DNA from: Nakamurella sp. A5-74
GTDB taxonomy: Bacteria; Actinomycetota; Actinomycetes; Mycobacteriales; Nakamurellaceae
Reading direction: 5' to 3'
Assembly (NCBI RefSeq): GCF_040438885.1
Contig: NZ_CP159218.1
Location: 4,340,001-4,404,000 of the forward strand
Length of the DNA: 64,000 bases
How positions within the stretch are numbered: position 1 is the first letter of the stretch; each line of letters begins with the position of its first letter. The notes under the pieces were generated by a model. The model was not told the DNA's origin and ran no database searches. It saw only the letters and a program-made list of their open reading frames with translations. This document shows positions 1 through 64,000 of this stretch, piece after piece. A program made the translations under genes and the position numbers.

Positions 1-2
1 AC

Positions 3-236
3 GCCCAGCAGCTGCGGGTCGGCTCGCTGATCGGTGGCAACAAGACGTTGGCCGGCAGCAACATCGGCGGCATTCCGGAGACCCAGGAGATGCTCGACTT
101 CTGCGCGGAGCACAACATCGGCGCCGAGATCGAGACCATCGGCGCCGACGAGGTCACCGAGGCGTACGACCGCATCGTGAAGTCGGACGTCCGCTACCGG
201 TTCGTCATCGACACGAAGACCATCCCGGCGAGCTGA
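3..236 (+). CDS. Zinc-type alcohol dehydrogenase, C-terminal fragment
   Basis: The reading frame is open from the window edge, so only the last 77 residues are present. They match the C-terminal part of the cinnamyl-alcohol-dehydrogenase-like, NADP-dependent medium-chain alcohol dehydrogenases common in actinomycetes (the AdhC type): a segment reading roughly [17 protein letters not shown], where the cofactor domain returns to the catalytic domain, followed by [14 protein letters not shown] and the closing YRFVIDT. The zinc ligands and Rossmann fold lie upstream of the window. These enzymes reduce aldehydes or oxidise alcohols in the cytoplasm. The true start and substrate cannot be judged from the fragment. 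Confidence 0.85.
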
Positions 237-330
237 CCGCTCGCGGTTCCACTGCACCACCGTGATGTCGAACGACCTGCCAGGACCGCGAGGACCGGGC
301 AGGTCGTTCGTCGTTCCGTACCCGATCGCT

Positions 331-451
331 GGCAGAGTCCGCGACCGCTGGCGATCGGTAGGTGAACGCTGGCCGAGTCCGCGAACGCTGGCGATCGGTA
401 GGTGAACGCTGGCCGAGTCCGCGAACGCTGGCGAAGTTCCGCCAGCGTTCG
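331..451. repeat. 40-bp tandem repeat ending in a perfect hairpin
   Basis: Two near-identical 40-bp units (331-370 and 371-410) and a partial third (411-433) run head to tail. The last unit ends in a perfect inverted repeat: a 12-bp arm cgaacgctggcg at 422-433, a 6-nt loop, and its complement at 440-451. The arm sequence is part of each repeat unit. The element fills much of the 330-bp gap between the alcohol dehydrogenase stop and the next gene, which are convergent, so it may double as a bidirectional terminator. No coding sequence was recognised in this gap. Confidence 0.85.
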
Positions 452-565
452 TCGATGTCGCCAGCGTTCTCGAGAGCGGGGCGCGGGGCAAGGCCGGCGC
501 GGATCGCCCGCCCTGAACGCCGGCCGGCGGCGCGGCGCCAGCCGGCGTTCAGGGCGCGGTGCCGT

Positions 566-1249
566 CTACGGCTTCGACGGTCCTTCGTAGAGCGTCGCAG
601 CGGCGTAGGCGGCGACCGACCGGTCGTAGTCGCGGGCGTCCGGCTCGCTCATCGCTCCGACCTCGGCCTGCAGCCGGCCGGGGGTCGGCAGGCTCGCCGG
701 GTCGACGTGCGGCGCCTGCCAGAGTGCTGAGCGCAGGGTGGCCCGCCGGCACTGGAAGTAGATCCTGTCCACCCTCACCACCAGCACCGTCACCGGCTCG
801 ATCCCACGGACAGCATTGTCCCGCAACAGATTCGGATCGGTGGAGATCGTCGCAACGCCACGGACCCTGACTGCCTCGCCGATCCCGGGGATCACGAAGA
901 CGAGCCCGATCCGACTGTCTCGCGTGATGTTGCGCAGGGTGTCGAGCCGGTTGTTGCCCCGCCGGTCGGGGATCATCAGCGTCCGTTCGTCCAGGACGCC
1001 GACGAACCCGGGCGCATCGCCGCGCGGCGAACAGTCGATCCCGTCGGGTCCGTTGGTCGCGATCACGCAGAACGGCGAGGCGGCGATCAGCTCGCGATAG
1101 CCGGGGGTGACGACGCTGCTCTCCTTGGCCCAGGACCTGGCCACCGGGGTCGGGTACAGGGCGAGCAACTGTTCCTCCGACCGCACGGCGTGCGGGTCCG
1201 GGACTGCCGCCTGGACAAGTCTCTGCGTGTCCGGGTGGGGCTCGTCCAT
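566..1249 (-). CDS. Pyridoxamine 5'-phosphate oxidase-like FMN-binding protein (MSMEG_1061/DR_2398 type)
   Basis: A 227-residue protein of the split-barrel flavin-binding fold. The N-terminal segment ([21 protein letters not shown]) is typical of the PPOX-class 'probable FMN-dependent enzyme' group. The flavin-binding barrel follows, with [23 protein letters not shown] and the [14 protein letters not shown] segment that holds the cofactor phosphate. The open frame extends to 1312, but the methionine at 1249 (MDEPHPD) is preferred because the upstream residues look like translated non-coding DNA. The physiological substrate of this group is not known. It stands alone and converges with the alcohol dehydrogenase. 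Confidence 0.85.
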
Positions 1250-1463
1250 GGGCCGACGGTACGCGGCGAGCGGCAACCGGGTGAAAGTCCGACCCCCGGA
1301 TTGGCCCGCCACGGTGATCCGTGCGACACTTGTTCTCGGTCACTCCCCGTCGGGGAGGCGTCGATGGTCAGCGGGTCTCGGTTCCCTGAGAAGTCGTTAT
1401 CAGTTGGCGGACCCGGGCTCGGGACATTCCAGGCTCGCATCACCACTGTTTTGGAGAAGTTGC

Positions 1464-1667
1464 ATGGCACAGGGAACCGTCAAGTGGTTCAACGCCGAGA
1501 AGGGCTATGGTTTCATCACTCCCGATGACAATGGCCCGGACGTTTTCGTCCACTACTCGGAAATCCAGTCGTCCGGATACCGGTCGCTCGAGGAGAACCA
1601 GCGCGTGGAGTTCGAGGTGACCCAGGGCAACAAGGGTCCCCAGGCCACCGCAGTCAACCCCGTCTGA
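1464..1667 (+). CDS. Cold-shock protein, CspA family
   Basis: A complete 67-residue single-domain cold-shock protein, the usual family length. It has both RNA-binding motifs: RNP1 as KGYGFIT (residues about 13-19) and RNP2 as VFVHYSEI (about 27-34). It begins [10 protein letters not shown], the canonical start. A good ribosome-binding site (ggagaag, 1453-1459) precedes the ATG. Proteins of this family are cytoplasmic nucleic-acid chaperones that melt RNA secondary structure. The gene is monocistronic, with a strong hairpin directly after the stop. Confidence 0.97.
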
Positions 1668-1683
1668 TCCACCTCAGACATCC

Positions 1684-1720
1684 ACTCAGGGCGCCGCTCA
1701 TCACGAGCGGCGCCCTGAGT
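1684..1720 (+). terminator. Terminator hairpin after the cold-shock gene
   Basis: A perfect 16-bp stem (1684-1699 with 1705-1720) closes a 5-nt loop 17 nt after the cold-shock stop codon. There is no downstream T-run, as is usual for actinomycete stem-only terminators. Confidence 0.85.
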
Positions 1721-1815
1721 GCTGTCTCGGGGTAGATTTGCTGGTCCCCCAGGTCTCGTTCCTCGCTCAGGACAGGGAGCAGACGGAGGAGTCGGAACCC
1801 CGCTGTCGATCGGAC

Positions 1816-1970
1816 GGGATCTCGACGCGCTCGTCCCTCGCTTGCTCGATCACCGAAATCACGACGGGTCGGGATCTCGATGCGCTCGTGCCTCGCTTGC
1901 TCGATCACCGAAATCACGACGGGTCGGGGTCTCGACGCGCTCGTCCCTCGCTCGCTCGATCACCGTCGGG
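1816..1970. repeat. Three tandem 55-bp copies of the dispersed gatctcgacgcgctcg repeat
   Basis: Units start at about 1816, 1871 and 1926 with an exact 55-bp period. Each reads gggatctcgacgcgctcg followed by (t/c)cctcgcttgctcgatcaccg, and the first two continue with aaatcacgacgggtc. The same core, in either orientation, recurs near 17.7, 21.3, 27.2, 37.3, 39.1, 51.1 and 63.7-64.0 kb. All copies lie between genes. This looks like a REP-type dispersed repeat family. Confidence 0.9.
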
Positions 1971-1972
1971 CG

Positions 1973-3061
1973 TCAGATCGCCTGCGGCGCAGCAGGTTCG
2001 GTCGCCAGGAACGCCGTGATCTCGCGGGCCGCGGCGCGTCCGGCCCGGTTGGCTCCGATGGTCGACGCGCTCGGCCCGTAGCCGACGAGGTGGATCCGCG
2101 GGTCGGCGACCACCCGGGTCCCGTCCATCGCGATCCCGCCGCCCGCGCCGCGCAGGTGCAGCGGCGCCAGGTGATCGAGTGACGCCCGAAAGCCGGTGTT
2201 CCAGAACAGCATGTCGGCGTCGAAGCGGGAACCGTCCGCCCACTGCACCCCGTCGGCATCGATGGAGGTGAACATCGGAAACCGTTGCAGCACACCTGAT
2301 TCCCGCGCAGTCCTGGTCGCGGCGGTCAGTGGCAGCCCGGTCACCGAGACCACCGATCTGGGCGGCAGTCCGCGGCGCACGCGCTCCTCGACCATCGCCA
2401 CCGCCGCCCTCCCCGCCTCCTGGGTGAACTTTCGCTCCAGCCACACCGGCGGGCGCCTGGTCACCCAGCGTTGAGCGGCGACCACGGGCGCGATCTCCAT
2501 CGCGAGCTGCACGGCCGAGATCCCGCCGCCGATCACCACCACCCGCGCACCGCGGACGTCCGCCGGTCCGCGGTAGTCGTGAGTGTGCAGCTGCCGGCCG
2601 GCGAAGCTCTCCCTGCCCGGGTAGTACGGCCAGAACGGCGCGTCCCACGTCCCGGTGGCGTTGACCAGGATCCGGCTGACGTACTCCACCTCGCGCCCGT
2701 CCGCCGCCGATCCGGTGGATCGCAGTCGCCCGTCGTCCAGGGACTCGACCCGCCCGATCCGTACCGGTCGCCGCACATCGATGCCCTGGTCGCTCTCATA
2801 GTGTTCGAACCAGGCCGGGATCGCCCTGTTGGCCGGCTCCCGAGGATCAGCCTGTGGCGGCGTCGTCCCCGGGAGCTCGCGGATGCCGTTGACCCCGGCC
2901 ATCGTCAACGTGTCCCACCGGTGTCGCCAGGCACCACCCGGCCCTTCGCCCGCGTCGACGACGATCGTGTCGATCCCGCTGCGGTACAGATGATGAGCAG
3001 TGGACAGCCCGGCCTGCCCGGCGCCGATCACCAACACATCAGTCACCAACACGTCGGTCAT
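1973..3061 (-). CDS. NAD(P)/FAD-dependent oxidoreductase (flavin-containing monooxygenase-like)
   Basis: A 362-residue two-dinucleotide-domain flavoprotein. The FAD-binding Rossmann motif VLVIGAGQAGLS is near the N terminus, and an NAD(P) motif VVVIGGGISAVQ lies mid-protein. A C-terminal LVGYGPSASTIGANRAGR segment resembles the FAD-binding end of this superfamily. Such proteins hydroxylate or oxidise small substrates in the cytoplasm; the substrate is unknown. The start is uncertain: the frame is open to 3112, and a 15-nt unit encoding (V/M)TD(V/A)L is tandemly repeated at 3032-3076, giving several candidate GTG/ATG starts. The ATG at 3061 is used here. Divergent from the next flavoprotein. 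Confidence 0.8.
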   Translation of the reverse strand: MTDVLVTDVLVIGAGQAGLSTAHHLYRSGIDTIVVDAGEGPGGAWRHRWDTLTMAGVNGIRELPGTTPPQADPREPANRAIPAWFEHYESDQGIDVRRPVRIGRVESLDDGRLRSTGSAADGREVEYVSRILVNATGTWDAPFWPYYPGRESFAGRQLHTHDYRGPADVRGARVVVIGGGISAVQLAMEIAPVVAAQRWVTRRPPVWLERKFTQEAGRAAVAMVEERVRRGLPPRSVVSVTGLPLTAATRTARESGVLQRFPMFTSIDADGVQWADGSRFDADMLFWNTGFRASLDHLAPLHLRGAGGGIAMDGTRVVADPRIHLVGYGPSASTIGANRAGRAAAREITAFLATEPAAPQAI

Positions 3062-3159
3062 CAGCGCGTCAGTCACCGGGGCGTCCCTGACCTGCCCGTC
3101 CTCCACCAGCACCAGGCCAGGCTACGACGGCGCAGCGATCCGGAGTCGCACCCGTCACA

Positions 3160-4869
3160 ATGGCAGGTATGAGCCCCGACACCCCCGGCCGAGCGTCCGG
3201 GTCCGCCGACAGCATCCTGGATTGTGACGTGCTGGTGATCGGAGCGGGCCTGGCGGGGCTGGTCGCCGCCGCCGAGGCGGCCGACAGCGGCAAGCGGGTC
3301 GTCGTGGTCGACCAGGAGCCGGGTGCCTCGTTGGGCGGCCAGGCGTTCTGGTCGTTCGGGGGGTTGTTCCTGGTCGACTCGCCGGAGCAGCGGCGGATGG
3401 GAATCAAGGACTCCGCCGAGCTGGCCCTGGCCGACTGGCTCGGTTCCGCCGGCTTCGACCGGCCGGAGGACCACTGGCCGGAGCAGTGGGCCCACGCCTT
3501 CGTCGACTTCGCCGCCGGCGAGATGCGCAGCTGGATCAAGCAGCAGGGCATCGGCCTGTTCCCGATCGTCCAATGGGCGGAGCGGGGCGGCTATCCCGTC
3601 ACTCCCGGCGGCACCATGCACGGCAACTCGGTGCCGAGGTTCCACGTCACCTGGGGTACCGGGCCGGGTGTCGTCACACCGTTCGTCCGCCGGGTCACCG
3701 AACACGCGCGGATCGGCCGGACCACGCTGCTGTTCCGGCACCGGGTCACCGATCTGAGCCGTGCCGACGGGGCGGTCACCGGCGCGGTCGGCGAGGTACT
3801 CGCGCCGTCCGACGTCGCTCGAGGTGTGCCGTCGTCCCGGGACGTGATCGGTAGCTTCACGATCACCGCAGGCGCGACGATCGTCGCCTCCGGGGGGATC
3901 GGGGCGAACCACGAACTGGTGCGCAGGAACTGGCCAGGCGGCCACGGCGGGGCACCGCGGACGATGATCTCCGGCGTGCCGGATTCCACCGACGGTCTGA
4001 TGATCGGACACGCGGCCAGGGCAGGCGCCCACGTGATCAACGAGGACCGGATGTGGCACTACCCCGAGGGCATCATCAACCACTCGCCGGTATGGACGGA
4101 ACACGGCATCCGAATCCTGGCCGGCCCCACGTCCCTCTGGTTGGACGCCTCCGGTCACCGTTTGCCGGCCCCGCTGTACCCGGGCTTCGACGCCCTCGGC
4201 ACCGTCCGGCACATCACTGCGACCGGGCACGGACACAGCTGGTTCGTGTTGAACCGCAGCATCATCGGGCCGGAGTTCGCCCTGTCCGGATCCGAACAGA
4301 ACCCCGACCTGACAGACCGCTCGGTCATCCAGCTGGCCAAGGCCAGGCTCGGCTCCGGCCCGACCCCGGCTGTGCAGAGATTCCTGGACGACGGGGTCGA
4401 CTTCGTCGCCGCCGAGACCGTCGAGGAGCTGGTGTCGAAGATGAACGCCCTGGTCGGTGAGGATCTCGTCGACCCCGCGCTCGTCGCGGAGACCGTCCGC
4501 CTGCGCGACCTGCAGGTGTCGTCGGGACTCGGCAAGGATCCGCAGGTGACCGCGGTGGCGGCGGCCAGGAGGTTCTTCGGGGACCGCTGGATGCGGCTGG
4601 CCGACGACTGCGCGCTGGCCGACCCCGCGCACGGTCCGTTGATCGCCGTCCGACTGCACATCCTGACCCGCAAGACGCTGGGCGGCGTGGAGACCGACCT
4701 CGACGGGCGGGTGCTCGACCCCTTCGGACAGGTGATCCCAGGGCTGTACGCGGCAGGTGAAGCGGCGGGATTCGGCGGCGGCGGCGTGCATGGATACCGG
4801 GCGCTGGAGGGCACCTTCCTCGGCGGCTGCCTGCTCTCCGGGCGTACCGCCGGACGCGCGGTCGGGTGA
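3160..4869 (+). CDS. FAD-binding dehydrogenase (fumarate reductase/3-ketosteroid dehydrogenase-like)
   Basis: A 569-residue flavoprotein of the FAD_binding_2 group. It has an N-terminal CDVLVIGAGLAGLVAAAEAA FAD motif followed by VVVVDQE. Mid-protein stretches such as GGTMHGNSVPRFHVTWGTGPGV and ASGGIGANHELVRRNWPG are typical of actinobacterial 'FAD-binding dehydrogenase' proteins. The C-terminal PGLYAAGEAAGFGGGGVHGYRALEGTFLGGCLLSG segment closes the FAD site. Members carry out alpha,beta-dehydrogenation or reduction on lipid- or steroid-like substrates; this one's substrate is unknown. A second ATG at 3169 is equally plausible as the start. No partner gene follows directly. Confidence 0.88.
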   Translation: MAGMSPDTPGRASGSADSILDCDVLVIGAGLAGLVAAAEAADSGKRVVVVDQEPGASLGGQAFWSFGGLFLVDSPEQRRMGIKDSAELALADWLGSAGFDRPEDHWPEQWAHAFVDFAAGEMRSWIKQQGIGLFPIVQWAERGGYPVTPGGTMHGNSVPRFHVTWGTGPGVVTPFVRRVTEHARIGRTTLLFRHRVTDLSRADGAVTGAVGEVLAPSDVARGVPSSRDVIGSFTITAGATIVASGGIGANHELVRRNWPGGHGGAPRTMISGVPDSTDGLMIGHAARAGAHVINEDRMWHYPEGIINHSPVWTEHGIRILAGPTSLWLDASGHRLPAPLYPGFDALGTVRHITATGHGHSWFVLNRSIIGPEFALSGSEQNPDLTDRSVIQLAKARLGSGPTPAVQRFLDDGVDFVAAETVEELVSKMNALVGEDLVDPALVAETVRLRDLQVSSGLGKDPQVTAVAAARRFFGDRWMRLADDCALADPAHGPLIAVRLHILTRKTLGGVETDLDGRVLDPFGQVIPGLYAAGEAAGFGGGGVHGYRALEGTFLGGCLLSGRTAGRAVG

Positions 4870-5252
4870 CGCCGCGGAATGCAGGCGCCGGGTGTCGGAT
4901 GCACAGCAGATGAACACCCGCAGCAACACCACAGCGGCTCAGAAGTTCACCCAGACAGGCGATCATCCATACCGATCGGGCGGTTGTGGCTTCCACGCCT
5001 TCGCTCCGTAGTTGATGTTCGACGACAAGCCCGCTGATTGTCCTCTTTCGCCGTGCCTCATCCGCACTCGCGCCCGCGAGTGGCGGACCTGCGTCACACA
5101 CCGTTGCCGCCACCTGCGGAAACGCCGGTCACGGTTCGATAACCCCACGACACCAAGCCCCACACTTGAGACGTCGGTATCTGTACAGAGCGGTTGCCGC
5201 GGGATCTGGACGCAATCAGGCGTCCGGTGGCAGTCGGAGGGTTCGAGGGGTC
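4870..5252. other. 383-bp intergenic region with one hairpin
   Basis: No convincing gene was seen. An inverted repeat at 5061-5087 has a perfect core of 8-nt arms (5065-5072 and 5075-5082) with flanking pairs around a one-base bulge. It could be a terminator for the dehydrogenase or a regulatory hairpin for the downstream hydrolase. The A/T-richer stretch near 5130-5190 probably holds the hydrolase promoter, but no clear -35/-10 pair can be named. Confidence 0.5.
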
Positions 5253-6311
5253 ATGACGCAGGTTGCTCGTCCGGTCGATGTTTCGGGGGAATCAGACGGG
5301 ATGTACCAGCACGCCTCCCCCACCTCCACGTCACTCGGCGACGTCTCGCTGAGCTGGCCGTCCCTGGCGTCGGCCGTCCCGGATTCCCTGGAAGATCTGC
5401 CGCCCGACGCAGCTCCCCTGGTGGCACCGCCCAGGGTGCGTCCGTTCGCGGGGATCAGGTTGGTCGACGGACGCGCACTGGCCTGGGCCGAGTACGGCAA
5501 CCCCCGTGGAGTGCCGTGCATCGTGGTCCCGGACACCGCCTCCTCCAGGCTGTCCCCCGGATGGATGATGCACGAGCTCACTCTGCCCGAGTCCGTACGG
5601 CTGCTGTCGATCGACCGACCTGGCATCGGCCGGTCCGATCCGGTCGGCCTGGGCGGCCGGGACGACCTGGCCGCCGACATCCTGATGATGATCCACACCC
5701 TCGCCGTCGGACGGGTCGTGATGGTCGGCGTCGGATCAGGTGCGAGCATCGCACTGGACGTCGCCGAGCGGAGCCCGCGAGCCGTCAGCCGGGTGGTCGC
5801 CGTGGCCGCTCGTGGTACTGCGGAGCCGGCCGCGCCCCGAGCGCGCCGCTCGCTGTTGCGCCGCAGTTCCGGCACCACGCAGTCCTGGCGCGGTCCGCTC
5901 GAGGCCTGGGCACGGGCCGCCGCCGGAGAGCAGCTCACCGACGAGCGCGCCTGGACCCGGGCGCGCGGTCGGATGGACGACCGAGCACTCTCGGCGCTCG
6001 GCGGCCGGTGGCTCGCGCCCTCCTTCCGCGCCGCGGTGTCGGCCGATCTCGACGAGGTCGGGAGCCAGTGGATCGCCGACGGCGGCAGCCCTGCGCCCCG
6101 CTGGGTGGGCTCGTGGGCCGGCGCGTCGGAGGTGCAGTTCATCCAGGCTGACGACGATCTCGGCACCACTCCGGGGCAGCTTCGTGCCATCGCGGCCGAA
6201 CGGGCCGGGTGGAGTGTCCGTACCGCACCGACGGCCGACAAGCTGTTCGCCCGCTGGCCGGCGGTGCTCGGCGACGCCGCGGCGCACTACCTGGAGACCG
6301 CGTACCGCTGA
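5253..6311 (+). CDS. Alpha/beta-fold hydrolase
   Basis: A 352-residue protein whose central part has the alpha/beta hydrolase layout: an oxyanion-loop strand (GVPCIVVPDTASSR), SVRLLSIDRPGIGRSDP, and a nucleophile elbow VMVGVGSGASIALDVAE, where the serine sits in a VGSGA context rather than the usual GxSxG. About 75 residues rich in Ser and Pro precede the domain. The start at 5253 has gagggg upstream; an in-frame ATG at 5301 is an alternative. It ends about 90 bp before the histidine kinase, so it could be co-transcribed with it, though the kinase appears to have its own leaderless promoter. The substrate is unknown. Confidence 0.75.
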   Translation: MTQVARPVDVSGESDGMYQHASPTSTSLGDVSLSWPSLASAVPDSLEDLPPDAAPLVAPPRVRPFAGIRLVDGRALAWAEYGNPRGVPCIVVPDTASSRLSPGWMMHELTLPESVRLLSIDRPGIGRSDPVGLGGRDDLAADILMMIHTLAVGRVVMVGVGSGASIALDVAERSPRAVSRVVAVAARGTAEPAAPRARRSLLRRSSGTTQSWRGPLEAWARAAAGEQLTDERAWTRARGRMDDRALSALGGRWLAPSFRAAVSADLDEVGSQWIADGGSPAPRWVGSWAGASEVQFIQADDDLGTTPGQLRAIAAERAGWSVRTAPTADKLFARWPAVLGDAAAHYLETAYR

Positions 6312-6389
6312 CGACACGAAGGACACCGCCGTCGGCCGCACCGAATCGCACTCCGACCACGGTCGGATGGCAGGTCGCGGGCGACCGCC

Positions 6390-6405
6390 TAGCGTGGACA
6401 CCGTG
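6390..6405 (+). promoter_or_regulatory. Putative -10 box for a leaderless histidine-kinase mRNA
   Basis: TAGCGT at 6390-6395 lies 7 nt before the GTG start at 6403, the spacing expected if transcription begins on the first base of the start codon. No Shine-Dalgarno sequence precedes the GTG. Confidence 0.5.
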
Positions 6406-7602
6406 ACGTTTCGAGAGTTCTGGGCCCAGAACGTGTGGGCGCGCGATGCGGCGATCCCCGCCGTGTTGCTCATCCTCGCCCTCGCGACCGCAGCCCAGGG
6501 CGGCGGCACCACCCTGTTCTCGATGCTGTTGATCGCACCGTTGTTCTGGCGGCGGTCGTTCCCGGAGACCGTCACCGTGATCGTCGCCGCCCTGGCGCTG
6601 GTCCAGGTCGCGGTGGGTTACCGATACCAGGTCGGCGACCTCGCGGTCCCGCTGGTCGTGCACGCGGCGACCGCGTACGCGCGCAACCGCCGCTGGGGCT
6701 GGAGCGCGCTGCTGCTGGGGTTGTTGGGCGCCGCCATCTCCTCGGTGGCGTTCTTCGGATTCGACGATCCACGAGGCGCGCTGACCAACGGCGCCATCAC
6801 CGCCACCACCGTTGCCGTCGCCTTCCTGGTGGGTCGACAACAGGAGACCCACGCCCGGGACTCCGCCGCTGCCGTGGCGGAGCGGGACCGGCTGCTGCAG
6901 GAACAGCAGATCCGGCGCAGCGAGATGGCCGCGGCCCAGGAACGCACCCGGATCGCGCGGGAACTGCACGACATCGTGGCGCACTCGCTGTCGGTGGTCG
7001 TCGTCCAGGCCGAGGGCGGGCGCGCTGCGGCCAGGACCAAGCCGGAGCTCGCACCGGAGGTGCTGGCCACCATCGCCGGTACCGCGCGGGCCGCTCTGGG
7101 CGACATGCGGCGACTCGTCGGGGTGTTGCGCACCGGCGGCGAACCGGAATCCAGCCATCCGGACTTCGCGCCGGCGCCCACGCTGGGAGACGTCGCCGAC
7201 CTGGTCGCCCAGGTCAGCGCCGCTGGGCAACGGGTGCAGCTGCAGATCACCGGCGAGGAACGCCCGGTACCGCCGGGTGCCGGTCTGGCCGCGTATCGGC
7301 TGGTCCAGGAGTCGTTGACCAACGTCATCAAACACGCCGGTTCGAGCGCGAGCACCGAGGTCAACGTGCACTACGCACCGGGCGAGGTCCACGTCTCGGT
7401 GTTGGACGACGGCCGGGGTGCGGCCGCGGCCGGTGACGGTCAGGGCAACGGCCTGATCGGGATGCGTGAGCGGGTCACCCTGCAGGGCGGAACCGTTGCC
7501 GCCCACGCCCGCTCCGGCGGCGGCTTCATCGTCACCGCGACGATCCCGACCCCCCAGCAGGGCGCTCTGGCCGCCGCCGATCCCGCCGGGAACCACCGAT
7601 GA
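6403..7602 (+). CDS. Two-component sensor histidine kinase (HisKA_3 type)
   Basis: A 399-residue membrane kinase. The first about 145 residues hold four to five hydrophobic segments. A cytoplasmic coiled region follows, then the HisKA_3 dimerisation/phosphoacceptor motif RIARELHDIVAHSLSVVVVQ, where the first His of HDIVAHS is the likely phosphosite. The ATP-binding domain has an N box (LVQESLTNVIKHA), a DDGRG motif and GNGLIGMRERV. This is the NarX/DesK-like architecture that pairs with LuxR-type regulators. Its stop overlaps the regulator's start by 4 bp (ATGA), so the two are translationally coupled. The signal is unknown. A start at ATG 6367 is possible, but the GTG with its -10 is preferred. 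Confidence 0.92.
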   Translation: MTFREFWAQNVWARDAAIPAVLLILALATAAQGGGTTLFSMLLIAPLFWRRSFPETVTVIVAALALVQVAVGYRYQVGDLAVPLVVHAATAYARNRRWGWSALLLGLLGAAISSVAFFGFDDPRGALTNGAITATTVAVAFLVGRQQETHARDSAAAVAERDRLLQEQQIRRSEMAAAQERTRIARELHDIVAHSLSVVVVQAEGGRAAARTKPELAPEVLATIAGTARAALGDMRRLVGVLRTGGEPESSHPDFAPAPTLGDVADLVAQVSAAGQRVQLQITGEERPVPPGAGLAAYRLVQESLTNVIKHAGSSASTEVNVHYAPGEVHVSVLDDGRGAAAAGDGQGNGLIGMRERVTLQGGTVAAHARSGGGFIVTATIPTPQQGALAAADPAGNHR

Positions 7603-8342
7603 CCCAGGCCGCGCCGCCGATCAAGGTCTTCCTGGTCGACGACCAGATGCTGGTGCGCACCGGCTTCCGGATGCTCGTCGAGGCCCAGGACGACATGGTG
7701 GTGGTCGGGGAGGCTCCGGACGGACGCCAGGCGATCGCCGCGCTGGTTCCGGGTGGGAGCGCAGCCGACGCCGAGGTGGTGCTGATGGACGTCCGGATGC
7801 CGGTGCTCGACGGGGTCAGGGCGACCCAGGAGATCGTCGCCGCCCACGACGCACCCGCCCGCAGCGGACCGGCAGCGGCCGGTCCCGGGGCGGAGGCGCC
7901 CGTGCGCTCCGGCCCGAAGGTGTTGGTGCTGACCACGTTCGACATCGACGAGTACGTGTTCGCTGCGCTGCGAGCCGGCGCGTCCGGATTCCTGCTCAAG
8001 GACGCCCGCCCGGAAGACCTGCTGGGCGCGATCCGCAGCGTGGCCGCGGGCGACTCGGTCGTGGCTCCCAGCGCTACCCGCAGGCTCATCGCCACCGTCG
8101 TCGATCAGTTGCCGGGCCCCGACCGCGCCTCCGCCGCGCGACTGGACGTGCTGACCGCCCGGGAGCGGGAAGTGCTGCAGCTGATCGCGGCCGGAGCGAC
8201 CAACCCGGAGATCGCCATCCAGCTGTACATGGCCGAGGCCACGGTGAAGACACACGTGGGACGGCTGTTGTCCAAGCTGGCGGTTCGGGACCGGGTGGGA
8301 CTGGTGCTGGTGGCCTACGAGACCGGCCTGGTCCGGAGCTGA
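7599..8342 (+). CDS. LuxR/NarL-family response regulator
   Basis: A 247-residue regulator. The receiver domain begins IKVFLVDDQMLVRTGFRML, has the phosphoacceptor Asp in VVLMDVRMPVLDG, and the conserved Lys in FLLKDARPEDL. The C-terminal LuxR-type helix-turn-helix starts LTAREREVLQLIAAGATNPEIA. Between the phospho-Asp strand and the next strand there is an insertion of about 20 Ala/Pro/Gly-rich residues, unusual within a receiver domain. It is expected to be phosphorylated by the overlapping upstream kinase and to bind DNA as a dimer. Target genes are not identifiable here; the convergent sortase is not an obvious one. Confidence 0.95.
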   Translation: MTQAAPPIKVFLVDDQMLVRTGFRMLVEAQDDMVVVGEAPDGRQAIAALVPGGSAADAEVVLMDVRMPVLDGVRATQEIVAAHDAPARSGPAAAGPGAEAPVRSGPKVLVLTTFDIDEYVFAALRAGASGFLLKDARPEDLLGAIRSVAAGDSVVAPSATRRLIATVVDQLPGPDRASAARLDVLTAREREVLQLIAAGATNPEIAIQLYMAEATVKTHVGRLLSKLAVRDRVGLVLVAYETGLVRS

Positions 8343-8357
8343 CCGGGCCGCGCGGGC

Positions 8358-9248
8358 TCAGGAGACCAGGGTGGCGAACGCGACGATGTTCGACTCGTAG
8401 TGACCGACCGACGGGTTGAACGTTCCGCCGCAGGTGATCAGTCGCAGACCGGCGTGGTCCAGGTTGCCGTACACGACCTGGGTCGGGAACTTGTCCTTGG
8501 CGTACTCCCGCACGCCGTCGACCTTGAAGGTCGCCACCGTGCCGTCCCGGCGGGCCACCTGGATCTCGTCACCCGGCTTGAGGTCACCGAGCTTGTAGAA
8601 CACTGACGGACCGTTGGCCCTGGAGTCCACGTGGCCCAGCAGGATCGACGGGCCGATCTCGCCGGGCGTCGGCGAGCCGTTGAACCAGCCGCTGGACTTG
8701 GTGTCGTCCAGCGGGGGAACCTCGATGGAGCCGTCGGCCGCCGCGCTCATGTTCAGGACTGGCGAATCGGTGACCCCGATGGCCGGGATCGTCAGTGTCG
8801 TCGGCTCCGATTCCGGCAGGATGGGCCCCTTCACCGACACCAGCGGGGTGACGCTGGTGTTGGGTGCGGTGGTCGTCGATGCGGCGGGCTTTGAAGTGCT
8901 CGACGCGGGAGCGCTCGTGCTCGGCTTCGTGGTGGCCGACGCCGAGGTGGAGGGCTGTGACGTGGAGGGGTCGGACGCAGCGGTCGGATCGGTGGAGGAC
9001 GCGCTCGAGGGGGTGCCGCTGTCCTCGACGGAGGTGCTGATCGCACTGGACGTCGGAGCACTGGCCGCGGTGCCGGCCTCGCCGTCGATCACGCCGGCGT
9101 TGGCGGACGTCGGGGAGTCGGGAGGTGTCGCACTGCTGCAGGAGCCGAGGACGAGCAGCAGAGCCCCGAGAGCCGCGAGCACTCCGCTGGCCCACAACCG
9201 CATGCGCATCCGGCGTCGACGCTCGGGGGGTGCCAGGCGGGCATTCAT
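8358..9248 (-). CDS. Class F sortase with possible lipoprotein signal and Ser/Thr-rich linker
   Basis: A 296-residue exported protein. The N terminus has an Arg-rich n-region and a hydrophobic segment ending in LLLVLGSC, which could be a lipobox. A low-complexity Ser/Thr/Pro/Ala linker of roughly 100 residues follows. The C-terminal sortase barrel has the catalytic His in SILLGHVDS and Cys in RLITCGG. Class F sortases are the actinobacterial housekeeping-like transpeptidases or processing enzymes at the cell surface. The segment after the catalytic Cys reads GHYESN, where many sortases place the catalytic Arg, so that residue is not evident. The start at 9248 (MNARLAPPERRRR) is chosen over an upstream in-frame start. 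Confidence 0.85.
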   Translation of the reverse strand: MNARLAPPERRRRMRMRLWASGVLAALGALLLVLGSCSSATPPDSPTSANAGVIDGEAGTAASAPTSSAISTSVEDSGTPSSASSTDPTAASDPSTSQPSTSASATTKPSTSAPASSTSKPAASTTTAPNTSVTPLVSVKGPILPESEPTTLTIPAIGVTDSPVLNMSAAADGSIEVPPLDDTKSSGWFNGSPTPGEIGPSILLGHVDSRANGPSVFYKLGDLKPGDEIQVARRDGTVATFKVDGVREYAKDKFPTQVVYGNLDHAGLRLITCGGTFNPSVGHYESNIVAFATLVS

Positions 9249-9344
9249 CGGGGAGTCTCCGTCGGTCGGTGCGGGTCCGGCAGCGTGCTGTCCAGGAACC
9301 GGACTCCGCGAAGTAGGGATGGTGGGACCTGCCCACCGTGCCAC

Positions 9345-9378
9345 ACCGGGCGGATCCGTCGAAACGGATCCGCCCGGT
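9345..9378 (-). terminator. Terminator hairpin downstream of the ferritin-like genes
   Basis: A perfect 15-bp stem (9345-9359 with 9364-9378) encloses a cgaa tetraloop. It lies between the stop of the minus-strand ferritin-like genes and the start of the sortase, so it most likely ends the ferritin-like transcript. Confidence 0.8.
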
Positions 9379-9465
9379 GAGCTTCGGCACGGGACGAATG
9401 AGCTCTCAGAACCCGCTGTCCCGGACTTCAGGAACTACTACTGATGACGCCGTGAGCGGGAAGGC

Positions 9466-10224
9466 TCAGGTGGCGTCGTCGTGGGCGTAGCGACGCGCTG
9501 CGACCGCAGCCGCACCGGCCGCACCCAGCAATGCGATGCCGCCGACGATGGCACCCGTGCTCGGGCCACCGGCAGTGCTGCCGCCGCCGGTCTGCACGCC
9601 ACCGTTGGGCATGGAGCCCATCTGGCCACCCTTGATGAACGGTGTGGCAGCGGCCAGGACGGTCGCCTTGTCCTTGGGGGTCTCGAAGGCCCCCATGTAG
9701 ACGCCACCCTCGGCCTTGAGGCCGAGCAGGTTGCCGACGACAGCTGCGTGCCGAGCCTCGACACCGAAGATGCTGGCAGCAGCCTGCAGAATGCCCTTGT
9801 CCTTGATGAAGCCGGCAGCACCGAGGTAGGCGCTGGTGCCCAGATTCTCGAAGACGTGGCTGGTCTTCAGGTAGCTGTCACGGCTGGCGAACGACTCACC
9901 GAAATCGACGCCGGGAGCGGCGACCGGAGACCCACCGAGGGACTTGATGGTGTCGGTGAGTGCACTGACGTGGGTCGCTTCATCCGACTCGATGGTGGCG
10001 AGGTACTCCTTCTCCACGCCCGAGAGCAGGTTGGCCTCATTGCCCTGCTTGTAGAACGCTGCTTCCAGGTACTCCAGCGTCAGGGCGTAGTTCAGAACCT
10101 CGAGGTCGTTGGCGAAATCAGGTGCCCCGGCCAGGTTGAACTTGTTGTTCAGGGCGCTGAGGCCCTGAGCTCCGGAAAGCTCCGAAGCGTTTCCGTGCAC
10201 GAGATCGCGTGCTGTGGTGGTCAT
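9466..10224 (-). CDS. Ferritin-like domain protein with C-terminal membrane anchor
   Basis: A 252-residue protein with the desiccation-related ferritin-like four-helix fold. Helix motifs include LEVLNYALTLEYLEAAFY and EKEYLATIESDEATHVSAL (E..H metal-ligand pattern), with a later VEARHAAVV helix supplying another Glu/His pair. The C terminus has a Gly/Ser-rich spacer, a hydrophobic segment (IVGGIALLGAAGAAAVAA) and a positively charged RRYAHDD tail, which suggests a single-pass anchor. No N-terminal signal peptide is seen, unlike its neighbour. It lies 11 bp after a paralogue and is presumably co-transcribed with it. The role (metal handling, oxidative or desiccation stress) is inferred from the family. 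Confidence 0.85.
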   Translation of the reverse strand: MTTTARDLVHGNASELSGAQGLSALNNKFNLAGAPDFANDLEVLNYALTLEYLEAAFYKQGNEANLLSGVEKEYLATIESDEATHVSALTDTIKSLGGSPVAAPGVDFGESFASRDSYLKTSHVFENLGTSAYLGAAGFIKDKGILQAAASIFGVEARHAAVVGNLLGLKAEGGVYMGAFETPKDKATVLAAATPFIKGGQMGSMPNGGVQTGGGSTAGGPSTGAIVGGIALLGAAGAAAVAARRYAHDDAT

Positions 10225-10235
10225 GGATGCTCTCC

Positions 10236-10913
10236 TCAGGAAATGAACGGCTTGGCAGCCGCGAGAACGGTGGCCATGTCGGCCTTCGCCTCGAACGGGG
10301 ACGGGAAGGGCTTGCCGCCGATGAGGCTGGCGATCACCGCAGCGTGACGCGACTCGACGCCCGCGATCGAAGCTGCGGCTGCGAGAACGTCCACGCTCTT
10401 GATGAGCGGAACCTGACCGTGGTACGCGGTCACACCGAGCTCCTCGAACGCCGAAGCGGTCTTCAGGAACGAATCGCGCGAGGCGAAGGTCCCGTCCGGG
10501 TAGGTGATCTTCGGCTTGGAGACCGGGGTGCCACCGAACGCCTTGACGGTGTCGGAGACTGCGCTGACGTGCGTCTTCTCGTGATCCTCGATCGGAGTCA
10601 CCAGCTCGAGTTCGCGACCCGAGAGCAGACCCTTGGCCAGGCCCTGGGAGTAGAAGTCGGCCTCGAGGAACTCGAGGGTGAGGGCGTAGTTGAGGATCTC
10701 AACGTCTCCCTCGGTGCCCGCGGCCGGAGCGGCCCCGCGCATGATGTTCGCCGGTGAAGCACCGGCGACGCCGGCTCCACCGAGCAGACCGCCAGCCACG
10801 AATGTGGCTCCGAAGCCCACCAGTCCTGCCATCTTCAGGAACTTGCGACGGTCGGTGCTGGTGCTGAACTCCAGTACCGGCTTTCCGCCGAAGATCCTCT
10901 CTTCGCCTGCCAT
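10236..10913 (-). CDS. Ferritin-like domain protein with Tat signal
   Basis: A 225-residue paralogue of the downstream gene. It carries a twin-arginine export signal (DRRKFLKMAGLVGFGA) about 20 residues in, followed by a hydrophobic core and an AGASPA-type cleavage region. It also has the ferritin-like helices VEILNYALTLEFLEADFY, EDHEKTHVSAVSDTVKA and GVESRHAAVIASLIGG. Tat export implies folding, and perhaps metal loading, before secretion. It is first in a two-gene operon. The two proteins differ in their tether: one exported through Tat, one with a C-terminal hydrophobic anchor. Confidence 0.87.
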   Translation of the reverse strand: MAGEERIFGGKPVLEFSTSTDRRKFLKMAGLVGFGATFVAGGLLGGAGVAGASPANIMRGAAPAAGTEGDVEILNYALTLEFLEADFYSQGLAKGLLSGRELELVTPIEDHEKTHVSAVSDTVKAFGGTPVSKPKITYPDGTFASRDSFLKTASAFEELGVTAYHGQVPLIKSVDVLAAAASIAGVESRHAAVIASLIGGKPFPSPFEAKADMATVLAAAKPFIS

Positions 10914-11281
10914 GGGGTGTTCCCTTCGCTCGTGTCACGAACGCTCTCGCGTCGTCGCGGAGTGGTGCTGCGGCGCCGAACCGGTCGAACCGGGCCGGGA
11001 ACTGATACGCGTGACGTCCGTAGTGGACAGTCGCGGTTCGGGGTGGCCGCAGTCACGGATGGGTGCAACCCTCAGGTTCACTCGGACGGACCGGAACCCG
11101 GCGCCGTCGAGGACTTCCGGTCGGCCAATTCTGTGCAAAGCAGACAGATCGGCGCTGTGCGGTCGTTCAAACCCGCCGAACGGGTGGTGTGCAGGGATGG
11201 GGTCGGCTCCAGAGCCACGTTCAGTCACTCAGCGCGACCGCCCGGGGCTGAATCGTCGGATCTCGGCGCTACCGTCTATCG
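10914..11281. other. 368-bp divergent intergenic region
   Basis: It lies between the start of the minus-strand ferritin-like operon and the leaderless glycosylase gene, and must hold both promoters. TACCGT at 11270-11275 sits 6 nt before the GTG at 11282. No gene or strong hairpin was recognised. Confidence 0.5.
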
Positions 11282-12388
11282 GTGCTCCCCCACCGGTTGA
11301 CGCTGACCGACGCGCGGCAGGTCGCCGTGCGCGCCCAGCTGCTGGACGCCGACCGCCCCGATCAGATCCTCCGGCTGACCGAGCACCTCACGGCGTTCCA
11401 GCTGGACCCGACGTCGGCCGTAGCCCCCAGCGCCGAACTGGTCGCCTGGAGCCGGCTGGGTGCCTGGATCGCGACCGACACGATCGCTGCGGCTCTCGCG
11501 GACCGCACCCTGTTCGATCTCGACAACTTCGCCCGTCCGGCAACGGACCTCCCGCTGTTCACCGCGGCGATGGCCGGGTGGCCGGGCCCGGAGCCGCTGC
11601 AGGGCTGGCAGCGGGCATCCCGGGACTGGGTGACCGCGAACGACGCCTGCCGCCGCGACGTCCTCGCGGCGCTGGCCACCGGAGGTCCCCAGGTGATCGG
11701 GGAGCTTCCGGACACCTGCGTCGTGCCGTGGCGCTCGTCCGGGTGGAACAACAATCGCAACGTCGGTCGACTGGTCGAGATGATGGCTCGGCGCGGCGAG
11801 GTCGCGGTCGCCGGGCGCCGTGGTCGGGAGAAGCTCTGGGACTTGGCCGGCAACGTCCACCCGGATCTCCCGTCGGTGCCGCTCGAGCAGGCCCAGCACC
11901 GGCTCGCCGAACGGCGACTCACTGCGCTCGGCCTCGCCAGGGCGAAGGCCGTGGAGACTCCGATCGAACCGAACGGCGTCGGAGGAGTCGGTGAGCCTGC
12001 CGTGATCGAGGGAGTGCGAGGCCAGTGGCGCGTCGACCCGACCCAGCTGGACCGACCGTTCATCGGGCGGACCGCACTGCTCTCCCCGCTGGACCGGCTG
12101 GTCTTCGACCGCAAGCGGATGACGGAGATCTTCGCCTTCGACTACCAACTGGAGATGTACAAGCCGGCTGCCCAGCGACGCTGGGGTTACTACGCGCTGC
12201 CCGTCCTGGTCGGTGACCAGCTGGTCGGCAAGGTGGACGCCACCGCGGATCGCGCCGCCGGGGTGCTGCGGGTCGCCGCCCTGCACCGCGACCCGCTGTA
12301 CCCGGACGACGCGGAGGACTCGGTTCGCGCCGAGCTCGACTCGCTGGCCGAATGGCTCGGCCTCGGCCTGGAGCTCCCCGCGGACTGA
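11282..12388 (+). CDS. Winged-helix DNA glycosylase, YcaQ/AlkX family
   Basis: A 368-residue protein matching the helix-turn-helix_42 (YcaQ-like) family of DNA interstrand-crosslink glycosylases. The catalytic-site motif of AlkX/YcaQ enzymes, Q-hydrophobic-D, is present as FQLD near residue 38. The family-typical ALLSPLDRLVFDRKRMTEIF and FDYQLEMYKP..RWGYYALPVL signatures occupy the C-terminal half. Enzymes of this family unhook alkylated bases, including nitrogen-mustard crosslinks. The start is a GTG with TACCGT 6 nt upstream, suggesting a leaderless transcript. It stands alone, followed by short 18-bp direct repeats at about 12386-12430. Confidence 0.87.
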   Translation: MLPHRLTLTDARQVAVRAQLLDADRPDQILRLTEHLTAFQLDPTSAVAPSAELVAWSRLGAWIATDTIAAALADRTLFDLDNFARPATDLPLFTAAMAGWPGPEPLQGWQRASRDWVTANDACRRDVLAALATGGPQVIGELPDTCVVPWRSSGWNNNRNVGRLVEMMARRGEVAVAGRRGREKLWDLAGNVHPDLPSVPLEQAQHRLAERRLTALGLARAKAVETPIEPNGVGGVGEPAVIEGVRGQWRVDPTQLDRPFIGRTALLSPLDRLVFDRKRMTEIFAFDYQLEMYKPAAQRRWGYYALPVLVGDQLVGKVDATADRAAGVLRVAALHRDPLYPDDAEDSVRAELDSLAEWLGLGLELPAD

Positions 12389-12577
12389 GCACTCTCCGCG
12401 CACCGAGCACTCCCAACGCACTGAGCATCAGACCGTGGTCGTACCCGGCGCCCGTCCACTGCCCCCGCGGACGCACTCACCCTCGCCGAGATCCCGTCCC
12501 GTGCTCCGATCCGGCAGGCGGCCCGAATTCCTAGCGTTGTCCGTGTCCACTTCGACGACACGAAACGAGCACATCGC

Positions 12578-13357
<780 letters not shown>

Positions 13358-13358
13358 G

Positions 13359-15815
13359 GTGGTGCTCTGGAAGCTGGTGCGCCGACAACTCGCCCACCGA
13401 CCGCGGCGACTGATCTCGGTGCTGGTGACGGTCGTCATCGGCGTGGGCTTCACCGCTGCCTGCATCACCTACAACGCCACCGCGAAGGCGTCGCTGGCCC
13501 ACCAGGTCGCCGGCATCGGGCGCACCGCGGACGTGCTGATCGTCCCGGCCCCCGAGGTCCCGGCGAAGACCCTGCTCGCGGTGAGCGGGGTCGCCGCTGT
13601 CGAGAGCTCGCTGAGCGGATCCACCGCCTACCGCACCGACGCCGCCAAGGGATACGCCAGCATCGCCGGCGTCCCGTCGCCGTCACTGCGCTGGTTCACC
13701 CTGTCCGCCGGCACCTGGCCCGACGATCGACAGGTGGTGGTCGGGGAGGACTTCGCGACATCGGCCGGGCTGCGGCTGGGGTCGACGCTCACCCTGGCAG
13801 GTGCCGGGACGAGCGATCAGCAGCTGACGGTCGCCGGGATCGTTGCGGGTGGCGGGCTCGGAGGCGCGGACGTCTTCGCACCTCCGGCGCTCGTGCAGAA
13901 GATCCCAGGGGTCAACCCCGACCTCGTCGCGGTGAGCGTGGCCGACGGCGTCGATCCCGCCCAGGTCGTCACTGCTCTGCGCGCCGTGGTCCCGTCCGGA
14001 GTTGCCGGCGGGTCCGAGGTGCTGACCGGCGCGCAGTTCGCCGCCGAACGGGTCACCGCGGTGACGGACGGCAGCGACCTGCTCGGCACCCTGCTGCTCG
14101 GGTTCGCGGCGATCGCCCTGCTGGTGGGCGGAATCGTCATCGCGAACGTCTTCACGATCCTGACCACGGCGCGACGACGCGAGCTGGCGCTGCTGCGCTG
14201 CATCGGAGCCACCTCCGGTCAGGTGACCGGACAGGTGGTGCTCGAGGGTCTGGCGGTCGGCGCCCTCGGATCGATCGTCGGGGTGCTGGCCGGGTACGGT
14301 GCCGCAGCCGCGCTGACCACGCAGCTCGGATCGGCACAGGGCGGGGTCGTCGCAGATGTCGCCGGGCTGCTGATCGCGCTGCTGGCCGGGATCGTCATCA
14401 CCACCGGGGCAGCGGCCTTCCCGGCGATCCGGACCGGCCGGGTCGCTCCGCTGGCCGCGCTGCAACCGATCAGTCCGGAGGCCTCCACCCGGCGGGTGGG
14501 AATTCTGCGGGTGGTGTCCGGCCTGGTGCTCACCCTCGGCGGGGCCGGCGGCCTGCTGTACGCAGCCTCCACCGGATCGTTCGCGCTCGCCCTCGGAACG
14601 GCTGCGGTGTCGGCGATCGGCGTACTGCTGCTCACCCGAGCCGCCCTCCCGCTGGTGATGCGTGCTCTCGGACCGGTGGCGCGGTTGGCAGGCATCCCCG
14701 GCCGGCTGGCCACTGCCAACGCTCTCCGGACACCCGGTCGAGCAGCGGCCACCAGTGCTGCATTGCTGGTCGGCGTTGCCCTCATCGTCACCCTGCAGGT
14801 CGGCGCGGCCTCAGCCGGCGCGACCCTCGATCGTGAACTCTCACAACGCTTCCCGGTTCCACTGGCAGTGACCGACACCCGAGGAACAGCATTGCCGTCC
14901 TCGGTGTTGCAGGCGGCGCGGGTGGCCGGCCTCGACCCCGGCGAGGTCCGCGGAGCCCGGCTGCGCGCGACGGCCCCGGCGGGCGGCGCGCTCACCGAAC
15001 TTCTCGGTGACGGACCGGCGCTCGTCATCGCACCCTCCGCGCAGGCACTGGGAGCGGCGGGGACCACCGTTCCCGACGGCGTGGTGGAGGTTCCCGACTG
15101 GTGGGCCGACAGCGGCGTGCGGAACGACAGCCGGATCGCCTTCGGCACCGGCGCCGGCCGGGTCGACCTGCAGGTACGCACCGGGCATCTCGGCGACGCC
15201 GCCGGGGCCAGCGTCCTGGTGGTCAACAGTGCTGTGCTGCAACGACTCTCGTCCGGAGCACCGGTGGTCGCCCTCTGGGCCGCGGTACCGGCAGGTGTGG
15301 ACGCTGCCACCGCCGACGGGGCACTGCGTCGGGCGACGTCCTCGATGCCGGCCGTCGAAGTGGGTGGCAGCGCAGCCGAACGTGCGATGAACGAGGATGC
15401 GCTCGGCACCGTCCTGACGATCGCCACCGCGCTGCTCGCCGTGGCAGTGCTGATCGCGCTCGTCGGCATCGCCAGCACCCTGGCGCTGTCGGTACTGGAG
15501 CGCACCCGCGAGTCGGCGCTGCTGCGGGCGCTGGGCCTGCAGCGGTCCCAGCTCCGCCGGATGATCTCGGTCGAGGCGCTGCTGCTGGCCGCGGTCGGCG
15601 CGCTCACCGGTGCCGCACTGGGCATCGGGTACGGGCTGGCGGGCAGTTCGTCGGTCACCGCGGAGATCGGCCGGGACGTGGTCTGGCAGGTGCCGTGGGG
15701 GCAGATCCTGCTGGTGATCGGGGCCGCCCTGGTGGCCGGCCTGCTGGCCTCGGCACTTCCCGCCCGCACCGCGACCCGGGTCTCGCCGGCAGCTGCGCTG
15801 GCCGAGCAGGGCTGA
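13359..15815 (+). CDS. FtsX-like ABC transporter permease
   Basis: An 818-residue permease with the duplicated actinobacterial FtsX layout. It has an N-terminal transmembrane helix (RLISVLVTVVIGVGFTAACIT), an extracellular MacB-like periplasmic core, three helices around residues 245-370, then a second helix, extracellular domain and three-helix set at the C terminus. Both FtsX repeats carry the signature pattern (RRRELALLRCIGATSGQV and RTRESALLRALGLQRSQLRRM). The start is a GTG directly after the ATPase stop; GTG GTG are adjacent, so the first residue is ambiguous by one. Together they form a MacB-like exporter or envelope mechanochemical complex. Confidence 0.94.
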   Translation: MVLWKLVRRQLAHRPRRLISVLVTVVIGVGFTAACITYNATAKASLAHQVAGIGRTADVLIVPAPEVPAKTLLAVSGVAAVESSLSGSTAYRTDAAKGYASIAGVPSPSLRWFTLSAGTWPDDRQVVVGEDFATSAGLRLGSTLTLAGAGTSDQQLTVAGIVAGGGLGGADVFAPPALVQKIPGVNPDLVAVSVADGVDPAQVVTALRAVVPSGVAGGSEVLTGAQFAAERVTAVTDGSDLLGTLLLGFAAIALLVGGIVIANVFTILTTARRRELALLRCIGATSGQVTGQVVLEGLAVGALGSIVGVLAGYGAAAALTTQLGSAQGGVVADVAGLLIALLAGIVITTGAAAFPAIRTGRVAPLAALQPISPEASTRRVGILRVVSGLVLTLGGAGGLLYAASTGSFALALGTAAVSAIGVLLLTRAALPLVMRALGPVARLAGIPGRLATANALRTPGRAAATSAALLVGVALIVTLQVGAASAGATLDRELSQRFPVPLAVTDTRGTALPSSVLQAARVAGLDPGEVRGARLRATAPAGGALTELLGDGPALVIAPSAQALGAAGTTVPDGVVEVPDWWADSGVRNDSRIAFGTGAGRVDLQVRTGHLGDAAGASVLVVNSAVLQRLSSGAPVVALWAAVPAGVDAATADGALRRATSSMPAVEVGGSAAERAMNEDALGTVLTIATALLAVAVLIALVGIASTLALSVLERTRESALLRALGLQRSQLRRMISVEALLLAAVGALTGAALGIGYGLAGSSSVTAEIGRDVVWQVPWGQILLVIGAALVAGLLASALPARTATRVSPAAALAEQG

Positions 15816-16384
15816 CCCCGGGGCTCCGGCGGTACAGGGGTCCGCCGGCCCCCGGGGTCGCCGGTGACGATGGGGTCGCCGGTGACGCCGTTGCGCCTTC
15901 GCACTGCGTCGGCCCGGTCGGGTGGCTGGGCTGGCGGTGCGCTGGGCGGCTGGGCTGGGCTGGGCTGGTCGAGGGGTCCAGCCCGGCCCCGCCGCGGGAG
16001 TTCTTGCTGGTGACAAGGCGCTCGCACGTGTTCTCGCTGGTGACAAGGGCAGTCGCTGGCGTCACGGACGTCCTTGAAGCCAGCGACTGCCCGCAACACC
16101 AGCGACAAGTTCAGGGAGCCGATGGTGGAGCGCACCCGTCGCCGGCCGGCCCTGACACGCCCGACGTCGTCGCCGCCGGCAAGGGTGATGCTGACGAAAA
16201 GAATGCCTGTGTCGCCGCTACAGACCTGCTGGTGCGGCCGATGACACAACCGGAACGCTCGTTGCAGCGGGTCGACTTCTGGCCGAGCCTCACGGTCCGC
16301 GGATCGACCTGTCCACCACCGCCCGGCTCGACCTGACCGGATTGCCGCCCGAGGTCGGATCTGCCCTCTGGAACGATCAGCAGT
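15816..16384. other. 569-bp intergenic region with long hairpin and short repeats
   Basis: No gene was recognised. The first 150 bp are low-complexity (ggggtcgccggtgacg twice, then runs of ctgggctggg). A long near-perfect hairpin follows at 16034-16105, annotated separately. The last 250 bp show nothing beyond ordinary high-GC sequence and must hold the MATE promoter. Confidence 0.55.
16034..16105. repeat. Long two-stage hairpin with ctggtgacaag repeats
   Basis: An outer 9-bp stem (16034-16042 with 16097-16105) and an inner perfect 14-bp stem (16047-16060 with 16079-16092) are separated by a 4x4 internal loop (acaa/gcaa). The terminal loop is 18 nt. An extra copy of gctggtgacaag sits just upstream near 16007-16018. 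This could be a terminator for the exporter genes or a small mobile repeat. Confidence 0.75.
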
Positions 16385-17716
16385 GTGTCTGCCGCCGAAC
16401 CGAGCCTGAACCGTCAGATCGCCCGGCTTGCCCTCCCCGCCCTCGGCGCGCTGCTCGCGGAACCGGTCTTCCTGCTGGCCGACACCGCGATCGTCGGCCA
16501 TCTCGGCATCGCTCCGCTCGCCGGGGTCGGCATCGGCTCGACCATCCTGCTGACCGTGGTCGGGCTGTCGGTGTTCCTGGCCTACGGGACCACTTCCCAG
16601 GTGTCGCGGCTGCTGGGGGCCGGCGATCTGCGCCGGGCGTTGTCCCTCGGGATGGACGGCATCCATCTGGCCATGGCCATCGGCATGACGATCGCGCTCG
16701 TCGGCATCCCGTCCGCGGGACCGCTGGTGCGCGCTTTCGGCTCGGAGCCGGGGGTCAGCCATCAGGGCACCGTCTACCTGTTGTGGTCGCTGGTCGGCCT
16801 GCCGGGGATGCTCGTCGTGCTGGCGACGACCGGCGTCCTGCGCGGTCTGCAGGACACCCGCACCCCGCTGTGGGTGGCGGCCGGCGGGGCGGCGCTGAAC
16901 GTCGTTCTCAACCTGGTCTTCGTGCTGGGCCTGCACTGGGGGGTGGCGGGATCGGCGATCGGCACGTCGATCACCCAGACGGTGATGGCCGGGGTGCTGG
17001 TCGTCGTCGTTGCCCGTCACGCCCGGCTGCACGGCTCGTCGCTGCGACCAGACGTCCGCGGCATCAGGGGGGCCGGTGCGAGCGCCGTCCCGCTGCTGAT
17101 CCGCACCGTTGCGTTGCGCATCGGCATCCTCGCGACCACCGCCGTCGCGGTCGGCCAAGGAGCGGCCGCGCTGGCCGGCCACCAGGTGGTCTCGACGATC
17201 TGGAACTTCCTGGCCCTCGGGCTGGACGCGCTCGCCATCGCCGCGCAGGCTCTCACCGGGCGAGCGCTGGGCGCCGGTGATGCCGCGGACGTGCGGGTGA
17301 TCACCGACCGGATGGTCCGTTGGTCGCTGGTCGCCGGGGCGACGATCGGGGTGGCGATCCTGCTCGCCCACCCGTTCATCGGTGCGCTGTTCTCACCGGA
17401 CCCGGAGGTGCGCCGGGCGGTGGCACTGGGGCTGATCGTGGTCGGCATCGCCCTGCCGGTGGCCGGGTACGTGTTCCTGCTCGACGGGGTGCTGATCGGT
17501 GCTGGCGACGGACGGTTTCTCGCCTGGAGCGGCCTGGTCGCGGTGGCCGGCTACCTGCCGTTCGCGTGGGCCGTGGGGCACTGGGCGCCGGACGGTCCCG
17601 TCGGTCTGCTGTGGCTGTGGATCGTCTACTGCGGGGTCTACCTGATGGCCAGGGCACTGGCGCAGGGGCTGCGATACCGCCGCGACGACTGGCTGGTGCT
17701 CGGTGGCTCACGCTGA
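16385..17716 (+). CDS. MATE family efflux transporter (DinF-like)
   Basis: A 443-residue integral membrane protein with about twelve hydrophobic segments in two homologous halves. It begins with the MATE-typical IARLALPALGALLAEPVFLLADTAIVGHLG, where the Asp in the first helix is likely part of the cation site. A second-half counterpart reads ALAGHQVVSTIWNFLALGLDALAIAAQALTGRALG. The family exports drugs, toxins or metabolites using H+ or Na+. The DinF subgroup is suggested by the overall pattern only. The start is a GTG without an obvious ribosome-binding site. No linked regulator. Confidence 0.92.
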   Translation: MSAAEPSLNRQIARLALPALGALLAEPVFLLADTAIVGHLGIAPLAGVGIGSTILLTVVGLSVFLAYGTTSQVSRLLGAGDLRRALSLGMDGIHLAMAIGMTIALVGIPSAGPLVRAFGSEPGVSHQGTVYLLWSLVGLPGMLVVLATTGVLRGLQDTRTPLWVAAGGAALNVVLNLVFVLGLHWGVAGSAIGTSITQTVMAGVLVVVVARHARLHGSSLRPDVRGIRGAGASAVPLLIRTVALRIGILATTAVAVGQGAAALAGHQVVSTIWNFLALGLDALAIAAQALTGRALGAGDAADVRVITDRMVRWSLVAGATIGVAILLAHPFIGALFSPDPEVRRAVALGLIVVGIALPVAGYVFLLDGVLIGAGDGRFLAWSGLVAVAGYLPFAWAVGHWAPDGPVGLLWLWIVYCGVYLMARALAQGLRYRRDDWLVLGGSR

Positions 17717-17815
17717 TCGCGCGAGCGCGCGAACCCAGCCGACGTTGATCGAGCGAGCGCGGCAACCCGGCCGACGCTGATCGAGCGAGCGCAGCGAGTC
17801 GAGATCCCGCACGTG
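17717..17815. repeat. Dispersed tgatcgagcgagcg repeats between MATE and apt
   Basis: Three degenerate copies of the dispersed element (tgatcgcgcgagcg, ttgatcgagcgagcg, ctgatcgagcgagcgcagcg) with a spacer related to aacccggccgacg, ending in agtcgagatccc. It is the same family as at 1816-1970, in the opposite orientation. Confidence 0.8.
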
Positions 17816-17849
17816 CATCAGCCCGGCGAGCACCCGTCATAGTGGTCGG

Positions 17850-18401
17850 GTGACTTCCGAAGAGAGCCCAGCCGTCCGGGCCGCAGGCGCCGTGATCGAT
17901 CGATTGACCCGTCTGCAGCAGGACTTCCCGGTTCCAGGGGTGCTCTTCCGCGACCTGACCCCGGTCTTCGCCGACGGGGTCGCGTTGGCCGAGCTCACTG
18001 CGGGGATGCTCGAGTTGGCCGGACCGGCCGACCTCTACGCCGGACTCGAGGCACGCGGGTTCGTCTTCGCCGCAGCAGCCGCTGCCACCACGGGTCGCGG
18101 CATGCTGGCTGTCCGAAAGGCCGGCAAGCTGCCGGGCGCGGTGATCGGCGAGGACTACGACCTGGAGTACGGAACGGCCCGCATCGAGACGCATCCCGAC
18201 GACGTCCCCACCGGCGCGCGCATCGCCGTGCTCGACGACGTCCTGGCGACCGGCGGCACCGCGGCAGCCGCGATCAGGCTGCTCCGGCGCGCCGGCGCCG
18301 AGGTCACCTCGGTCACGGTGGCCATCGAACTCGACGCGCTCGGTGGCCGGGCAGCCCTGCGCGAGTACGGCATCCCGGTGCGGTCGCTGCGTCACTACTG
18401 A
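17850..18401 (+). CDS. apt: Adenine phosphoribosyltransferase
   Basis: A 183-residue purine salvage enzyme that converts adenine and PRPP to AMP. The PRPP-binding loop is clear as IAVLDDVLATGGTAAAAIRL. The dimer and adenine-site segments DFPVPGVLFRDLTPVFADG and GLEARGFVFAAAAA are typical of the family. The length is normal (170-190). The GTG start at 17850 follows CATAGT by 6 nt, consistent with a leaderless transcript; no Shine-Dalgarno is seen. In many actinomycetes apt lies between secD/F and relA, but here it is isolated. Confidence 0.95.
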   Translation: MTSEESPAVRAAGAVIDRLTRLQQDFPVPGVLFRDLTPVFADGVALAELTAGMLELAGPADLYAGLEARGFVFAAAAAATTGRGMLAVRKAGKLPGAVIGEDYDLEYGTARIETHPDDVPTGARIAVLDDVLATGGTAAAAIRLLRRAGAEVTSVTVAIELDALGGRAALREYGIPVRSLRHY

Positions 18402-18422
18402 CGCTTCGCTCGCCGTCACGAT

Positions 18423-18486
18423 CTGAGGTAGCAGCGCTGCGGTCTCCGACATTCTCCCGATCCCGGCGGGTACCTCAGAACCGCAG
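18423..18486. other. Potential H-type pseudoknot upstream of the PPOX gene
   Basis: Two perfect inverted repeats interleave in ABA'B' order: ctgaggta 18423-18430 with tacctcag 18471-18478, and ctgcggt 18437-18443 with accgcag 18480-18486. This would allow a pseudoknot in an RNA between apt and the PPOX gene, 63 nt before the latter's start. It matches no RNA family I can name. Confidence 0.4.
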
Positions 18487-18548
18487 AGTTGGTCCTGCCG
18501 AGCGCTGGTATCGCGTTCGGGGACGATTCGAGGAACGGACACCGCGCG

Positions 18549-18974
18549 ATGAAAGACCTGGATCTCCTCCCCGAGGCCCGCCGACAGCACGTCGCGGCTC
18601 GCCTGCACAGCAACCTGATCGCCTGGTTCACCACGGTGCGGGACGACGGCCAGCCGACGACGATCCCGGTCTGGTTCCTGGCCCGCGAGGACGACGTGCT
18701 CATGTTCACCCGGCCCGGCACGCGAAAGCTGCGGAACCTGTCTCTGAACCCCCGGGCGGTGCTCGGCCTGGACGTCACCGACATCGGGCGGGACAACGTC
18801 CGGATCGAGGGAGTGGTGAACATCGCCCCGGACGAACTTCCTGCGGATCGCAATCCGGCCTACCTCGCCAAGTACACCGAACGGATCGGCGCGATGTTCG
18901 ACGACGCGGCGGCGTTCTCCGCGGCCTTCTCGGTCCCACTGGTCCTGACCCCGTCGAGGGTGCGCACGGAATAG
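18549..18974 (+). CDS. PPOX-class (split-barrel) flavin/F420-dependent oxidoreductase
   Basis: A 141-residue single-domain protein of the pyridoxamine phosphate oxidase fold. It has the FTTVRDDGQPTTIPVWFL strand pair, LMFTRPGTRKLRNLSLNPRAVLGLD (phosphate-binding) and a terminal AFSVPLVLTPSRVR. It resembles the small Rv3369-like actinobacterial PPOX group, many members of which bind F420. The cofactor is inferred from the group, not shown. An upstream ATG at 18489 is open in frame, but the residues there do not look like coding sequence. Confidence 0.85.
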   Translation: MKDLDLLPEARRQHVAARLHSNLIAWFTTVRDDGQPTTIPVWFLAREDDVLMFTRPGTRKLRNLSLNPRAVLGLDVTDIGRDNVRIEGVVNIAPDELPADRNPAYLAKYTERIGAMFDDAAAFSAAFSVPLVLTPSRVRTE

Positions 18975-19100
18975 AGGGTGCGCACGGGACAGCCGGCCCG
19001 TTCGTGGCGGGTCGTGGCCTTCGGTTCACGTCGGCGGGATGCTCTCGGCCGGGCGCAGCGTGTTCGCTGCCCACCGGGCCCGCCGAACGCGGCGTCGGAC

Positions 19101-19508
19101 TCAGCCGGTCAGACGTTCCACGGACTGCCCGGTGACCGCGGCGATGAGGTCGAAGTCCTTGTCCACATGCAGCACCGTGAGGTCGGTCAGCTCGGCAGTG
19201 GCCGCAACGATGAGATCAGGAATCGACGGAGCACGATGCTGACCTTGTTCAGCGAGCAACAACTGGATCTCGAGAGCGCGATCCTCGATGGCGGGCGTGA
19301 GGTACTCGACCGGCATCTGGGCCAGCGGAGGGTTCCGGAACGCCGCACGGGCGTCAGTCCCGGTCCTGGTCGAGAAGCCCACTTCGAGCCGGGTGACGGT
19401 GGTGATGTGCACGAGGCCGCGCTCGATGCGCGTTGCCCATTCGTCGACATCGGGGCTCGAGCCGACACGGACGAGCGCGGACTTGTCGATGAGCCAACTC
19501 GTCGTCAC
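19101..19508 (-). CDS. PIN-domain toxin, VapC family
   Basis: A 135-residue PIN ribonuclease. The four acidic metal ligands are recognisable: Asp in [11 protein letters not shown] near the start, Glu in VTRLEVGFS, Asp in [12 protein letters not shown] and Asp in [10 protein letters not shown]. The family cleaves specific RNAs and is neutralised by the upstream antitoxin. The GTG start overlaps the antitoxin stop by 4 bp (GTGA), the classic translationally coupled arrangement. Other type II toxins of this size can look similar, but the PIN residues make this secure. Confidence 0.92.
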
Positions 19509-19729
19509 CGCCAGGCGCCGCCCATCATGTCGTCGTCGATCAGATCGCCGAACGACACGGCGAACATCCGCAGATCGTTGGCGGTGACGGTCGCCCCACC
19601 GGAGCCAGTGGCATCCAGCACAAGCTTCCGCCGCAGGTATTGGTTGCGAGACAAGCCCAGTCGGCCGGCGTGCGCGTCGATGGCGGCCAGCACGTCGTCC
19701 GGGACGCCGCGGATTAGAACATCGCGCAT
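19505..19729 (-). CDS. Ribbon-helix-helix antitoxin, VapB/FitA type
   Basis: A 74-residue protein starting [20 protein letters not shown], the beta strand and first helix of a ribbon-helix-helix DNA-binding domain, followed by [12 protein letters not shown]. The C-terminal tail ([15 protein letters not shown]) is the likely toxin-binding segment. It is first in the vapBC operon and expected to autorepress it. Confidence 0.88.
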
Positions 19730-19832
19730 CGCTCACCCACCTCGATTTGATATCACAGGGTAGCACCGACCCTCCGTTCGTGGATCCCGCACCGCCGGTT
19801 CACGTCGGCGGCACGTCGCGCGACCTCCTGAA

Positions 19833-20339
19833 GTGGACCACCCCGACACTGCGTTGGTGAGCACCGCGTCACCGCACCCCGACCGCGAACAGTTGTTCGC
19901 TGCCCACCGCCTGGAGCTGGTACGACTGGCGGTGATGTGGCTCGGCGACGTCGAGAGCGCAGAAGACACCGTGCAGGACGTGTTCGCCGCACTCGAGCCG
20001 CAGCGGATCACCGGCGATCCGCTCGCCTACCTCCGGGTTGCCGTCGTCAACCGTGCACGGTCGCAGGTCCGACGGCGGATCGTCGCCCGCCGCTGGTTGG
20101 AGAGACAGAGTCCCGCGCCGCTCGCCGCCCAATCCCCGCCCACGGTGACCGACGGCGACGTCGTCGCCGCCATCCGCAGCCTCCCGGACCGGCAGCGCGA
20201 CGTGGTGATCCTGCGGTACTTCCTCGACTGGTCGGTCGAACGGACCGCCGAGGTGCTCGGCATCCGGGCCGACGCCGTCCGCTCGTCCGCCTACAAGGCC
20301 CTGCGCACCCTGCGCACTCGGATCGGAGATACCCGATGA
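19833..20339 (+). CDS. RNA polymerase ECF sigma factor (SigE-like subfamily)
   Basis: A 168-residue ECF sigma factor. Region 2 has LFAAHRLELVRLAVMWLGDVESAEDTVQDVF. Region 4 begins VVAAIRSLPDRQRDVVILRYFLDWS and has the helix-turn-helix VERTAEVLGIRADAVRSSAYKALRTLR. The start is a GTG at 19833, with another in-frame GTG at 19857. Its stop overlaps the next gene by 4 bp (ATGA); that gene encodes a membrane protein with a short cytoplasmic N terminus, plausibly its anti-sigma factor. Confidence 0.92.
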   Translation: MDHPDTALVSTASPHPDREQLFAAHRLELVRLAVMWLGDVESAEDTVQDVFAALEPQRITGDPLAYLRVAVVNRARSQVRRRIVARRWLERQSPAPLAAQSPPTVTDGDVVAAIRSLPDRQRDVVILRYFLDWSVERTAEVLGIRADAVRSSAYKALRTLRTRIGDTR

Positions 20340-21220
20340 CCCACGACGAACTCCTGAACGATCTCGCGAGCACCGAGGACCGGGTCCGGGCGGCCCTGGC
20401 CGCCGAGGCACGGTCGGTGGACGCTGCCGATCTTCGGGACCGAACGGTGCCGTCGCAGACACCTCGGCATTCTCGGCGGACGATGCTGGTGGCCGCCGCC
20501 TCTGTCGTGCTGGTGCTCGGGGGTGCGGTGACCGTCCTGTCCCTGAACGGTCACGGCGGCTCCGGGCTCTCCGACCCGGGAGGTTCGGCGGCGCCCCTGA
20601 GCCCGACGTCCTCCACCTCGCCCTCAGTGGTGACGGTGGCCGGGTTGCCGATCAGTGCAGCCAGCTGCGCCTACGGCGACTTCAAGAGCTACGCCGACGA
20701 AGCCGTCCAGCGCGGAAATGCGCTGGTGACCGGAACGCTGCGACCGACCGGGACGACGTCCACCGACGAAGACGGGGACCTCGGGTGGCAGTCCTCGCAG
20801 GTCGAGATCACAATCGACTCCGTGCTGGCGGGACGGGTGAACAAGACGACGATGACCGGATGGGTGGCGAGCGGTGTCGTCTTCCTCAATCCGCCGCCGG
20901 CTCCGTCCTCGGGGGCCGAGAGCGTCCCACCCGACTCCGGGCCCGCAGTGCCGGCTTTGGGCTGGGAAGGAAGCCAGGGCTGGGCCACCGATGGTGCGTT
21001 CCTCGGCATGATCTACCAGGACAGAGGCGACCGGATCATCGTCAACCCGATCCCGCTGATCGGCGATCGCGTCGTGGTGGGTCTGGGCTGCTGGGGCGGC
21101 GCGGGTCTGCCTGCAACCCACGAGCGGGTCGAGCTGGTGCTGTCGGCAATCCCGCCCGTCACCATCTCGGCACCGGTGGATCTGGTGAAGGTGCAGGACA
21201 TCCGCGACTCGCTCCGCTGA
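20336..21220 (+). CDS. Membrane-anchored protein, putative anti-sigma partner
   Basis: A 294-residue protein with about 50 cytoplasmic residues (MTHDELLNDLASTEDRVRAALAAEA), one transmembrane helix (TMLVAAASVVLVLGGAVTVL), a Gly/Ser/Pro/Thr linker and an extracytoplasmic domain of about 180 residues with two widely spaced Cys (SAASCAYGDF and GLGCWGG). The coupling to an ECF sigma gene suggests an anti-sigma or sensor role. No zinc-binding HxxxCxxC anti-sigma motif is present in the cytoplasmic part, so the function is inferred from position only. Confidence 0.6.
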   Translation: MTHDELLNDLASTEDRVRAALAAEARSVDAADLRDRTVPSQTPRHSRRTMLVAAASVVLVLGGAVTVLSLNGHGGSGLSDPGGSAAPLSPTSSTSPSVVTVAGLPISAASCAYGDFKSYADEAVQRGNALVTGTLRPTGTTSTDEDGDLGWQSSQVEITIDSVLAGRVNKTTMTGWVASGVVFLNPPPAPSSGAESVPPDSGPAVPALGWEGSQGWATDGAFLGMIYQDRGDRIIVNPIPLIGDRVVVGLGCWGGAGLPATHERVELVLSAIPPVTISAPVDLVKVQDIRDSLR

Positions 21221-21690
21221 CCAGGCCGGGGCGGAGCGATGGCTGCCATGGCGAGCGACGGAGCACAGGGATTCGCAACCCCATCACGCCGGCGGGAGCC
21301 GAGTCCTGCGCCGCCGGGTGGTCTGCCGGGTCCGTCGGGATCGAGCGAGCGCAGCGAGTCGCCATCCCATCACCACAGCGATCGAGCCCAGGAGCAACGA
21401 CGGAGACGGGATCCCGTTGGCGCACCGCGGATCTCGGCTCCTGCATCGTTCGACAACCCTTGTTGCGATGACCGACCGAGTCGATCATTCGTGTTCCGGA
21501 AGTCCACGGTGATCGAGCGAGGGAAGAACGACCGAGTCGAGATCCGGCCAGGCCAGGACCGGGTATGCATCACGACCTCAGCAAGCACTGCCAGGTCCGC
21601 GGAGATCGTGACCGGATCGTGACCGGACCTGATGCCCTACAGGCACTTCAGGGATCTTGACTGTCGGACCTGCTGAGTAGCGTCGTACCC
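21221..21690. repeat. 470-bp intergenic region with degenerate dispersed repeats
   Basis: Fragments of the dispersed family are visible: gatcgagcgagcgcagcgagtcgccatccc near 21341-21370 and gtgatcgagcgaggga..gtcgagatcc near 21510-21545. A short tandem gatcgtgaccg occurs near 21604-21625. TAGCGT at 21678-21683, 7 nt before the next ATG, is a likely leaderless -10 box. No gene was recognised. Confidence 0.65.
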
Positions 21691-23031
21691 ATGAACAGCA
21701 CGAGTGGAGCGAGCGTCGCGGACATCCGCGAACACGCCGCTGCGCTGAGTGCCGGGCTGAAAACACTGCACACCAACATCTTCCGATGCCCCACCGGCGA
21801 ATTGGGTGAGTTCCTCAGCGAGCTCGCGGAACTGCGAGCTCTGGCCGGCGCTGCTAGCGTGATCGTCACCGCGGACGCCGAGACCCGCGGTGTGGTGGAA
21901 GCGTCCCAGTCGGCGTCGACCCGCGGCTGGATCGCCGAACACGGCTGGCACTCCCGCCGCGAAGCAACCACCATCGCGAAAGCCGCGCACATCCTGAGAC
22001 GCCCCGAGCTCGCAGAGATCGCCGACTCCATCCGCACCGCCGACCTCGACCTGCCCACCGCCGTCGTCGTGCAGGGCGAGTACGACAAACTGGCGCCGGA
22101 GCTGCTGCCAGGTGCGCACCCGATCGTGCTGAAGCAACTGGTGAATCATGGCGCCGAACACGGACCCCGCGGCGTTCGGGAATTGCGCCAGTGGATCATC
22201 GCGCACCACAGCAAGCCCGACGAGTTCGCTGACTTCCAGGACCGCTGCCGCCGCCACATCTCACTCTCATCGCCCACCGAAACGTCCACCGGGCTGCACG
22301 AATACCGACTCGTCGTCGACAACGAAGGCCTCAGCATCCTCGAAGCAGCCATCCAAACCCTCGCAGCACCCCGACCCGATGCAGAGACGAAGGAACGGGA
22401 CAACCGGCCCGCCGATCGGCGCCGCGGTGAGGCGCTGATCGAAGCTTTGCGCCGCTCCGTCCTCGCCCAGGGACAGGGCGTCACGGCAGCACCGACTGCA
22501 ACCCTCAACGTCACCATGAACCTGGATGATCTGCAGCAGCGCACCGGAGCCGGGACCTGCACCGGGACGATCGCCGACGGCACGCTGCTCGCACCCGACA
22601 CCGTCCGCAAACTCGCCTGCGACGCCACGATCATCCCTCTCGTCCTCGGCGCCGACGGCGCCGTCCTGGACTGCGGCAAAGAGCAGCGCTTGTTCACCCT
22701 GGCCCAGAAACGGGTGCTGTGGGCCCGTGATCGGCACTGCACATTCCCCGGCTGCGACATCCCCGCACAGTGGTGCGACGCCCACCACCTCGTGCACTGG
22801 GTCGACGGCGGCCCCACCGACCTCGACAATGCAGCCCTGCTCTGCCCGGCCCACCACACGATCGTCCACCGCGACGAGCTGAGCGGCGAAGGCACTGCAG
22901 GACAAGTCATCTGGGACCGACGACCCGGCTCCTACCGACCGACACGACGCCCCGATCCGCCCTGCGAATCCGCCGCGTCCGAATTCCGACCACCGGCCCC
23001 ACGATCCGTGCCCACGCCGCTACGAACCTGA
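21691..23031 (+). CDS. DUF222/HNH endonuclease domain protein (13E12-type)
   Basis: A 446-residue protein of the large actinobacterial 13E12/REP13E12 family. The DUF222 helical domain covers roughly residues 20-290. A C-terminal HNH nuclease follows: RDRHCTFPGCDIPAQWCDAHHLVHWVDGGPTDLDNAALLCPAHH contains the paired cysteines, the DAHH histidines and the N of the HNH core. Such genes are often multicopy and thought to be mobile or mobility-associated, but their biological role is not established. It sits next to dispersed repeats and has an apparent leaderless start. Confidence 0.9.
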   Translation: MNSTSGASVADIREHAAALSAGLKTLHTNIFRCPTGELGEFLSELAELRALAGAASVIVTADAETRGVVEASQSASTRGWIAEHGWHSRREATTIAKAAHILRRPELAEIADSIRTADLDLPTAVVVQGEYDKLAPELLPGAHPIVLKQLVNHGAEHGPRGVRELRQWIIAHHSKPDEFADFQDRCRRHISLSSPTETSTGLHEYRLVVDNEGLSILEAAIQTLAAPRPDAETKERDNRPADRRRGEALIEALRRSVLAQGQGVTAAPTATLNVTMNLDDLQQRTGAGTCTGTIADGTLLAPDTVRKLACDATIIPLVLGADGAVLDCGKEQRLFTLAQKRVLWARDRHCTFPGCDIPAQWCDAHHLVHWVDGGPTDLDNAALLCPAHHTIVHRDELSGEGTAGQVIWDRRPGSYRPTRRPDPPCESAASEFRPPAPRSVPTPLRT

Positions 23032-23108
23032 CCCTGTCCGCCACCCAGAACACGTGGGCTTCGAAGGGTCAGGCGGCGGGATACTCCGTTGAACGATATA
23101 TTCAGCGC

Positions 23109-23447
23109 ATGGCACCCAGCAGCATGACGGACCAGACGTTCCTCGTGCTCAGCGCTCTCGCCGGCGGCCCCGCCCACGGCTACGCGTTGATCAGCGAGGT
23201 CAGCTCACTCTCGGGGGGACAGACGACCATGCGCGTCGGCACGCTCTACGGCATTCTCGATCGACTCAGCGCACAGCAGCTCATCGAGGTCGATCGTGAG
23301 GAAGTGGTCGACTCGCGAATGCGTCGCTACTACCGACTCGCCGCGAGCGGGGTCGAGGTACTCCACACGGAAGCAACCAAGCGACATGAGCAAGCCGGCG
23401 CCGCCCTGACCAGGGTCCGCCGCATCCAGCCAGGACTGTCCTCGTGA
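23109..23447 (+). CDS. PadR-family transcriptional regulator
   Basis: A 112-residue winged-helix repressor: FLVLSALAGGPAHGYALISEV, then TLYGILDRLSAQQLIEVDREEVVDSRMRRYYRLAASG, the hallmark PadR sequence, and a short C-terminal dimerisation helix. TATATT at 23097-23102 lies 6 nt before the ATG, suggesting a leaderless transcript. The partly symmetric tgaa..gatata..ttca around it (23090-23104) could be the autoregulatory site. Its stop overlaps the next gene by 4 bp (GTGA). Confidence 0.92.
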   Translation: MAPSSMTDQTFLVLSALAGGPAHGYALISEVSSLSGGQTTMRVGTLYGILDRLSAQQLIEVDREEVVDSRMRRYYRLAASGVEVLHTEATKRHEQAGAALTRVRRIQPGLSS

Positions 23448-24454
23448 GCGCCCCCGAAATCCCGTGGTCGATCCGAGCGGGACTGCGGCTGCTTCCCCGG
23501 TCGTACCGCGAGCACCGTGCCGCCGAGATCCGCGCCACGCTGGCCGACGCCGGGGATGCCGGTCGGATTTCGGTGAGCGCAGAGACGATCGCGCTGTTCG
23601 CGTTGTCGATCCGGGTGCGCGGGCGATCGCTCCTGGCCCCGCCATCGCGAGCGCGGGCTCGGGCAGCCGCCATTGCTGCGGTGGTGCTGCCGGTGCTGCT
23701 GCTCGTCCCCGCCGCACGCGCCATCGACTTGGGCCTTCCTGTCTTCGAGGGACCGTCGGGGTTGTTCTGGAGATTGAGCGCACTGGTGCCCGCGTGGATC
23801 GTCGCGGCACTCGCCGGGCTTCTCACGCTGCTCGGCGCGGGCCGGTGGGCGCACCGATCGTCGATCGCCGCGAACGTGCTCTTCATCGGCGGACTACTCG
23901 TCCTGGTGACCACGACGGACCTCGACGCAGCGGTCCGAGAGTTCGGCTGGTTGCCGTTGCTCGGGACCAGCGCCGCGCTCAACCGGGATCCGCGGCGGGT
24001 TCGCGACGGCCGCCGCCTGCTGGGCTCCCCCGGTCTCGCCATCGTTGCCGTGGTCACAGCCGGCGCTGCGGTGGCCTATGTGGCGACCGGCCCGCTGCGG
24101 CCGTTCTCGCTCTCGGCCTCGATGCCCGGGCCGCTGGGCTTCCTTTTCCACAACAGCCGACTTCTCCTCGGCGGACTCCTGCTGCTGATCTGCCTGGTGA
24201 GCCTGGCATCCCGAACCGCGCGCGCCGCCGTTCCCGTCGTCGCTGCCCTCGGCATGGTCTACGTCGGGGCCGCGCTGGAAGCCAACCTGTGGCCGAACTC
24301 TGATCTGCGATACACCCTGATCGACCTCCCCGTCGGACACCTTCTCCTGCAGTTGGTGGCGGCCCCGATGCTGGTGTTCGCCGCCGCGCGCGCCATGACC
24401 GCACTGGTCGATCGCGCGGCTGGTCCGACCGACACGGTTCCGCTCACCGGGTGA
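23444..24454 (+). CDS. Polytopic membrane protein coupled to PadR
   Basis: A 336-residue protein with a short cytoplasmic N terminus (LLPRSYREHRAAEIRATLADAG) and about eight hydrophobic segments spread over the rest. The N-terminal LPxxYR..R..E..ATL motif is commonly seen in membrane proteins paired with PadR regulators. No transport or enzymatic motif is recognisable. It is translationally coupled to the regulator, so it is probably expressed with it. Function unknown. Confidence 0.7.
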   Translation: MSAPEIPWSIRAGLRLLPRSYREHRAAEIRATLADAGDAGRISVSAETIALFALSIRVRGRSLLAPPSRARARAAAIAAVVLPVLLLVPAARAIDLGLPVFEGPSGLFWRLSALVPAWIVAALAGLLTLLGAGRWAHRSSIAANVLFIGGLLVLVTTTDLDAAVREFGWLPLLGTSAALNRDPRRVRDGRRLLGSPGLAIVAVVTAGAAVAYVATGPLRPFSLSASMPGPLGFLFHNSRLLLGGLLLLICLVSLASRTARAAVPVVAALGMVYVGAALEANLWPNSDLRYTLIDLPVGHLLLQLVAAPMLVFAAARAMTALVDRAAGPTDTVPLTG

Positions 24455-24472
24455 GCCCGGCGATGCCCAGGA

Positions 24473-25225
24473 TCACCGCCGGGAGGGAGTCGTCGTCTCG
24501 CAGGTCAGCGGGGATTCCGTCGCCCAGCCTTCCGGTCCGTTGGGGACGCTGCGGATGGACGGTGTCCGCCACACCGTCGCCGGTCGGCGGGCTCCGGCGG
24601 TGTGCGACGCTCCGGTGACCGAGCCCTCGGAGCCCGCCGGCTCGAGGATCACTCCGTCGACCTCCGGAACCGCCCACAACTGACCGTCCTCGTCGCACAT
24701 CGTCACGAATCCCCCGAGCACCGCCGCACAGGGATCGGCCTTCTCCCAGTCCGGCGTCGAGGACACCGATCCGGACTCGGGGACGTCTGCACCACTGCTC
24801 ACCGGAGCCGGTATCGGCGCGGTCACCCACGTCGAGGCTGCGGTACCCGAGGGGCCGGTCGCCGGCGTGGCCTCAGACGTGCTCGGGGGCGGCGGCAGCG
24901 GGCTGTACGACACCACGGAACTGCCCGAGAGGACAGCCACCGACCGGGGCGGCAGGGTGTCCATCGGCTCCGGGGTCGCGAACATGAACGGCTCCGCCGT
25001 CGGGCACGCATGCGTTGCCGGCGCACCCGGGCCGACCTCGGCGCCCGGCGGCACCAGCGTCGAGGTGGCAACCGCTGCGGCTGCCACCGCCGCCGCGACA
25101 CCGAGCGGGACCACCACCCGAACCCACCCACGCCGCCCCGGCACCCACGGTCGGTCCGGCACCACGATCGCGTCGGCGCGTGCCCGGAGCATCTCCCGAA
25201 GACGCCGCTCGATGTCGTCGGTCAT
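24473..25225 (-). CDS. Membrane-anchored protein, putative anti-sigma partner
   Basis: A 250-residue protein: a cytoplasmic head of about 35 residues (MTDDIERRLREMLRARADAI), one transmembrane helix (VVVPLGVAAAVAAAAVATSTL), then a Pro/Ser/Thr-rich extracytoplasmic region with a short segment around CAAVLGGFVTMCDEDGQLW. It overlaps the upstream ECF sigma gene by 4 bp, as in the pair at 19.8-21.2 kb, though the sequences are not clearly similar beyond layout. An anti-sigma role is inferred from position. It converges with the PadR-linked membrane protein. Confidence 0.6.
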   Translation of the reverse strand: MTDDIERRLREMLRARADAIVVPDRPWVPGRRGWVRVVVPLGVAAAVAAAAVATSTLVPPGAEVGPGAPATHACPTAEPFMFATPEPMDTLPPRSVAVLSGSSVVSYSPLPPPPSTSEATPATGPSGTAASTWVTAPIPAPVSSGADVPESGSVSSTPDWEKADPCAAVLGGFVTMCDEDGQLWAVPEVDGVILEPAGSEGSVTGASHTAGARRPATVWRTPSIRSVPNGPEGWATESPLTCETTTPSRR

Positions 25226-25776
25226 CGCTGATCCCTTCCATCACGAGGTGTGGTTGCGTCGCGCGAGTCGCCCATGACGCCGCGCAGGACGACCAGCGCC
25301 CGCGAGACATGGGTGCGGACGGTGTTGGCCCGGCAGCCGATGGCCGCCGCGATCTGGTCGTCGCTCTGATCGAGGTAGAACCGCAGGACGACCGCAGACC
25401 GCTGCTGTGGCGGAAGTGCCTGCACCGCAGCCCATACCGCCGGATCCGGGCCGTCGTCGAAGTCGCCGCCGACAGCGGCGTCGGGCATCGACTGGCTCAT
25501 GGGGATCTGCCGGCGCGCCGGCGCCCGTCGCCACGACAGGAACTCCCGGGTGACGGCTGCCCGCGCATAGGCCTGCGGGTTGCCCTCGATGGCGTTCCAC
25601 TTCCGGTGGATGCGGACCAGCACTTCCTGGACGAGATCGTCCGCCAGCCCTGAGCTGCCGCACAGCAGCGCTGCGTAGCGCACCAAACCGGGACGGGCGG
25701 CCCGGACGAACTCGGAAAAACGCACCGCCACGAGGTCGGCCTCGGCAGCGCCCGCGGCGCCGTCACCGGCGTTCAC
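25222..25776 (-). CDS. RNA polymerase ECF sigma factor (SigE family)
   Basis: A 184-residue ECF sigma factor of the actinobacterial SigE/SigM-like group. Region 2 has FSEFVRAARPGLVRYAALLCGSSGLADDLVQEVLVRIHRKW. The mid-region includes YARAAVTREFLSWRR. Region 4 has VWAAVQALPPQQRSAVVLRFYLDQSDDQIAAAIGCRANTVRTHVSRAL. The GTG at 25776 is preferred; another GTG at 25858 would add 27 poorly conserved-looking residues. The open frame continues far upstream by chance. Its stop overlaps the membrane partner start (ATGA). Confidence 0.9.
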   Translation of the reverse strand: MNAGDGAAGAAEADLVAVRFSEFVRAARPGLVRYAALLCGSSGLADDLVQEVLVRIHRKWNAIEGNPQAYARAAVTREFLSWRRAPARRQIPMSQSMPDAAVGGDFDDGPDPAVWAAVQALPPQQRSAVVLRFYLDQSDDQIAAAIGCRANTVRTHVSRALVVLRGVMGDSRDATTPRDGRDQR

Positions 25777-26037
25777 GCGCTCCCCGACCGCGACCCGGCT
25801 CTGCTCCCGCCGTCTCGGCACCTGCTCTCGCGCCCAGCTCGCTTCTGCCGTCCCCACGTGCTGCCCCCGATCAGTCTTCCGCGTTGCCGCCTCATCGACG
25901 TCTACACGTCTGTCGACCTCCGCGGCGCCTAGTCGAGGACGAGTTCGAGAAAGAATCCCTGGCCACCAGGGCGGCCCCGGCTCCCTGGGGACCTCGCCGG
26001 TCGCGCCGATCATCGCGTCCTGTGCCACGGTGGACCG

Positions 26038-27201
26038 ATGCGCGTACTGGGCATGATCTCCGGGACCTCCCACGACGGGGTCGACGTCGCCGTCGTCGAG
26101 TTCACCGCCGAGGGCGACGTTCTGCACGGAACGCTCGTCACCAGCGGTACGACGGCCTACCCGGCTGCGCTCCGCGCACGGTTGGTCGCAGCCCTCCCGC
26201 CGTCGGCACTGCCGATGGCCGAGGTGTGCGCTCTGGACACCGAGCTCGGCCAGTTCTTCGCGTCTTGTGCGGCGGCCACCATCGCCGACTGCGGCGAGGT
26301 CGATCTGGTCTGCACCCACGGCCAGACGGTCTTCCACTGGATCGAGGAGGGCCGCGCGCGCGGCACCCTGCAGCTCGGGCAGCCTGCCTTCCTGACCGAG
26401 GCCACCGGAGCGAGCGTCGTCTCCGATGTCCGCAGCCGGGACATCGCCGCCGGCGGACAGGGTGCGCCGCTGGTCCCGGTCCTGGATCTGCTGCTGCTCG
26501 GTCAGGTCGGGAAGCGTTGCAGCGCACTGAATCTCGGCGGGATTGCAAACGTCACGGTCGTCCCCGGTCCGTCCGACGATTTCCTCCCCTACGCCTACGA
26601 CCTGGGCCCGGCCAACGCTCTCATCGATGCTGCCGCCCTGCAGCTCACCGGCCGATACTTCGACGCCGACGGCGCACTCGGAGCGGCAGGCACGCCCGAT
26701 GAGGATCTGCTCCGGTGGCTGCTCGCCGAGCCGTACTACGCCCTGCCGGCCCCGAAATCGACCGGCAAGGAGCTCTTCCACGCCGGCTACCTGGCCGAGA
26801 TCACACGTCAGTTCCCCCACCTCCGGGGCGCGGACCTGGTTGCGACCCTGACTGCCCTCACTGCGGAAGTCGTTGCTGCGGAGGCGATCCGGATCGGTCT
26901 GGAGTTGTTGGTGGTGTCCGGCGGCGGCGTGCGCAACCCGACGCTGATGACGATGATCCGGAACCGGCTGCCGGGCGTCGAGATCACCACCAGCGATACC
27001 TTCGGCGCACCGTCGGACACCAAGGAGGCCATCGCGTTCGCACTGATCGGCTACCTGACCGCGCACGGACTCCCGGGAAACGTCCCGTCCTGCACCGGGG
27101 CCGCCGGTCCACGGGTGCTCGGCAGTATCACGCCGGCCGGCAGCGGTTGGGCGATGCAACAGGCACCGATGCCGACAGCCTTGGTACTGCACACAGCCTG
27201 A
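26038..27201 (+). CDS. anmK: Anhydro-N-acetylmuramic acid kinase
   Basis: A 387-residue kinase of the ASKHA fold that phosphorylates and opens 1,6-anhydro-MurNAc during cell-wall recycling. It begins MRVLGMISGTSHDGVDVAVVEF, the family's phosphate-1 loop. It continues with TLQLGQPAFLTEATGASVVSDVRSRDIAAGGQGAPLVP and LNLGGIANVTVV, and ends with LVVSGGGVRNPTLM and FGAPSDTKEAIAFA. The length is normal. CACGGT lies 6 nt before the ATG. No muramic acid etherase neighbour is present in the window. Confidence 0.95.
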   Translation: MRVLGMISGTSHDGVDVAVVEFTAEGDVLHGTLVTSGTTAYPAALRARLVAALPPSALPMAEVCALDTELGQFFASCAAATIADCGEVDLVCTHGQTVFHWIEEGRARGTLQLGQPAFLTEATGASVVSDVRSRDIAAGGQGAPLVPVLDLLLLGQVGKRCSALNLGGIANVTVVPGPSDDFLPYAYDLGPANALIDAAALQLTGRYFDADGALGAAGTPDEDLLRWLLAEPYYALPAPKSTGKELFHAGYLAEITRQFPHLRGADLVATLTALTAEVVAAEAIRIGLELLVVSGGGVRNPTLMTMIRNRLPGVEITTSDTFGAPSDTKEAIAFALIGYLTAHGLPGNVPSCTGAAGPRVLGSITPAGSGWAMQQAPMPTALVLHTA

Positions 27202-27269
27202 TCGATCACCCGACGGGATCTCGACTCCTCCGTCGCCCGATCAGCGAGCGTGCTGGATCACCGCCATGG
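27202..27269. repeat. Single partial copy of the dispersed repeat
   Basis: gatcgatcacccgacgggatctcgactcctccgtcgcccgatcagcgagcg carries the gatcacc..gggatctcgac core between the convergent anmK and ligD genes. Confidence 0.6.
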
Positions 27270-29411
27270 TCAGCTCTCCCGGCGCACGTCGGCCGGGTCC
27301 TTGTCGGGGCGTACCCCGCGCCAGGTCGGCGCCCGCAGGCGGCCGTCCGGGGTCCACTCGAGAAATGCCACCTCGCCCACCAGCTCCGGGCGCACCCACA
27401 CCGCGTCCTTGACGTCCTCCCGCGGGACCTCCGCGGCCGGCCGGTCGACGGGGTCTCCCAACTGCTTCTCGAGCGCAGCGAGCGCTGCGTCGGTGAAGCC
27501 CGTTCCCACCCGGCCGCAGTACACCAGGGCGCCGTCGTCGTCCGGAACCGCCATCAGCAGCGACCCGATACCACCGGTACGTCGGCCACCTCCGCGGCGC
27601 CAACCGATCACCACGATCTCCTGCGCGCGTTGGTGTTTGATCTTCACCCAGTCCGCACTCCTGGTCCCCTGGCGGTAGAGCGAATCACCTCGCTTGGCGA
27701 TCACACCCTCCCAACCCTGCTCCCCGGTGAACCGCAGCGCCGCCTCGATGGGCCCGTCGATCCGGCCGGGGACCTCGACGTGTTCGCCGGCGAGCCCGAG
27801 CACATCCAGTACCCGACGCCGATCGTCATGGGCCTTGCCCTGCAACGAGACCCCGTCGACCTCGAGCACGTCGAAGGCGAAATAGCGCACCGGCACCGAG
27901 CGGATCAGCCTCGGGGTCGGGGAGTTCACGTTCATCCGTTGCTGCAACCTCGGGAAGCTCGTCCGCCCGTCGCCGTCGAGGGTGACGATCTCGCCGTCCA
28001 CCACCACCCGGTGGCCGTCAACGAGCTCGATCAGTTCGACGAGCTCCGGATAGCCGCCGGTCAGATCCCGCCCCGAACGTCCGATCAATCGCAACGAGCC
28101 GCGCCCCTCGACCGTGGCGTCGACCTCGGCGATCGCCCGGATCCCGTCCCATTTCCCTTCGTACCGCCACTGTTCACCCGTCACGCTGCCGGCCGTACCG
28201 GCAACTGCCGCCATCGGCAGCACCTGCGCGGCCCCGGCCACCCGTGCGACCTCCGATCGGGCAGACCTCTCCCGGGGCTGCGCGAGGTCACGTCGGACGA
28301 CCCTCCCGCGCGGCCCCTCGTTCGGGTCCGCCCAGCGGTGGCTGCCGTACTTCACCACCTTGTCCTCACCGCCGGTCGCTCCGCGGGACTGCATGGCTGC
28401 CACGGCATACGCTGCCGCGGCCACCCGGGCATCGCTCTGCCGATCCTCGGTGCGGCCCGGATCGGCCGACAGGCTGGTGGACTCATCTGTGCGCTGCGGT
28501 CCGTCGGGCGCCGCGAAGAACTCACCCCACGGATCGTCGCCGCCCCGGACGCGCTCGAGGACCTCATCCAGATCGAGCTGGCGGAGTGCCGGGTCCGCGA
28601 TCTCCTCCCATGTTCGGGGTGCGGCCACCGTCGGCGCTTCCCGACCTCGCAACGAATACGGCGCGATCGTCGTCTTGGCAGCGCTGTTCTGCGACCAGTC
28701 GAGGAATATCTTGCTGTCCCGCAACGACTTCGCCATCCTGGACGTGACCGTGCCCGGTCGCTGGGCCTGCAGCGCCTCGGCGACGGCCTTGGCCACCGCC
28801 GACACCTCGTCCGACGTCCGCCGGCCGTCGAGGGGGACGTACAGGTGGATACCCTTGGACCCGCTCGTCACCGGGACGGCATCAGAGCCCGCTTGCTGCA
28901 GGACTTCCCGGAGCAACAGCGCCACCTCGGCGCACGCCGGTAGGCCGATCCCGGGGCCCGGATCCAGGTCGAACACCATCCGGTCCGGACGGTCCGGTAG
29001 GTGGTCGTGGAACCGCCACTGCGGCACGTGCAGTTCCAGCGCCGCCATCTGCGCCATCCAGGTGAGCACGGCCGGCGAGTCGACCAGGGGGTAGGTCACC
29101 GGGCCGTCGGTGTGCGGAAGAGTCTCCCGCGCGATCCAGGACGGCGCTCCCGGCTCCAGGTTCTTGACGAAGAAGGGGTCGCTCGCCACCCCGTGCGGCC
29201 ATCGCTTGCGGGTCACCGGGCGACCCTCGAGCACCGGGAGCAGCACCGGCGCCACGATGGCGTAGTACCGGAGCACCTCGGCCTTGGTGGTCCCGGTCTC
29301 CGGGTACAGCACCTTGTCCAGGTTGGTCACGGCCAGCTGTCGACCGTCGACCCGGACGGTCGTCTGCTCGTCGGAGCCGGTGGCGCGAGACCTCGGCGGC
29401 ATCGACGACAC
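27270..29411 (-). CDS. ligD: ATP-dependent DNA ligase LigD (polymerase + ligase domains)
   Basis: A 713-residue end-joining ligase. Residues about 20-300 form the archaeo-eukaryotic primase-type polymerase domain, with the catalytic DxD in MVFDLDPG (148-150) and SGSKGIHLYVPLD. The ligase domain starts about residue 410; the nucleotidyl-lysine is K420 in YEGKWDGIRA. Later motifs include VVDGEIVTLD and WEGVIAKRGDSLY, and a C-terminal OB domain follows. The roughly 100-residue linker lacks any 3'-phosphoesterase motif, so the PE domain found in mycobacterial LigD is absent. It works with Ku to repair double-strand breaks. Divergent from ku across 101 bp. Confidence 0.95.
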   Translation of the reverse strand: MSSMPPRSRATGSDEQTTVRVDGRQLAVTNLDKVLYPETGTTKAEVLRYYAIVAPVLLPVLEGRPVTRKRWPHGVASDPFFVKNLEPGAPSWIARETLPHTDGPVTYPLVDSPAVLTWMAQMAALELHVPQWRFHDHLPDRPDRMVFDLDPGPGIGLPACAEVALLLREVLQQAGSDAVPVTSGSKGIHLYVPLDGRRTSDEVSAVAKAVAEALQAQRPGTVTSRMAKSLRDSKIFLDWSQNSAAKTTIAPYSLRGREAPTVAAPRTWEEIADPALRQLDLDEVLERVRGGDDPWGEFFAAPDGPQRTDESTSLSADPGRTEDRQSDARVAAAAYAVAAMQSRGATGGEDKVVKYGSHRWADPNEGPRGRVVRRDLAQPRERSARSEVARVAGAAQVLPMAAVAGTAGSVTGEQWRYEGKWDGIRAIAEVDATVEGRGSLRLIGRSGRDLTGGYPELVELIELVDGHRVVVDGEIVTLDGDGRTSFPRLQQRMNVNSPTPRLIRSVPVRYFAFDVLEVDGVSLQGKAHDDRRRVLDVLGLAGEHVEVPGRIDGPIEAALRFTGEQGWEGVIAKRGDSLYRQGTRSADWVKIKHQRAQEIVVIGWRRGGGRRTGGIGSLLMAVPDDDGALVYCGRVGTGFTDAALAALEKQLGDPVDRPAAEVPREDVKDAVWVRPELVGEVAFLEWTPDGRLRAPTWRGVRPDKDPADVRRES

Positions 29412-29512
29412 CTCCGTCCTTCAGCCCGTGCGGAACGTGCGGACCTGCCGGTCGACAAGTTCGTCGCCCGATTCTCCTCGCTACTGTCGGTGGGACAGGT
29501 CATCATGGTTCC

Positions 29513-30442
29513 ATGCGATCCATCTGGAAAGGCTCCGTTGCGTTCGGGCTGGTCAACGTGCCCGTGCGGCTGTACAGCGCGACCGAGGACAGGGACGTCA
29601 AGTTCTCCCAGGTCCACGGCAAGGACGGCGGGAAGATCCGCTACCAACGCATCTGCGAACTCGACGGCGAGGTGGTCCCGTTCGCCGAGATCGAGAAGGC
29701 GTACAACAGCGAGGACGGGCAGACCATCGTCCTGTCGGCGGAGGATTTCAAGAGCCTGCCCTCGGAGGAGGACCGGGAGATCGCGGTCCAGAGCTTCGTC
29801 CCGACCGAGCAGGTGGACGCGCTGATGTACGACAAGGCCTACTACCTGGAGCCGGCCGGCAAGTCCGCCAAGCCCTACCAGCTGCTGCTGGAGACGCTGG
29901 AGAAGACCGATCGGCTGGCCATCGTCAGTTTCGCCCTGCGCCAGAAGACGCGGCTCGCCGCACTACGGGTGCGGGACGGCATCCTGGTGCTGCAGACCCT
30001 GCTCTGGCCGGACGAGGTCCGCGAGGCGGAGTTCCCGGCGCTCGAAGACCCGGTGAAGCTCTCCCCGGCCGAGAAGAAGATGGCCACCATGCTCGTCGAT
30101 TCGTTCGCCGACGACTTCCACCCGGAGAATTTCACCGACAGCTACCGCGCCGAACTGCAGCAGCTGATCGACGCGAAGCTGGAAGGCGGCGAGGCGTTCC
30201 CGACGAAGACCGCCGACGACGACGGTGAGGACGCAGAGGTGGTCGACCTGTTGGCCGCCCTCGAACGCAGCGTCGCCAAGCGGAAGGAAGCGGGCAGCGG
30301 ACCGAGCGCCAAGAAGACGACCCCCGCCAAGAAGGCGACCGGCGCCAAGACCACGGCCGCCCGCGCGAAGGCCGCGGACAAGGACGACGACGAGGACGAG
30401 GACGAGAAGCCGGCTCGTCGACGGTCGTCGAAGGCCGGCTGA
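29513..30442 (+). CDS. ku: Bacterial Ku protein
   Basis: A 309-residue Ku homologue starting MRSIWKGSVAFGLVNVPVRLYSA, the invariant bacterial Ku N terminus. The core beta-barrel ring and helical segment (PVKLSPAEKKMATMLVDSF) follow, and the minimal LigD-recruiting region is near residues 215-250. The C-terminal tail of about 45 residues is Lys/Ala-rich then Asp/Glu-rich (KKTTPAKKATGAK, then DKDDDEDEDE). Lysine tails in actinomycete Ku aid DNA binding and threading. CATCAT 6 nt before the ATG suggests a leaderless transcript. It shares a promoter region with ligD. Confidence 0.97.
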   Translation: MRSIWKGSVAFGLVNVPVRLYSATEDRDVKFSQVHGKDGGKIRYQRICELDGEVVPFAEIEKAYNSEDGQTIVLSAEDFKSLPSEEDREIAVQSFVPTEQVDALMYDKAYYLEPAGKSAKPYQLLLETLEKTDRLAIVSFALRQKTRLAALRVRDGILVLQTLLWPDEVREAEFPALEDPVKLSPAEKKMATMLVDSFADDFHPENFTDSYRAELQQLIDAKLEGGEAFPTKTADDDGEDAEVVDLLAALERSVAKRKEAGSGPSAKKTTPAKKATGAKTTAARAKAADKDDDEDEDEKPARRRSSKAG

Positions 30443-30570
30443 CCCGATCGGGCACGGCCAATCACCCATCCGGGACGATTGGTCACCGAAGCGGACGGGT
30501 AGCAGACCGAAGGCCGTCGCATTTGCGCAGCCGTTGTGCCGCTGAGGGCGGCCGAGAGATGGAGATCGAC

Positions 30571-30822
30571 ATGGGTATCGGCATCGGCATTGTGCTGTTG
30601 GTGATCGGCGCGATCCTCGCCTTCGCGGTCAACTTCGACATCAGTGGAATCGACGTCCACATCATCGGCTACATCGTGATGGCCGGCGGTCTGATCGCTC
30701 TGCTGTTCGGTCTGGCGGTCCAGCTGCCGCGCACCCGGCGCAATCGCTCGACCGCGATCACCACTGATCAGGCCGGGCGCCAGTACGTCACCGAGCGTGA
30801 CGATCGGATCGACGGCATCTGA
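30571..30822 (+). CDS. Small two-helix membrane protein, DUF6458-like
   Basis: An 83-residue protein beginning MGIGIGIVLLVIGAILAFAVNFDI, then a second helix IIGYIVMAGGLIALLFGLAV and a charged cytoplasmic tail. This is the layout of the small actinobacterial DUF6458 family. The ATG at 30571 has ggag 8 nt upstream and is preferred over the in-frame ATG at 30559. GATT-N16-GGGTAG at about 30476-30501 weakly resembles a stress sigma-factor promoter. Function unknown. Confidence 0.8.
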   Translation: MGIGIGIVLLVIGAILAFAVNFDISGIDVHIIGYIVMAGGLIALLFGLAVQLPRTRRNRSTAITTDQAGRQYVTERDDRIDGI

Positions 30823-30858
30823 GGGCACGACGCCCCGCATCGCTGCGATCGGCAGACC

Positions 30859-31491
30859 TCAGCGCGGCTGGACCGCGCGCAGGTGACGCCGCGGTCCGGT
30901 GGAGCCACCCGTCGACCCGGCACCGTTGAGCGTGGCCACCGCAGCCGGCTCCTCGTTCTCGCTCCACACCTCTGCGACGGCCAGGTAACTCGTGGACGAC
31001 CAGCGACCCCCGACGTACTCGCACTTGGGGGCGCCTTCGACCGACGCGCCGTCGATGGAGAGTTCGCCCAGCTCGCAGGGTAGGTAGACGTTCGAGAGCG
31101 CCAGCGACGTGTCCCCGAGCGGGAACGACGGATCCGCGAACTGACGACGGTCCTTGACGCCGCCGATCCGGAGTCGGACCCCGCCACCGCTGGCGCGCAG
31201 ACCGGAGAACAGGTCGGAGGAGATCTCCACCCGGTCGTCCAGGTGGGTGATGTCGTCCGTCGGACCCAGGCCGCTGAATTCAGGGAAGTGCCGGGTGAAG
31301 CGCTCCAACAGGATCCGCGCGAGATGCTCGTCGGTGCCGATCGTTCGCCACCCGCTGCGGTCGGCCACGATCATCGCCGTCCCGACGCCCCACACCGACC
31401 AGTCGACGGTCCACAGGCTTGCAGCAGCGACCACGCCGGCGTCGTCGAACAACTGCAGTCCGGGATTGGCCCCGACCAGTACGACACTCAT
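30859..31491 (-). CDS. Hypothetical protein
   Basis: A 210-residue soluble protein with no recognised family. It starts MSVVLVGANPGLQLFDDAGVVAAASLWTVDWSVWGVGTAM and contains a predicted mixed alpha/beta body (ARILLERFTRHFPEF; VRLRIGGVKDRRQFADPSFPLGD) and one segment YLPCELGELSIDG. Its last 25 residues are low-complexity Gly/Ser/Arg. There is no signal peptide or membrane helix. It lies alone between two small stress-type membrane proteins on the other strand. Codon use and length support a real gene. Confidence 0.65.
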   Translation of the reverse strand: MSVVLVGANPGLQLFDDAGVVAAASLWTVDWSVWGVGTAMIVADRSGWRTIGTDEHLARILLERFTRHFPEFSGLGPTDDITHLDDRVEISSDLFSGLRASGGGVRLRIGGVKDRRQFADPSFPLGDTSLALSNVYLPCELGELSIDGASVEGAPKCEYVGGRWSSTSYLAVAEVWSENEEPAAVATLNGAGSTGGSTGPRRHLRAVQPR

Positions 31492-31851
31492 GGCCTCTCC
31501 TCGAGATCAGCGGCACACGCCGTCGACGGCGGCCGGCACGGCTCGTTCGGTCACGGGACACTGCCTGGTCGGGATCGGTGGCGCAGCTCGTTGCCGATGT
31601 GCGGGCGCACCACCGCTCCCGATCTTGCCGGACGCCGATCCCGGCCACGCCCGGCATAGCTGCACTGCGCCTGCTCCGGTGACCGCACCCCGACAGTCGA
31701 TCACCTGGTCCGCTCCTGACGCGTCCAGACTGCTCCGAACTGCTGTCGGCCGCCACCCGGAAACCAGCGCCGTGACCGTTTCGTGAAGGAGGAGGGGGGG
31801 TACCACCTGGACGGCGCGACCAAAGTCGCACGTCAACAGGAGGAGTAGTCA
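31492..31851. other. 360-bp divergent upstream region
   Basis: It separates the minus-strand hypothetical gene from the GlsB-like gene. The last 80 bp carry the SigB/SigF-like promoter described separately, including a run of seven G residues at 31794-31800. No gene was recognised. Confidence 0.5.
31778..31803 (+). promoter_or_regulatory. SigB/SigF-like stress promoter for the GlsB gene
   Basis: GTTT at 31778-31781, 16 nt, then GGGTAC at 31798-31803 fits the actinobacterial general-stress promoter pattern GTTT-N14-17-GGGTAT. It lies about 48 nt upstream of the GlsB-like start, which has its own ribosome-binding site aggagg. Confidence 0.6.
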
Positions 31852-32127
31852 ATGATCGGCTTCATCATCATGCTCATCGTCATCGGCCTGATCGCCGGCG
31901 CGATCGGCCGTCTCGTGGTCAAGGGCACCGGTGGCATGTCCATCCCCTTGACCATCCTGCTCGGGATCATCGGAAGCTTCGTCGGTGGTTTCCTCGGCCG
32001 CCTGTTCTTCGGGGCGGATTCCAAGGACGGCTGGTTCCAGGCCTCCGGCATCATCGGTTCCATCATCGGTGCGATCATCGTCGTCTTCCTCTTCGTCCGG
32101 TTCTCCGGCAAGAAGTCGATCAGCTGA
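31852..32127 (+). CDS. GlsB/YeaQ/YmgE-family stress-response membrane protein
   Basis: A 91-residue protein with three hydrophobic helices: IIMLIVIGLIAGAIGRLVV, IPLTILLGIIGSFVGGFLGRLFF and ASGIIGSIIGAIIVVFLFV. The Gly-zipper-rich pattern is that of the transglycosylase-associated (YeaQ/GlsB) family. These small membrane proteins are typically induced by general stress, in line with the SigB/SigF-like promoter just upstream. A strong ribosome-binding site (caggaggag) precedes the ATG. It converges with the TetR regulator. Confidence 0.93.
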   Translation: MIGFIIMLIVIGLIAGAIGRLVVKGTGGMSIPLTILLGIIGSFVGGFLGRLFFGADSKDGWFQASGIIGSIIGAIIVVFLFVRFSGKKSIS

Positions 32128-32139
32128 TCTGCAGCCACC

Positions 32140-32898
32140 TCAGCGCAGTCCGATCCGGTCGGCCAGGTTCGCCCAGCACCACAGGGCGAACCGGTCGGCC
32201 GGATCGAACGTGTTCGCCAACTGGCCGAAGAGCTCCGAGCTGACCACGCCGAGCAGGTACGTCCAGCACTCGGCGGCCCGCACCACGACGATCGGCGGCA
32301 CCTCCGCCGTGCGGCCCAGGCCGTCCAGCACCTGAGCCGCCTGCATCACCAGTACCGGGTCGAGTTCGGTGTCTCCGACCTCCAGCCGGCCGGCACCCCA
32401 CGCCGCCACCACTACGTCGAACACCAGCAGGATCACCCGCGTTGCCGGCTCGATGGTGGTCTGCGGCGCCTGGTACCCGGGCACCGGGGAGCCGTAGATC
32501 AGGGCCCACTCCTGCGGATGGCCCTTTGCCCACACGCGCACCGCCCCGCAGATGTCGATGAATCTCTGTCGCAAGGACGCATCCGGCTGATCCCCAGCTG
32601 ACGCCACCGCGTCGCCGAGATTTCCGTACGACTGCACGATCAGCGCGGTCAGAAGGTCGTCCCGGCTCGGGAAGTAGCGGTAGATCGCGGAGGACACCAT
32701 CCCCAGATCACGCGAGATCGCGCGCAGCGACAGCCCGTCCGCTCCGTGCTCCACCAGATGACGACGAGCCAACACCAGGATCTCCGCCGTGAGCGACTCG
32801 CGAGCGATCGCCCGCGCTGTCGGCTTCTTGGACCCGGTCCCACTCGATCCGCTGCCGCTCGATCCGGTCCCGCTCGATCCAGGCTGCTCGGTGGACAT
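32140..32898 (-). CDS. TetR/AcrR-family transcriptional regulator
   Basis: A 252-residue regulator. The N-terminal about 25 residues are a Ser/Gly repeat (SGTGSSGSGSSGTGS), encoded by short tandem DNA repeats around 32830-32880. The TetR helix-turn-helix follows: LVEHGADGLSLRAISRDLGMVSSAIYRYFPSRDDLLTALI. The C-terminal part fits TetR_C_13/WHG-type ligand-binding domains. It is divergent, 73 bp apart, from the F420-type nitroreductase gene, a likely target. The ligand is unknown. Confidence 0.92.
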   Translation of the reverse strand: MSTEQPGSSGTGSSGSGSSGTGSKKPTARAIARESLTAEILVLARRHLVEHGADGLSLRAISRDLGMVSSAIYRYFPSRDDLLTALIVQSYGNLGDAVASAGDQPDASLRQRFIDICGAVRVWAKGHPQEWALIYGSPVPGYQAPQTTIEPATRVILLVFDVVVAAWGAGRLEVGDTELDPVLVMQAAQVLDGLGRTAEVPPIVVVRAAECWTYLLGVVSSELFGQLANTFDPADRFALWCWANLADRIGLR

Positions 32899-32971
32899 GG
32901 CAGCAGACTATCGAAAAGAGAGCGATGATCTCGCACGGACGCGACCGGCGCGAAGGGCGCACAATGGGGAC

Positions 32972-33400
32972 ATGACCGCTCCCGCGAATGCCACTCCCTG
33001 GGTCCAGCAGCAGCTCGAGAAGATCGACGCGGCCGGTGGCGACACCTCCGTCGTCGACGTGATGGGCCTACCGATCGTCGTGGTGACGATGACCGGCGCC
33101 AAGAGCAGCCAGCCACGTCGAGTCCCGTTGATGCGCGTCGAACACGACGGCAACTACGCGGCCGTCGGCAGCAAGGGCGGCGACGCCAAGGACCCGGTCT
33201 GGGTGAACAACATCAAGGCCGACCCGCACGTCACCGTGTTGGACGGTACCCAGTCGCACACCTTGCGGTCACGTGAGATCACCGGCGACGAGCGGGCGCA
33301 GTGGTGGGATCGCTGTGTCGCCGCCTACCCGCCGTACGCCGAGTACCAGACGAAGACCGACCGCCTGATCCCCGTCTTCCTTCTCGAACCGACCAGCTGA
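32972..33400 (+). CDS. Nitroreductase/deazaflavin (F420)-dependent oxidoreductase, Ddn-like
   Basis: A 142-residue split-barrel protein of the DUF385/Ddn family. It has VTMTGAKSSQPRRVPLMRVEHDGNYAAVGSKGGDAKDPVWVNNIKADPHV, the F420-binding signature, and ends with YQTKTDRLIPVFLLEP. These enzymes use reduced F420 to reduce quinones or nitro compounds. CACAAT lies 6 nt before the ATG, consistent with a leaderless mRNA. The next gene begins immediately at the stop. Confidence 0.93.
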   Translation: MTAPANATPWVQQQLEKIDAAGGDTSVVDVMGLPIVVVTMTGAKSSQPRRVPLMRVEHDGNYAAVGSKGGDAKDPVWVNNIKADPHVTVLDGTQSHTLRSREITGDERAQWWDRCVAAYPPYAEYQTKTDRLIPVFLLEPTS

Positions 33401-33919
33401 GTGGGCGCTCCGGGGCGCGCTGACCGAACCGTCACGGTCCAGCGCGCGATCGACGCCACCCCGAACACGATCTTCGAGGTGCTCGCCGATCCGTCCCGGC
33501 ACAGCGACCTCGACGGCTCCGGAACTCTGCGGGGGGAGGCGCGCGGGCCTGTTCGGCTCTCCGCCGGCGCGAAGTTCTCGATGGCGATGCAGCAGGGCAG
33601 GGCGAACTACCGCTCGCTCAACCGGGTCATCGAGTTCGACGAAGGCCGGGCGCTGGCCTGGGAGACCGTCGGGGAGTATCGCGGCCGGCGGTTCGTCGGC
33701 GGACACCGCTGGCGCTTCCAACTGATCCCGCAGGAGTCGGCCCCCGGCCAGGACAGCACCTCGACCCTGGTCCTGCACAGCTACGACTGGGGCGCAGCGC
33801 TGGCCGCGCCGGTGATCCGCGCGCTGGGGTATCCGCGCCGCGCCGTCGGCTCGATGGAGCGGACCCTGCAGCGGCTGGCCGACACGATCAGCTCTGAGAA
33901 CGATCGCTCCGGCAGCTGA
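33401..33919 (+). CDS. SRPBCC-family polyketide cyclase-like protein
   Basis: A 172-residue START/Bet v 1-like protein: TVQRAIDATPNTIFEVLADPSRHSDLDGSG is the typical first helix-grip strand, followed by VIEFDEGRALAWETVGEYRGRRFVGGHRWRFQL and a long C-terminal helix ending MERTLQRLADTI. The GTG start is the base after the upstream TGA, so it is probably translationally coupled to the Ddn-like gene. Such folds bind hydrophobic ligands. No catalytic motif is evident. Confidence 0.85.
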   Translation: MGAPGRADRTVTVQRAIDATPNTIFEVLADPSRHSDLDGSGTLRGEARGPVRLSAGAKFSMAMQQGRANYRSLNRVIEFDEGRALAWETVGEYRGRRFVGGHRWRFQLIPQESAPGQDSTSTLVLHSYDWGAALAAPVIRALGYPRRAVGSMERTLQRLADTISSENDRSGS

Positions 33920-33934
33920 GTCCCACCAGGGCGA

Positions 33935-34489
33935 TCAGTCCGCGGCTCGTTGCCGGGCACGGTAGGCAGCGACGTTCTCCCGATTACCGCAGGTGGTGTC
34001 GCAGAACCGCTTGGAACGGTTCTTCGACAGATCGACCAGTACGTCGTCGCACCCGTCGGCCTCGCACACCCGGAGCCGGTTGATGCCGTCGGCCCGGATC
34101 ACGTCGATCGCCGCCACCGCGAATTCAACGCCTACTCGCACAGCGAACGGCTGGTCCGCCCTGGTCGCATGGACGTGCCAGCCCAGGTCACTGTGGTTCA
34201 CCAGCTGCGGCAGCGCCTGACCTTCCTGCAACAGCAGGTTCACCTCGTCGACCAGCGCCTCGGTGTCCAGCTGCCAGGCCCGCCGCAGACGGCTCCGCAT
34301 CGCGCGCACTTCCTGCAGTTCTGCCTCGGTGCCGAGCAGGGCGCCGGTGTACTGCCAGGAGCGGAAGTAGCGGAACAGGTCGTCCCGGGACAGCATTCGC
34401 TCCGGCTCCCCGCTCGCGTCGCTCGGCGCGGTGTTCACCAGAGCGGCGGCACACTGCAGCATCAGGTCGGTGTCATGGGTGAACAGCAT
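33935..34489 (-). CDS. CGNR zinc-finger transcriptional regulator (ABATE domain)
   Basis: A 184-residue protein. The N-terminal about 120 residues resemble the ABATE (stress-related) domain. The C-terminal CGNR finger is RVCEADGCDDVLVDLSKNRSKRFCDTTCGNRENVAAYRARQ, with four Cys (CxxxxC...CxxxC) and the naming CGNR tetrad. CGNR proteins are DNA-binding regulators, frequently divergent from a transporter gene. Here the divergent neighbour is an EamA exporter, 136 bp away. The intergenic region holds tgctc-N7-gagca at 34520-34536 and the palindrome gtcatgac near 34549-34556 as candidate operators. Confidence 0.9.
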   Translation of the reverse strand: MLFTHDTDLMLQCAAALVNTAPSDASGEPERMLSRDDLFRYFRSWQYTGALLGTEAELQEVRAMRSRLRRAWQLDTEALVDEVNLLLQEGQALPQLVNHSDLGWHVHATRADQPFAVRVGVEFAVAAIDVIRADGINRLRVCEADGCDDVLVDLSKNRSKRFCDTTCGNRENVAAYRARQRAAD

Positions 34490-34625
34490 GTTGACTCCTG
34501 ACGTTTCCGCTCGCTAGAGTGCTCATGTCACGAGCATAAGCTTTTTCAGTCATGACAGGATTGTCTGCCGCCATCCGGCCGGCGTCCCGATCATCCCGCA
34601 TCCACCCCTGCATCCGAGGTCCGCC

Positions 34626-35642
34626 ATGACCGCCAGCACTGCCGCCGCTCCCACCACGACCCGGACCCGCTCGATGCCACTGACCGGTGTGATCGCCGGA
34701 CTGATCGCGTCCGCCACCTTCGGCAGCTCCGGCATCGCGGCTCGTCCGCTGCTGGACGCAGGGTGGACGCCCGACGCGATCGTGTTGCTGCGCATCGGGA
34801 TCCCGGCGATCCTGCTGCTCCCGGTCAGCGGATGGATGATGCGCGGTCGCTGGCCGATCCTGCGCGAACGGGCAGGCATCGTTGCGCTCTTCGGAGTCTT
34901 CGGTATCGCCGCCGCCCAGGTCTGCTACTTCAATGCCGTCCAGTACCTGTCGATCGGCGTCGCCCTGCTCATGGAGTACTCGGGCATCCTGCTGGTCGTC
35001 GCCTGGCAATGGTTGCGGACCCGTCTGCGGCCCGCCAACGCCACGCTCGTCGGCGCTGCGATCGCAGTGGTCGGCCTGACGCTGATCCTCGACGTCTTCG
35101 GCGCGGCCAGCGTCTCGGTGCCCGGCATCCTGTGGGGTCTGGGCGCCGCGGTCGGGCTCGCCGTCTACTTCGTCCTCGGCGCCCGCACCGAGGACGGGCT
35201 CCCGTCGCTGGTGGTCGTCAGCGCGGGCATGGTGGTGGGGGTGCTCGTGCTGCTCGCCGTCGCCGCCGTCGGGCTGCTGCCGATCCACTTCGGGTCCAGC
35301 ACCGTCACCCTGGTCGGCGTGCAGCTGAGCTGGATCGTGCCGGTCCTCTACCTGTCCCTCGTGACGTCCCTGCTCGCCTACCAGGTCGGCATCGCCGCAG
35401 CCAAGATCCTCGGCTCGACGATGGCCTCGTTCTTCGGCCTCACCGAGGTGCTGTTCGCCGTCCTGATCGCCTGGTTGTTGTTGGGGGAGAAGCCTTCCGC
35501 GCTACAACTGTTCGGCGGCGTCCTGGTCCTGGGCGGGGTGGTGCTGGTCCGGGTCGGCGAGTACGGCAGCACGTCACGAACTCTCGGCGACGGCGATCCG
35601 GCGAGCGGCCCGACGATCATCGAGGCCACCCCCGCCGGCTGA
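34626..35642 (+). CDS. EamA-family (DMT) transporter
   Basis: A 338-residue inner-membrane protein with ten hydrophobic helices in two EamA repeats. The first starts [23 protein letters not shown]. The second has [21 protein letters not shown] and ends with the conserved [43 protein letters not shown]. Members export metabolites or take up nutrients. The divergent CGNR regulator suggests induction by a toxic small molecule. Confidence 0.92.
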
Positions 35643-35728
35643 ACCGCGGCGGCATCGTGGATCCACCGAGCTGCCGCCGGCGTACCAGGCATGATGGGGT
35701 CACCATCAGGTCAGCCCGAAGGAGTGCC

Positions 35729-37216
35729 ATGACCAACCTCGCCCGGAACCTCGTCGACACCGCCGATCTCCACCCGGACAAGCCCGCGTTGATCCTCGAC
35801 GACGTCCACCTCGACTACCGCACGGTCGAGGAGGCAACCCGCCGGATGGCCGGATGGTTGCGCGCGCAGGGCATCGAAGCCGGTGACCGGGTGGCCCTGA
35901 TGCTGCCCAACATCCCAGCATTTCCGGTCATCTACTTCGGCGCGCTGCGACTGGGCGCAGTCGTCGTGCCGATGAATCCACTGTTCAAGTCGCGCGAGGT
36001 CGAGTACTACCTCAGCGACTCCGGTGCCAAGATCATCTTCGCGATGCCCGGCGAGGCTGCTGCCGGCGCAGCGGCAGCGGGTGCCCGGTTCGTCGGCATC
36101 GAAGGGGCCGATGCCGTGGCGCTGGGCGGGATCATCGGCGAGGCCACGCCGGTCGACGACGTCGTCGATCGCGCGGACGGCGACACCGCCGTCATCCTCT
36201 ACACCTCCGGCACCACCGGCCGACCCAAGGGCGCCGAGCTGACCCACCACAACCTGCGCAGCAATGCGGGCACCACCCTCGAGACGTTGATGCCGATGGG
36301 TCCCGGCGACGTGGTGATGGGCTGCCTGCCGCTGTTCCACGTCTTCGGCATGACCTGCGGCCTGAACACCGCGTTCTCCGCCGGTGCGGCACTGACCCTG
36401 ATCCCGCGGTTCGACCCGGTCAAGGCCCTGGACGTCATCCCCCGCGACAAGGTGACCATCTTCCAGGGCGTGCCGACGATGTACGGCGCGTTGCTCGGTC
36501 AGGCGGCCGGCCGCGAGAAGGACCTGGAGACGCTGCGGACCTGTGCCTCCGGCGGCGCATCCCTGCCGGTTGAGCTGCTGCGGAAGTTCGAGAGCACCTT
36601 CGGCGCCGCCATCCTCGAGGGTTACGGTCTGTCGGAGACCTCGCCGGTGGCCTCGTTCAACCATCCGGACGCCGAACGCAAGCCCGGATCGATCGGCTTC
36701 CCGATCCGCGGGGTCGAGATGGCGGTCGTCGACGACCAGGGCACCGAAGTCGCGAACGGCGAGGTCGGTGAGATCGTCATCCGCGGCGAGAACATCATGA
36801 AGGGCTACTGGAACAAGCCGGACGCCACCGCTGACGCGATCCGCGACGGCTGGTTCCACTCCGGCGACCTCGCCAAGCGCGACGAGGACGGCTACTACTA
36901 CATCGTCGATCGCATCAAGGACCTGATCATCCGCGGCGGGCTCAACATCTACCCGCGGGAGGTCGAGGAGGTGCTCTACGAGCACCCGTCGATCGTCGAG
37001 GCGGCGGTGATCGGCGTGCCGCACGAGGATCTCGGCGAGGAAGTCGCTGCGTACATCGTGGTGAAGCCCGGCGAGACCGTCGATCCTGCAGAGGTGTCGC
37101 AGTTCGTCCAGGACCGGTTGGCGGCCTACAAGTATCCGCGGCACGTGAACGTCATCGAGGCTCTGCCGAAGACAGCCACCGGCAAGATCCTCAAGCGGGA
37201 GATCCGCCAGGCGTGA
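35729..37216 (+). CDS. Long-chain fatty acid-CoA ligase (acyl-CoA synthetase)
   Basis: A 495-residue AMP-forming ligase of the ANL superfamily. The P-loop-like motif is [20 protein letters not shown]. The adenine-binding region is [11 protein letters not shown], followed by [40 protein letters not shown]. The C-terminal catalytic Lys is in [14 protein letters not shown]. It is shorter than typical 540-residue FadD proteins, as in many actinobacterial acyl-CoA synthetases. A good ribosome-binding site (aaggag) precedes the ATG. It may follow EamA in one transcript, but an 86-bp gap leaves this open. Confidence 0.95.
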
Positions 37217-37224
37217 TGCGCACC

Positions 37225-37330
37225 GGGAGTCTCGAACGCAACGGGGATCTCGACCTTCGGTGATCGAGCGAGGGACGAGCGAGACGAGATCCCCTGGGGC
37301 GCAACCGGTCTCGAGACCTTCGTCGCTCGA
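37225..37330. repeat. Dispersed repeats between the CoA ligase and deoC genes
   Basis: Copies in both orientations lie between two convergent genes: ggagtctcgaacgcaacggggatctcgacc, then ttcggtgatcgagcgagggacgagcgagacgagatcccc and ggtctcgagaccttcgtcgctcgacc. Short gaccgtcgtcatctt..ccgaccgtcgtcatctcc tandem units follow to about 37370. Confidence 0.75.
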
Positions 37331-37376
37331 CCGTCGTCATCTTCCGACCGTCGTCATCTCCCTACCGTCGTTCAGC

Positions 37377-38114
37377 TCAGTAGCTGTACAACGACCCACG
37401 GGCGCGCGCCGATCCGCCGACGATCGACACGCTCGACGAGGTGCCGATCAGGTCGGCGCCGGCGATCAACAGCGCGCGCACCTGTTCGATGGTCTTGATC
37501 CCGCCGGCGGCCTTCACGCCCACCGACGGGGGCACGGAGCGCCGCAGGAAGCTGATCGTCGCCGGGTCGGCGATACCGACCGCGCCCCGGGAGGCGTTCT
37601 TCACGAAGGCGACGCCGGCATCCACCGCTGCGGCCACCACCTTGTCGCGCTGGGTTGCGGTGAGGAGCGGCAACTCGAGCATCACCTTCACGCCCACCGG
37701 GGAGGCTGCCTGCACCAGCGCGCTGAGGTCGGCGACGAACCGATCCACCCGGTGGCTCAGCAGGAGGGCGATGTTGACGGTCGCGTCGAGCTCGTCGACG
37801 CCGGCGTCGACCAGAGCCTTCGTCTCGGCCACCCGGCCGGCCGTCGTCATCATGCCGTAGGGGAAATCGATGATCGAGCTGACCCGGACGCTGCTGCCGG
37901 CCAGCTCCTGGCGCGCGGCCGCCACCCAGGTCGGTGGCACGACAGCGGCGTCGAAGCCGAACTCGAGGCACTCCTGGGCGTGCGTGCGTACCTCTGCCTC
38001 GGTGATCGCCTGACCGATCAGCGTGTGCTGCAACCGCCCGGCCAGCTGTGCGGCAGGGATCGTTGCCGCAGGGTGCACTTCGATCGTGGCTGATCCATCG
38101 GCGCCGGGCGGCAT
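37377..38114 (-). CDS. deoC: Deoxyribose-phosphate aldolase
   Basis: A 245-residue class I aldolase that splits deoxyribose 5-phosphate into acetaldehyde and glyceraldehyde 3-phosphate. The Schiff-base lysine is in VAFVKNASRGAVG, and the second active-site lysine is in GVKAAGGIKTIEQ. FGFDAAVVPPTWV and SSIIDFPYGMMTTAGRVAETK are family-typical, and it ends with a tyrosine (GSLYSY), as catalytically competent DeoC proteins do. It is divergent from pdxY. No other deoxynucleoside catabolism genes are adjacent. Confidence 0.96.
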   Translation of the reverse strand: MPPGADGSATIEVHPAATIPAAQLAGRLQHTLIGQAITEAEVRTHAQECLEFGFDAAVVPPTWVAAARQELAGSSVRVSSIIDFPYGMMTTAGRVAETKALVDAGVDELDATVNIALLLSHRVDRFVADLSALVQAASPVGVKVMLELPLLTATQRDKVVAAAVDAGVAFVKNASRGAVGIADPATISFLRRSVPPSVGVKAAGGIKTIEQVRALLIAGADLIGTSSSVSIVGGSARARGSLYSY

Positions 38115-38188
38115 GGATCCAGGATGTCATGCCCCGCGCGTGACCGCCGCGCACGGTCGCGGCCGAGCCCGAGTCGTACGCTCTCCCG

Positions 38189-39091
38189 ATGCGCATCCTG
38201 TCCATCCAGTCCTCGGTGGCCTACGGCCACGTCGGCAACAGCGCCGCCACCTTTCCGTTGCAGCGGCTCGGGCACGACGTCTGGCCGGTCAACACGGTCC
38301 ACTTCTCCAACCACACGGGCTACGGCCGGTGGCGCGGGCCGATCCTGGACCCGGCCGACGTCCGGGAGGTGATCGCCGGCATCGACGACCGCGGTGTGCT
38401 GGGGACCGTCGATGCGGTCCTGACCGGCTACCAGGGAAGCCCCGGGGTCGCCGAGGTCGTGCTCGACACGGTCGCGCAGGTGCGGGCACTGAACCCGGCG
38501 GCGAGCTACTGCTGCGACCCGGTGCTGGGCGACGTCGGGCGAGGGTTCTTCGTGTTGCCGGGCATCCCGGCGATGATGCGCGACCAGGTCGTGCCGACCG
38601 CGAACATCATCACCCCCAACATCTTCGAGCTGGCCTTCCTGGCCGGTGACGGAGCCGTCCCGCCCGAGGGACGCCAGCCGGAGCTGGCCGGCTTCGCCGA
38701 CGTCTCCTCGCTGGACGACGTGTTGGCCGCGGTCGAGAAGGTGCGAGCCACCGGTCCTGGCACCGTGCTGGTGACCTCGGTCGAGTCGGCCAACGCGGCG
38801 GGCGTGGGGGACGACGAGATCGGCATGCTCGCGGTCGACGACTCGGGAGCTCACCTGGTGCGAACCCCGCGCCTTCCGCTGTCGCTCAACGGGCTCGGCG
38901 ACATGACGGCAGCCTTGTTCCTGGCGCACCTGCCGGACGGCATCGAGGGAGCACTGGGGCGGGTCGCCTCCTCCGTCTTCGCCGTCATGACGGCCACTGC
39001 AGCGGCCGGGTCGCGGGAGATCCGGCTGATCGACGCCCAGGAGCAGATCGCTCATCCCGCCGGCGAGTTCGTCGTCGAGAAGATCGCCTGA
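38189..39091 (+). CDS. pdxY: Pyridoxal kinase
   Basis: A 300-residue ribokinase-fold enzyme that phosphorylates pyridoxal. It starts MRILSIQSSVAYGHVGNSAATFPLQRLGHDVWPVNTVHFSNHTGYGRWRG, the PdxY/PdxK signature, followed by [16 protein letters not shown] and YCCDPVLGDVGRGFFV. The C-terminal LSLNGLGDMTAALFLAHLPDG contains the GxGD catalytic motif. TACGCT 6 nt before the ATG marks a probable leaderless start. Confidence 0.96.
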   Translation: MRILSIQSSVAYGHVGNSAATFPLQRLGHDVWPVNTVHFSNHTGYGRWRGPILDPADVREVIAGIDDRGVLGTVDAVLTGYQGSPGVAEVVLDTVAQVRALNPAASYCCDPVLGDVGRGFFVLPGIPAMMRDQVVPTANIITPNIFELAFLAGDGAVPPEGRQPELAGFADVSSLDDVLAAVEKVRATGPGTVLVTSVESANAAGVGDDEIGMLAVDDSGAHLVRTPRLPLSLNGLGDMTAALFLAHLPDGIEGALGRVASSVFAVMTATAAAGSREIRLIDAQEQIAHPAGEFVVEKIA

Positions 39092-39094
39092 GGG

Positions 39095-39142
39095 TCGTCG
39101 ACCGGGATCTCGTCACGCTCGTACCTCGCTGCTCGATCACGG
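39095..39142. repeat. Single copy of the dispersed repeat
   Basis: gaccgggatctcgtcacgctcgtacctcgctgctcgatcacgggg matches the dispersed core with small differences, between two genes on the same strand. Confidence 0.75.
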
Positions 39143-39161
39143 GGTGCGGCAGAGTGGAGCG

Positions 39162-40151
39162 ATGGGCTCACCGTTGATCCGTCCGCTGCTCCTGCGCTGC
39201 GCTGTCGGTGCGCTCGCGTTGACCGGGTGCAGTACGGCCGGTCCGCCGGCCGGCCCCGGCAGCGCGTCGAGCACCACCAGCACCGCAGCCGACCTGGGCA
39301 CGGTCCGCACGATCGACCTCCAGGCCCACCGCGGTGGCGCGGGAGAACGCAGCGAGAACACCCTGCCCGCGTTCCAGCATGCGATGGAGCTCGGCGTCAC
39401 GACGCTCGAGCTCGACACGCACATCACGAAGGACCGGATCGTCGTCATCAACCATGACAACGACGTGAACGACGAGATCTGCCAGGACACGGCACCGGCG
39501 ACCACCGGAGATCCCGAGTACCCCTATGCCGGCAAGCTGATCAAGAATCTGACCCTCGCCCAGCTCTCCACGCTCGACTGCGGGACGACGAAGAACCCGA
39601 CGTTCCCGTCCCAGCAGCCCACCGCCGGCGCTCGGATCGTTGCGCTGTCAGCGCTGTTCGATCTGACGAAGTCGTTGGGAGACAGCACGATCCGCTTCAA
39701 CATCGAGATCAAGATCGACACCGACAAGCTCGATGAGTCCGTCCCCCGGCAGGAGTTCGCCCAGCTGCTGCAGGAGCAGATCACGAAGGCCGGAATGACG
39801 AAGAGGGTGACGATCCAGAGCTTCGACTGGCCCTCGCTGCAGGTGATGCACGGCATCGATCCGTCGCTCCCGCTGGTCGCCCTGTCCAGCGGGATCGGCG
39901 CGGGACTGGTCGCTGCGGCAACCAGGATCGACGGTCTCACGGCCGTCTCCCCCAAGCTCGGCGACCTGACACCGGAGATCGTCAGCGAGGCGCACGCCGC
40001 GGAGCTGAAGGTGATCCCGTGGACGGTCGACTCCGAGGCCGACATGACCAGCATGCTGGCGCTGGGGGTTGACGGCGTCATCACCAACTACCCGTCGATC
40101 CTGCGCGACCTGCTGCAGCGCAACGGCTTCCCAGTTCCCCCACCCACCTGA
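39162..40151 (+). CDS. Glycerophosphodiester phosphodiesterase, lipoprotein
   Basis: A 329-residue exported enzyme. A lipoprotein signal (VGALALTGC) near residue 20 is followed by a Ser/Thr/Pro spacer. The GDPD TIM barrel starts with IDLQAHRGGAGERSENTLPAFQHAMELGVTTLELDTHIT, containing the catalytic HR...E..E/D residues, then DRIVVINHDNDVN with the second catalytic His. It hydrolyses glycerophosphodiesters to glycerol 3-phosphate at the outer face of the membrane. CAGAGT 6 nt before the ATG suggests a leaderless start. Confidence 0.94.
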   Translation: MGSPLIRPLLLRCAVGALALTGCSTAGPPAGPGSASSTTSTAADLGTVRTIDLQAHRGGAGERSENTLPAFQHAMELGVTTLELDTHITKDRIVVINHDNDVNDEICQDTAPATTGDPEYPYAGKLIKNLTLAQLSTLDCGTTKNPTFPSQQPTAGARIVALSALFDLTKSLGDSTIRFNIEIKIDTDKLDESVPRQEFAQLLQEQITKAGMTKRVTIQSFDWPSLQVMHGIDPSLPLVALSSGIGAGLVAAATRIDGLTAVSPKLGDLTPEIVSEAHAAELKVIPWTVDSEADMTSMLALGVDGVITNYPSILRDLLQRNGFPVPPPT

Positions 40152-40190
40152 CCGGGCATCGGTGCGGGCGTGTTCAGGGTCGGGACACCG

Positions 40191-41222
40191 CTAGGGTCTT
40201 GCGTACCTGCGCGCGATCGTCGACAGGGCGACCGCCACGACCAGGATCCCGCCCTTGAAGACGTACTGCCAGAAGGTCGGTGTTCCCAGCAGCGCCAGGC
40301 CGTTGAAACCGACGTTCACCACCAGCACTCCGATCAGGGTGCCGACGATGTGGAACTCGCCGTCCCGCAAGGTGGCCGAACCGAGGAAGACGGCGGCGAA
40401 GGAGTCCATCAGGTAGCTGTCGGCGGCACTCACCGTGCCGCTGCCGAGCAGCGACGCGAGCAGGATCCCGGTGAAGGCTGCGCAGACGCCGGCAATGACG
40501 AAGGCCGAGATCTTCGAGCGGTCGGTGCGGATCCCGGCGAGCCTGGCGGCGCTGCGGTTCGCACCGACTGCCTGGATGCGTTGTCCGGAAGCCGTGCGGT
40601 TCAGGATGATCCACAGTACGGCTACCACCAACAGCATGAACCAGATCGGGTTCGCCAGACCCAGCAGCTTGCCAAGGGCCAGGTAGGTGAACTCCCGGGG
40701 GACCGCGACGATGGGCGAGCCTGCGGTGTAGCCGAAGGCCAGGCCGGTCAGGATGGTGCCGACACCCAGGGTGGCCACCACCGCGTTGACCCTGGCCTTC
40801 GTCACCAGCAGGCCGTTCACGGCGCCGACCCCGGCACCCGTCGCCAGGGTGACCAGCACGGCCACCGCGATGGGCAGACCCTGGTTCGCGATCAGCCCGG
40901 TGACCAGGACGCCGGCCAGGCTGGCGGCGTACCCGACACTCAGGTCGAACTCGCCGACCACCAGCACCATCGTGAGGCCGCACGCGATGATGGCGGTGAG
41001 CGCCGACTGGTTGACGATGCTGATGAGGTTGCCGCCGGTGAGGAAGGCACCGTTGTCGACGGTGATGCTGAAGACGACGATCATGATCGCCATCGCGATC
41101 AACGTGCCGTACTTCGACACGATGAGCAGCGGTGTCACCCGGCCGTGCCGGCGGCGGGCACCCGGCTCGGGCGCGGGATCCGATGCGCCGGAACCGGTCT
41201 CGCTCTTGATCAGGCTCGTCAT
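40191..41222 (-). CDS. ABC transporter permease, ribose/AI-2 (RbsC/LsrC) type
   Basis: A 343-residue membrane protein with eight to ten helices of the BPD_transp_2 family. Typical segments are LISIVNQSALTAIIACGLTMVLVVGEFDLSVGYAASLAGVL, RTASGQRIQAVGANRSAARLAGI (the EAA-like coupling loop) and YLMDSFAAVFLGSATLRDGEFHIVGTLIG. Its start overlaps the ATPase stop by 4 bp. It is last in the minus-strand lactonase-ABC operon. The substrate is unknown, but the family imports sugars, polyols and autoinducer-like molecules. Confidence 0.93.
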   Translation of the reverse strand: MTSLIKSETGSGASDPAPEPGARRRHGRVTPLLIVSKYGTLIAMAIMIVVFSITVDNGAFLTGGNLISIVNQSALTAIIACGLTMVLVVGEFDLSVGYAASLAGVLVTGLIANQGLPIAVAVLVTLATGAGVGAVNGLLVTKARVNAVVATLGVGTILTGLAFGYTAGSPIVAVPREFTYLALGKLLGLANPIWFMLLVVAVLWIILNRTASGQRIQAVGANRSAARLAGIRTDRSKISAFVIAGVCAAFTGILLASLLGSGTVSAADSYLMDSFAAVFLGSATLRDGEFHIVGTLIGVLVVNVGFNGLALLGTPTFWQYVFKGGILVVAVALSTIARRYARP

Positions 41223-42790
41223 GCTGACTGCTCCTCGGATCGATGGTCGTCATCCTGCGCGAAGCTGAGCGCGAGGATGCTGTCGACGGTGATGGCGGGT
41301 CCGGCCAGTTCGCCGGTGATGCGGCCCTCTGCCAGCACCACGACCCGGTCGCACAGGCCCACCAGTTCCTCGTTGTCGGAGGAGATGGCCAGCACGGCGG
41401 TGCCGGTGGTGGCGAGCTCCCGGATCACCCGGTGGACCTCGGACCGGGCGCCCACGTCGACACCGCGGGACGGCTCGTCCAGGATGAGCAGCTTCGGTCG
41501 GTCCAGCAGCCAGCGGGCGATCGCGACCTTCTGCTGGTTGCCGCCGGAGAGCGAGCCCACCGGGTCACCGACGTCGCCGGCCTTCACGGTCACCCGGGTA
41601 GCGACCTCACGCGCCCGCCGCCGCCCTTCGCGCATCCGCAGCCAGGGCCAGCCGGAGGAGGTGCGCAATGATCCGAACCGGGCGACGTTGATGTTGAAGT
41701 CGATCGACCGTTCCAGGAACAGGCCCTCGCTGCGACGCTCCTCGGGGACCAGACCGATGCCCGCCGCGACCGCGTCCGCCGGCTCGCCGAAGTGGACGGG
41801 ATCGCCGTCCAGCAGCACGTGACCGGTGCTGCGTCGGGCCTCGCCGTAGATGATCTTCGCCAGCTCGGTCCGGCCGGCGCCGACCAGTCCGGCCAGCCCG
41901 ACCACCTCACCGGCGTGCACGGTCAGCGAGACGTCGCGCACTCGGCGACCGTCACCGACGTCCCGGACCTCCAGCACCGGGCGACCGTGCGGTGCCGGTT
42001 CGTGGCCGTGCTCGGCGATCTCGAGATCACGCCCGACGATGGCCCTGACCAGCTCTGCCTTCGAGGTGCGGGTGGCGATGGTCCTGGCCGTCACCGCCCC
42101 GTCCTTGAACACCGTGATGTCCTCGCACAGGTCGCTGACCTCGTCGAGCCGGTGGGACACGAAGATGACGGCGGTGCCACCGGCCGCGAGGTCGCGGATG
42201 ATCCGATGCAGCCGCTCGGCCTCGGTGGCCGACAACGACGCCGTCGGTTCGTCCATCGCGATCAGTCGGGCGTCACGCAACAGCGCACGCCCGATGAGCA
42301 CCAGCCACTGGTCGGCCACGCTGAGGTCGTCGACGTTCGTGGCCAGGGAGAACTGCATCCCCAGCCGGCCGGCCACCTCACGCGCCCTGGCCCTGGCGGG
42401 GCGCCAGTCGATGAGGCCGGCGACCGTCGGCGGCCGCTGCCCGAGCATCATGTTGCGCAGCACGTTCCAGCCGGGGATGAGGCTCATCTCCTGGTGGATG
42501 AACGCCAGCCCCAGTGCGGTCGCCTGATCGGGCGTGGAGATGGTGACCGGAGCCCCGTCGATGACGATCTCGCCCGAGTCGGGTGGCTGGATCCCGGCCA
42601 GGCACTTGACGAGGGTGGACTTGCCGGCGCCGTTGGCCCCGATCAGCCCGTGCACCAGACCCGGACGGATGTCCAGCGTCACCTCCCGCAGGGCGTGCAC
42701 CCCGCCGAAACTCTTGCTCAGCGCCCGGATCGACACCAGGGGTGGGACGCTCTCGTCGACGCTCATGGGGCCCGACTGTGGTGCTGTCAT
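41219..42790 (-). CDS. Sugar-type ABC transporter ATPase (duplicated, RbsA-like)
   Basis: A 523-residue protein with two fused ABC domains. The first has Walker A GANGAGKSTLVK, an unusual signature region (VDDLSVADQWL, lacking the full LSGGQ) and Walker B LIAMDEPTASL. The second has a degenerate Walker A (GLVGAGRTELAK), a normal signature LSGGNQQKVAIARWL and Walker B LILDEPSRGVD. This asymmetric pattern is normal for RbsA/MglA ATPases. It lies 10 bp after the binding-protein gene and overlaps the permease. Confidence 0.95.
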   Translation of the reverse strand: MTAPQSGPMSVDESVPPLVSIRALSKSFGGVHALREVTLDIRPGLVHGLIGANGAGKSTLVKCLAGIQPPDSGEIVIDGAPVTISTPDQATALGLAFIHQEMSLIPGWNVLRNMMLGQRPPTVAGLIDWRPARARAREVAGRLGMQFSLATNVDDLSVADQWLVLIGRALLRDARLIAMDEPTASLSATEAERLHRIIRDLAAGGTAVIFVSHRLDEVSDLCEDITVFKDGAVTARTIATRTSKAELVRAIVGRDLEIAEHGHEPAPHGRPVLEVRDVGDGRRVRDVSLTVHAGEVVGLAGLVGAGRTELAKIIYGEARRSTGHVLLDGDPVHFGEPADAVAAGIGLVPEERRSEGLFLERSIDFNINVARFGSLRTSSGWPWLRMREGRRRAREVATRVTVKAGDVGDPVGSLSGGNQQKVAIARWLLDRPKLLILDEPSRGVDVGARSEVHRVIRELATTGTAVLAISSDNEELVGLCDRVVVLAEGRITGELAGPAITVDSILALSFAQDDDHRSEEQSA

Positions 42791-42800
42791 GGTCCGACCG

Positions 42801-43832
42801 TCAGCTCAGGGCTTCGGGATGCTCGGCGACGAAGGCCTTCACGGTGTCCTTGGTGACGAGGATGCCGGGCACGTCGATCGTCTGCGGGGTCATGTCACCG
42901 GTGCTGATCGCCTTCTGCACGGTGCTGAACATGGTGCCCCCCTCGGCCTTGCCGTCCTCGTAGACCGTCGCGGTCAGCGACCCGTCCTGCACGGCCTTGA
43001 TGGCCGTGGCAGATCCGTTGATGCCGTAGGTGAGGACGTCCGTCCGGCCCTGCTGCTTGAGGGCGGAGATGGCGCCGAGCGTCGGATCCTCCCAGCATCC
43101 CCACACCGCCAGCGGCTCACCGCCGGCAGGGTGCCCGGACAACCAGGCCGTGGCGTACCGGGCCCCGTCCTGGAGGAACCCGGGGATGTTGACCTCGTTC
43201 TTGGTCACGGTGACGCCCGCCGCCTTCTCCTTCATCATGGTGTCGAAGAGCCCTTCCCGGTCACGACAGACCTGGCCGGTCCGGTACGTCAGCGCGAGCA
43301 CGGATCCCTTGCCGCCCATCGCATCGATCATGGCCTGGGTGGCCGGCTCGGCGAACGGGGCGCCGTTGCCGGTGGTGACCACCACGCCCGTTCCGGTACC
43401 GCCGCCCCAGGTGGCGACCGGGATGTTCGCCGCCTTGGCCGCGTTCAGCCCACTGCCCAGCGAGGTGGTCGGGAACACCAGGTCGAAGATCATCCCGGCC
43501 TTCTTGTTGACGAAGTTCCTGATGGCTGTGTTGGCCTGGTCCGCGTTGCCGGCGGCATCGACCACCTCGACGGTCCAGCCGGCGGCCTTCGCGGCCTCGG
43601 TGGCACCGGCGATCACCCGGGCGTTGTTCGCGTCGGTGGCACTGATGGTGACGATGCCGACGACCTTGCTCCCCGGTTCACCACCTGCGGATCCGGCCGG
43701 GGCAGCTCCCGCGGATCCCGCAGGTGCCGGCGCGGTACTGCCGGTGGCACCGCCGTCCGGGACGCTGCAGGCCGTGAACGAGACCAGGGCGGCCAGGGCC
43801 GCGGTGACGAGAAGTGTTGTGTTCCTGCGCAT
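42801..43832 (-). CDS. Substrate-binding lipoprotein of sugar/autoinducer-type ABC transporter
   Basis: A 343-residue periplasmic-binding-protein-like lipoprotein. The signal MRRNTTLLVTAALAALVSFTAC ends in the acylated Cys and is followed by an Ala/Gly/Pro/Ser linker. The mature part has the Peripla_BP_4 layout: VVGIVTISATDANNARVIAGATEAAKAAGWTVEVVDAAGNADQANTAIRNFVNKKAGMI and AVWGCWEDPTLGAISALKQQG. The start is the ATG at 43832, one base after the lactonase stop, so the two are tightly coupled. The ligand may be a product of, or related to, the lactonase substrate; that is inference. Confidence 0.92.
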   Translation of the reverse strand: MRRNTTLLVTAALAALVSFTACSVPDGGATGSTAPAPAGSAGAAPAGSAGGEPGSKVVGIVTISATDANNARVIAGATEAAKAAGWTVEVVDAAGNADQANTAIRNFVNKKAGMIFDLVFPTTSLGSGLNAAKAANIPVATWGGGTGTGVVVTTGNGAPFAEPATQAMIDAMGGKGSVLALTYRTGQVCRDREGLFDTMMKEKAAGVTVTKNEVNIPGFLQDGARYATAWLSGHPAGGEPLAVWGCWEDPTLGAISALKQQGRTDVLTYGINGSATAIKAVQDGSLTATVYEDGKAEGGTMFSTVQKAISTGDMTPQTIDVPGILVTKDTVKAFVAEHPEALS

Positions 43833-43833
43833 G

Positions 43834-44757
43834 TCAGTGCTCCTTGTGGGCGACGGTGCCCGAGGCGGTGCGGGCGGGGGATTTCGCGGTGGTGCGGGCG
43901 GGCTCGTCGATCCTGGACTGCTCACCCGGGGCCAGGACCAGCTCGGCGACGTGCAGCTCGTCGTCGTACCTGCGGGACGGATGACGGCGGAAGGTGTCGT
44001 ACTCGTGCACGATGACGAGGCGGTTCGTATCGCCTGCGGTGCGGGTCATCTCGTCGATGATCTGCAGTCCACGCCAGCCACTGCCGCCACCGAAGCCGAT
44101 GTTCACCGGTACTCCGGACCCGTTGATGCCCTCGGCGTTCTCGTAGGAGTAGAGCGCGTCGCCGGTGACCACCCAGTTGTCACCGCCGGACTCCACCACC
44201 ACGTACTGACCGCCCATGGTGTGGGTGTCCAGTGCAGTCCGGATGTGCAGTCCGGGGAACAGGTTCTCGACGGGTCCGTCGAGCAACTGGAGCCGCCCGG
44301 AGGCGGCCAGCTCCTCCAGCATGGTGACGTCCTCGGGATCGAGGGCGCCGATGATGGACGCGTACAGGTGGGCGTTGTCGAGCGCCCAGCGGGAGGATTC
44401 CAGCTCCACGCGTTGCAGCAGGAAGGTGGCGTTGGGGAACCAGCGGGCCGCGCCGGCGTGGTCGTAGTGGGCGTGGGTGAGGATGACCGTGTCGATCTCC
44501 TCCGGGGTCACCCCGAGCTTGGCCAGCACGACATCGGGGGCCTGGAAGTCGACGATCGCGTTGGCGTCGTTGTAGGCCTGGTTCGATCCCCGGTTGTCGT
44601 GGCCGACATCGACGAGGATCTTGTGCCCGTTGCCCTCGATGTAGGCGTAGGAGTACGCGAACATCCGGGTGGTGCCGTCCCAGACGCCGTAGAAGATGCA
44701 TCCGACGGGATGCTCCTTGCAGTGCGAGTACTCCAGCATCCAGATGGAATAGGACAT
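43834..44757 (-). CDS. AHL-lactonase-like metallo-beta-lactamase hydrolase
   Basis: A 307-residue MBL-fold protein of the N-acyl-homoserine-lactonase family. The metal-binding HxHxDH motif is THAHYDHAG (about residue 95). A later metal His is in ALDTHTMGGQ, the bridging Asp in VVTGDALYS, and a distal His in VIVHEYD. The N-terminal YSIWMLEYSHCKEHPVG..FAYSYAYIEGNGHKILVDVGHDN resembles AiiB/AttM-like lactonases. It may open gamma-lactones or cleave other esters. It is first gene of a four-gene operon with an ABC importer and lacks a signal peptide, so it acts in the cytoplasm, presumably after import. The start at 44757 is preferred over an upstream in-frame start. Confidence 0.87.
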   Translation of the reverse strand: MSYSIWMLEYSHCKEHPVGCIFYGVWDGTTRMFAYSYAYIEGNGHKILVDVGHDNRGSNQAYNDANAIVDFQAPDVVLAKLGVTPEEIDTVILTHAHYDHAGAARWFPNATFLLQRVELESSRWALDNAHLYASIIGALDPEDVTMLEELAASGRLQLLDGPVENLFPGLHIRTALDTHTMGGQYVVVESGGDNWVVTGDALYSYENAEGINGSGVPVNIGFGGGSGWRGLQIIDEMTRTAGDTNRLVIVHEYDTFRRHPSRRYDDELHVAELVLAPGEQSRIDEPARTTAKSPARTASGTVAHKEH

Positions 44758-44892
44758 CGGTGGCCTCCTTCGATACTCGTCGGTGAGCTGTCCGGCCGAA
44801 GGTAGGAGCAGCGAGAAATCGATGTCAACGGCGTCGAGCCGCAGTTCTGCTCTTACCGATGGCAACGGCGGGCCCGCGGTCGGAAAGCCAAG

Positions 44893-44939
44893 CATCCGAA
44901 GTCACAAAGGCCCTTATTATCGGATGACGACATATCCGG
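44893..44939. promoter_or_regulatory. Cluster of inverted half-sites between the lactonase operon and the Fic gene
   Basis: catccga at 44893-44899 and tcggatg at 44920-44926 form a perfect 7-bp inverted repeat 20 nt apart. cggat (44921-44925) also pairs with atccg at 44934-44938. The cluster sits in an unusually AT-rich stretch of the 200-bp divergent gap, so it is a candidate operator for one or both transcripts. Confidence 0.45.
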
Positions 44940-44958
44940 AGAGGTGGACCGCACGTCG

Positions 44959-46149
44959 ATGACGACGCCCGACGACGCCTGGCGACCGGTGTCCTACGAG
45001 GAGCGTCACTGGGAACCGGCCAGTGACGTCCGGGACTCCGCGAGCGCCCACGTCACGGCATCGGGTCCGTACCGGGCGTCCGTCCCTCCCCTGATCAGCG
45101 CTGCCGAGGTGCGGCTGGACCCGCTCGTCGCTGCCCTGGCCACCGAGGCGACGGCGGAGCTCATCCGGTTCGACACCGAACACGGTCGGGCGGACGCCTC
45201 GATCCGGCCGCTGTTGCTGCGGATGGAGTGCACCGCCAGTTCGGCGATCGAGCGGGTCACCGCATCGGCCCGCTCGGTGATGCTCGCCGAGATCGACGAG
45301 ACCCAGGAGCCGCACGCCCGCCAGATCGTCAGCCACGTCCGGGCCGACGAGCTCGCGCTGGCCGCAGCCGGCAGCTTCGACGAGGACCTGATCGTGCAGG
45401 TGCAACGCACGCTGATGGCCACGTCGCGCCCGGACCGCCGCGGTCGGTGGCGCGACCAGCAGGTGTGGCTCGGCGGCGGCTCGATGGGACCCCAGCGGGC
45501 GCCCTTCGTACCACCGCACCAGTCCCGGGTGGCGGAACTGATGGCCGATCTGGTCGCCTTCGTGCAGCGTGCGGACCTGCCGGCGCTGGCCCAGATCGCC
45601 ATCGCCCACGCGCAGTACGAGACGGTGCACCCGTTCCTGGAGGTCAACGGCCGCACCGGCCGCGCACTCATGCAGGCGATGCTGCGTCGGGCCGACGTGA
45701 CCAGGACGCTGACCGCACCGATGTCGGCCGGGCTCCTGCTCGACACTGCGGCCTATTTCGACGCCCTGCGGCACTACCGGGCGGGCCGCATCTCCCCGAT
45801 CGTTGAGGTGTTCGCCGGCGCCGCCCAGACCGCCGTCGCCTCGAGCCGGGTGCTGATCGACGACCTGGCCGACATCCATCGCCGATGGGAGTCACGGGTG
45901 ACGGCCAGGCAGGGATCAGCAGCGCGCCGGTTGGTACCGCTGTTGGAACGTCAGCCGGTGATCAACTCTCGGTTCGCCGTCCAGCATCTCCGCGTGACCG
46001 CACCCAACGCCCAGTTGGCGATCGACCGGTTGGTCACTGACGGGGTGCTGGCCCAGATCGGTAGCACCCGCCGCAACCGGACCTGGGCGGCGGTCGAAGT
46101 CCTGGACGCTCTGGACGCATTCAGTGAACGGTCCCGCCGGGAGCGCTGA
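44959..46149 (+). CDS. Fic-domain protein with inhibitory helix and C-terminal winged helix
   Basis: A 396-residue protein. An N-terminal Fic_N-like region carries SSAIE at residues 94-98, the (S/T)xxxE inhibitory motif of class II Fic proteins, though followed by R instead of G/N. The Fic core is TVHPFLEVNGRTGRALMQAML (H224), supporting AMPylation-type nucleotidyl transfer. The C-terminal about 90 residues (RQPVINSRFAVQHLRVTAPNAQLAIDRLVTDGVLAQIGSTRRNRTW) resemble a winged helix, as in DUF4172/Fic-HTH proteins. It could modify a target and also act on its own promoter. Divergent from the lactonase operon. Confidence 0.9.
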   Translation: MTTPDDAWRPVSYEERHWEPASDVRDSASAHVTASGPYRASVPPLISAAEVRLDPLVAALATEATAELIRFDTEHGRADASIRPLLLRMECTASSAIERVTASARSVMLAEIDETQEPHARQIVSHVRADELALAAAGSFDEDLIVQVQRTLMATSRPDRRGRWRDQQVWLGGGSMGPQRAPFVPPHQSRVAELMADLVAFVQRADLPALAQIAIAHAQYETVHPFLEVNGRTGRALMQAMLRRADVTRTLTAPMSAGLLLDTAAYFDALRHYRAGRISPIVEVFAGAAQTAVASSRVLIDDLADIHRRWESRVTARQGSAARRLVPLLERQPVINSRFAVQHLRVTAPNAQLAIDRLVTDGVLAQIGSTRRNRTWAAVEVLDALDAFSERSRRER

Positions 46150-46233
46150 CCTTCGTTCCGCCGGTCACCGGGACCGGCGAACCCCGCGTGCGGTGTCACC
46201 GATACTGGTGGCACCACCGAACCGAGGAGACCG

Positions 46234-46956
46234 ATGTCCGAGACCGCGTCCGTGGAGCCACGCACGGGGCTGGGCCGCGTCTGGCACCGGTTCAAGGTCT
46301 GGCTCGGGTTCGGGGTGTTCTGGTTGGCCTCGGTGCTGCCGCACCGGGTGCACTTCAGCCGCTCGGCGTCGATCCCCCGCTCCGGGCCGGCACTTCTGGT
46401 GCCCAACCACCTCGCCGTCACCGAGACGACCGCGATCGCCCGGATGGTGATCGGGCACCGCCGGTTCCCGCACTTCCTGATCGTGGGCCACCTTTTCAAG
46501 GTGCCGCTGCTCGGTCATCTCGGCCGCGCGATGAAGCAGATCCCCGTCGACCGGGGATCGACGAACGCGGCGGCGGCCCTGGAGGCCGCGGCCGCCGAGC
46601 TGCGCCGCGGTCACCTGGTGGTGATCTACCCGGAGGGTCGGATCTCCCGCGCAGCCGACCAGCGACCGGGTCCGGCCCGCAGTGGCGCGGCCAGGCTGGC
46701 ACTCACCATGCCCGAAATTCCCGTCATCCCGATCGGCCAGTGGGGTGCGAAGCCCGGTTGGCGCAACGTGGTTCGTCGCCGCCGCGTCGACATCCTCGTC
46801 GGGGAGCCGGTGGACCTGTCGCGGTGGGCAGGACGGAGCGACCACCAGGCGTCGGTCGAAGCGACGGCCGCGGTCATGAGCGCCATCACCGCACTGGTGG
46901 AGCAGGTGCGCGGGAAGCCGTTCGCCCCCGACACGGACGTCACGCCCGCTCATTAG
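46234..46956 (+). CDS. Lysophospholipid acyltransferase (PlsC-like)
   Basis: A 240-residue membrane-associated acyltransferase. The hydrophobic N-terminal segment KVWLGFGVFWLASVL precedes the acyltransferase fold. Motif I reads NHLAVTET, so the HX4D dyad appears as HX4E. Motif III is VVIYPEGRISRAADQRPGPARSGAARLAL, and motif IV is EIPVIPIGQWG. The family acylates lysophosphatidic acid or related glycolipids. A gagga ribosome-binding site precedes the ATG. It is not clearly operonic with mscR, which has its own ribosome-binding site and probable promoter. Confidence 0.88.
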   Translation: MSETASVEPRTGLGRVWHRFKVWLGFGVFWLASVLPHRVHFSRSASIPRSGPALLVPNHLAVTETTAIARMVIGHRRFPHFLIVGHLFKVPLLGHLGRAMKQIPVDRGSTNAAAALEAAAAELRRGHLVVIYPEGRISRAADQRPGPARSGAARLALTMPEIPVIPIGQWGAKPGWRNVVRRRRVDILVGEPVDLSRWAGRSDHQASVEATAAVMSAITALVEQVRGKPFAPDTDVTPAH

Positions 46957-46995
46957 GCTGGTCGGCGAGCAGCCCCCCGACGAAGGAGTCAGTCC

Positions 46996-48084
46996 ATGCC
47001 CCGTACCAGCACCGCGGTGATCGCCCGGACCAAGGGCGCGCCCGTCGAGGTCGTGACGATCAACGTCCCGGATGCCGGGCCCGGGGAGGCCGTGGTGAAG
47101 GTGCAGGCCTGCGGGGTCTGCCACACCGATCTGCACTACCGCGAGGGTGGTATCGGCGACGACTACCCGTATCTGCTGGGCCACGAGGCCGCGGGCATCG
47201 TCGAGGAGGTCGGCGAGGGTGTCACCGAGGTCGCTCCCGGCGACTACGTGATCCTCAACTGGCGTGCGGTCTGCGGCGAATGCCGGGCCTGTCGCAGAGG
47301 CAAGCCCTGGTACTGCTTCGACACCCACAACGCCCAGCAGAAGATGACCCTGCAGGACGGCACCGAACTGTCTCCTGCGCTGGGCATCGGCGCCTTCAGC
47401 GACTACACGCTGGTCGCCGCCGGCCAGTGCACGAAGGTCGACCCGGCTGCGAAGCCCGAGGTCGCCGGCCTGCTCGGCTGCGGCGTGATGGCCGGACTCG
47501 GTGCCGCCATCAACACCGCCGGGGTGGGACGCGGCGACTCGATCGCCGTGATCGGCTGCGGCGGCGTCGGTGCTGCCGCCATCGCCGGCGCCGCTCTGGC
47601 GGGAGCCTCGAAGATCATCGCCGTCGACATCGACCCGCGGAAGCTCGAGACCGCGAAATCGCTGGGGGCGACGCACACCGTCAACAGCAAGGACACCGAT
47701 CCGGTCGAGGCCATCCAGGCGCTCACCGACGGCAACGGCGCGGACGTGGTGATCGACGCCGTCGGTCGGCCGGAGACCTGGAAGCAGGCGTTCTACGCCC
47801 GAGATCTGGCCGGAACCGTGGTGCTGGTGGGTGTTCCGACGCCCGACATGAAGGTGCCTGAGATCCCGCTGCTCGACATCTTCGGCCGCGGCGGTTCGCT
47901 CAAGTCGTCCTGGTACGGCGACTGCCTGCCGTCCCGCGACTTCCCGATGCTGATCGACCTGTACCTGCAGGGCAGGTTGCCGCTGGAGGCGTTCGTCACC
48001 GAGACCGTCGGCATCAACGACGTCGAGGCCGCATTCGACAAGATGCACCACGGCGACGTGCTGCGCAGTGTCGTGATGCTCTGA
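46996..48084 (+). CDS. mscR: S-(hydroxymethyl)mycothiol dehydrogenase
   Basis: A 362-residue zinc-dependent medium-chain dehydrogenase that oxidises the formaldehyde-mycothiol adduct and reduces S-nitrosomycothiol. Catalytic zinc ligands lie in [18 protein letters not shown] and LGHEAAG. The structural zinc site is [15 protein letters not shown], and the NAD fold is [34 protein letters not shown]. The sequence matches the actinobacterial MscR family along its length. An aaggag ribosome-binding site precedes the ATG. The start of the next gene overlaps the stop by 1 bp (TGATG). Confidence 0.95.
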
Positions 48085-48692
48085 TGGCACGCATCGACCA
48101 CACCGTCACCTCCGGCACGTTCTCGCTGGATGGTCAGACCTTCGATGTCGACAACAACGTCTGGGTGGTGGGCGACGACGCGGAGTGCATCGTGATCGAC
48201 GCCCCGCACTCGGTGCAGGACATCCTCGCCGTGGTCGGAGATCGGAAGGTCACCGCGATCGTCTGCACCCACGCCCACGACGACCATGTGCGGGTCGCCC
48301 CCGCTCTGGCGGAGGTGACCGGCGCCCCGATCCTGCTGCACGCGGCCGATTCCCCGGTCTGGGAGCTCACGCACCCGGACGTCACCCCGAACGGTGCGCT
48401 CACGGACGGTCAGCAGCTCGAGGTGGGCGGGACGACGCTGACCGTCCTGCACACCCCTGGTCACGCTCCCGGCGCGGTGTGTCTGTACGCGCCGGAGCTC
48501 GGGGTCCTGTTCAGCGGCGACACCCTCTTCCAGGGCGGGCCCGGCGCCACCGGCCGGTCGTTCTCGGACGAGGACCAGATCAAGGAGTCGATCCGCCGGG
48601 TGCTGTTCGCCCTGCCGGACGACACCGTGGTGCACACCGGGCACGGCGACTCGACCACCATCGGCACGGAGGCCGAGGCACTCGGTCGCTGA
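48084..48692 (+). CDS. MBL-fold metallo-hydrolase coupled to mscR
   Basis: A 202-residue glyoxalase II-like hydrolase: THAHDDHVRVAPAL supplies the HxHxDH zinc site, HTPGHAPGAVCLYAPE and LFSGDTLFQGGPGATGR the further ligands, and VHTGHGDSTTIG the last His. It partners mscR in many actinomycetes, where it is thought to hydrolyse the S-formylmycothiol product; this assignment is from family context. It overlaps mscR by 1 bp and is convergent with the peptidoglycan-binding protein. Confidence 0.9.
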   Translation: MARIDHTVTSGTFSLDGQTFDVDNNVWVVGDDAECIVIDAPHSVQDILAVVGDRKVTAIVCTHAHDDHVRVAPALAEVTGAPILLHAADSPVWELTHPDVTPNGALTDGQQLEVGGTTLTVLHTPGHAPGAVCLYAPELGVLFSGDTLFQGGPGATGRSFSDEDQIKESIRRVLFALPDDTVVHTGHGDSTTIGTEAEALGR

Positions 48693-48710
48693 TCCGGCGG
48701 ACAGTTCGCT

Positions 48711-50126
48711 CTAGCAGCCGGCCTTCTCGAGGCTCCGCCAGGTCCGCTCGTCGACGGAACCCGTCTGCGGCAACCGGTTCTCCTGCTGGAAGCGTTCCAC
48801 CGCAGCCTGGGTACCGGCGTTGTACACACCCCACTGATCGGCCCCGAGCTCGCCGACGGAGATGTTCAACCTGCCGGCCAGGAAGCGCTGCAGCTCGCCC
48901 GTCCAGCCGCGCTGATCGGTCCCGCCGGCCAGCCGCGGGAGGCTACCCGGACCGACGCCACACACGCAGCTGACGAACTCCCCCGAGGTGGACGGGTTGG
49001 CGCCCTTGATGAACGAGTCGGCCGGTCCACCGATCCGCGCGCCGCACCCGTCGTACTTGCCCGCATAGGTGCCGGCGTACAGCACAAAGGTGTTGCGCTG
49101 GTTGGCGAAGATCCGACACGAGGTGCGTGAGTCGGCGGCCTTCGCATCACTCGGCACCATCCCCTGTGCGCGGAGCGCCGCAACCCTGGCACGGAACGCC
49201 TCGGGAGTCAGTTCGGACGCGAGCTGGACGAGGTACCCGCTCGAGCAGGCGATGTCCTGGCGCGGGGCTCCCAACGAGTTGTCGACCGCCGGCGTCGTGG
49301 GCTTCGGCTTCGTGGTGGGGGTGGGCTTCGTCGTTGTCGGTCTGGTCTTGGTCGGTGTGGTTGTCGGTCCGGTCGTGGTCGGTGTGGTGGCGGCCGGCTT
49401 CGTCGGGGTGGGCTTGGGCGTCGCGGGCGCCGCCGTCGGCCGGGACGGACCCGACGTCGGGGCTGGTCCAGCGCCACTGGCGGTCACGGTCCGGGTGACC
49501 ACCCTGGTGGACGCCGCACCGGGGGTCGTCGAAGCAGCAGGGGACGGCTTCGTGGTCGACGGGCTCCGGCCCGTTGGCGGGGCGTCGGTGGCCGTCGTGG
49601 CTGCGGTGATGCTGGGCGTCGACACAGTCGGCGCCGTCGTGACCGACGGCCCGGGAGCAGGTGCAGGGGAGCCGCTCCACTGCGGCGCGATGAAGATCGC
49701 CGTCATCACGACAGCGACGGTGGCCGCGACGACACCCAGCACTCCCCACAGGGAGCGCCGCCGCCGGCCGCCGTCGGCATCGGGTGCCGGCGGAACGGGC
49801 GCAACGCCGACGTACTGCGGACGCCCGGGTTGTCCGGAGACGTGGGGACCGGGTGTTCCGTACGGTCCTGGAACCGGACCGGCACCCCAGCCCTGCCCCG
49901 ATGCGGCGGGGCGAACAGCGGACGGCGGAAGCGCCCGGGTCGGCGGAGTCGGTGGGGTCGGCACCGTGCCGTGGGCGTTGGCCCGCAGGTTCTCGACGAT
50001 GCGGTCAGGATCCTCGTCTGACCGGGGAACGCCGCCGAAGATGTTCGGCAGGGTGATCTCGTTGTCTGAGAAGCGGTCGGGGGGGCCGTGCTGGCCCGGC
50101 ATCCCGTCGGGTCGATCGTCGGCCAC
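48711..50126 (-). CDS. Membrane-anchored peptidoglycan-binding protein with Thr/Pro stalk
   Basis: A 471-residue protein. An acidic cytoplasmic N terminus and a Pro/Gly-rich stretch lead to one transmembrane helix (SLWGVLGVVAATVAVVMTAIFIA). About 130 residues of Thr/Pro/Ala/Lys repeats form an extracellular stalk. A Cys-containing SPOR-like domain follows (GYLVQLASELTPEAFRARVAALRAQG; FVLYAGTYAGKY), then a C-terminal peptidoglycan-binding domain (GVYNAGTQAAVERFQQENRLPQTGSVDERTWRSL). It probably spans the cell wall. The GTG at 50126 with ggagga upstream is chosen; the frame is open to 50354, and ATG 50102 is possible. Confidence 0.8.
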   Translation of the reverse strand: MADDRPDGMPGQHGPPDRFSDNEITLPNIFGGVPRSDEDPDRIVENLRANAHGTVPTPPTPPTRALPPSAVRPAASGQGWGAGPVPGPYGTPGPHVSGQPGRPQYVGVAPVPPAPDADGGRRRRSLWGVLGVVAATVAVVMTAIFIAPQWSGSPAPAPGPSVTTAPTVSTPSITAATTATDAPPTGRSPSTTKPSPAASTTPGAASTRVVTRTVTASGAGPAPTSGPSRPTAAPATPKPTPTKPAATTPTTTGPTTTPTKTRPTTTKPTPTTKPKPTTPAVDNSLGAPRQDIACSSGYLVQLASELTPEAFRARVAALRAQGMVPSDAKAADSRTSCRIFANQRNTFVLYAGTYAGKYDGCGARIGGPADSFIKGANPSTSGEFVSCVCGVGPGSLPRLAGGTDQRGWTGELQRFLAGRLNISVGELGADQWGVYNAGTQAAVERFQQENRLPQTGSVDERTWRSLEKAGC

Positions 50127-50368
50127 GTCATCCTCCACCCGGCGATCCGGTGCCACCCGCGGATGCGGTGCGCCTGGTCGCCTGTTGGTCTTCGGTGGCC
50201 GTCCCGATCCGGCCCTGCTGTCGTTGATCTGCGGTTGCGTCACCCCGAAAGGGTGAGTTGCAACGGCCCACGCTAGCCGATCGAGGAACGTCGACCGCAT
50301 TCCGTGACGGCCGTAGCCATGATCACCGCAGGTCGCGGGCCTTCCTGAAGCCATCCGTCGGAGGCGGT

Positions 50369-51001
50369 TCAGGGCCGGCGGGACCCGATCCTGGCGCCCA
50401 CCAGGACGCCGATCAGCACGCTGATCGCCCCGAACGCAGCGGCCATCAACGGGTTGACCGCCGCGGCCGCAGGGACCGGGCGTCCGGTCACCGCGGGCGG
50501 GGTGGTGCCGGTCTCAACAGCTCCGGACGGGGCAGCGATCGCCGGCTTGCCCGGCTCCTTCCGGCCGGTGAGCACGTCGTCGATGGCGGCGAAGAACAGG
50601 CCGGCCGTCTTCTTCGCGACCGACGCCAGGACACGTTGTCCGACGCCGCCGACCATTCCACCGACGATGGCGTCGGCGTCGTAGTCGAGCTTCGTGGTGC
50701 CGTCGCCGACGTCGGTGAGCCGCACCGCAACGGTGGTGTCGATGGTGCCGGGAGCTCCGGCGCCGGTGGCGCGCATCGTCAGAGACACCGACTCGACCTT
50801 GTCGTACAGCTTCACCTCACCCGAGTAGCTGCCCTTGATGGCGGCCACCCCGAGGCTCACCGTCATCCCGAAGTGGCCGTCACCGATCTCGGAGAACACG
50901 TCGCAGCCGGGGATGACGCCGGCCAGCACGGCCGGATCGTTGACCGCCGCCCACACCTGGGCGGGCGGGGCGTGCAGGACGGACGAACCGCTGACCTTCA
51001 T
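50369..51001 (-). CDS. CoxG-like SRPBCC protein with C-terminal membrane anchor
   Basis: A 210-residue protein. The N-terminal about 150 residues are a CoxG/START-like domain: MKVSGSSVLHAPPAQVWAAVNDPAVLAGVIPGC, then TKLDYDADAIVGGMVGGVGQRVL and VAKKTAGLFFAAIDDVL, characteristic of 'carbon monoxide dehydrogenase subunit G'. An Ala/Pro-rich linker and a terminal hydrophobic helix (LMAAAFGAISVLIGVLVGARIG) follow. CoxG in carboxydotrophs recruits CO dehydrogenase to the membrane and hands electrons to quinone. The adjacent molybdenum hydroxylase genes fit such a partner role. A 190-bp repeat-filled gap separates them. Confidence 0.88.
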   Translation of the reverse strand: MKVSGSSVLHAPPAQVWAAVNDPAVLAGVIPGCDVFSEIGDGHFGMTVSLGVAAIKGSYSGEVKLYDKVESVSLTMRATGAGAPGTIDTTVAVRLTDVGDGTTKLDYDADAIVGGMVGGVGQRVLASVAKKTAGLFFAAIDDVLTGRKEPGKPAIAAPSGAVETGTTPPAVTGRPVPAAAAVNPLMAAAFGAISVLIGVLVGARIGSRRP

Positions 51002-51019
51002 GAGTTCTCCTGTATGTGA

Positions 51020-51190
51020 AGCCCCGGTGATCGAACAAGCGAGGAACGAGCGCGGCGACCGCCCGACACGAATCCACCGCTGCCTACATGAGTCCACCGC
51101 TCCCGCATGAATCCGCCACTGTCGCCGCGCCCACCGGACCACCGAACCCACGGTGATCGAGCGAGCGAGGAACGAGCGCGTCGAGATCCC
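51020..51190. repeat. Dispersed repeats between CoxG and the molybdenum hydroxylase
   Basis: Two copies of ggtgatcgaacaagcgaggaacgagcgcg / ggtgatcgagcgagcgaggaacgagcgcgtcgagatccc lie at about 51028-51060 and 51151-51190. Between them are short near-repeats of (a)atccaccgctg and atgagtcc. The insertion splits genes that are otherwise likely co-functional. Confidence 0.8.
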
Positions 51191-51191
51191 G

Positions 51192-53600
51192 TCATGATTC
51201 GACCGCTGTCGCAGCCGCGGCGGCCCGAAGGCCGTGCAGCAGTGAGGGATTGAGCGGCATGGCCGAGATCCGCATACCAAGGGCGTTCTCGACGGCGGAG
51301 GCGATCACCGCGGCGACCGGGATGACGCCGGCCTCCCCGGCCCCCTTGATCCCCAACGGGTTCAGCGGGGACGGCGTCTGCTGGTGACCGAGTTCGAGTT
51401 GCGGGATCTCGGTCACGTAGGGCATCAGGAAGTCCATGAACGAAGCGTTCTGCAGCTGGCCGTGCTCGTCGTACGCCATGATCTCGTACAGCGCGCCGCC
51501 GATGCCCTGGGCAACGCCACCGTGCACCTGACCCTCGACGATCATCGGGTTGATCAGGTTGCCGCAGTCGTGCACCACGCAGTACTTCTCGATCCTGATC
51601 TCGCTGGTCTCGTCGTCGATCTCGACGATCGCGGCATGCATACCGGAGGCGAAGGTCGACCGCGGCGGGGAGTAGTAGTCCTTGCCCTCCAGACCCGGTT
51701 CGCGGCCCGCGGGGACCGGCGGCACCGACGGATCGGTCGGTCGAGCGAACTGGGTCGCGGCCTTCGCGGCCTCGTCGAAGGCGTACCGCAGCGGGTTCGA
51801 CAGCACCGCGACCTGCCCGAGCGGGATCGACACGCTCGGGTTGCCCTTCATCGACACGACCCCGTCCTCGATCTGGAGGTCGTCCGCACTGCACTCCAAG
51901 GTGTCTGCCGCAACCTCCAGTGCCTTGGCACGGGTCTTGCGGGCGGCGAGCGCCACAGCGGACCCGGACATCACGGCAGCCCGCGAGGCGAACGTGCCGA
52001 CGGCGTGGCCGAAACGGCGAGTGTCGCCGGTGACCACCCTGATCTTCTCGAACGGCACCCCCAGCTCGTCAGCGACGATCTGGGCGAACACCGTCTGATG
52101 CCCCTGCCCCTGACTGGTGAGCCCGATCGCCACATCGACCGTGCCGTCCGTCTGCACCTGGATGTGCGCGCCCTCGTACGGCCCCGGTCCGGTTCCTTCT
52201 ACGTAGCAACCGATTCCGATGCCCAACCGCCGGCCGTCGACTGCCGCCGCTGCCTGCAGGGCGTCGAAGGAGTCCCAACCGATCATCTCCTTGAGCATCG
52301 TCAGCTGGTCCGGATAGTTGCCCGAGTCGTAGATCAGCGGGCGCCCGTCCTGGAAGATCAGCCCGTGGTCGTAGGGGAACTCGTCCGGCTGGATGAAGTT
52401 CGCCGAACGCACTGCGGTGCGGTCCATCCCCAGCGTCTCGGCGATCCGGTCCATCGTCCGTTCCATCACGAACACACCCTGCGGCCGGCCGGCGCCGCGG
52501 TACGGGGTGACGATCACCGTGTTGGTGTAGACGGAGGAGAACTCGACCCGGTAGGCGCCAGGTTTGTACGGCCCGAGCAACTGGGTGGACGTGACGATCG
52601 GGCAGATGATGCCGTACGGGGTGAACGCGCCGTTGTCGTGCCAGAAGGTGACGTCGAGTCCCAGAACCCTTCCGGCGTCATCGAATCCGACCCGGACCTC
52701 GTGTTGCTGAGCGCGCTCGTGCGAGGAGGAGATGAAGTGCTCGCGGCGATCCTCCGTCCACTTGACGGGCCGCTGCAGCTGCCGGGCAGCGAACGGCACC
52801 ATGATCTCCTCGGGCCACGGATGCATGATCTTGACCCCGAAACCGCCACCCACGTCGGGTGCGATCACCTCGACCTTGCCCAGCTGCATGCCCAACTTCG
52901 CGGCGATCGCCGCCCGCACACTGGTCGAGGTCTGGGTGGAGGAATACACCCGCAGCGATTGGTCGTCGACGTCGTACCGCGCCCGAACAGCTTTGCCCTC
53001 CAACGGCATCGAGCACGAACGCTCGATCTCGAGCGTGTACTCCAACACGTGCGGGGCGGCCGCGATGGCAGCTCGGGCATCACCCGATTCCTGCACGAGG
53101 TGGGCGGACACATTGTCCGGGACATCCGGATGCACCAAGTGGTGCGCTGCGCGCGCGGCAGTCAGCCCGATCACCGGCGGTAGGAATTCGTAGCTGACCC
53201 CGATCGCCGCGACCGCATCCTCGGTGATGTACCGATCGGTGGCGACCACCATCACGATCGCCTCACCCACGTGCCGGACGACGTCCTTGGCGAGGGGGTG
53301 GTTGGTCCGCGGCGCGTGCAGCGCGGGGTGCGGGATGAGCACCGGAAGAGGCTCTGCCGCAGCACCTTCCAGGTCTTCGTAGGTGTAGATGGCGATGACG
53401 CCGTCGATCTCGATCGCGTCGCTGACGTCGATATCCACGATCCGGGCGTGCGCGTGCGGTGAGCGCAGGAACGCCGCCTCGAGGGTCAGCAGCCCCTCCG
53501 CCGAACCGGCCCCGATGTCGTCGGTGTACCGACCGCGGCCGGTGACCAACCGCAGGTCCTCGGTCCGCTTGACCGGCGCGCCGAAGTAGCGGGTGGCCAT
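51192..53600 (-). CDS. Molybdenum hydroxylase large subunit (xanthine dehydrogenase/CoxL form II type)
   Basis: An 802-residue molybdopterin-binding subunit. It begins MATRYFGAPVKRTEDLRLVTGRGRYTDDI, the CoxL/CutL N terminus. It includes PDVGGGFGVKIMHPWPEE, the cofactor-loop TPYRGAGRPQGVFVMERTMD, LTSQGQGHQTVFAQIVADELG and the C-terminal NPLGIKGAGEAGVIPVAAVI with the catalytic Glu. The active-site loop has RGAGR rather than the RCSFR of true CO dehydrogenases, so it is a form II-like or other aldehyde/purine/aromatic hydroxylase. It is last of a three-gene set overlapping by 1 bp each. Confidence 0.93.
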   Translation of the reverse strand: MATRYFGAPVKRTEDLRLVTGRGRYTDDIGAGSAEGLLTLEAAFLRSPHAHARIVDIDVSDAIEIDGVIAIYTYEDLEGAAAEPLPVLIPHPALHAPRTNHPLAKDVVRHVGEAIVMVVATDRYITEDAVAAIGVSYEFLPPVIGLTAARAAHHLVHPDVPDNVSAHLVQESGDARAAIAAAPHVLEYTLEIERSCSMPLEGKAVRARYDVDDQSLRVYSSTQTSTSVRAAIAAKLGMQLGKVEVIAPDVGGGFGVKIMHPWPEEIMVPFAARQLQRPVKWTEDRREHFISSSHERAQQHEVRVGFDDAGRVLGLDVTFWHDNGAFTPYGIICPIVTSTQLLGPYKPGAYRVEFSSVYTNTVIVTPYRGAGRPQGVFVMERTMDRIAETLGMDRTAVRSANFIQPDEFPYDHGLIFQDGRPLIYDSGNYPDQLTMLKEMIGWDSFDALQAAAAVDGRRLGIGIGCYVEGTGPGPYEGAHIQVQTDGTVDVAIGLTSQGQGHQTVFAQIVADELGVPFEKIRVVTGDTRRFGHAVGTFASRAAVMSGSAVALAARKTRAKALEVAADTLECSADDLQIEDGVVSMKGNPSVSIPLGQVAVLSNPLRYAFDEAAKAATQFARPTDPSVPPVPAGREPGLEGKDYYSPPRSTFASGMHAAIVEIDDETSEIRIEKYCVVHDCGNLINPMIVEGQVHGGVAQGIGGALYEIMAYDEHGQLQNASFMDFLMPYVTEIPQLELGHQQTPSPLNPLGIKGAGEAGVIPVAAVIASAVENALGMRISAMPLNPSLLHGLRAAAAATAVES

Positions 53601-54154
53601 CAGTGCTCCACCCCCGCAGCACCGTGTCCGGCCGGGCCACCGGGCGTGTCGTCCCCCGCGGCGTACCGGGCCGCGGTCAGCACTGCCTCGACGATGTTCT
53701 GATATCCGGTGCAGCGGCACAGGTTTCCCGCGATCATGTCGACGGCCTCGTCGCGGGTGGGCGTCGGGTTCTCGGCGATGCCGGCGGTGATCGTGGTGAG
53801 GAAGCCCGGCGTGCAGAATCCGCACTGCAGAGCGTGACAGTCCCGGAACGCCCGCTGCACCGGGCCCAGCTCCGTAACCGTGTCCGGCTGGCCGAGACCC
53901 TCGACGGTCGTGACGTCGTGACCCTGCGCGCTGACCGCCAACACCAGGCAGGAGCGCACGGGGTCGCCGTCGATCAGCACGGTGCACGCGCCGCAGACGC
54001 CGTGCTCACAGCCGACGTGCGTACCGGTCAGACCCAGGTCGTGGCGGACGAAATCGGACAGCGTCCGCCGGGGCTCGGCGTCGGCGGTGCGCGCCACACC
54101 GTTGACCGTGACCGTCACCGGCAGACGTCGACCGGCCGGTCTGCTCTCCGTCAT
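53600..54154 (-). CDS. Molybdenum hydroxylase 2Fe-2S subunit (CoxS/CutS type)
   Basis: A 184-residue iron-sulfur subunit. The N-terminal plant-ferredoxin cluster is GCEHGVCGACTVLIDGDPVRSC. The C-terminal helical domain cluster is ALQCGFCTPGFLTTI plus GNLCRCTGYQNIVEAV. It carries electrons between the molybdenum centre and the FAD subunit. Its start overlaps the FAD-subunit stop and its stop overlaps the large-subunit start, each by 1 bp. The C-terminal tail is longer and Gly/Ala-rich compared with typical 160-residue members. Confidence 0.96.
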   Translation of the reverse strand: MTESRPAGRRLPVTVTVNGVARTADAEPRRTLSDFVRHDLGLTGTHVGCEHGVCGACTVLIDGDPVRSCLVLAVSAQGHDVTTVEGLGQPDTVTELGPVQRAFRDCHALQCGFCTPGFLTTITAGIAENPTPTRDEAVDMIAGNLCRCTGYQNIVEAVLTAARYAAGDDTPGGPAGHGAAGVEH

Positions 54155-55035
54155 CAACCGGCCCGCAGCTCGGGGACGCTCCGGGCTTTCGCGATGGCGG
54201 TGCGGGCGACCCGCGCCGTCAGCACCCCGGCGAGCGAGCGGCGGTACTCGGCAGTGGCGTGGATGTCCGACGACGGGTCGACCCCGACGCGCGCGAGCTC
54301 GACGGCGGCGCGCTCCGAGTCGTTCCAGGCATCGGTCAACTCCAGCACCAGCGGCACCTCCGACACCGACAGGTAGCCGCAGCGCAGGCTCAGGAGTGCA
54401 CCGCCGGCGTCCACCCTGGCGATCGCAGCCACTCCACACAGGGCATAGTCGCCGTGCCTGCGGGCGATCTCGGCGAACGCAGTGCCGCTCGTCGTCCCTG
54501 GCTCCCTGACGGTGCCGGGGAAGTGCGCCGAGACCACCAGCTCGTCCGGAGCCAGGGTCGACTCGAGCGGTCCGACAAAGAAGTCCGCGGCGGCGATGGT
54601 GCGTGCCCCCCGGGTCGACTGAGCCGTGATGCTCCCGCCGAGGAGCGCCAGCACGCTCGTCATCTCACCCGAAGGGTCGGCATGGGCCAGCGAACCGACG
54701 GTGGTCCCGCGGTTCCGAATGGTGGCGTGGGCGACGCAGCTGAGGGCTTGCGGAATCAGCGGTTGCGCATTGCCTGCCGCAGGATGCCGAAGCAGCCCGG
54801 TGTGCCGGACCAGCGCGCCGATGGTGACGCCGGAGGCGTCGACGGTGATCGTGTCGAGCCCCTCGACGGCGTTGATGTCGACCAGGTGGGCCGGGGCGGC
54901 CAGTCGCATGGCGAGCACCGGCAGCAGCGACTGCCCGCCGGCCAGCACCTTGCCCTCGCTGCCGACCTCGCCGAGCACCGCGATCGCCTCGTCGACGGAC
55001 CGGGGCCCGTGCCAGGTGAACGGGGGCGGCTTCAT
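54154..55035 (-). CDS. Molybdenum hydroxylase FAD subunit (CoxM type)
   Basis: A 293-residue FAD-binding subunit. It starts MKPPPFTWHGPRSVDEAIAVLGEVGSEGKVLAGGQSLLPVLAMRLAAPAHLVDIN, with the AGGQSLLP flavin-phosphate motif. The second motif TIRNRGTTVGSLAHADPSGEM is also intact. The C-terminal CO-dehydrogenase flavoprotein domain begins about residue 180. It transfers electrons to the acceptor, perhaps quinone if CoxG docks the complex. It is the first gene of the operon; the promoter lies in the 190 bp shared with the divergent retron locus. Confidence 0.95.
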   Translation of the reverse strand: MKPPPFTWHGPRSVDEAIAVLGEVGSEGKVLAGGQSLLPVLAMRLAAPAHLVDINAVEGLDTITVDASGVTIGALVRHTGLLRHPAAGNAQPLIPQALSCVAHATIRNRGTTVGSLAHADPSGEMTSVLALLGGSITAQSTRGARTIAAADFFVGPLESTLAPDELVVSAHFPGTVREPGTTSGTAFAEIARRHGDYALCGVAAIARVDAGGALLSLRCGYLSVSEVPLVLELTDAWNDSERAAVELARVGVDPSSDIHATAEYRRSLAGVLTARVARTAIAKARSVPELRAG

Positions 55036-55226
55036 CTCCCCGATCCTGCCCCACGAGCCCCTCTGCTGTACGGCACGAACTGCCACGGAATGGGCGATTC
55101 TTCGGTCACAGCTGACGTCCGGATCACCATCAGCGCGGCCCGTGGCCGATGGGGTGAGCGCCGGAGGAGAAGGTGACCGTCGCTGGGCGCTCCCGCAGGG
55201 CGTCCACTTCACGACACACTGCTGGG

Positions 55227-55259
55227 ATGGACCAGGACGAGGATCGCATCGATGCCTGA
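55227..55259 (+). CDS. Ten-codon upstream ORF overlapping the next gene
   Basis: ATG at 55227 opens a frame encoding MDQDEDRIDA and stops at 55257-55259, overlapping the start of the 196-aa gene (ATG 55252) by 8 nt. CACACT sits 6 nt before its ATG, matching the leaderless-start pattern seen across the window. It may couple translation into the downstream gene. No family; supported by position only. Confidence 0.35.
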   Translation: MDQDEDRIDA

Positions 55260-55842
55260 CCCCCGCATCCGCTGGGTGGGCCCGACGCACGTCGAGATCG
55301 ACGTCGGGTGGCACGGCGACATCGTGATCGACGAGCACGGCATCAGGCAGCGCGGACGCCACGTCCGATGGGCGGAGCTGCACTCGATCCATCCGGCCGC
55401 CGTCCGCGGCCAGGTGACCCTGATCGTGCGCACCGACCGGCGCCGGGGAAGCAGAGAGCTCGCGCTCGGTCGCGGTGGGCCGGATCCCCACGAGGTGCGG
55501 GCGGCGCTCCTCGCCGTCGCCGATGCCGCCGGCATCGAGTTCCCCGAGGAGCACTGGCTGGAACGGACGCTCGACCTGGCCGGAGGCCTCCGCACCGACA
55601 CCACGGGCGCGGATGCCGTGCGCACCGCGGCCCGGGGCACGGTCTGGTACCTCGACCGTGAACCCGAGATCAGCGACACGGCCTTCGCGCTCAGCGCCCG
55701 GGTGGAGGTCGACCCGGAGGTACCCGCCGCCGAGCGGGCCGACTGGGCGATGGCCCGTGGTGGCGAAAGCGTGGCCGGCCTCACCGCCCTCGGACAACTC
55801 GGACCGATTCGGTGGCGAAGGACGCAGACGATCCGGGACTGA
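55252..55842 (+). CDS. Hypothetical protein with PH-like N-terminal half, retron-linked
   Basis: A 196-residue soluble protein of no recognised family. The first about 100 residues alternate short strands and end in a helix (IRWVGPTHVEIDVGWHGDIVID, RHVRWAELHSIHPAAV, VTLIVRTDRRRGSRELALG, PHEVRAALLAVADAAGIEF), reminiscent of a bacterial PH-like domain. The rest is probably alpha/beta with several Trp. The gene ends at the first base pairs of the structured region preceding the reverse transcriptase and lies on the same strand, so it could be part of the retron unit as accessory protein. That role is inference; it might equally be an unrelated neighbour. Confidence 0.6.
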   Translation: MPDPRIRWVGPTHVEIDVGWHGDIVIDEHGIRQRGRHVRWAELHSIHPAAVRGQVTLIVRTDRRRGSRELALGRGGPDPHEVRAALLAVADAAGIEFPEEHWLERTLDLAGGLRTDTTGADAVRTAARGTVWYLDREPEISDTAFALSARVEVDPEVPAAERADWAMARGGESVAGLTALGQLGPIRWRRTQTIRD

Positions 55843-55843
55843 T

Positions 55844-56161
55844 CCGCCGTGACGGTGTTCGCACGAGTCGAGGATCTTCGGTCACAGATCATGCCCACGC
55901 GGTTCGCGGGGCATCGTTCCGCGGTCATCCCGCCGTGGCATGGTGGGTCGATGCGGCGGTGCGGACGAGAACGTCGGCCGGAGACGGCCCGACCGCTCCG
56001 GGGTACCCCCGGGGTGCGCACAGTGCAGTTGGCACCACCGAGCAGGCACCCCATCTGCGCTCCGCGCAGGACGGTGCCCGCCCAGCAGGGATCGGTCGCC
56101 CAGCACCGCCGCATGCCATTCCCGTCCAGCCGGAGGACACCGCAGCCGGACCTCGCGGCGG
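55844..56161 (+). ncRNA. Candidate retron msr-msd non-coding RNA
   Basis: This stretch between the upstream gene and the reverse transcriptase can fold into a chain of stems: 55891-55914 (atgccc/gggcat plus cgcg/cgcg), 55930-55959 (ccgcc..gcat with atgc..ggcgg, 3-nt bulge), 55973-55993, 55998-56012, 56011-56052 (ggggtgc/gcacccc), 56055-56069 (ctgcgc/gcgcag, 3-nt loop) and 56072-56108 (cggtgc/gcaccg). A 9-bp long-range pairing (55844-55852 with 56153-56161, one G-U) brackets all of them, like retron a1/a2, and ends 4 nt before the reverse transcriptase ATG. No conserved priming AGC was identified. Boundaries are provisional. The reverse transcriptase frame stays open through here, so a coding extension is the rival reading. 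Confidence 0.5.
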
Positions 56162-56165
56162 CCCC

Positions 56166-57494
56166 ATGACCTCGAACAATGCTCAGCGGCTCGCGACCAC
56201 GCTGGCGGACGCCGCACTGGCCGGTGACTGGGACGCTGACCACCTGCGACTGAGCCTGTTCCGCGTGGTGGGGCGACGTCGGGCCTGGCTCAGGGACCTG
56301 GCCGCGGAACTACTCGAGGCCCATCCACGGCCCCCCGCGGACCGCCCCCGCGAGCTGGCCATGTTCATCCTGGCCAGCGCCGCATTCGAGCGCGCCCGAG
56401 TGGCGCCACGACCGCTCCCCGTTCCGAAACTCGTGCTGCCGGCGCCCACCTCGACCGTCCATCGGCCGTTCCGCACCCCCCGCATCGACGATGCGGGCGC
56501 ACTGGCCGACCTGCTGGGCATCACCATCGCGGAACTCGACGCCCACGCCGACACCCGTCTCCGCGCGCGCCGGGCCCGATCGGCCGGGATCGCCCACTAC
56601 CGCTACGAGTGGGTCAAGCGGTCGGCGGGTGCGCGGCTGCTCGAGGTGCCGAAACCACGGATGAGGACCTGCCACCGACAGATCCTCGACGAGGTACTCG
56701 CCCCCATCCCGGTGCATCCCGCCTGCCACGGATTCGTCCTGGGGCGGTCGGCGATCACCGGCGCTCGCGAGCACGTGGGCGCCCAGTTGGTGGTGACCTT
56801 GGATCTGGAGCACTTCTTCGCTTCGGTGACCGCAGCCCGGGTCTGGGGGGTGCTGCGTGCCGCCGGCTACCCGGAACCGGTGGCCCACCTGTTGACCGGA
56901 CTCACCACCCACGCCACCCCGGTGGCCGTTCTCACGACCATGCCTGCCGGGCGGGACCCGTCGCGCGACTTCCGTCTTCGTCGCCGACTGGCCGCGCCCC
57001 ACCTGCCGCAGGGTGCCTCGACCTCCCCTCAATTGGCCAATCTGGTCCTGTTCCCGCTCGACCGCCGGCTCGCTGCACTCGCCGAGTCCGCCGGGGCCAC
57101 CTACACCCGCTACGCCGACGATCTGACGTTCTCCGGAACCCGACATGCACTGCGCGGCAATGCCTCTGGCCTGATCGCCGCCGTCGGCCGGATCGTGCGT
57201 GAGGAGGCGTTCCGGGTGCACCCCGACAAGACCCGCGTTCGACACGCACATGAACGGCAGAGCGTCACCGGGATCGTGGTCAACCAGCGCACCAACGTCG
57301 CCCGCAGTGAGTACGACCAGGTGAAAGCGGTGCTGCACGAGGCACGGCAGCGCGGTCCCGGCGCGGCGAACAGGACCGGACAGCCAGACTTCCGCGCCCA
57401 CCTGCTGGGCCGGATCTCCTGGATCGCCTCCACCAACTCGGACCGCGGAGCGCGCCTCCGCGCGAGCTTCGAAGCCGTCGACTGGTCTGTCTGA
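56166..57494 (+). CDS. Retron-type reverse transcriptase with N-terminal extension
   Basis: A 442-residue reverse transcriptase. The fingers-palm core starts near residue 140: HYRYEWVKRSAGARLLEVPKPRMR, HGFVLGRSAITGAREHVGA (where retron enzymes have NAxxH), VVTLDLEHFFASV (first Asp, D213), LPQGASTSPQLANLVL (280-295) and the catalytic YTRYADDLTFSG (YADD 316-319). The thumb contains SVTGIVVN (367-369), the VTG triplet of retron enzymes. There is no maturase/X or endonuclease domain, so it is not a group II intron protein. About 135 residues precede the core (helical, Arg/Ala-rich), an arrangement I associate with myxobacterial retron enzymes. The upstream DNA is a candidate msr-msd. The biological role, probably anti-phage defence, is inferred. 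Confidence 0.9.
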   Translation: MTSNNAQRLATTLADAALAGDWDADHLRLSLFRVVGRRRAWLRDLAAELLEAHPRPPADRPRELAMFILASAAFERARVAPRPLPVPKLVLPAPTSTVHRPFRTPRIDDAGALADLLGITIAELDAHADTRLRARRARSAGIAHYRYEWVKRSAGARLLEVPKPRMRTCHRQILDEVLAPIPVHPACHGFVLGRSAITGAREHVGAQLVVTLDLEHFFASVTAARVWGVLRAAGYPEPVAHLLTGLTTHATPVAVLTTMPAGRDPSRDFRLRRRLAAPHLPQGASTSPQLANLVLFPLDRRLAALAESAGATYTRYADDLTFSGTRHALRGNASGLIAAVGRIVREEAFRVHPDKTRVRHAHERQSVTGIVVNQRTNVARSEYDQVKAVLHEARQRGPGAANRTGQPDFRAHLLGRISWIASTNSDRGARLRASFEAVDWSV

Positions 57495-57584
57495 CGGCCC
57501 GACACAATCCGCCGCACCATCGTGCGCGTGCCGCAGAGTCGGTCCGCCCGATCAACGGTTGCGAACCCACCCCATGGACGGGCG

Positions 57585-59063
57585 TCAGCCCTCCTTGCCG
57601 CGAGCCTCCTTCACCGGTCGCCCGGAATCGTCCACGACGTCGCCGGTGGAGATCGCTGCTCCGCCGACGTAGCTCTTGCCGCCACCGAGGGGTTCCTTGA
57701 GCTCCTGCGGCGCGAGCCAGCGGGCGAGGTGGTAGCCGACGATCGTCACGATGGTGCCGAGCGCGATACCACTGAGGGCGAACTGCGAGCCGAAACCCAT
57801 CGTGACGTTGCCGATGCCGCAGATGATCCCGGCGGCGATCGGGACCAGGTTGACCGGATTGCCGAAGTCGACCCGGTTCTCCTTCCAGATCTTGGCGCCC
57901 AACAGGCCGATCATCCCGTAGAGCACCACGGTGATCCCGCCGAGCACACCACCCGGGGTCGCGTTGACGATGGCACCGAACTTCGGTACCAGCCCCAACA
58001 GGATCGCCACGATCGCCGCCACGTAGTAGGCCGCCGTCGAGTAGACCCGGGTCGCCGCCATCACGCCGATGTTCTCGGCGTAGGTGGTGGTCGGCGACCC
58101 GCCGAAGGCGGAGGCGATCGTGGTGCCGAGGCCGTCGCCGAAGAGCGCGCGACCCATGTACGGGTCCAGGTCCTCGCCGGTCATCTCGGCGACCGCGCGG
58201 ACGTGGCCGGTGTTCTCCGCGATGAGCGCGATGACGCCGGGCAGCGCGAGCAGGATGAAGTTCACCCCGAACGTCGGCGCGTGCATGGTCGGCAGTCCGA
58301 ACCAGTCGGCCGCACCGACACCGCTCAGGTCGACCCGGTCGTGGGCGAAAGGTGTTGCCACGCAGTAGGGACCGGCGGCCGCACACTTCTCACCCGCCTG
58401 GTTCAACAGGCCCTGGCCCGGCAGCACAGAGGTGATCTGGCCGAAGACGCCATCGAAGAGCCACGACAGCAGATACCCGAAGATGAGCGCCAGGAAGATC
58501 GCGATCCGCGACCAGAAGCCGCGGAACGCGACCGCCGCGATGATCGTGAAGAGCGCCGTCAGCAGGGCGACCGTCATGTCCTGGGGCCAATAGGTGTTGG
58601 CCACCACCGGCGCCAGGTTGAAGCCGATCAGCAGCACGACAGCACCCGAAACCACCGGCGGCAGCAGGTTTCTGATCACCCGGGCTCCGACGAAGTGCAC
58701 GATCAGGCCGACGATCGCCAGCACGACACCGGCCACCAGGATGGCTCCGGTGACGCTTCCGTTGTCGCCGCCGGCGGCCCGGATCGCGACCACGGCACCG
58801 ACGAAGGAGGCTGAGGTGCCCAGATAGCTGGGGATCTTGTTCTGCACCACCAACAAGAAGATGATCGTGCAGACGCCGGAGAACATGATGGCCAGGTTCG
58901 CGTTCAGGCCCATGATCAACGGGAACACGAAGGTCGCCCCGAACATCGCCACGATGTGCTGGGCACCGATGCCGATCGTCTTCGGCCAACTCAGGCGTTC
59001 GTCCGGCTTGACCACCGATCCGGGCGGGGCATCACTGGGAACCACTTTCCAACCGAATGCCAT
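57585..59063 (-). CDS. Uracil/xanthine permease (NCS2 family)
   Basis: A 492-residue nucleobase:cation symporter with about 12-14 helices. It begins WPKTIGIGAQHIVAMFGATFVFPLIMGLNANLAIMFSG. The NCS2 signature region is present with IALIAENTGHVRAVAEMTGEDLDPYMGRALFGDGLGTTIASAFGGSPTTTYAENIGVMAATRVYS, containing the substrate-binding Glu and the helix 10 motif. An extracellular insertion holds two Cys (GEKCAAAGPYC). It imports uracil or xanthine. It faces the retron gene end-on and may once have adjoined the molybdenum hydroxylase operon. Confidence 0.94.
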   Translation of the reverse strand: MAFGWKVVPSDAPPGSVVKPDERLSWPKTIGIGAQHIVAMFGATFVFPLIMGLNANLAIMFSGVCTIIFLLVVQNKIPSYLGTSASFVGAVVAIRAAGGDNGSVTGAILVAGVVLAIVGLIVHFVGARVIRNLLPPVVSGAVVLLIGFNLAPVVANTYWPQDMTVALLTALFTIIAAVAFRGFWSRIAIFLALIFGYLLSWLFDGVFGQITSVLPGQGLLNQAGEKCAAAGPYCVATPFAHDRVDLSGVGAADWFGLPTMHAPTFGVNFILLALPGVIALIAENTGHVRAVAEMTGEDLDPYMGRALFGDGLGTTIASAFGGSPTTTYAENIGVMAATRVYSTAAYYVAAIVAILLGLVPKFGAIVNATPGGVLGGITVVLYGMIGLLGAKIWKENRVDFGNPVNLVPIAAGIICGIGNVTMGFGSQFALSGIALGTIVTIVGYHLARWLAPQELKEPLGGGKSYVGGAAISTGDVVDDSGRPVKEARGKEG

Positions 59064-59277
59064 GACGGATCCTCCTGGTCGAGGCGATGCACGGACCACT
59101 GAGCGGCCACGCCGGTGCTGGTGCTGTGGCAACCGGCGACCGCCGGTGGGTTGCGCGAACGCTAGCGCTGCACTGAACCGGACGGGCGGGTGGAATCTGC
59201 CAGATTCGGCTGTCCGGCGTTGTGGAGTCCACGCATCGGCCGCGCGTGCAGTCGCACTCCGGCGCGAGCCGAACGGA

Positions 59278-60123
59278 TCAGGCCTGCAGCACCGGCGCCA
59301 GCACGAGCGAGTCGCGGTGCGCTGCCTCCCCCACCGGCGAGAGATCGACCTGGTCCGCACCAGCGTCCAGGTACTCCTGCACACGACGCGCGATCGCACC
59401 CGTGTCGCCGTGGGCGGTGATCCCGTCGATCACCCTGTCGGACCGACCGTCGAGCTCCTCCGCGGTAAATCCACAGCGCAGCAGGTTCTGTCGATACCCG
59501 TTGACCTGCAACAGGAAATCCAGCATCGGGCGGAGTGCAGCCCGCCCCGACTCAGCGGTGCCGGTCAGTGCAACCGGCAGTGAGACCACGAGTGCCACTG
59601 CCTCGCCGAGCGCGGCCCGAGTGGTCCGCACCCAGTCGGCCGTGACGAGCAGCGGCACAGCTCCGAGTGCTCGCTCGGCAGCGAGTCGCAGCTTGACCGG
59701 GCCCAGCGCAGCCAGGATGCGGCGATCAGCAGGAACTCCCGCACGGTCCAGCGAATCCAGGAACGCGCCGAGCTTCGCCAGCGCCCGCGACTGTTGCGGT
59801 CCACCGAGACCCACGAGGAATCGACCGGGATGGTGCTGCTCGGCGAGCCGGTACACCCGGATCACCTCGTCGGGACCGAAGACGTCCAGCGGAATGATCC
59901 CCGTCGCGATCACCGCTCGCTCGGTCGCCTGCAGGAGCTCCAGCACGAGATCGAGGGAGTGCAGACTCCCGCCGGCGATCCACAGCGCGCCGTAGCCGGC
60001 GGTCGCCAACTGCTGTGCCCGCTCGCCGTGCCGACCGTCTGTCCCGATGTCGACCGTGACCCCGTGCGCACCCCCGATGTGCTGGGCGACGATGCGGGCA
60101 GGACGGGGTCCGGAGGCAGTCAT
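59278..60123 (-). CDS. F420-dependent luciferase-like oxidoreductase, TIGR03620 type
   Basis: A 281-residue TIM-barrel protein of the LLM class. LATAGYGALWIAGGSLHSLDLVLELLQATERAVIATGIIPLDVFGPDEVIRVYRLAEQHHPGRFLVGLGGPQ matches the F420-type barrel with the GLGGP cofactor loop. The C-terminal ITAHGDTGAIARRVQEYLDAGADQVDLSPVG is the usual barrel end. The short length and sequence fit the actinobacterial TIGR03620 group. The substrate is unknown. It is the second gene, 34 bp after a small hypothetical gene on the same strand. Confidence 0.87.
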   Translation of the reverse strand: MTASGPRPARIVAQHIGGAHGVTVDIGTDGRHGERAQQLATAGYGALWIAGGSLHSLDLVLELLQATERAVIATGIIPLDVFGPDEVIRVYRLAEQHHPGRFLVGLGGPQQSRALAKLGAFLDSLDRAGVPADRRILAALGPVKLRLAAERALGAVPLLVTADWVRTTRAALGEAVALVVSLPVALTGTAESGRAALRPMLDFLLQVNGYRQNLLRCGFTAEELDGRSDRVIDGITAHGDTGAIARRVQEYLDAGADQVDLSPVGEAAHRDSLVLAPVLQA

Positions 60124-60157
60124 ACCCGGGACGTTAGAAGCTCAAGGCGACTTCAGG

Positions 60158-60682
60158 TCAAGCAGTGTCCGCGCCCGTACCGGGGCCCAGTTCGGCCTGC
60201 CGGAGCGCGAGGAGTTCGGTGACCATCTCGTCGAGCGACTCGCGCCGCACGTCGAGCTGGCCGAAGGCCGGCGCGGCCAGCACCGGTCGGTCCTCCGACG
60301 CCGCATAGGCCGCGACGTCCTGCAGGCTGTCGGCCACCAGATAGCCGTCGGCACCGGCATCGACGGCCCGCCCCACCGGGCCGGGCAGCTGGACTCCCCA
60401 GGACGGATCGGTGATCTCGGCGACGACCACCCGGGCCTGGGGGAACTGCTGCTTGAGGGCGCCGATGGTCTGCGGGCTGACGACGGGTGCGATCACCAGA
60501 TCCGCCGAGCGCGGCGCAGCGCGGATGTCCAACACCAGGAATGAGGGGCCCATCCGCTGCGCGAGCTGTTCTCGGGCGTCCTTCGAGAGCGGAGCGGCGA
60601 CGGCGACGACCTTCAGCTCGGCCGCCGGCTCACTGTGCACCTCCGGGACGGCGTGATCTGCCCGACCCCCACGTTCAGCCAT
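60158..60682 (-). CDS. Hypothetical protein
   Basis: A 174-residue soluble protein. The body has a repeating beta-alpha pattern: VVAVAAPLSKDAREQLAQRMG, FLVLDIRAAPRSADLVIAPVVSPQTIGALKQQFPQARVVVAEITDPSWG and GADGYLVADSLQDVAAYA, suggesting a receiver-like or Rossmann-like fold with no recognised catalytic motif. It lacks a signal peptide. It precedes the F420-type oxidoreductase and probably shares its transcript. It is divergent from the riboswitch promoter, which starts about 45 bp away. Confidence 0.6.
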   Translation of the reverse strand: MAERGGRADHAVPEVHSEPAAELKVVAVAAPLSKDAREQLAQRMGPSFLVLDIRAAPRSADLVIAPVVSPQTIGALKQQFPQARVVVAEITDPSWGVQLPGPVGRAVDAGADGYLVADSLQDVAAYAASEDRPVLAAPAFGQLDVRRESLDEMVTELLALRQAELGPGTGADTA

Positions 60683-60727
60683 GCCCCCATGGTGGCACGG
60701 CTCTCCTCGCTCGCCCGAGATGTCCGG

Positions 60728-60757
60728 TTGACAGCGGCTGCGTGTCGGCCATACCTT
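60728..60757 (+). promoter_or_regulatory. Housekeeping-type promoter of the riboswitch transcript
   Basis: TTGACA at 60728-60733 and TACCTT at 60752-60757 (TANNNT form), spaced 18 nt, lie just upstream of the SAM aptamer. Confidence 0.7.
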
Positions 60758-60764
60758 CCTCGCA

Positions 60765-60864
60765 GGTCATGAGTTCCGACGCGCAGCCCTGGCTGGTCGG
60801 ACGGCAACCCTCACGGATGTGGCGGGGTGCCCCAGGTGAGGACCCGGCACGAGCCCCTCGTGCA
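60765..60864 (+). ncRNA. SAM-binding riboswitch, SAM-IV (SAM-I/IV clan) type
   Basis: The sequence from ggtcatgag (60765) to gaggacc (ending 60844) matches the actinobacterial SAM aptamer pattern. P1 is ggtc (60765-60768) with gacc (60841-60844). Conserved blocks are ctggctggtcgg, acggcaaccctc and gcggggtgcccc. A perfect 7-bp hairpin gcacgag/ctcgtgc follows at 60847-60863, as expected for the extra 3' stem of SAM-IV. It lies 47 nt before the start of an O-acetylhomoserine sulfhydrylase gene, so high SAM would lower methionine synthesis, probably by occluding ribosome access. Confidence 0.87.
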
Positions 60865-60910
60865 AGCACACCCGTCCGCTGCGATGCGGCTCGTCAGGAA
60901 GACCGTTGAC

Positions 60911-62311
60911 ATGACTGCACCCACCCCCGACGCCGCGTCCGGGTTCGACACCCGGCAGATCCATGCGGGCGCCTCTCCCGATCGCAGCCACGGCTCCCGG
61001 ATCCCGCCGATCCACCTCACCGCCGGGTACGTGTTCGACAGTCACCAGCAGGCGCACGAGCGGTTCACCGGTGACGACACCGGCTACAGCTACTCCCGGC
61101 TGGGCAACCCGACCGTCGGCGTCGTCGAGCAGCGACTGGCAGACCTCGAGGGCGGGACCGACGCGATCCTGCTCGCCTCGGGTGCTGCGGCGACGAACGT
61201 GGCCCTGCTCGCGCTACTGGGTGCGGGCGATCACTTCTTGTCCTCCAGGGCGCTGTACCAAGGCACGGCCAACCTGTTCACAGAGAACTTCGCCCGATTC
61301 GGGATCGAGGTCGAGTTCGTCGACCATCCGTCCGATCCCGACGACTGGGCGCGTCGGATCAGACCGACCACTCGCCTGTTGTTCGCGGAGCCCATTCCCA
61401 ACCCCACCAATGATCTGATCGACCTGGAGCTGGTGGCGGGCGTCGCACACCACCACGGTCTGCCGTTCGTCGTCGACAACACCCTGGCCACGCCGTATCT
61501 GCTGCGCCCGCTCGAGTGGGGGGCCGACGTGGTGATCCACTCCGCCTCGAAGTTCCTCACCGGTCAGGGCGCGGCATTGTCCGGCGTGGTCGTCAGCGGC
61601 GAGAGCTTCGACTGGGCCGCAGTTCCTGCACTGTTCCCACACCTCAACTCACCGTCTGCAGCGTTGCACGGCAAGAGCTTCACGCAGGTGCACGGCCGAC
61701 GGGCGTTCTCCGCGTATGCCCGTGACGTCGTCTCCGCCAGGACCGGCGCGACGGTCTCGCCGTTCAACGCGTTCCTGCTCCGGCAGGGCCTGGAGACGTT
61801 GTCGCTGCGGATGCGGCAGCACTCCCGCAACGCGCTCGCCGTGGCGCAGTGGCTCGACGACCGCTCCGAGGTGCTGTCGGTGGACCATCCGGGGTTGGCC
61901 TCGAACGCTTTCCACGCTCTCGCCCGGAAGTACTTGCCGGCCGGCCAGGGGTCGGTGTTCACCTTCACCGTGGCCGGCGGCGAGGCTGGTGCTGCCGCCA
62001 TCATCGGTGCGCTGCAGGTTTTCTCGCACATGACTCACATCGGCGACGTCCGCTCGCTGGTGCTGCACCCGTCGTCCACCACGCACTGGCTGCTCGACGA
62101 CGCCGAGCGCACCCGACTCGGCATCCACGCCGGCACCATCCGCGTCTCCGTCGGGACCGAGGATGCCCGAGATCTGTTGGACGATCTGCAGCAGGCGTTC
62201 GACTCCGTCGCGCTGACTGAGCTCGGAATCGTTCAGTGGCAGAGCTTTCCAACCACGGATGCCGCGTCCTCGGTGGCGTCCGCGCAGTTCGCCGAGGTCA
62301 GCGCCCCGTGA
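60911..62311 (+). CDS. metY: O-acetylhomoserine sulfhydrylase / Cys-Met metabolism PLP enzyme
   Basis: A 466-residue type I PLP enzyme that condenses O-acetylhomoserine with sulfide to homocysteine. It begins FDTRQIHAGASPDRSHGSRIPPIHLTAGYVF. The PLP-phosphate loop ASGAAATNVAL, the Asp of VVDNTLATPYLLRPLEWGADVVIHSASKFLTGQGA, and the Schiff-base Lys in that last stretch are intact. YSYSRLGNPTVGVVEQRLADLEGG is typical. Controlled by the SAM riboswitch upstream. aggaag provides the ribosome-binding site. A 4-bp overlap couples it to the monooxygenase. Confidence 0.92.
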   Translation: MTAPTPDAASGFDTRQIHAGASPDRSHGSRIPPIHLTAGYVFDSHQQAHERFTGDDTGYSYSRLGNPTVGVVEQRLADLEGGTDAILLASGAAATNVALLALLGAGDHFLSSRALYQGTANLFTENFARFGIEVEFVDHPSDPDDWARRIRPTTRLLFAEPIPNPTNDLIDLELVAGVAHHHGLPFVVDNTLATPYLLRPLEWGADVVIHSASKFLTGQGAALSGVVVSGESFDWAAVPALFPHLNSPSAALHGKSFTQVHGRRAFSAYARDVVSARTGATVSPFNAFLLRQGLETLSLRMRQHSRNALAVAQWLDDRSEVLSVDHPGLASNAFHALARKYLPAGQGSVFTFTVAGGEAGAAAIIGALQVFSHMTHIGDVRSLVLHPSSTTHWLLDDAERTRLGIHAGTIRVSVGTEDARDLLDDLQQAFDSVALTELGIVQWQSFPTTDAASSVASAQFAEVSAP

Positions 62312-63627
62312 CGCGGCTGCAGCACTTCGGCTGGTTCTTCAGCCGCGGATTCGGACCGCAGGCCTGGGGCCGGGACGACTACCGCTGGAACTACCGGTGG
62401 GAGCGCCCGGACATCTACCAGCAGTCGGTCCGGACACTCGAGCAGGCCGGGATGGACCTGGTGATCATCGAGGACGCACCGTCGATCGGTCATCCGGGGA
62501 CACTCGACCTGCGGGTCCGCGCGGCGTACGGCGGTCCGAAGCACGACCCGTTGTTGTTGGCGCCCTATCTGTTGGCGGCCACCAGCCACATCGGAGTCGT
62601 GCCCACTGTCAACGCCGGCACCGTCCACCCCTACCCGGCGGCGCGGCAGTTCGCGACGTTGGCCCATCTGGCTGCCGGCCGGTTCGGGATCAACGTCGTC
62701 ACCGATGTCGGCAGCGCCCACCACTACGGGCTCGAGCGCCTCACCCACGACGGTGCCTACGACCGGGCCGACGAGTGGATGCAGGTGATCAGGGAGCTGT
62801 GGCACAGCTGGGACGACGGCGCGTTGATCGCCGACGTCGAGACCGGCCGGTTCGCCGACGGCGCGAAGATCCGGGCCCCCCGGTTCGACGGAGAGTACTT
62901 CCGCGCCGAGGGACCGCTCAACGCGCTGCCCTTCGGCGAGCTCGGCGACCCGGTGATCGTCTCTCCTGGCGGATCCCCGCGGGGCCTGCAGTTCGCCGGG
63001 AAGCAGTCGGACGTCCAGCTGGCCCTGGCGCCGATGGACGTCTCCGCCGTCAGGGGGTACCGGGAGAAGGTCCTGCAGGCAGCCACCGAAGCCGGCCGCA
63101 GCGCCGCCGACATCCGGATCCTGTTCGTCATCAAACCGGAGATCGTCGCCGACAGCGAGACCGTCGACCGGGTGGTGGCAGCATCCCGCGAGCCGTCCGA
63201 AGCCGACCTGATCCGGGTACTGGAAGGTCATTCCAGCGATCTGGAGACCAATCTGATCGATGTCGGGCTGGACACCGTCGTCGATCCCGGCTTCTTCGCC
63301 GAGCACGTCTCCCGTGGCAGCATCCGCGCCCTGCTGGGCGACGGCACAGCCGGCTGGCCGACGTTGCGGGAGGCCGGAACCCGTTTGGCGCGCAAGGGGA
63401 AGATCGCAGACCGGGAGGGTCTGGTCGGTACGGCCGACCAGGTGGCGGACTTCATCGAGGAGTTCGGCAAGGTCGCCGACAACGACGGCTTCATCTTCTC
63501 CGGCGACCTGCACCCGACGACGCTGTACCGCATGCTCGGCGACCTGGTGCCGATCTTGCGCCGAAGAGGCTTACTGCGCAACGAGTTCGGCGCCGGCGGC
63601 TTCCGTGCCAACCTGCTCGACTTCTGA
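62308..63627 (+). CDS. FMN-dependent monooxygenase, NtaA/SnaA/DszA-type LLM family
   Basis: A 439-residue luciferase-like TIM barrel. FGWFFSRGFGPQAWGRDDYRWNYRWERPDIYQQSVRTLEQAGMDLVIIEDAP, HPYPAARQFATLAHLAAGRFGINVVTDVGSAHHYGLERL (cofactor loop) and DPVIVSPGGSPRGLQFAGKQSDV are hallmarks of the two-component, FMNH2-using NtaA/SnaA/DszA group. Members oxidise chelators, sulfones and other organosulfur compounds. The GTG start overlaps the sulfhydrylase stop by 4 bp under the same SAM riboswitch, suggesting a role in releasing sulfur for methionine synthesis. A flavin reductase partner is not in the window. Confidence 0.9.
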   Translation: MTRLQHFGWFFSRGFGPQAWGRDDYRWNYRWERPDIYQQSVRTLEQAGMDLVIIEDAPSIGHPGTLDLRVRAAYGGPKHDPLLLAPYLLAATSHIGVVPTVNAGTVHPYPAARQFATLAHLAAGRFGINVVTDVGSAHHYGLERLTHDGAYDRADEWMQVIRELWHSWDDGALIADVETGRFADGAKIRAPRFDGEYFRAEGPLNALPFGELGDPVIVSPGGSPRGLQFAGKQSDVQLALAPMDVSAVRGYREKVLQAATEAGRSAADIRILFVIKPEIVADSETVDRVVAASREPSEADLIRVLEGHSSDLETNLIDVGLDTVVDPGFFAEHVSRGSIRALLGDGTAGWPTLREAGTRLARKGKIADREGLVGTADQVADFIEEFGKVADNDGFIFSGDLHPTTLYRMLGDLVPILRRRGLLRNEFGAGGFRANLLDF

Positions 63628-63639
63628 CCGGCGGCGACG

Positions 63640-64000
63640 ATCTGACAGGGTCTCGACGCGCTCGTTCCTCGCTTGCTCCCTGTCCTGAGCGACGAAGGAG
63701 TCGAAGGGGACCAGCGTGACCTTCGGTGATCGAGCGACGCAGGAGTCGAGATCCCGTTGTGTCACAACCGGCGGGCCGATCTGACGGGGTCTCGACGCGC
63801 TCGTTCCTCGCTTGCTCGACCAGCGGAGCAGACGCTCGCTCGACCAGCGCGGCTCTCGCTGATCGAGCGACGAAGGAGTCGAAGGGGACCAGCGGAGCCG
63901 ACGCAGCCCGCCGGTGATCGAGCGAGGAACGAGTCGAGATCCCGTTGTGTCACAACCGGCGGGCCGATCTGACGGGGTCTCGACGCGCTCGTTCCTCGCT
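63640..64000. repeat. Nest of dispersed repeats reaching the window end
   Basis: At least six partial or full copies of the ctcgacgcgctcgttcctcgcttgctc family in both orientations occur here. A roughly 70-bp block (starting gagtcgagatcccgttgtgtcacaacc) is repeated exactly 188 bp apart, at 63743-63812 and 63931-64000. It includes the palindrome ttgtg-t-cacaa. A second shared unit is gacgaaggagtcgaaggggaccag, near 63690 and 63862. No gene was recognised in this 373-bp gap; the second block runs off the window. Confidence 0.85.

What the first reader, a model, noticed from the sequence alone, without database searches (positions are those of the whole stretch)
55227..57494. Retron-like locus in a high-GC actinomycete: RT, structured upstream RNA candidate and linked unknown gene
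The RT has LPQGASTSP, YADD and a VTG triplet, no maturase domain, and about 135 extra N-terminal residues. It is preceded by about 320 bp of highly self-complementary DNA and, before that, by a same-strand gene of unknown family whose stop abuts that region. This is the layout of a retron (accessory protein, msr-msd, RT). Experimentally studied retrons are mostly from proteobacteria and myxobacteria, so a GC-rich actinomycete version would be informative. Visible: motifs and layout. Known: retron family features. Inferred: that msDNA is made and that the locus has a defence role.
Basis: partly seen in the sequence, partly recalled or inferred. Interest (0 to 1): 0.88.

Follow-up and report, generated by a model that had tools for sequence, protein, structure and literature searches.

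The report
Effector-less retron with conserved ncRNA
An actinobacterium carries a two-part retron, a reverse transcriptase plus the structured RNA it should copy into DNA; the RNA is shared from actinobacteria to Burkholderia and planctomycetes, and no partner 'effector' gene travels with it, so its role is an open question.

Summary
The RT (56166-57494, 442 aa) belongs to a retron clade already recognised as PADLOC RT_outgroup/RT_other. It groups with retron and myxobacterial RTs, away from group II, DGR and DRT2 RTs.

The "self-complementary DNA" is a discrete 168-nt ncRNA at 55951-56118. A covariance model finds it upstream of the RT in 107 of 110 family loci, and only once in the window's own genome. 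In the 31-sequence seed, 26 of 41 pairs show compensatory changes. The RNA has the retron hallmark: a terminal a1/a2 helix whose inner end abuts an invariant G (55969). Rfam has no match.

The upstream 196-aa gene has no homologue in 100 related genomes and none beside any other RT. No gene is conserved within 6 kb of 101 loci. The conserved unit is ncRNA + RT only.

Best reading: a solo, two-component retron that makes a short msDNA by 2'-5' priming from G55969. Branch formation, msDNA and a defence role are inferred; neighbours are mostly housekeeping genes. The RT clade is known; the pan-phylum ncRNA model and the systematic absence of an effector are what is informative.

The parts
55939..55944 (+). 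putative -10 hexamer (CATGGT) of the ncRNA promoter
   Evidence: Hexamers of the form nAnnnT lie 12 nt before the a1 start in 40 of 96 loci (32 of them TAnnnT), against 0-7 at offsets further upstream.
55951..56118 (+). msr-msd-like ncRNA, 168 nt
   Evidence: R1 covariance-model hit, 116.7 bits, all 171 positions; only hit in the genome.
55951..55962 (+). a1 arm of the terminal helix
   Evidence: 12 nt, 100% complementary to 56103-56114; 11 of 11 pairs covary in A2.
55966..55968 (+). inner part of the a1 strand (CGA), pairs with 56096-56098 (UCG)
   Evidence: Helix 2 of the model.
55969..55969 (+). candidate 2'-5' priming (branch) guanosine, directly 3' of the a1/a2 helix
   Evidence: G in 92 of 92 sequences with a letter there; same position as the priming G of known retrons (PMC6868368).
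55973..55993 (+). msr hairpin 1 (variable sequence, covarying)
   Evidence: Helix 3 of the A1 structure, 7 of 7 pairs with changes on both sides.
55997..56013 (+). msr hairpin 2, nearly invariant (consensus UCCGGGG, 3 nt, CCCCGGG)
   Evidence: The GGGG/CCCC core is unchanged in all sequences with letters (96 of 96 at three pairs, 94 of 94 at the fourth).
56042..56081 (+). msd hairpin (template for the predicted cDNA; nested stem ending in the CUGCG/CGCAG hairpin)
   Evidence: Helices 5 and 6 of A1, 8 of 11 pairs covary.
56096..56114 (+). a2 strand (UCG and GCACCGCCGCAU); cDNA predicted to start opposite about 56095
   Evidence: Paired to a1; start point inferred from known retrons.
56166..57494 (+). 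retron reverse transcriptase, 442 aa
   Evidence: RVT_1 5e-19; PADLOC RT_other 556 bits and RT_outgroup 523 bits; AlphaFold2 pLDDT 96, best PDB matches all retron RTs.
56166..56450 (+). coding region of the N-terminal five-helix domain (about residues 1-95)
   Evidence: Confident model (pLDDT 88.6) with no significant PDB match.

Best explanation
This is a two-component (solo) retron of the RT_outgroup clade, sister to myxobacterial retrons. A promoter at about 55939 starts a transcript at a1. The 168-nt RNA folds into a closed a1/a2 helix, two msr hairpins and one msd hairpin (shown by covariation). The RT made from the gene 47 nt downstream binds the msr (inferred from known retrons) and primes from the 2'-OH of G55969, the base directly after a1. 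It copies the RNA from about 56095 back through the msd hairpin into a short cDNA of very roughly 55-70 nt, leaving an RNA-linked msDNA (inferred). No effector gene is encoded with it, so the msDNA-RT particle either acts through the RT's own N-terminal helical domain or with a host protein encoded elsewhere (inferred, weak). Phage sensing is the default guess for its role, not a result.
For: RT class: PADLOC RT_other/RT_outgroup 556/523 bits, against 52 for the group II maturase model and 32 for Drt2. PDB sequence search: Ec86 2e-26, Ec67 3e-22, Ec78 3e-19, group II 1e-3 for a full RT, DRT2 0.23. Structure: the top 14 VIA rows are all retron RTs, Z 21-28. Tree: a starred branch (SH-aLRT 97) holds retron, myxobacterial and family rows apart from group II, DGR and DRT2. 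Catalytic D213, D318 and D319 are invariant in 77 sequences. ncRNA: 95.5% of pair cells standard in the seed, against 34-48% when slid; 26 of 41 pairs with changes on both sides. In 96 sequences from several phyla, 890 double-changed cells against 235 shuffled. Found in 107 of 110 loci. Present in 30 of 101 relatives, 29 of which have the RT; the 30th hit lies at a contig end. Priming G in 92 of 92. dN/dS of the RT 0.13-0.28 in 16 pairs. No linked gene.
Against: No msDNA or 2'-5' branch can be shown by computation. Two retron-specific RT motifs are diverged: NAxxH is xAxxH (GAREH here), and VTG is kept in only 28 of 77 relatives, though the window has it. Known defence retrons carry an effector and none is found here. 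Neighbours are mostly housekeeping genes. The N-terminal domain is missing in some family members (for example L022, L080, L101), so it cannot be a universal effector. One family locus (L100) has no recognisable ncRNA.
Confidence: 0.82

Rival explanations
1. Three-part retron: the 196-aa protein (55252-55842) is the effector or accessory protein of this retron.
For: Same strand, stop 108 nt before a1. Codon-position GC typical of a real gene (0.78/0.55/0.88). In three congeners the FAD-subunit/permease junction is only 59-308 bp, so the gene sits in the same variable interval as the retron.
Against: No homologue in 100 relatives, 30 of which carry the RT strongly, nor in the flanks of 100 loci. 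A separate promoter-like -10 lies between it and the ncRNA. No family match in Pfam, NCBIfam or PADLOC.
Confidence: 0.06
2. A DRT/Abi-like antiviral RT with an ncRNA template but without 2'-5' branching (protein-primed or repeat-making cDNA).
For: DRT systems also pair an RT with a neighbouring conserved RNA and can work without a separate effector gene (PMC12039810, PMC12483538, abstracts). Retron motif NAxxH is degenerate here.
Against: Sequence, fold and tree place it with retron RTs. The RNA has the a1/a2 helix ending at an invariant G, a retron feature.
Confidence: 0.08
3. A retron used for something other than phage defence (housekeeping or regulatory msDNA), kept mainly by vertical descent within genera.
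For: Neighbours are housekeeping genes and few are defence genes. Shared neighbours within Dactylosporangium and within part of Nocardioides. In IMG/VR contigs only distant relatives, at most 41% best-segment identity. Purifying selection.
Against: Patchy presence: 31 of 101 relatives at E below 1e-40, and 11 of 17 genomes of the genus. Different chromosomal places and empty sites within the genus look like a gained and lost module.
Confidence: 0.3
4. Group II intron-derived or DGR RT with chance upstream hairpins.
For: RVT_1 hit only in Pfam.
Against: Group II equivalog score 52 against a cut-off of 300; tree; covariation.
Confidence: 0.01

Closest known systems
Retron 'outgroup' RTs (PADLOC-DB RT_outgroup PDLC03740 and RT_other PDLC02949)
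   Same: RT matches both profiles almost end to end, N-terminal domain included (residues 3-441 and 7-440).
   Different: Nothing at RT level. The profiles carry no RNA; the ncRNA here has no Rfam match. Whether the clade's RNA is described in papers not held could not be checked.
Myxobacterial retrons (Mx162, Mx65, Sa163, Ne144)
   Same: RT with an N-terminal extension (PMC6868368); Mx65 also lacks the N of NAxxH and uses a GAGC priming context; Myxococcota RTs are the nearest outside group in the tree. That they lack an accessory gene is from memory, not tested.
   Different: Most Myxococcota homologues do not match the R1 RNA model (4 of 25 loci do). Where read, their N-termini and upstream regions look different. 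None of the sampled loci could be named as Mx162.
Retron-Eco1 (Ec86)
   Same: Best solved structure, Z 28.2 over 303 residues, 28% identity. Its a1/a2 helix ends at the priming G (general retron rule).
   Different: Ec86 works with a separate effector (7v9x is a complex with it) and has no N-terminal five-helix domain.
Retron type XIII (PADLOC RT_XIII)
   Same: Next best PADLOC type, 304 bits over residues 104-438.
   Different: About 220-250 bits below the outgroup profiles; no alignment of the N-terminal 100 residues.

Membership tests
Retron | RT falls in the retron RT clade, not group II, DGR or DRT | tested here: met
   Profiles, PDB search, fold comparison and tree.
Retron | Structured msr-msd RNA encoded next to the RT on the same strand | tested here: met
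   R1 hit at 55951-56118; 107 of 110 loci; covariation.
Retron | Terminal a1/a2 helix ending at or just before a conserved priming G | tested here: met
   12-bp perfect a1/a2 plus inner helix; G in 92 of 92. Rule from PMC6868368.
Retron | NAxxH motif in region X of the RT | tested here: inconclusive
   GAREH in the window, xAxxH in the family; H invariant, A in 66 of 77. Two validated retrons also lack the N.
Retron | VTG triplet at the start of region Y | tested here: met
   VTG at residues 367-369 in the window; VTG 28, LAG 21, other 28 of 77 in the family.
Retron | Makes msDNA with a 2'-5' RNA-DNA branch | not testable with these tools
   Needs isolation of small nucleic acid.
Tripartite defence retron (types I-XIII) | Effector protein or fused effector domain encoded with RT and ncRNA | tested here: not met
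   No conserved neighbour within 6 kb of 101 loci; the 196-aa gene is an orphan. The N-terminal domain has no significant match to a solved fold, so a fused effector of a new kind is not excluded.
Tripartite defence retron (types I-XIII) | Anti-phage activity | not testable with these tools
   No phenotype data.
PADLOC RT_outgroup / RT_other | Full-length match to the clade's RT profile | tested here: met
   523 and 556 bits; similar scores for four further members, three of them from other phyla.
Group II intron / DGR / DRT | RT clusters with that class | tested here: not met
   One DGR, two group II and two DRT2 rows were used, a small sample.

The most novel reading that the evidence does not exclude
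A widespread class of effector-free retrons, with one RNA architecture kept across at least five phyla, whose msDNA-RT particle does its job through the RT's own N-terminal helical domain or without any toxin; that is, a retron that is not a toxin-antitoxin-type abortive-infection system.
Probability: 0.3. Interest if true: 0.85.

Novelty: new variant of a known kind. Interest (0 to 1): 0.6.

Why it matters
Retrons are described as three-part immune systems whose toxin is held back by msDNA. Here is a large branch in which only the RT and its RNA are conserved, with strong purifying selection and compensatory base changes, so the pair must do something on its own or with a host factor. The covariance model makes the msr, msd, priming G and start site predictable across the family, mostly in GC-rich actinobacteria, where few if any retrons have been studied. 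It gives direct mutants to test, and a compact ncRNA-RT pair that may be useful for making DNA in actinobacteria.

Tried and rejected
Upstream 196-aa gene as accessory: rejected.

A conserved neighbour as effector: 1174 called genes in 101 loci were clustered. Apart from the RT, the largest cluster (19 loci) lies at scattered distances and on both strands. A PADLOC scan of 104 nearest neighbours found isolated hits only (mad3, mad8, JetD, PDC-S02).

Rfam for the ncRNA: nothing at gathering score or up to E 1.

N-terminal domain by fold: no Foldseek match below E 1.9; best VIA Z 5.8, which is common for helical bundles.

Phage or plasmid carriage: only distant retron RTs in phage and viral records. 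A few family members sit on large replicons or plasmids (Burkholderia, Tsukamurella, Dietzia).

A mobile-element boundary: no terminal repeats framing the ncRNA-RT pair stood out. A 22-nt imperfect repeat (82%) frames the 196-aa gene instead; not followed up.

Coding explanation of 55812-56165: the RT frame is open upstream in the window, but it lacks the codon-position GC pattern of the RT (0.80/0.69/0.67 against 0.74/0.55/0.84) and the RNA pairs covary.

Literature: Mestre et al. 2020 and the retron census papers are not held, so prior description of this ncRNA could not be excluded.

Full report
OBSERVATION. The RT ORF with LPQGASTSP, YADD and VTG is at 56166-57494 (+), 442 aa. Pfam finds only RVT_1 (5e-19). 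It is the only RVT_1 match in the 4.75-Mb genome. A same-strand 196-aa ORF at 55252-55842 stops 108 nt before the structured region; it matches no family.

RT CLASS. PADLOC gives RT_other 556 bits and RT_outgroup (labelled retron) 523 bits, then type XIII 304. The group II maturase model scores 52 (cut-off 300), Drt2 32. In the PDB, Ec86 2e-26, Ec67 3e-22 and Ec78 3e-19 lead; group II RTs come in at 3e-4 to 1e-3. An AlphaFold2 model (77 family sequences, pLDDT 96.2) has retron RTs as its 14 best VIA matches, Z 21-28 (Ec86 28.2 over 303 residues); group II and DGR RTs follow at about 20. A 67-row tree puts retron RTs, Myxococcota RTs and this family on one side of a starred branch (97), apart from group II, DGR and DRT2; it is a quick tree with few outgroup rows. 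Within it, Myxococcota RTs are the nearest neighbours. D213 and YADD D318/D319 are invariant.

THE RNA. Aligning upstream DNA of family members showed a shared element. In 31 sequences its structure has 41 pairs: 95.5% of cells are standard pairs, against 34-48% when slid by 1-3 columns, and 26 pairs have changes on both sides, 0 of 500 shuffles as high. A model built from these (R1) finds the window RNA at 55951-56118, 116.7 bits, once in the whole genome, and upstream of the RT in 107 of 110 loci. Of the other three, L090 has it at 30.5 bits with filters off, the genome of L008 has it 3.9 kb upstream with genes in between, and L100 lacks it. In 96 sequences, including Planctomycetes, Acidobacteria, Burkholderia and Myxococcota, 35 of 41 pairs have double changes; that alignment is fitted to the model and leans towards it. 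Among 101 relatives the RNA is in 30 genomes. All but one carry the RT; the exception lies at a contig end.

RETRON ANATOMY. In known retrons the 5' and 3' ends of the RNA pair, and the 5' strand contains or ends immediately before the guanosine that primes reverse transcription, in TAGC, CAGA, CAGC or GAGC contexts (PMC6868368). Here 55951-55962 pairs perfectly with 56103-56114, CGA 55966-55968 pairs with UCG 56096-56098, and the next base, G55969, is G in 92 of 92 sequences with a letter there, mostly in GAG or AAG context. An msr hairpin with an invariant GGGG/CCCC core and an msd hairpin follow. A TAnnnT -10 box peaks 12-13 nt before a1 (46 of 96 loci at these two offsets, background 0-1 further upstream), so transcription should begin at a1. 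In the window it reads CATGGT.

NO PARTNER GENE. The 196-aa protein has no homologue in 100 relatives nor near any other RT locus. Clustering of genes within 6 kb of 101 loci gave no linked family. The nearest neighbours are a mixture such as PEPCK, pyruvate kinase and peptidyl-tRNA hydrolase, with isolated defence hits. In three congeners the genes that flank the locus here (an FAD-binding oxidoreductase subunit and an NCS2-type permease, named from sequence) are 59-308 bp apart with no RT between, while other congeners carry the RT elsewhere. Whether this is gain here or loss there is not settled; in G015 the RT lies about 7 kb from the same FAD gene. Near pairs of RTs show dN/dS 0.13-0.28.

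N-TERMINAL DOMAIN. Residues 1-95 form a five-helix domain (pLDDT 88.6 alone) with no significant structural match. Some family members lack it, so it is not needed for the RNA-RT pairing.

MECHANISM. Shown: RT class, RNA structure, coupling, absence of a conserved neighbour. Inferred from retron biochemistry: msr binding, 2'-5' priming at G55969, cDNA from about 56095 through the msd. Weakly inferred: action through the N-terminal domain or a host factor, and any phage role.

NOVELTY. The RT clade is already catalogued, so this is not a new kind. The conserved RNA is absent from Rfam, but the key 2020 classification paper and later census papers were not readable here, so it may have been described.

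Noticed in passing
window 60765-60874 (+): SAM-IV riboswitch, 79.5 bits against a gathering score of 38.
   Followed up: no
window 55099-55120 and 55875-55896: 22-nt imperfect direct repeat (TCTTCGGTCACAG core identical) framing the orphan 196-aa gene; could be paired promoters or an insertion scar.
   Followed up: no
L117 (G010), RNA at 12231-12403 (-), RT at 7001-8317 (-): Retron split by about 3.9 kb of inserted genes (among them an ABC transporter) between ncRNA and RT, with a second, weaker ncRNA hit at 10562-10715.
   Followed up: partly
L021, L022, L079, L101 (Pseudonocardiaceae): Family RTs without most or all of the N-terminal helical domain, with the ncRNA very close to or overlapping the RT start.
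   Followed up: partly
L181, L182, L183 (G003, G011, G013): Empty sites: the FAD-subunit and NCS2-permease genes that flank the retron here are adjacent, 308, 261 and 59 bp apart.
   Followed up: partly
L138, L139, L140, L143 (Myxococcota): Sister RTs with a different N-terminus and a different, longer hairpin-rich upstream region shared among them, resembling classical myxobacterial msr-msd.
   Followed up: no

Follow-up and report, generated by a model that had tools for sequence, protein, structure and literature searches.

As general background and as described in several sources (PMC12548924, PMC9252829, PMC8934634, PMC4244168, PMC6868368, and PMC8867640), known retrons are linked to effector genes. 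PMC8867640 also mentions some retrons without a clear neighboring effector, so that a missing effector is not new in itself. The priming guanosine of retrons is positioned at the inner end of a1, mostly in the context TAGC and sometimes CAGA, CAGC, GAGC, or ACGC, according to PMC6868368. Retron Ec86, the structural reference for the locus described here, was solved together with its effector, as indicated by the title of the structure. The DRT2 and DRT9 systems are described as consisting of a reverse transcriptase (RT) and a structured noncoding RNA (ncRNA) without a separate effector gene. In addition, PADLOC contains the models RT_other (PDLC02949) and RT_outgroup (PDLC03740), which are protein models.

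The window, a 64,000-nucleotide stretch of DNA from Nakamurella sp. A5-74 (contig NZ_CP159218.1, positions 4,340,001 to 4,404,000), encodes on its forward strand a retron-type RT of 442 amino acids (P0001, positions 56166 to 57494), with a Pfam match to RVT_1. RT_other (556 to 559 bits) and RT_outgroup (522 to 523 bits) matched the whole protein, its N-terminal domain included, as well as all 50 aligned members of the clade. Both scores were far above those of any numbered retron type, the closest of which by profile was type XIII (RT_XIII, 303 bits), which covered residues 104 to 438 only. In the AlphaFold model, with a mean pLDDT of 95.4, the 18 best fold matches in the PDB were retron RTs, with Ec86 in first position (TM-score of 0.83 by target length; sequence match with an E value of 2e-26). 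The protein contains the catalytic YADD, the VTG of region Y, which is shared with Ec86 and present in its exact form in 20 of the 50 members, and GAREH in region X. Compared to NAXXH, the A and the H of this motif are kept but not the N; the full NAXXH is present in 59% of retron-like RTs according to PMC4244168. Unlike Ec86, the RT possesses about 80 additional N-terminal residues, which form a five-helix domain (residues 1 to 80) that is variable yet present in most members and apparently absent from shorter proteins of about 355 amino acids, e.g., at loci L050 and L105. No Pfam family matched this domain, and the best hit of a PDB fold search had an E value of 1.8. A good ribosome-binding site was not seen at the ATG at position 56166. 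A phage origin of the RT was considered and rejected: 12 phage records matched, with about 20 to 30% identity among the ten matches listed, and 80 loci on viral contigs matched with at most 37%, mostly over the RT core.

Just upstream of the RT gene is a 164-nucleotide element at positions 55951 to 56114. The fold of positions 55950 to 56115 had an energy of −97.5 kcal/mol (z-score of −4.72), which was reached by none of 200 shuffled sequences. A simple motif search missed most of the related loci, and profiles were used instead. A total of 110 loci was gathered with the RT, 80 named loci plus 30 from the window’s own and related genomes; at least two of the 110 are one identical record (L019 and L091). 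Thirty elements, including that of the window, were aligned with MAFFT and served to build the covariance model R1; RNAalifold assigned 39 pairs to this alignment, 23 of them with double changes. In the window, R1 had one strong match of 118 bits at positions 55951 to 56114, followed by a second-best match of 14 bits. One element each was found in 97 of 100 loci and subsequently in all 10 remaining loci, or 107 of 110 in total, in hosts that include Actinomycetota, Burkholderiales, Acidobacteria, and Planctomycetes. The element was also present in three plasmid-borne relatives. It was not detectable by R1 at loci L061 and L071, and at the third locus without a nearby match, L088 of genome G010, it was situated 3.9 kb upstream of the RT gene. 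R1 gave no match at an E value of ≤1 in 80 viral loci whose RTs belong to other clades, and no Rfam family matched the element at an E value of ≤5.

The RNA and this RT clade kept nearly constant company. In 150 genomes, the window’s own included, an RT match with an E value of ≤1e-50 was present in 37, and the RNA was present in 35 of these. Of the remaining 113 genomes, only one contained the RNA, close enough to the end of a contig for the RT gene to be truncated (G065, contig C1, positions 142 to 310 on the reverse strand, 141 bases from the end of the contig where the RT gene would begin). The two genomes with the RT but without the RNA were G016 and G088, and the RT of G088 contains an internal stop. 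Copies of the RT that look broken, with split matches and an internal stop, were seen in G143 (contig C10, positions 297317 to 299994) and G088 (contig C79, positions 106383 to 107402), and G143 retained the RNA beside such a copy. At some loci, the system appears to be degenerating. With strict filters, the RNA was found in 4 of 396 sampled genomes of the phylum, which indicates a patchy distribution. In G010, the RNA (positions 6808 to 6982) and the RT gene (positions 1574 to 2929) are both on the reverse strand of L111, and between them are a SecB-like open reading frame (ORF) (positions 5339 to 5839; Pfam SecB below the cutoff) and one that was named by eye as ABC transporter-like (positions 3001 to 4818). 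L111 also carries another copy of the RNA, a weak one, at positions 5142 to 5291 (26.7 bits, E value of 0.0023).

The fold of the element was conserved. In an alignment of 97 elements, 94.7% of 3,763 cells were standard pairs and 34 of the 39 pairs had changed on both sides; the covariation score was 0.582, compared to 0.155 for shuffled alignments and 0.062 to 0.081 for slid partners. This alignment was fitted to the covariance model, and the unfitted alignment of 30 elements therefore matters: here, 93.4% of the cells were paired, 23 pairs had double changes, and the score was 0.394, compared to 0.148 for shuffled alignments and 0.071 to 0.112 for slid partners. All 16 modeled pairs of the outer stem had double changes in the 97 rows, and 12 of the 16 had them in the unfitted 30. 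A prediction of the a1/a2 duplex for each sequence, in which 45 of 99 duplexes were better than all 50 shuffles, over-extended the pairing in the GC-rich arms and was dropped in favor of the test on the alignments.

Judged at the level of its sequence, the element falls within the definition of a retron msr-msd, and its parts, all on the forward strand, can be assigned as follows. The 5′ arm of the outer stem, a1 (positions 55951 to 55968), pairs with the 3′ arm, a2 (positions 56096 to 56114), with one A-C mismatch in the window (55965/56099). Directly 3′ of a1, G55969 is the candidate priming (branching) guanosine; the layout of a1, a2, and the priming base agrees with that of Ec86. This base was a G in all 97 rows and preceded by an A in 93 of them; since 39 of the 97 rows were originally extracted with a GAG motif, the independent weight for this G rests on the other 58. 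With a slash marking the end of a1, the context is CGA/GA in the window (AGA), CGA/GC in elements from Dactylosporangium and Actinoplanes, and CAA/GC in those from Burkholderia; among the relatives, the triplets AGC, AGA, and AGG occur. The first stem-loop of the msr (positions 55973 to 55993) is variable in length and sequence, with 87.1% of the cells paired and double changes at all four modeled pairs. The second (positions 55997 to 56013) is a near-invariant UCCGGGG-loop-CCCCGGG hairpin with 99.7% of the cells paired and a GGGG/CCCC core that hardly varied in the 97 rows. It is followed by a linker (positions 56014 to 56041, with an invariant C56038), in or near which reverse transcription probably stops. 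Stem-loop 3 (positions 56042 to 56081) contains helices 5 to 8, in which 94 to 97% of the cells are paired and 11 of 12 pairs have changed on both sides, and is the probable msd hairpin. A conserved tail (positions 56082 to 56095), GGGACAGG in most relatives, may contain the start of the copied template; its last base directly before a2, G56095, was a G in all 97 rows. A promoter-like −10 hexamer, CATGGT (positions 55939 to 55944), ends 6 nucleotides before a1 and is a weak version of the TANNNT of the relatives. A TANNNT ending 2 to 16 nucleotides upstream of the element was present in 80 of 97 loci, the window not being among the 80, compared to 1.9% in control windows, and this fixed distance indicates that the transcript is likely to start at a1.

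Evaluation of this assignment needs to consider that the first-pass annotation had placed the retron arms further outside, with a1 at positions 55844 to 55852, a2 at positions 56153 to 56161, and the msr and msd across the whole interval. The proposed 9-bp pairing with one G-U does exist, between CCGCCGTGA and TCGCGGCGG. Of 500 dinucleotide shuffles, only one had a pairing of at least 9 bp within 12 nucleotides of both interval ends, whereas 6 and 45 had one within 30 and 60 nucleotides, respectively, and the three helices of at least 9 bp across the interval compare to a shuffle mean of 2.0, with as many in 22 of 60 shuffles. The outer pairing is weak evidence, and only its exact position is remarkable. 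The folding energy, named as a check, was exceptional for the inner element but not for the whole interval (positions 55840 to 56165, z-score of −1.85, 5 of 100 shuffles as good). DNA similarity to congeners extended from about 55930 to 55950 up to about 56115, and the flanks holding both outer arms could not be aligned among congeners; the pairing is not conserved in relatives. The compensatory changes looked for in homologous loci were present in the inner element, at the 34 pairs given above. The outer arms are outside the conserved element, and the 5′ arm is even upstream of the promoter-like position, leaving the outer bracket most improbable as a1/a2. What stood of the proposal was the general layout, a1 and a2 enclosing an msr and an msd in front of a retron RT. 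The absence of a clear branching-guanosine motif, noted for the outer arm, was explained by the position of a1: the motif is found where the actual a1 ends, at G55969, and reads AGC in several relatives. The reading frame of the RT is also open from position 55812 to 57494, which would give a protein of 560 amino acids with this stretch as an N-terminal coding extension. Codon periodicity in homologues had been named beforehand as the outcome that would speak against a structure, and the comparison came out in favor of structure: stops interrupt the RT frame in 44 of the 97 elements, and of 138 indel runs relative to the window, 121 have a length that three does not divide. The PADLOC profile matches begin at about the ATG at position 56166. 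A coding extension is thus refuted, with next to no probability left.

Two other explanations accept the conserved RNA but assign another function to it. It may serve as template or scaffold for a DRT-like defense RT that primes in another way, e.g., from a protein, and not be an msr-msd; the DRT2 and DRT9 layout of an RT with an upstream ncRNA fits the locus likewise. The RT families, however, differ by profile, with Drt2 at 31.4 bits (cutoff of 390) and Drt3a at 18.3 bits (cutoff of 200), and by fold, with retron RTs at ranks 1 to 18, DRT2 at rank 27, and DRT9, judged by fold rank only, at rank 31. Moreover, a1 and a2 with an invariant G at the end is the arrangement of a retron, which makes a DRT-like RNA unlikely. 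A leader that regulates the RT mRNA in cis and has no template function would agree with the position of the element on the same strand, 51 nucleotides before the RT start, but in G010 the distance of 3.9 kb, with other ORFs between, makes a leader function unnecessary, and the end of a1 carries the priming signature of a retron; this explanation is even less likely than a DRT-like RNA. Because of the conserved fold, its near-constant association with the RT clade, the invariant G after a1, and the retron-type RT, positions 55951 to 56114 very probably represent a retron msr-msd RNA, and positions 56166 to 57494 the gene for its RT.

The genomic context adds to this the missing effector. An all-against-all comparison of the ORF proteins of the 110 loci revealed no shared partner gene, and neither did three annotated loci; the only high-count families were the RT and its shadow frames. 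This comparison covered flanks of up to 5 kb, in some cases less, for the 80 named loci and up to 1.5 kb for the other 30, so that more distant partner genes would be missed. An ORF family occurring at 18 loci was rejected as a conserved neighbor, as neither its orientation nor its distance was constant. The ORF just upstream of the retron, P0002 (positions 55252 to 55842, forward strand, 196 amino acids), was rejected as the effector, having no relative in 40 other genomes searched and no family match; it may have a private role, since it is in the same inserted block. This block is flanked by genes on the reverse strand, those of a molybdenum hydroxylase (positions 51192 to 55054; large subunit, FAD subunit, and, named by eye, 2Fe-2S subunit), with the FAD subunit gene directly adjacent, and that of a xanthine/uracil permease (positions 57585 to 59399). 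In G003, G018, and G021, which are without the RT and the RNA, the flanking genes have the same order and orientation, and the gap between the matches to the FAD subunit and permease genes is 308, 187, and 44 bp, respectively, compared to 2,552 bp in the window. This empty site indicates that the block of P0002, RNA, and RT was inserted or was lost in the others. Further downstream, a SAM-IV riboswitch (positions 60765 to 60874, forward strand, 79.5 bits) overlaps the start of an ORF (positions 60827 to 62311) named by eye as sulfhydrylase-like and belonging to methionine synthesis.

Taken from its sequence, the locus is best read as a retron of an unnumbered clade without a linked effector gene, and known retrons suggest how it may work. 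The RNA would start at or near a1, which would pair with a2, and the RT would bind the msr hairpins and prime from the 2′-OH of G55969. Starting at about G56095, it would copy the RNA leftwards across stem-loop 3. The product would be a branched, RNA-linked single-stranded DNA. A role in phage defense would be expected by analogy only. Speculatively, the conserved N-terminal helical domain of the RT may itself act as the partner, or a partner may act in trans. A two-part retron, RT and msr-msd without a separate effector, may exist in several phyla, with the msDNA controlling the N-terminal five-helix domain as its partner or serving a job besides abortive phage defense; this proposal is tentative and could well be wrong.

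The new part appears to be the conserved RNA, which is without an Rfam match. The literature searched reported no ncRNA for this RT clade, which is weak evidence of novelty because the key retron classification paper was outside the search. For a clade that PADLOC names only “other” or “outgroup,” the locus provides a concrete candidate for the template RNA, the priming base, and the promoter position. As no effector gene travels with the clade, it offers a direct way to learn if a retron can function with no separate toxin, and a GC-rich actinobacterial msDNA system could serve the production of single-stranded DNA in such hosts.
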